Origin: Deltaproteobacteria bacterium
Lineage (GTDB): Bacteria > JAUYMQ01
DNA: 6,257 nucleotides
Assembly: GCA_030698575.1 (NCBI GenBank)
Contig: JAUYMQ010000422.1
Location: forward strand, 1 to 6,257
Direction: 5' to 3'
Shown: one piece after another, positions 1 to 6,257 of the stretch
Layout: each line of letters opens with the position of its first letter
Numbering within the stretch: the stretch's first letter is position 1
Translations under genes and position numbers: made by a program
Notes under the pieces: model-generated
What the model saw: the letters and a program-made list of their open reading frames with translations, nothing else
Database searches by the model: none
Told to the model about the DNA's origin: nothing

Positions 1-270
1 GGGAACGCAGTGGGCCTGAACGGTTGCAGGGTGACCGGCGCCACGGTTTCGCCCGAGCGGGTGGATCTGGCGCTCGAGCGCCTCGGTCCGACGCATCCGA
101 TGCACCGCCGCCCCCTCGAGCAGGCGCAGTCGGGGGGGATCGTGCTGCGCGCACATGGGCTGTCGCACCCGCGCGTGCGCGTCACGATTAACGGCGCCGA
201 TCTGGGCGAAGTGGATCGGAAGGCGGTGCTCGCCGGCCTGGAGATACCTCCCTCGCATCCCCGCCCGTAG
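1..270 (+). CDS. 3' end of an unrecognised protein gene (partial)
   Basis: The reading frame is open from the first base to a TAG at 268-270, so the window holds only the last 89 codons of a gene that starts upstream. Codons are strongly G/C-ending, like the other genes here, which supports real coding. The C-terminal part (about 'GGIVLRAHGLSHPRVRVTINGADLGEV' in outline: a hydrophobic strand, HPRVRVTING, then a short acidic turn) reads like alternating beta strands. I cannot assign a family. An internal GTG at base 10 is the first possible start in the window, but nothing suggests it is the true one. The dispersed repeat begins two bases after the stop. Function unknown. Confidence 0.6.
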   Translation, partial: GNAVGLNGCRVTGATVSPERVDLALERLGPTHPMHRRPLEQAQSGGIVLRAHGLSHPRVRVTINGADLGEVDRKAVLAGLEIPPSHPRP

Positions 271-272
271 CC

Positions 273-326
273 ACGCATGTCATTGCGAGGCCCGAGGTCC
301 CGCGCGAAGCGTGGGCCGAGACAATC
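273..326. repeat. Dispersed hairpin repeat, copy 1
   Basis: The block starts ACGCATGTCA and later contains CCCGAGGTCCCGCGC, then a 3-base loop, then GCGTGGGCCGAG. The same arrangement recurs at 4611-4670. Here the hairpin is 299-305 (CCCGCGC) paired with 309-315 (GCGTGGG) around a GAA loop, with one G-U pair. The outer text (TGTCATTGCGAGG ... ACAATC) resembles the widespread short intergenic repeats of the 'gtcattgcgag...gaagcaatc' type found in many bacterial genomes. It lies between the stop of the upstream gene and the tRNA promoter. It may act as an RNA 3'-end structure or simply be a non-autonomous repeat. Confidence 0.6.
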
Positions 327-344
327 ATAGCAACGGCGGCGCGC

Positions 345-372
345 TAGACAGGCGGGAGATGGCTGCTATGAT
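345..372 (+). promoter_or_regulatory. Sigma-70-type promoter of the tRNA-Leu gene
   Basis: A -35 hexamer TAGACA (345-350) and a -10 hexamer TATGAT (367-372) are separated by 16 bases. Each matches consensus at five of six positions. The bases just after the -10 are GC-rich (GCCCCCG), as in stringently controlled stable-RNA promoters. Transcription would start near 379, giving a leader of about 40 bases before the tRNA. Confidence 0.7.
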
Positions 373-419
373 GCCCCCGTCGTCTGATTCGCAGGGTTGC
401 AGGACTCACAGGGCTTCGG

Positions 420-506
420 GCCGGAGTGGTGAAACTGGTAGACGCGCGGGACTCAAAATTCCGTGGGGGCAACCCCGTGTGGGTTCGAATCCCACCTCCG
501 GCACCA
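420..506 (+). tRNA. tRNA-Leu (anticodon CAA)
   Basis: The sequence folds as a class II tRNA with a long variable arm. The acceptor stem is GCCGGAG (420-426) paired with CTCCGGC (496-502), seven perfect pairs, followed by discriminator A503 and an encoded CCA at 504-506. The anticodon stem is CGGGA (447-451) with TTCCG (459-463). The loop CTCAAAA (452-458) carries anticodon CAA at 454-456, which reads UUG (leucine). The variable arm pairs GGGG with CCCC at about 466-475. The T arm is GTGGG-TTCGAAT-CCCAC. All expected elements are intact, so this is the functional copy. Its 3' portion is partly duplicated at 2387-2438. Confidence 0.95.
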
Positions 507-517
507 GGAATTTTTTT
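507..517 (+). terminator. T-tract after the tRNA-Leu gene
   Basis: A run of seven T (511-517) begins four bases after the tRNA CCA and lies just before the end of the converging methyltransferase gene (525). No separate hairpin precedes it, so it is a possible but unproven stop signal for the tRNA transcript. Confidence 0.35.
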
Positions 518-524
518 CTGAATC

Positions 525-1229
525 TCAGGTAGTCAGGGAGCGTTCCGGGGCCGAGGCCGGAATGTCGCCCTTCCTCCGAAGCACCGCATAGCGATGTCCG
601 GAGAAGAGGCGCGACATCGGGACGGAGCGGACTACATCGAAGCCCGCAGACCGGGCAAGCGCCGCCACCTCGGACGGATGGAGAGTCCGCTTGGCGCGCT
701 TGCCATTGAACCGACGGTTGAATTCCCGCAGACGGTTCTTGAGGGACGTCTGGTCGAAATAGGTGAATACCAGCCACTTGCCGCTCACCCGCATCACCTC
801 CCAGACGTACTGAATTCGCTCTGCGTGCTCCCCGATGTGATGACAGAGACGAACAGACAACACGAAATCGAAGGCGCGGTCGATAAATGGAAGAGTAAGC
901 GCAGTCCCCCTCACGAATCCCGAAGCCGGCCCCGGACTATTCCCGCTACTCGCCGAAAGGCGCGCCTCCAGGAGCATGTGGAAGCTCCAGTCGCCTTCGA
1001 CTACACGGTCCGCGACCTCCCGGACAATCGGGTACAAGCGCCCGCATCCGCAGGGCAGGTCCAGAGCGACGCCAGGCACCTTTTCCACTCCCGCCGAGTG
1101 GAGGAGCCGCCGAAGGAGCCGTTGTTCATTCCAGTCGTTGATGCGTTCCGTCCATCGGCGATCGAACTTGCCGACATAGTCCGTCGCACCTTCGGGGCTG
1201 TTGTAGCGACTGAGCGTCTTCTCATCCAT
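525..1229 (-). CDS. Class I SAM-dependent methyltransferase
   Basis: A predicted soluble 234-residue protein that would transfer a methyl group from S-adenosylmethionine; the acceptor is unknown. The Rossmann-fold motifs are in order. Motif I is ALDLPCGCGRL at 55-65, a version of the glycine-rich SAM-binding loop. An acidic stretch VVEGDWS (76-82) sits at the end of strand 2. GTALTLPF (108-115) is followed by FDFVLSVRLCHHI (120-132), the strand-4 region with the 'HHI' often seen in UbiE/Methyltransf_11-like enzymes. The ATG at 1229 is preceded by AAAGG at about 10 bases, inside the last codons of the kinase gene. The stop of that gene is only 6 bases upstream, so the two are almost certainly cotranscribed. 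The partner suggests a lipopolysaccharide or other glycan acceptor, but this is inference. The last 15 or so residues look unstructured. The gene converges on tRNA-Leu. Confidence 0.85.
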   Translation of the reverse strand: MDEKTLSRYNSPEGATDYVGKFDRRWTERINDWNEQRLLRRLLHSAGVEKVPGVALDLPCGCGRLYPIVREVADRVVEGDWSFHMLLEARLSASSGNSPGPASGFVRGTALTLPFIDRAFDFVLSVRLCHHIGEHAERIQYVWEVMRVSGKWLVFTYFDQTSLKNRLREFNRRFNGKRAKRTLHPSEVAALARSAGFDVVRSVPMSRLFSGHRYAVLRRKGDIPASAPERSLTT

Positions 1230-1235
1230 GCGGTA

Positions 1236-2162
1236 TCAACCTTTGATAGAGGAAGCGGTCCGGATTCCCAGAAACTTTCTCACGACGCGTTTCCCGCGAT
1301 GGACCAGCGCGGAAAGGAGTGTTCGGTTCTGGCTCGCCAGCATCGCGCGTTCTACGCGCCTGCGAAGCGCGTCAGGTGAGGCCCGGAGAGGGTCAGGCAG
1401 ATAGCCCTCGTAGAACGCATCCTGATCGCCGCGGGTCAGGCTGCCCGGCGGGAAACCGCCCAGAAACATACCAAGGTCGCGGCCTTGAGCCCAGCGCGAC
1501 AGCGGGCGGGTTGGCAGCGATCGGGCATAGGGCACGTCGATGAAGAACGGCTCGGGCTGTTCCGCGCCCTTCCGTCGCATGAGGATGTTCTTTGGTTTTC
1601 CGGTAAACAGGAAGAAGCGCGCTGCATGACACCGGCGAAACGCCTCGCCAATCCGCCGAAAAACCTCCCCGCTCCCGGGGCGCGGTCCCGGTGTGGCTCG
1701 TTCCTCCTCTCGACTCCATTCCTTGAGATCGAGAGCATCCTCGACAAAAATGGTCATGAGAAAGCAGGAACGCACAAATCCGAACCGGCTTCGCTGAAGC
1801 CCGAACCCGACGGGTTCGACCGCCTGAACACCGAGGCGGTGGAGGTGGAGAAGTCCGTTGAACTCTTGCTCGGCCTTCGCAATTCGCAGCCAGGTTCTTA
1901 TACGCGGAGCGAATGGAAACCTGTATTCCTTCAAGATGAAGCGTTGCTCGTCCGCTTCAGCTGCTCCCACGGCCAGCCGGAGAAGGACAATGCGGGTGCG
2001 TCTCTCCAGCTTCAGAACCTTCCCCCGCGCACCCACGAAGGCCGCGTAGTCAGCGAAGAGTGTCGCCGGGAAGTAGGCGGAGAACTCCTTCCTGAATGCG
2101 ACGCGCCACCCTTTTCCATGGATGGCGCCTGGTTCATCACCGGGGTTGGGCGTGGTTTTCAT
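1236..2162 (-). CDS. Lipopolysaccharide kinase (KdkA/WaaP/InaA)-like protein, possibly catalytically altered
   Basis: A 308-residue protein with the outline of the small kinases that phosphorylate Kdo or heptose in the lipopolysaccharide core. The ATP-site lysine is probably K78 in RFILKEY, followed by a helix with E98/E100 (KAEQEFNGLLHLHRLGV). The catalytic-loop region is HAARFFLFTGKPKNIL (179-194), then FFIDV with D209 as the likely metal-binding Asp, and RDLGMFL (228-234). Lined up with the usual H-x-A-G-x-x-H-R-D-x-x-x-K-N-I-L pattern, H179 and N192 are kept but the HRD triplet becomes L-F-T, so the catalytic Asp appears to be Thr187. It may be inactive, use another residue, or belong to a divergent subfamily. 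I chose ATG 2162. A longer form from TTG 2267 adds 35 residues unlike the family and would start upstream of the transcription start implied by the candidate promoter. The methyltransferase follows after 6 bases. Confidence 0.75.
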   Translation of the reverse strand: MKTTPNPGDEPGAIHGKGWRVAFRKEFSAYFPATLFADYAAFVGARGKVLKLERRTRIVLLRLAVGAAEADEQRFILKEYRFPFAPRIRTWLRIAKAEQEFNGLLHLHRLGVQAVEPVGFGLQRSRFGFVRSCFLMTIFVEDALDLKEWSREEERATPGPRPGSGEVFRRIGEAFRRCHAARFFLFTGKPKNILMRRKGAEQPEPFFIDVPYARSLPTRPLSRWAQGRDLGMFLGGFPPGSLTRGDQDAFYEGYLPDPLRASPDALRRRVERAMLASQNRTLLSALVHRGKRVVRKFLGIRTASSIKG

Positions 2163-2252
2163 CGTCGTGCGATTCCTGATTTCACGCGGCCGGCCACCTC
2201 GACCCTGAACTTGACGAAGAAACACCCTATCGCGCCACCCGCTGCAGGAAAC

Positions 2253-2280
2253 AATGTACAAGGTCAACCGAGACCGTCAA
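2253..2280 (-). promoter_or_regulatory. Candidate promoter of the kinase-methyltransferase operon
   Basis: Read on the - strand, TTGACG (2280-2275) is followed after 16 bases by TACATT (2258-2253). They match the -35 and -10 consensus at five and four of six positions. A start near 2246 would leave a leader of about 84 bases to the ATG at 2162. It sits inside the tRNA-bounded block, so the cassette would carry its own promoter. Unproven. Confidence 0.35.
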
Positions 2281-2386
2281 ATGGATATCCGTCAATGACC
2301 ACGACTGCTCCGGGACGCACCGGAAGGTACACGGGAGCATGATTCTTGCACGCTTGAAAAAGCTCCGTGGATGTGGGCGGGATGGT

Positions 2387-2438
2387 CTCAACCCCCTGAG
2401 GGCAACCCCGTGTGGGTTCGACTTCCCCTCCGGCACCA
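2387..2438 (+). pseudogene. Degenerate 3' fragment of tRNA-Leu (right-hand att-like repeat)
   Basis: Bases 2400-2421 are identical, 22 of 22, to 467-488 of the tRNA-Leu gene (variable arm to T loop). Bases 2428-2438 are identical to the acceptor 3' strand plus CCA (496-506). Between them is a substituted stretch one base shorter than in the gene. Likeness may extend back to CTCAA at 2387-2391, the anticodon-loop text, with a 2-base shorter spacing. The T stem no longer pairs well (GTGGG against TCCCC) and no 5' half is recognisable, so it is not a working tRNA. The 342-base gap 2163-2504 holds this fragment, the candidate - strand promoter and the leader of the next gene; I see nothing else in it. 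Confidence 0.85.
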
Positions 2439-2504
2439 TGAACTCGAGGGGCGCTGGCCAATCTGCGACTGGACGTCTACCCGGAAAGATCGGAGAATGG
2501 CGGC

Positions 2505-2792
2505 ATGAGAATTCGGCGAAAGAGCGTCCTACGGTTTATTGGCTTCGGGTTCTGGATCTTATGGGTCCTCTACCTGGGCGTTTTCGTTAATTATCAGATT
2601 CAGCGTTACAACGCTCCGGCCGACGCCCCGCCCCGGGCGCCTTTTGTGCGGAACGGGGCCCGCTACGCGCCACCGCCGCCATGGTTGTCACTCACGTTGT
2701 TCGGCGTTATGGGCTTCGCGCTCCCCGGCGCGCTCTACCTGGCGCCGCGGACTTTCAGGCGGCTGAGAACGCCCAAACGTTCGAAGGACTGA
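2505..2792 (+). CDS. Small two-helix membrane protein, unknown function
   Basis: A 95-residue protein. The basic start MRIRRK is followed by a hydrophobic helix at about 9-30 (rich in F, W, L), a proline-rich hydrophilic stretch 36-59 (APADAPPRAP, then APPPPW), and a second helix at about 60-80. A very basic tail RTFRRLRTPKRSKD ends it. Positive charge at both ends predicts both termini in the cytoplasm and the proline-rich loop outside. The ATG at 2505 has GGAG at 2492-2495, nine bases upstream. It lies 66 bases after the tRNA fragment, so it is either the first host gene beyond the island or part of it. I do not recognise the family. Confidence 0.6.
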   Translation: MRIRRKSVLRFIGFGFWILWVLYLGVFVNYQIQRYNAPADAPPRAPFVRNGARYAPPPPWLSLTLFGVMGFALPGALYLAPRTFRRLRTPKRSKD

Positions 2793-2838
2793 GTTCGCAT
2801 CAACGCCACCGACGATTGCCGGAATGGAGGGGTCCAGG

Positions 2839-3207
2839 ATGCTTACGACCGAAAATGTTACGAAGGGGGGCCTGCGGCTCGCCGCAAGCTTCGGGCTCGG
2901 AGCGATCCTGCTCACGGGCTTGCTCACTTCTGCGCTCGTCGACCCTGAGCCTGCCCTGGCCGAGCGCGTAATAACCTCGCCGCGCGTCCAGACTTACGTC
3001 TTTGTGCGCGAAATGCCTGCCTCGGGGAGCCCCATCATCGGCACGCTGCACCCCAACGAAGAAGTCGTCCTGGTGGAGAGCACGCCGGGCTGGTACCGGG
3101 TGAAACTCCTCAATCTGGCCGAGGGCTTCGTCAGCTCGCACTGGACGCGCGTCATCCCCGGCCCCGACTTCTGCCACGCGCAGGAAGACGCCGACTGCGT
3201 GAAGTAG
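2839..3207 (+). CDS. Exported SH3b-domain protein
   Basis: A 122-residue protein with an N-terminal signal: basic KGGLR, a hydrophobic core at about 15-34, and a likely signal peptidase I site after PALA (residue 41). The mature part is one bacterial SH3-like domain at about 50-106. It shows V-x-VREMPASGSPIIGTL, then PGWYRVKL and GFVSSHW, the usual 'vR..ps..s.vig.l' and 'gWy.V' landmarks. Such domains commonly bind peptidoglycan or envelope partners, so a periplasmic or cell-surface role is inferred. The short tail has two cysteines (C112, C120) that could form a disulfide. ATG 2839 is chosen because GGAGG at 2826-2830 stands eight bases before it; the in-frame ATG at 2824 lacks such a site. 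The P450 gene follows after 63 bases. Confidence 0.8.
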   Translation: MLTTENVTKGGLRLAASFGLGAILLTGLLTSALVDPEPALAERVITSPRVQTYVFVREMPASGSPIIGTLHPNEEVVLVESTPGWYRVKLLNLAEGFVSSHWTRVIPGPDFCHAQEDADCVK

Positions 3208-3270
3208 CGCGCGGCTGCCGGGGGATTGCTTCGCCTTGCCCTCCCTTCCCGCGTCTCCTATGCTCGGCGC

Positions 3271-4611
3271 ATGAGCACGCTTCCGCCGGGTCCCCGGCTG
3301 CCCCGCGTCATTCAGATCTACCGCTGGCTACGCTACCCCGTGGACTTCCTCGAGGGGTGTGCGCGCCGTTACGGCGACGTCTTCACGCTCCGCTTTCCCA
3401 AGACTCCACCCCTCGTGGCCTTCAGTGATCCCGAAGCCGTGAAGGAGATGTTCACGGGCGATCCCGACGTCCTGCACGCGGGCGAGGCCAACATCATCCT
3501 CGAGCCCCTCATGGGGCAGAATTCGCTGCTGCTCATCGACGGCGAGCGGCACCGCCGCGAGAGGCGGCTCATGACGCCCCCGTTCCGCGGCGACCGCATG
3601 AAGGCCTACGGTGCGACCATGCGGGAGGCCGCGAACCGCAGCATCGATGCCTGGCCCGTGGGCACGCCCTTCCCCATCCACGAGCAGACGCAGGCGATCA
3701 CCCTCGACATCATCTTCAAAACAATCTTTGGAATGGAGGAGAGCCCGCGGCTCGCCACCCTGCGCGACGGCCTGGTGCATGGCCTCGCGCTCGGCTCCAA
3801 TCCGATCTACCTGCTGCCGATCTTCCGGAGAAACTTCGGGCCGCTCACGGCCTGGCGCGAGATCGCGCAGATGATGCGCGATTCCGACGCGATCCTCTTC
3901 GAGGAGTTCGCGCGGCGTCGCGCCGAGGGCACGTCGGGCCGCGACGACGTGCTGTCGATGCTTCTCGACGCGCGGGATGAGGACGGTCGCGCGATGACCG
4001 ACCAGGAGCTGCGCGACCAGATGGTGACCCTCATGGTCGCGGGGCACGAAACCACCGCGACGGCGCTGGCCTGGGCCGTGCACCGCATGCTGGCGCACCC
4101 CGAGGCGCACGCCCGGCTGCGCGCTGAGATCCAGGAGGCGGGCGGCGGCGGCCCCGTCGACGCCGAGGGCGCCGGGCGGCTCGAGTATCTCGACGCTTTC
4201 ATCAAGGAGACGATGCGCCTGAATCCGATCATCCCCTTCGTCGCCCGCCTGACCAAGCAGCCCGTGAAGATCGGCGGCCACGAGATTCCCGCCGGCGTCG
4301 TCGTCGCCCCCGCCATCTACCTCACCCACCGCCGACCCGACGTCTGGCCCGATCCGCTGCGTTTCGATCCGGAGCGATTCATCGGCGCGCGCCCGAACCC
4401 CTACGCCTACTTCCCCTTCGGCGGCGGCACCCGGCTGTGCATCGGGGCCGCTTTCGCCACCTATGAGATGAAGATCGTCCTGGCTGAAATCATCCGACGG
4501 ACGTCGCTCCAGCCTGCTCCGGGCCACACGGTCCGGATCGTGCGGCGAAGCATCACCTTCGCCCCCTCGGGCGGCGTGCCCGTCGTGATGGAGCGGCCTG
4601 CCACGTCATAA
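3271..4611 (+). CDS. Cytochrome P450
   Basis: A complete 446-residue haem-thiolate monooxygenase, normal length for a soluble bacterial P450. The start MSTLPPGPRLPR is the proline-rich entry typical of the superfamily, and no membrane anchor is seen. The oxygen-binding I-helix motif is AGHETT (257-262). The K-helix ExxR is E313-T-M-R316, the PERF-type motif is FDPERF (365-370), and the haem loop is FPFGGGTRLCIG with C390 as the axial ligand. It probably oxidises a hydrophobic small molecule using electrons from a ferredoxin and reductase, neither of which is encoded nearby, so the substrate cannot be named. A TTG at 3226 would add 15 residues; ATG 3271 fits the family better, although no clear ribosome site precedes it. 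The last base of its TAA stop is the first base of repeat copy 2. Confidence 0.95.
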   Translation: MSTLPPGPRLPRVIQIYRWLRYPVDFLEGCARRYGDVFTLRFPKTPPLVAFSDPEAVKEMFTGDPDVLHAGEANIILEPLMGQNSLLLIDGERHRRERRLMTPPFRGDRMKAYGATMREAANRSIDAWPVGTPFPIHEQTQAITLDIIFKTIFGMEESPRLATLRDGLVHGLALGSNPIYLLPIFRRNFGPLTAWREIAQMMRDSDAILFEEFARRRAEGTSGRDDVLSMLLDARDEDGRAMTDQELRDQMVTLMVAGHETTATALAWAVHRMLAHPEAHARLRAEIQEAGGGGPVDAEGAGRLEYLDAFIKETMRLNPIIPFVARLTKQPVKIGGHEIPAGVVVAPAIYLTHRRPDVWPDPLRFDPERFIGARPNPYAYFPFGGGTRLCIGAAFATYEMKIVLAEIIRRTSLQPAPGHTVRIVRRSITFAPSGGVPVVMERPATS

Positions 4612-4670
4612 CGCATGTCAATCCGAGAAGGGCCGCCCGAGGTCCCGCGCAAAGCGCGGGCCGAGGAGAC
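4611..4670. repeat. Dispersed hairpin repeat, copy 2
   Basis: Shares ACGCATGTCA (4611-4620) and the core CCCGAGGTCCCGCGC (4636-4650) with copy 1 at 273-326, with a few extra bases between the two blocks. The hairpin is perfect here: CCCGCGC (4644-4650), loop AAA, GCGCGGG (4654-4660). It starts at the last base of the P450 stop codon. No T run follows, so it is not a standard rho-independent terminator, but it could protect or define the 3' end of the P450 mRNA. Confidence 0.6.
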
Positions 4671-4725
4671 CTTAAGGCCCGGCGCAAGCATTGCAAAACT
4701 CCCCCCGTTCCGGTTCAATGGCAGG

Positions 4726-4745
4726 GCCCGACGGGAGGGTCGGGC
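4726..4745. other. Perfect inverted repeat upstream of the radical SAM gene
   Basis: GCCCGAC (4726-4732) and GTCGGGC (4739-4745) form a seven-pair stem around a six-base purine loop. It lies about 70 bases before the radical SAM start with no T tract after it. It may be a leader hairpin or a protein-binding palindrome. I do not recognise a riboswitch class in the 205-base gap 4612-4816. Confidence 0.35.
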
Positions 4746-4816
4746 AGGTCCGGCAAGCCCTTGAGATGCGCGTTTGAAGGTTGGGTGTATCCCCCCGATC
4801 TGCAGAAGGAAATCAG

Positions 4817-5833
4817 ATGGCCAGTGTGCCGCTTCCGGTCCTCGGTTCCACCATCTTCGGCCCGGCCACCGAGGCCGAGCCCGTGGCCGGGGGAGAGTTC
4901 GGTTTCGTCCGGCCCGAGCACGCCGAGTTCCCTCCGATCCTCATCATCGCGGTGACCAACGTCTGCGACATGGCCTGCATTCACTGCGCCCATCCGGTCA
5001 TCAGCCAGGACCCCGACTACAAGGGAAAGATGATGGACCCGGCGATCCACACCCGGATCGTCGAGGAGACAAAGCGATTCAAGGATCAGCTCTGGGTCTT
5101 TCGCTACGCGGCCGACGGCGAGTCGCTCCTGCACCCCAGGTTTCTCGACTTCGTTGATGAGACCAAGCGCGCGGGCATCGGCCCGGTCGATCTGACCACG
5201 AACGCCATGACGCTCACCGAGAAACGAATGCGTCGCCTTCTCGAGGCGCCGATCGACGTGATCGACGTGAGCCTCGACGCCTTCAAGAAGGAGAGCTACG
5301 AGAAGATCCGCATCAAGGGGAAGTTTGACGTCGTCGTGGCCAACACGCAAAAGCTCATCGATATGCGGAACGCGATCGGATCGCCCACCAAGATCATGGT
5401 CAGCATCATCCAGCAGAAGGAAGCACTCGACGAGGTCGAGGCCTTCAAGGCGTTCTGGGGGCCCAGGGTCGACGAGGTGCTGGTCCGCGGGCTCAACACG
5501 GATCTCGACATCGTCAACGTGAGCGAGGTGTACTTCAAGAAGGGCCTCACCCGCTGGCCCTGCCCGCAGTTCTGGAAGCGGGTCACCATCAACTACAACG
5601 GCGACGTGCGTTTCTGCGTGGAGGATTGGCGGAACAACGGCGTCGTGGGGAACGTGTGCGATCAGGGCATCCAGGAGATCTGGAAAAGTGAGGCCTACGA
5701 GAAGTTTCGGAAGCTGCACAGTACCGGCCGCTGGGGCGACATCAAAATGTGCCAGCCCTGCCGTGACTGGCAGCACATGGAATGGGACCACGGTTTCGAG
5801 AAGGCCATCAACAAGGTCATGAACCGCGAGTAA
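4817..5833 (+). CDS. Radical SAM protein with SPASM-type C-terminal domain
   Basis: A 338-residue enzyme that should cleave S-adenosylmethionine at a [4Fe-4S] cluster to make a 5'-deoxyadenosyl radical. The cluster motif CxxxCxxC is C50-D-M-A-C54-I-H-C57. The partial TIM barrel follows, with RYAADGESLLHP near 95-106 (the 'GGEPLLHP'-like SAM-contact segment), DLTTNAM, and DVIDVSLDAF. The C-terminal part has C249-x12-G-x4-C267, the first half of the SPASM signature, then C281 and C312-x-x-C315, enough for an auxiliary Fe-S cluster. The later cysteines of a full SPASM domain are missing. SPASM enzymes modify peptides, proteins, sugars or cofactors. The Gfo/Idh/MocA gene 64 bases downstream favours a sugar or small-molecule role (inference). 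ATG 4817 has AAGGA at 4806-4810, six bases upstream; a TTG at 4781 is less likely. Confidence 0.9.
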   Translation: MASVPLPVLGSTIFGPATEAEPVAGGEFGFVRPEHAEFPPILIIAVTNVCDMACIHCAHPVISQDPDYKGKMMDPAIHTRIVEETKRFKDQLWVFRYAADGESLLHPRFLDFVDETKRAGIGPVDLTTNAMTLTEKRMRRLLEAPIDVIDVSLDAFKKESYEKIRIKGKFDVVVANTQKLIDMRNAIGSPTKIMVSIIQQKEALDEVEAFKAFWGPRVDEVLVRGLNTDLDIVNVSEVYFKKGLTRWPCPQFWKRVTINYNGDVRFCVEDWRNNGVVGNVCDQGIQEIWKSEAYEKFRKLHSTGRWGDIKMCQPCRDWQHMEWDHGFEKAINKVMNRE

Positions 5834-5840
5834 CCCGCCG

Positions 5841-5858
5841 GCCCGCGCCCTCGCGGGC
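5841..5858. other. GC-rich hairpin between the radical SAM and dehydrogenase genes
   Basis: GCCCGCG (5841-5847) pairs with CGCGGGC (5852-5858) around a four-base loop, eight bases after the radical SAM stop codon. No T tract follows, so read-through into the next gene is likely. It could be a partial terminator or an mRNA-processing or stability structure. Confidence 0.3.
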
Positions 5859-5897
5859 GGCTGTCCGGACGTTCGAATCGACGGAGGTCAGGCGAAC

Positions 5898-6257
5898 TTG
5901 GCAGCAAATCCCCCCGAGCAAGGCGCCGTCTGCGTGGCCGTCATCGGGTGCGGCTACTGGGGCCCGAACCTCATCCGGAACTTCAGCGCGCTCGGCCGGA
6001 CGGACCTGAAGGCCGTCTGCGACCTCGACCCGGAAAAGCTCGCCCGCGTGAAGGGCCGCTACCCCGCGGTCGACCTCCACCAGGACCTCGGGCGCCTTCT
6101 CGACGACCCCTCCATCGACGCCGTCGCCATCTGCACCCCGGTTCATACCCACTTCCCGATTGCCTCCGCCGCCCTGAAGGCCGGCAAGCACGTGCTGCTC
6201 GAGAAGCCGCTCACCCACAGCACCGAGACCGCCCAGGCGCTCGTCGATCTGGCGGCG
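5898..6257 (+). CDS. Gfo/Idh/MocA-family NAD(P)-dependent oxidoreductase (5' part)
   Basis: The frame is open to the window edge and shows the first 120 codons of a dinucleotide-dependent sugar dehydrogenase or reductase. The Rossmann loop is VIGCGYWGPN (GCGYWG at 17-22), followed by the acidic end of strand 2 in CDLDPEK. AICTPVHTHF comes next, and EKPL (102-105) holds the lysine (K103) that is catalytic in this family. The GYWGPNL variant is common in family members that act on nucleotide sugars in polysaccharide loci, so a UDP-sugar substrate is plausible but not shown. The start is TTG 5898, supported by GGAGGT (5883-5888) nine bases upstream. A GTG at 5934 would cut into the dinucleotide-binding strand. 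It is in the same direction as the radical SAM gene with a 64-base gap, so they may be cotranscribed. Confidence 0.9.
   Translation, partial: MAANPPEQGAVCVAVIGCGYWGPNLIRNFSALGRTDLKAVCDLDPEKLARVKGRYPAVDLHQDLGRLLDDPSIDAVAICTPVHTHFPIASAALKAGKHVLLEKPLTHSTETAQALVDLAA

Follow-up and report, generated by a model that had tools for sequence, protein, structure and literature searches.

The segment that separates the tRNA-Leu(CAA) gene of this contig from a decayed copy of its own 3' end is probably an old, integrase-less remnant of an element that targeted tRNA-Leu(CAA) and carried a two-gene envelope operon, and remnants of this class are a common kind of genomic scar. The window analysed comprises 6,257 nucleotides and is one whole short contig (G000:C343) of a metagenome-assembled genome of 4.13 Mb in 653 contigs, with a contamination of 4.6%, which is the sole representative of its phylum among the genomes compared. 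The segment and its boundaries comprise the following features.

420-506, plus strand: intact tRNA-Leu(CAA) (ARAGORN; Rfam RF00005, 53.3 bits), the 3' end of which is the would-be attL side
461-506, plus strand: tRNA 3' segment that is repeated downstream (variable arm, T arm, 3' strand of the acceptor, CCA); presumed attL core region
525-1229, minus strand: class I SAM-dependent methyltransferase of 234 aa, encoded by the second operon gene, with an intact DLPCGCGR motif (Pfam PF08241)
1236-2162, minus strand: Kdo/WaaP (InaA-like) kinase-fold protein of 308 aa, encoded by the first operon gene (Pfam PF06293)
2253-2280, minus strand: weak sigma-70-like promoter match, TTGACG-16-TACATT, upstream of the kinase gene, by consensus match alone (9/12)
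2394-2438, plus strand: decayed repeat of the tRNA-Leu(CAA) end, restricted to its 3' part; presumed attR, corresponding to the original 3' end after displacement

The first-pass annotation had described the 3' part of tRNA-Leu(CAA) as recurring downstream in decayed form, and the alignment bears this out. The decayed copy, 1.9 kb downstream of the tRNA, aligns with tRNA positions 461-506 over 46 columns with four mismatches and one 1-nt gap (~89% identity). Identical blocks extend over 22 bases (467-488 and 2400-2421) and 12 bases (495-506 and 2427-2438), and the copy ends with CCTCCGGCACCA, identical to the tRNA end. The local alignment score of 82.5 exceeds those of all 200 dinucleotide shuffles (40.1 +/- 3.5, maximum 54). 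The 21-mer core has exact matches in the whole assembly at the tRNA and the decayed copy only, while one more site, with three mismatches, lies inside tRNA-Leu(GAG). Rfam detected no second tRNA in the window, and the decayed copy is predicted to be non-functional as a tRNA because changes in the variable arm and T arm disrupt pairing. The 22-nt identity breaks off before the acceptor segment, and the repeats thus do not constitute a clean att pair today. Copies that comprise only the 3' part of a tRNA and end at CCA are usually the signature of integration targeted to the tRNA, and are not what a decayed tandem gene would be expected to leave.

The same boundary was sought at other tRNA genes. 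When the 41 tRNA genes of the source genome were scanned for a downstream copy of their own last 45 bases, tRNA-Leu(CAA) was the sole gene with such a copy, the other strong downstream scores all falling on adjacent tRNA-Arg and tRNA-Ser genes. The search of 20 tRNA-Leu(CAA)-type loci in other genomes, extending as far as 12 kb downstream, found no such copy (best score 40 versus 72 here). The earlier suggestion that the segment is one of many alternative cargoes at this tRNA site thus finds no counterpart at the genome's other tRNAs or at the tRNA-Leu(CAA)-type loci checked. A class II tRNA-like gene on another contig of the source genome (L144 3831-3918, G000:C376) is called tRNA-Glu(CTC) by ARAGORN, yet is 74% identical to tRNA-Leu and ends in CACCC; it may be a tRNA of the Leu type, a pseudogene or contaminating sequence.

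The two enclosed genes are separated by six bases and, as previously proposed, run opposite to their neighbours, being on the minus strand while the neighbours are on the plus strand. Their assignment as an envelope-type kinase and a methyltransferase also holds, with matches to PF06293 (E 1e-10, 41.7 bits versus a gathering cut-off of 21.3) and PF08241 (E 6e-9), respectively. A candidate promoter of their own can be located (2280-2253), but the match is weak. The lower GC content noted at first is real in relation to the neighbours (0.607 versus 0.659) but does not extend to a foreign composition: within the source genome the two genes lie between the 12th and 16th percentiles for GC and between the 23rd and 41st for codon fit, against a small background of 88 genes in which three sampled contigs read as N. 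The two genes are thus below their immediate neighbours yet ordinary for the genome, and do not look foreign. Deviant composition is a usual but not required feature of tRNA-integrated islands. An origin of the genes from a plasmid or phage was rejected: the kinase had no matches in plasmids, phages or viral contigs, and the methyltransferase had distant matches in plasmids only, with none in phages or viral contigs. PADLOC gave no convincing match to a defence system.

That the two genes are bounded by tRNA-Leu sequences without an integrase of their own was confirmed, as no PF00589 integrase was found in the contig. A search for an integrase relic inside the segment gave no convincing candidate, the best match (E 0.001) falling within the two known genes. 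The segment retains no gene for an integrase, excisionase or relaxase and no phage gene, which counts against reading it as an element. The remainder of the source genome contains 14 PF00589 matches, and one of these, an integrase gene on the minus strand of C397 (453-1688), is separated by 173 bp from a perfect copy of the tRNA-Lys(CTT) 3' end, as follows.

L153 1862-1909 (G000:C397): copy of the tRNA-Lys(CTT) 3' end, 48/48 nt, beside the tyrosine integrase gene
L131 884-959 (G000:C399): intact tRNA-Lys(CTT) gene

Such integration therefore happens in this lineage. The tRNA-Lys(CTT) case appears to be a more recent integration, at a different tRNA of the source genome. Both loci display a 3' tRNA copy of the kind left by integration. 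However, the tRNA-Lys(CTT) copy is identical at all 48 positions and has the integrase adjacent to it, whereas the tRNA-Leu copy is decayed and the integrase is absent. Further integrases of the source genome adjoin tRNA-Ile(GAT) and tRNA-Met. In two viral contigs, ~11 bp separate the end of an integrase gene from an incomplete tRNA-Leu 3' end, which matches the last 30 bases of the present tRNA at all defined pattern positions (one position being open). Because of these integrase-tRNA cases in the genome and in viral contigs, tRNA-end integration that leaves partial copies is recognised both in the lineage and at tRNA-Leu ends generally. In E. coli, tRNA-Leu(CAA) corresponds to leuX, which is well known as a site of islands. 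The present locus documents the scars of tRNA-end integration in a lineage with a single representative among the genomes compared.

We infer that an element once integrated at tRNA-Leu(CAA), with the 3' end of the tRNA serving as attachment site. The copy of that end brought in by the element would have restored the tRNA, forming attL (461-506), while the displaced original end would have stayed at the far side as attR (2394-2438) and, being free of selection, decayed there. The integrase would since have been lost together with nearly all other genes, or the segment may never have carried them and may have been moved by an integrase acting in trans. The leftover would be the kinase-methyltransferase operon, transcribed from the far side toward the tRNA. 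Such a remnant resembles CIMEs and other integrase-less island remnants, in which an intact tRNA and a repeat of its 3' end likewise enclose nothing but cargo, although the present segment is very small (1.9 kb, two genes) and its right end is decayed. This contrasts with autonomous elements (prophages, ICEs, IMEs, tycheposons), which carry their own integrase.

The best-surviving alternative, which we consider unlikely, is that the fragment derives from an ancestral tandem tRNA-Leu, an origin already raised in the first-pass annotation, or from a local partial duplication of the tRNA, and that the two genes entered between the copies in some other way. tRNA clusters do occur in the source genome, and the ordinary composition of the two genes would fit such an origin. 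However, the 5' half of the tRNA (before position 461) could not be traced upstream of the fragment (p 0.30 for local and 0.44 for semi-global alignment), even though the 3' part is still well conserved; the relatives checked have a single tRNA-Leu(CAA) gene; and the confinement of the copy to a 3' part terminating in CCA is typical of integrase attachment.

It is very unlikely that the pair belongs to a live non-autonomous element (a CIME-like element or satellite), still moved by a tyrosine integrase that is encoded elsewhere and recognises the tRNA-Leu end. The att-like ends, together with an integrase absent inside but represented 14 times elsewhere in the genome, are what such an element would display. 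In contrast, the right end has accumulated four mismatches and an indel, a second att copy is absent from the assembled genome, and none of the genome's integrases is known to use tRNA-Leu(CAA). An old remnant is favoured over an active satellite because the right end is decayed. That two loci were joined at the 22-nt repeat during assembly, or that the contig is a contaminant, is barely credible, for while the genome is a contaminated assembly in many pieces and the window an entire short contig, repeats are present at both ends of the segment and not at one join, the GC content fits the genome, and assembly k-mers are usually longer than 22 nt.

The same ordered kinase-methyltransferase pair was found in five other genomes (L086, L119, L120, L121 and L122), in agreement with its original description as an operon, with identities of 31-46% for the kinase and 51-60% for the methyltransferase, the latter being truncated by the contig end in L122. 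As read from the sequences, the neighbours of the pair include a creatininase-like gene and PilT-like ATPases as well as nuo-like genes, and others are PsiE, PMT_2 and isochorismatase. A gene for a PsiE-family membrane protein precedes the pair in two genomes (L120 5696-6178 and L122 1438-1887), and a PMT_2 glycosyltransferase gene adjoins it in L121. No tRNA was detected near the five other copies on the stretches examined. The cargo is thus not tRNA-specific, since the five other copies are found in unrelated contexts with no tRNA detected nearby; nothing in them connects the operon itself with tRNA integration, a point against the remnant reading. The two genes form an operon that is conserved but sporadic and is not tied to tRNA sites, and its occurrence in differing chromosomal contexts suits horizontal transfer. 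Among 377 relatives of genome G042, a search performed without a positive control gave no match to the kinase.

The best guess, judged from sequence, is that the pair modifies a cell-envelope glycan, by phosphate transfer followed by methylation as in WbdD. In P. aeruginosa, the methyltransferase WarA partners the kinase WarB. WarA affects O-antigen length (PMC7168646), and WbdD of E. coli O9a is a fused methyltransferase-kinase chain terminator that caps the O antigen (PMC3482155). These systems share with the present operon a kinase and a methyltransferase that are encoded together, the action on a glycan being predicted here. However, in WbdD an active kinase forms part of a single fused protein, whereas here there are two genes and the kinase-fold protein lacks the catalytic Asp.

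A parallel in gene content is found in Pseudomonas, where the methyltransferase PP0903 and the lipopolysaccharide kinase InaA (PP0904) are encoded downstream of colRS and regulated by ColR (PMC2689224). In both cases a class I methyltransferase gene adjoins a gene of the Kdo/WaaP family. The order is opposite, with the methyltransferase first in Pseudomonas and the kinase first here; identities are low (26-29% for the methyltransferase and 22-23% for the kinase); and the linkage to colRS contrasts with the absence of a linked two-component system here. Plasmid copies of the methyltransferase-InaA pair adjoin dgkA, PAP2 and LTA-synthase genes. A small, sporadic kinase-methyltransferase operon of several genomes is thereby linked to the Pseudomonas pair.

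Alignment of the six kinase orthologues revealed that K78, E100, N192 and D209 are invariant, while in all six the HRD motif has T, A or R in place of its catalytic Asp. Pseudomonas InaA similarly lacks this residue, presenting a Cys at the position. The chemistry of the kinase is uncertain because the usual catalytic Asp is absent, and its activity may be non-canonical or lost. A single-sequence AlphaFold model of the kinase (mean pLDDT 35.6) was too poor for use. The loss of the catalytic Asp, common to the kinase-fold partners, poses a concrete, testable question on how the pair works. We give little credence to the proposal that an integrase-free two-gene cassette is moved in trans by the integrases of other elements, spreading the envelope operon between phyla, or that the kinase-fold partner works without the catalytic Asp through a chemistry undescribed for WaaP kinases.

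Beyond the segment, one further feature of the window served for comparison with relatives.

4817-6257: radical SAM/SPASM protein beside a Gfo/Idh/MocA oxidoreductase, a pair kept together in L025-L028

The nearest relatives identified through the radical-SAM gene (L025-L028) encode proteins that are 64-73% identical, and synteny followed from this gene was restricted to the radical-SAM and Gfo/Idh genes alone. The tRNA-Leu(CAA) loci in the genomes of three relatives have different neighbours, with no synteny at the tRNA. A dispersed intergenic repeat, TGTCATTGCGAGG...GAAGCGTGGGCCGAG, is present at window positions 274-329 and 4611-4690, and more copies, 83-94% identical, lie on six or more of the genome's other contigs.
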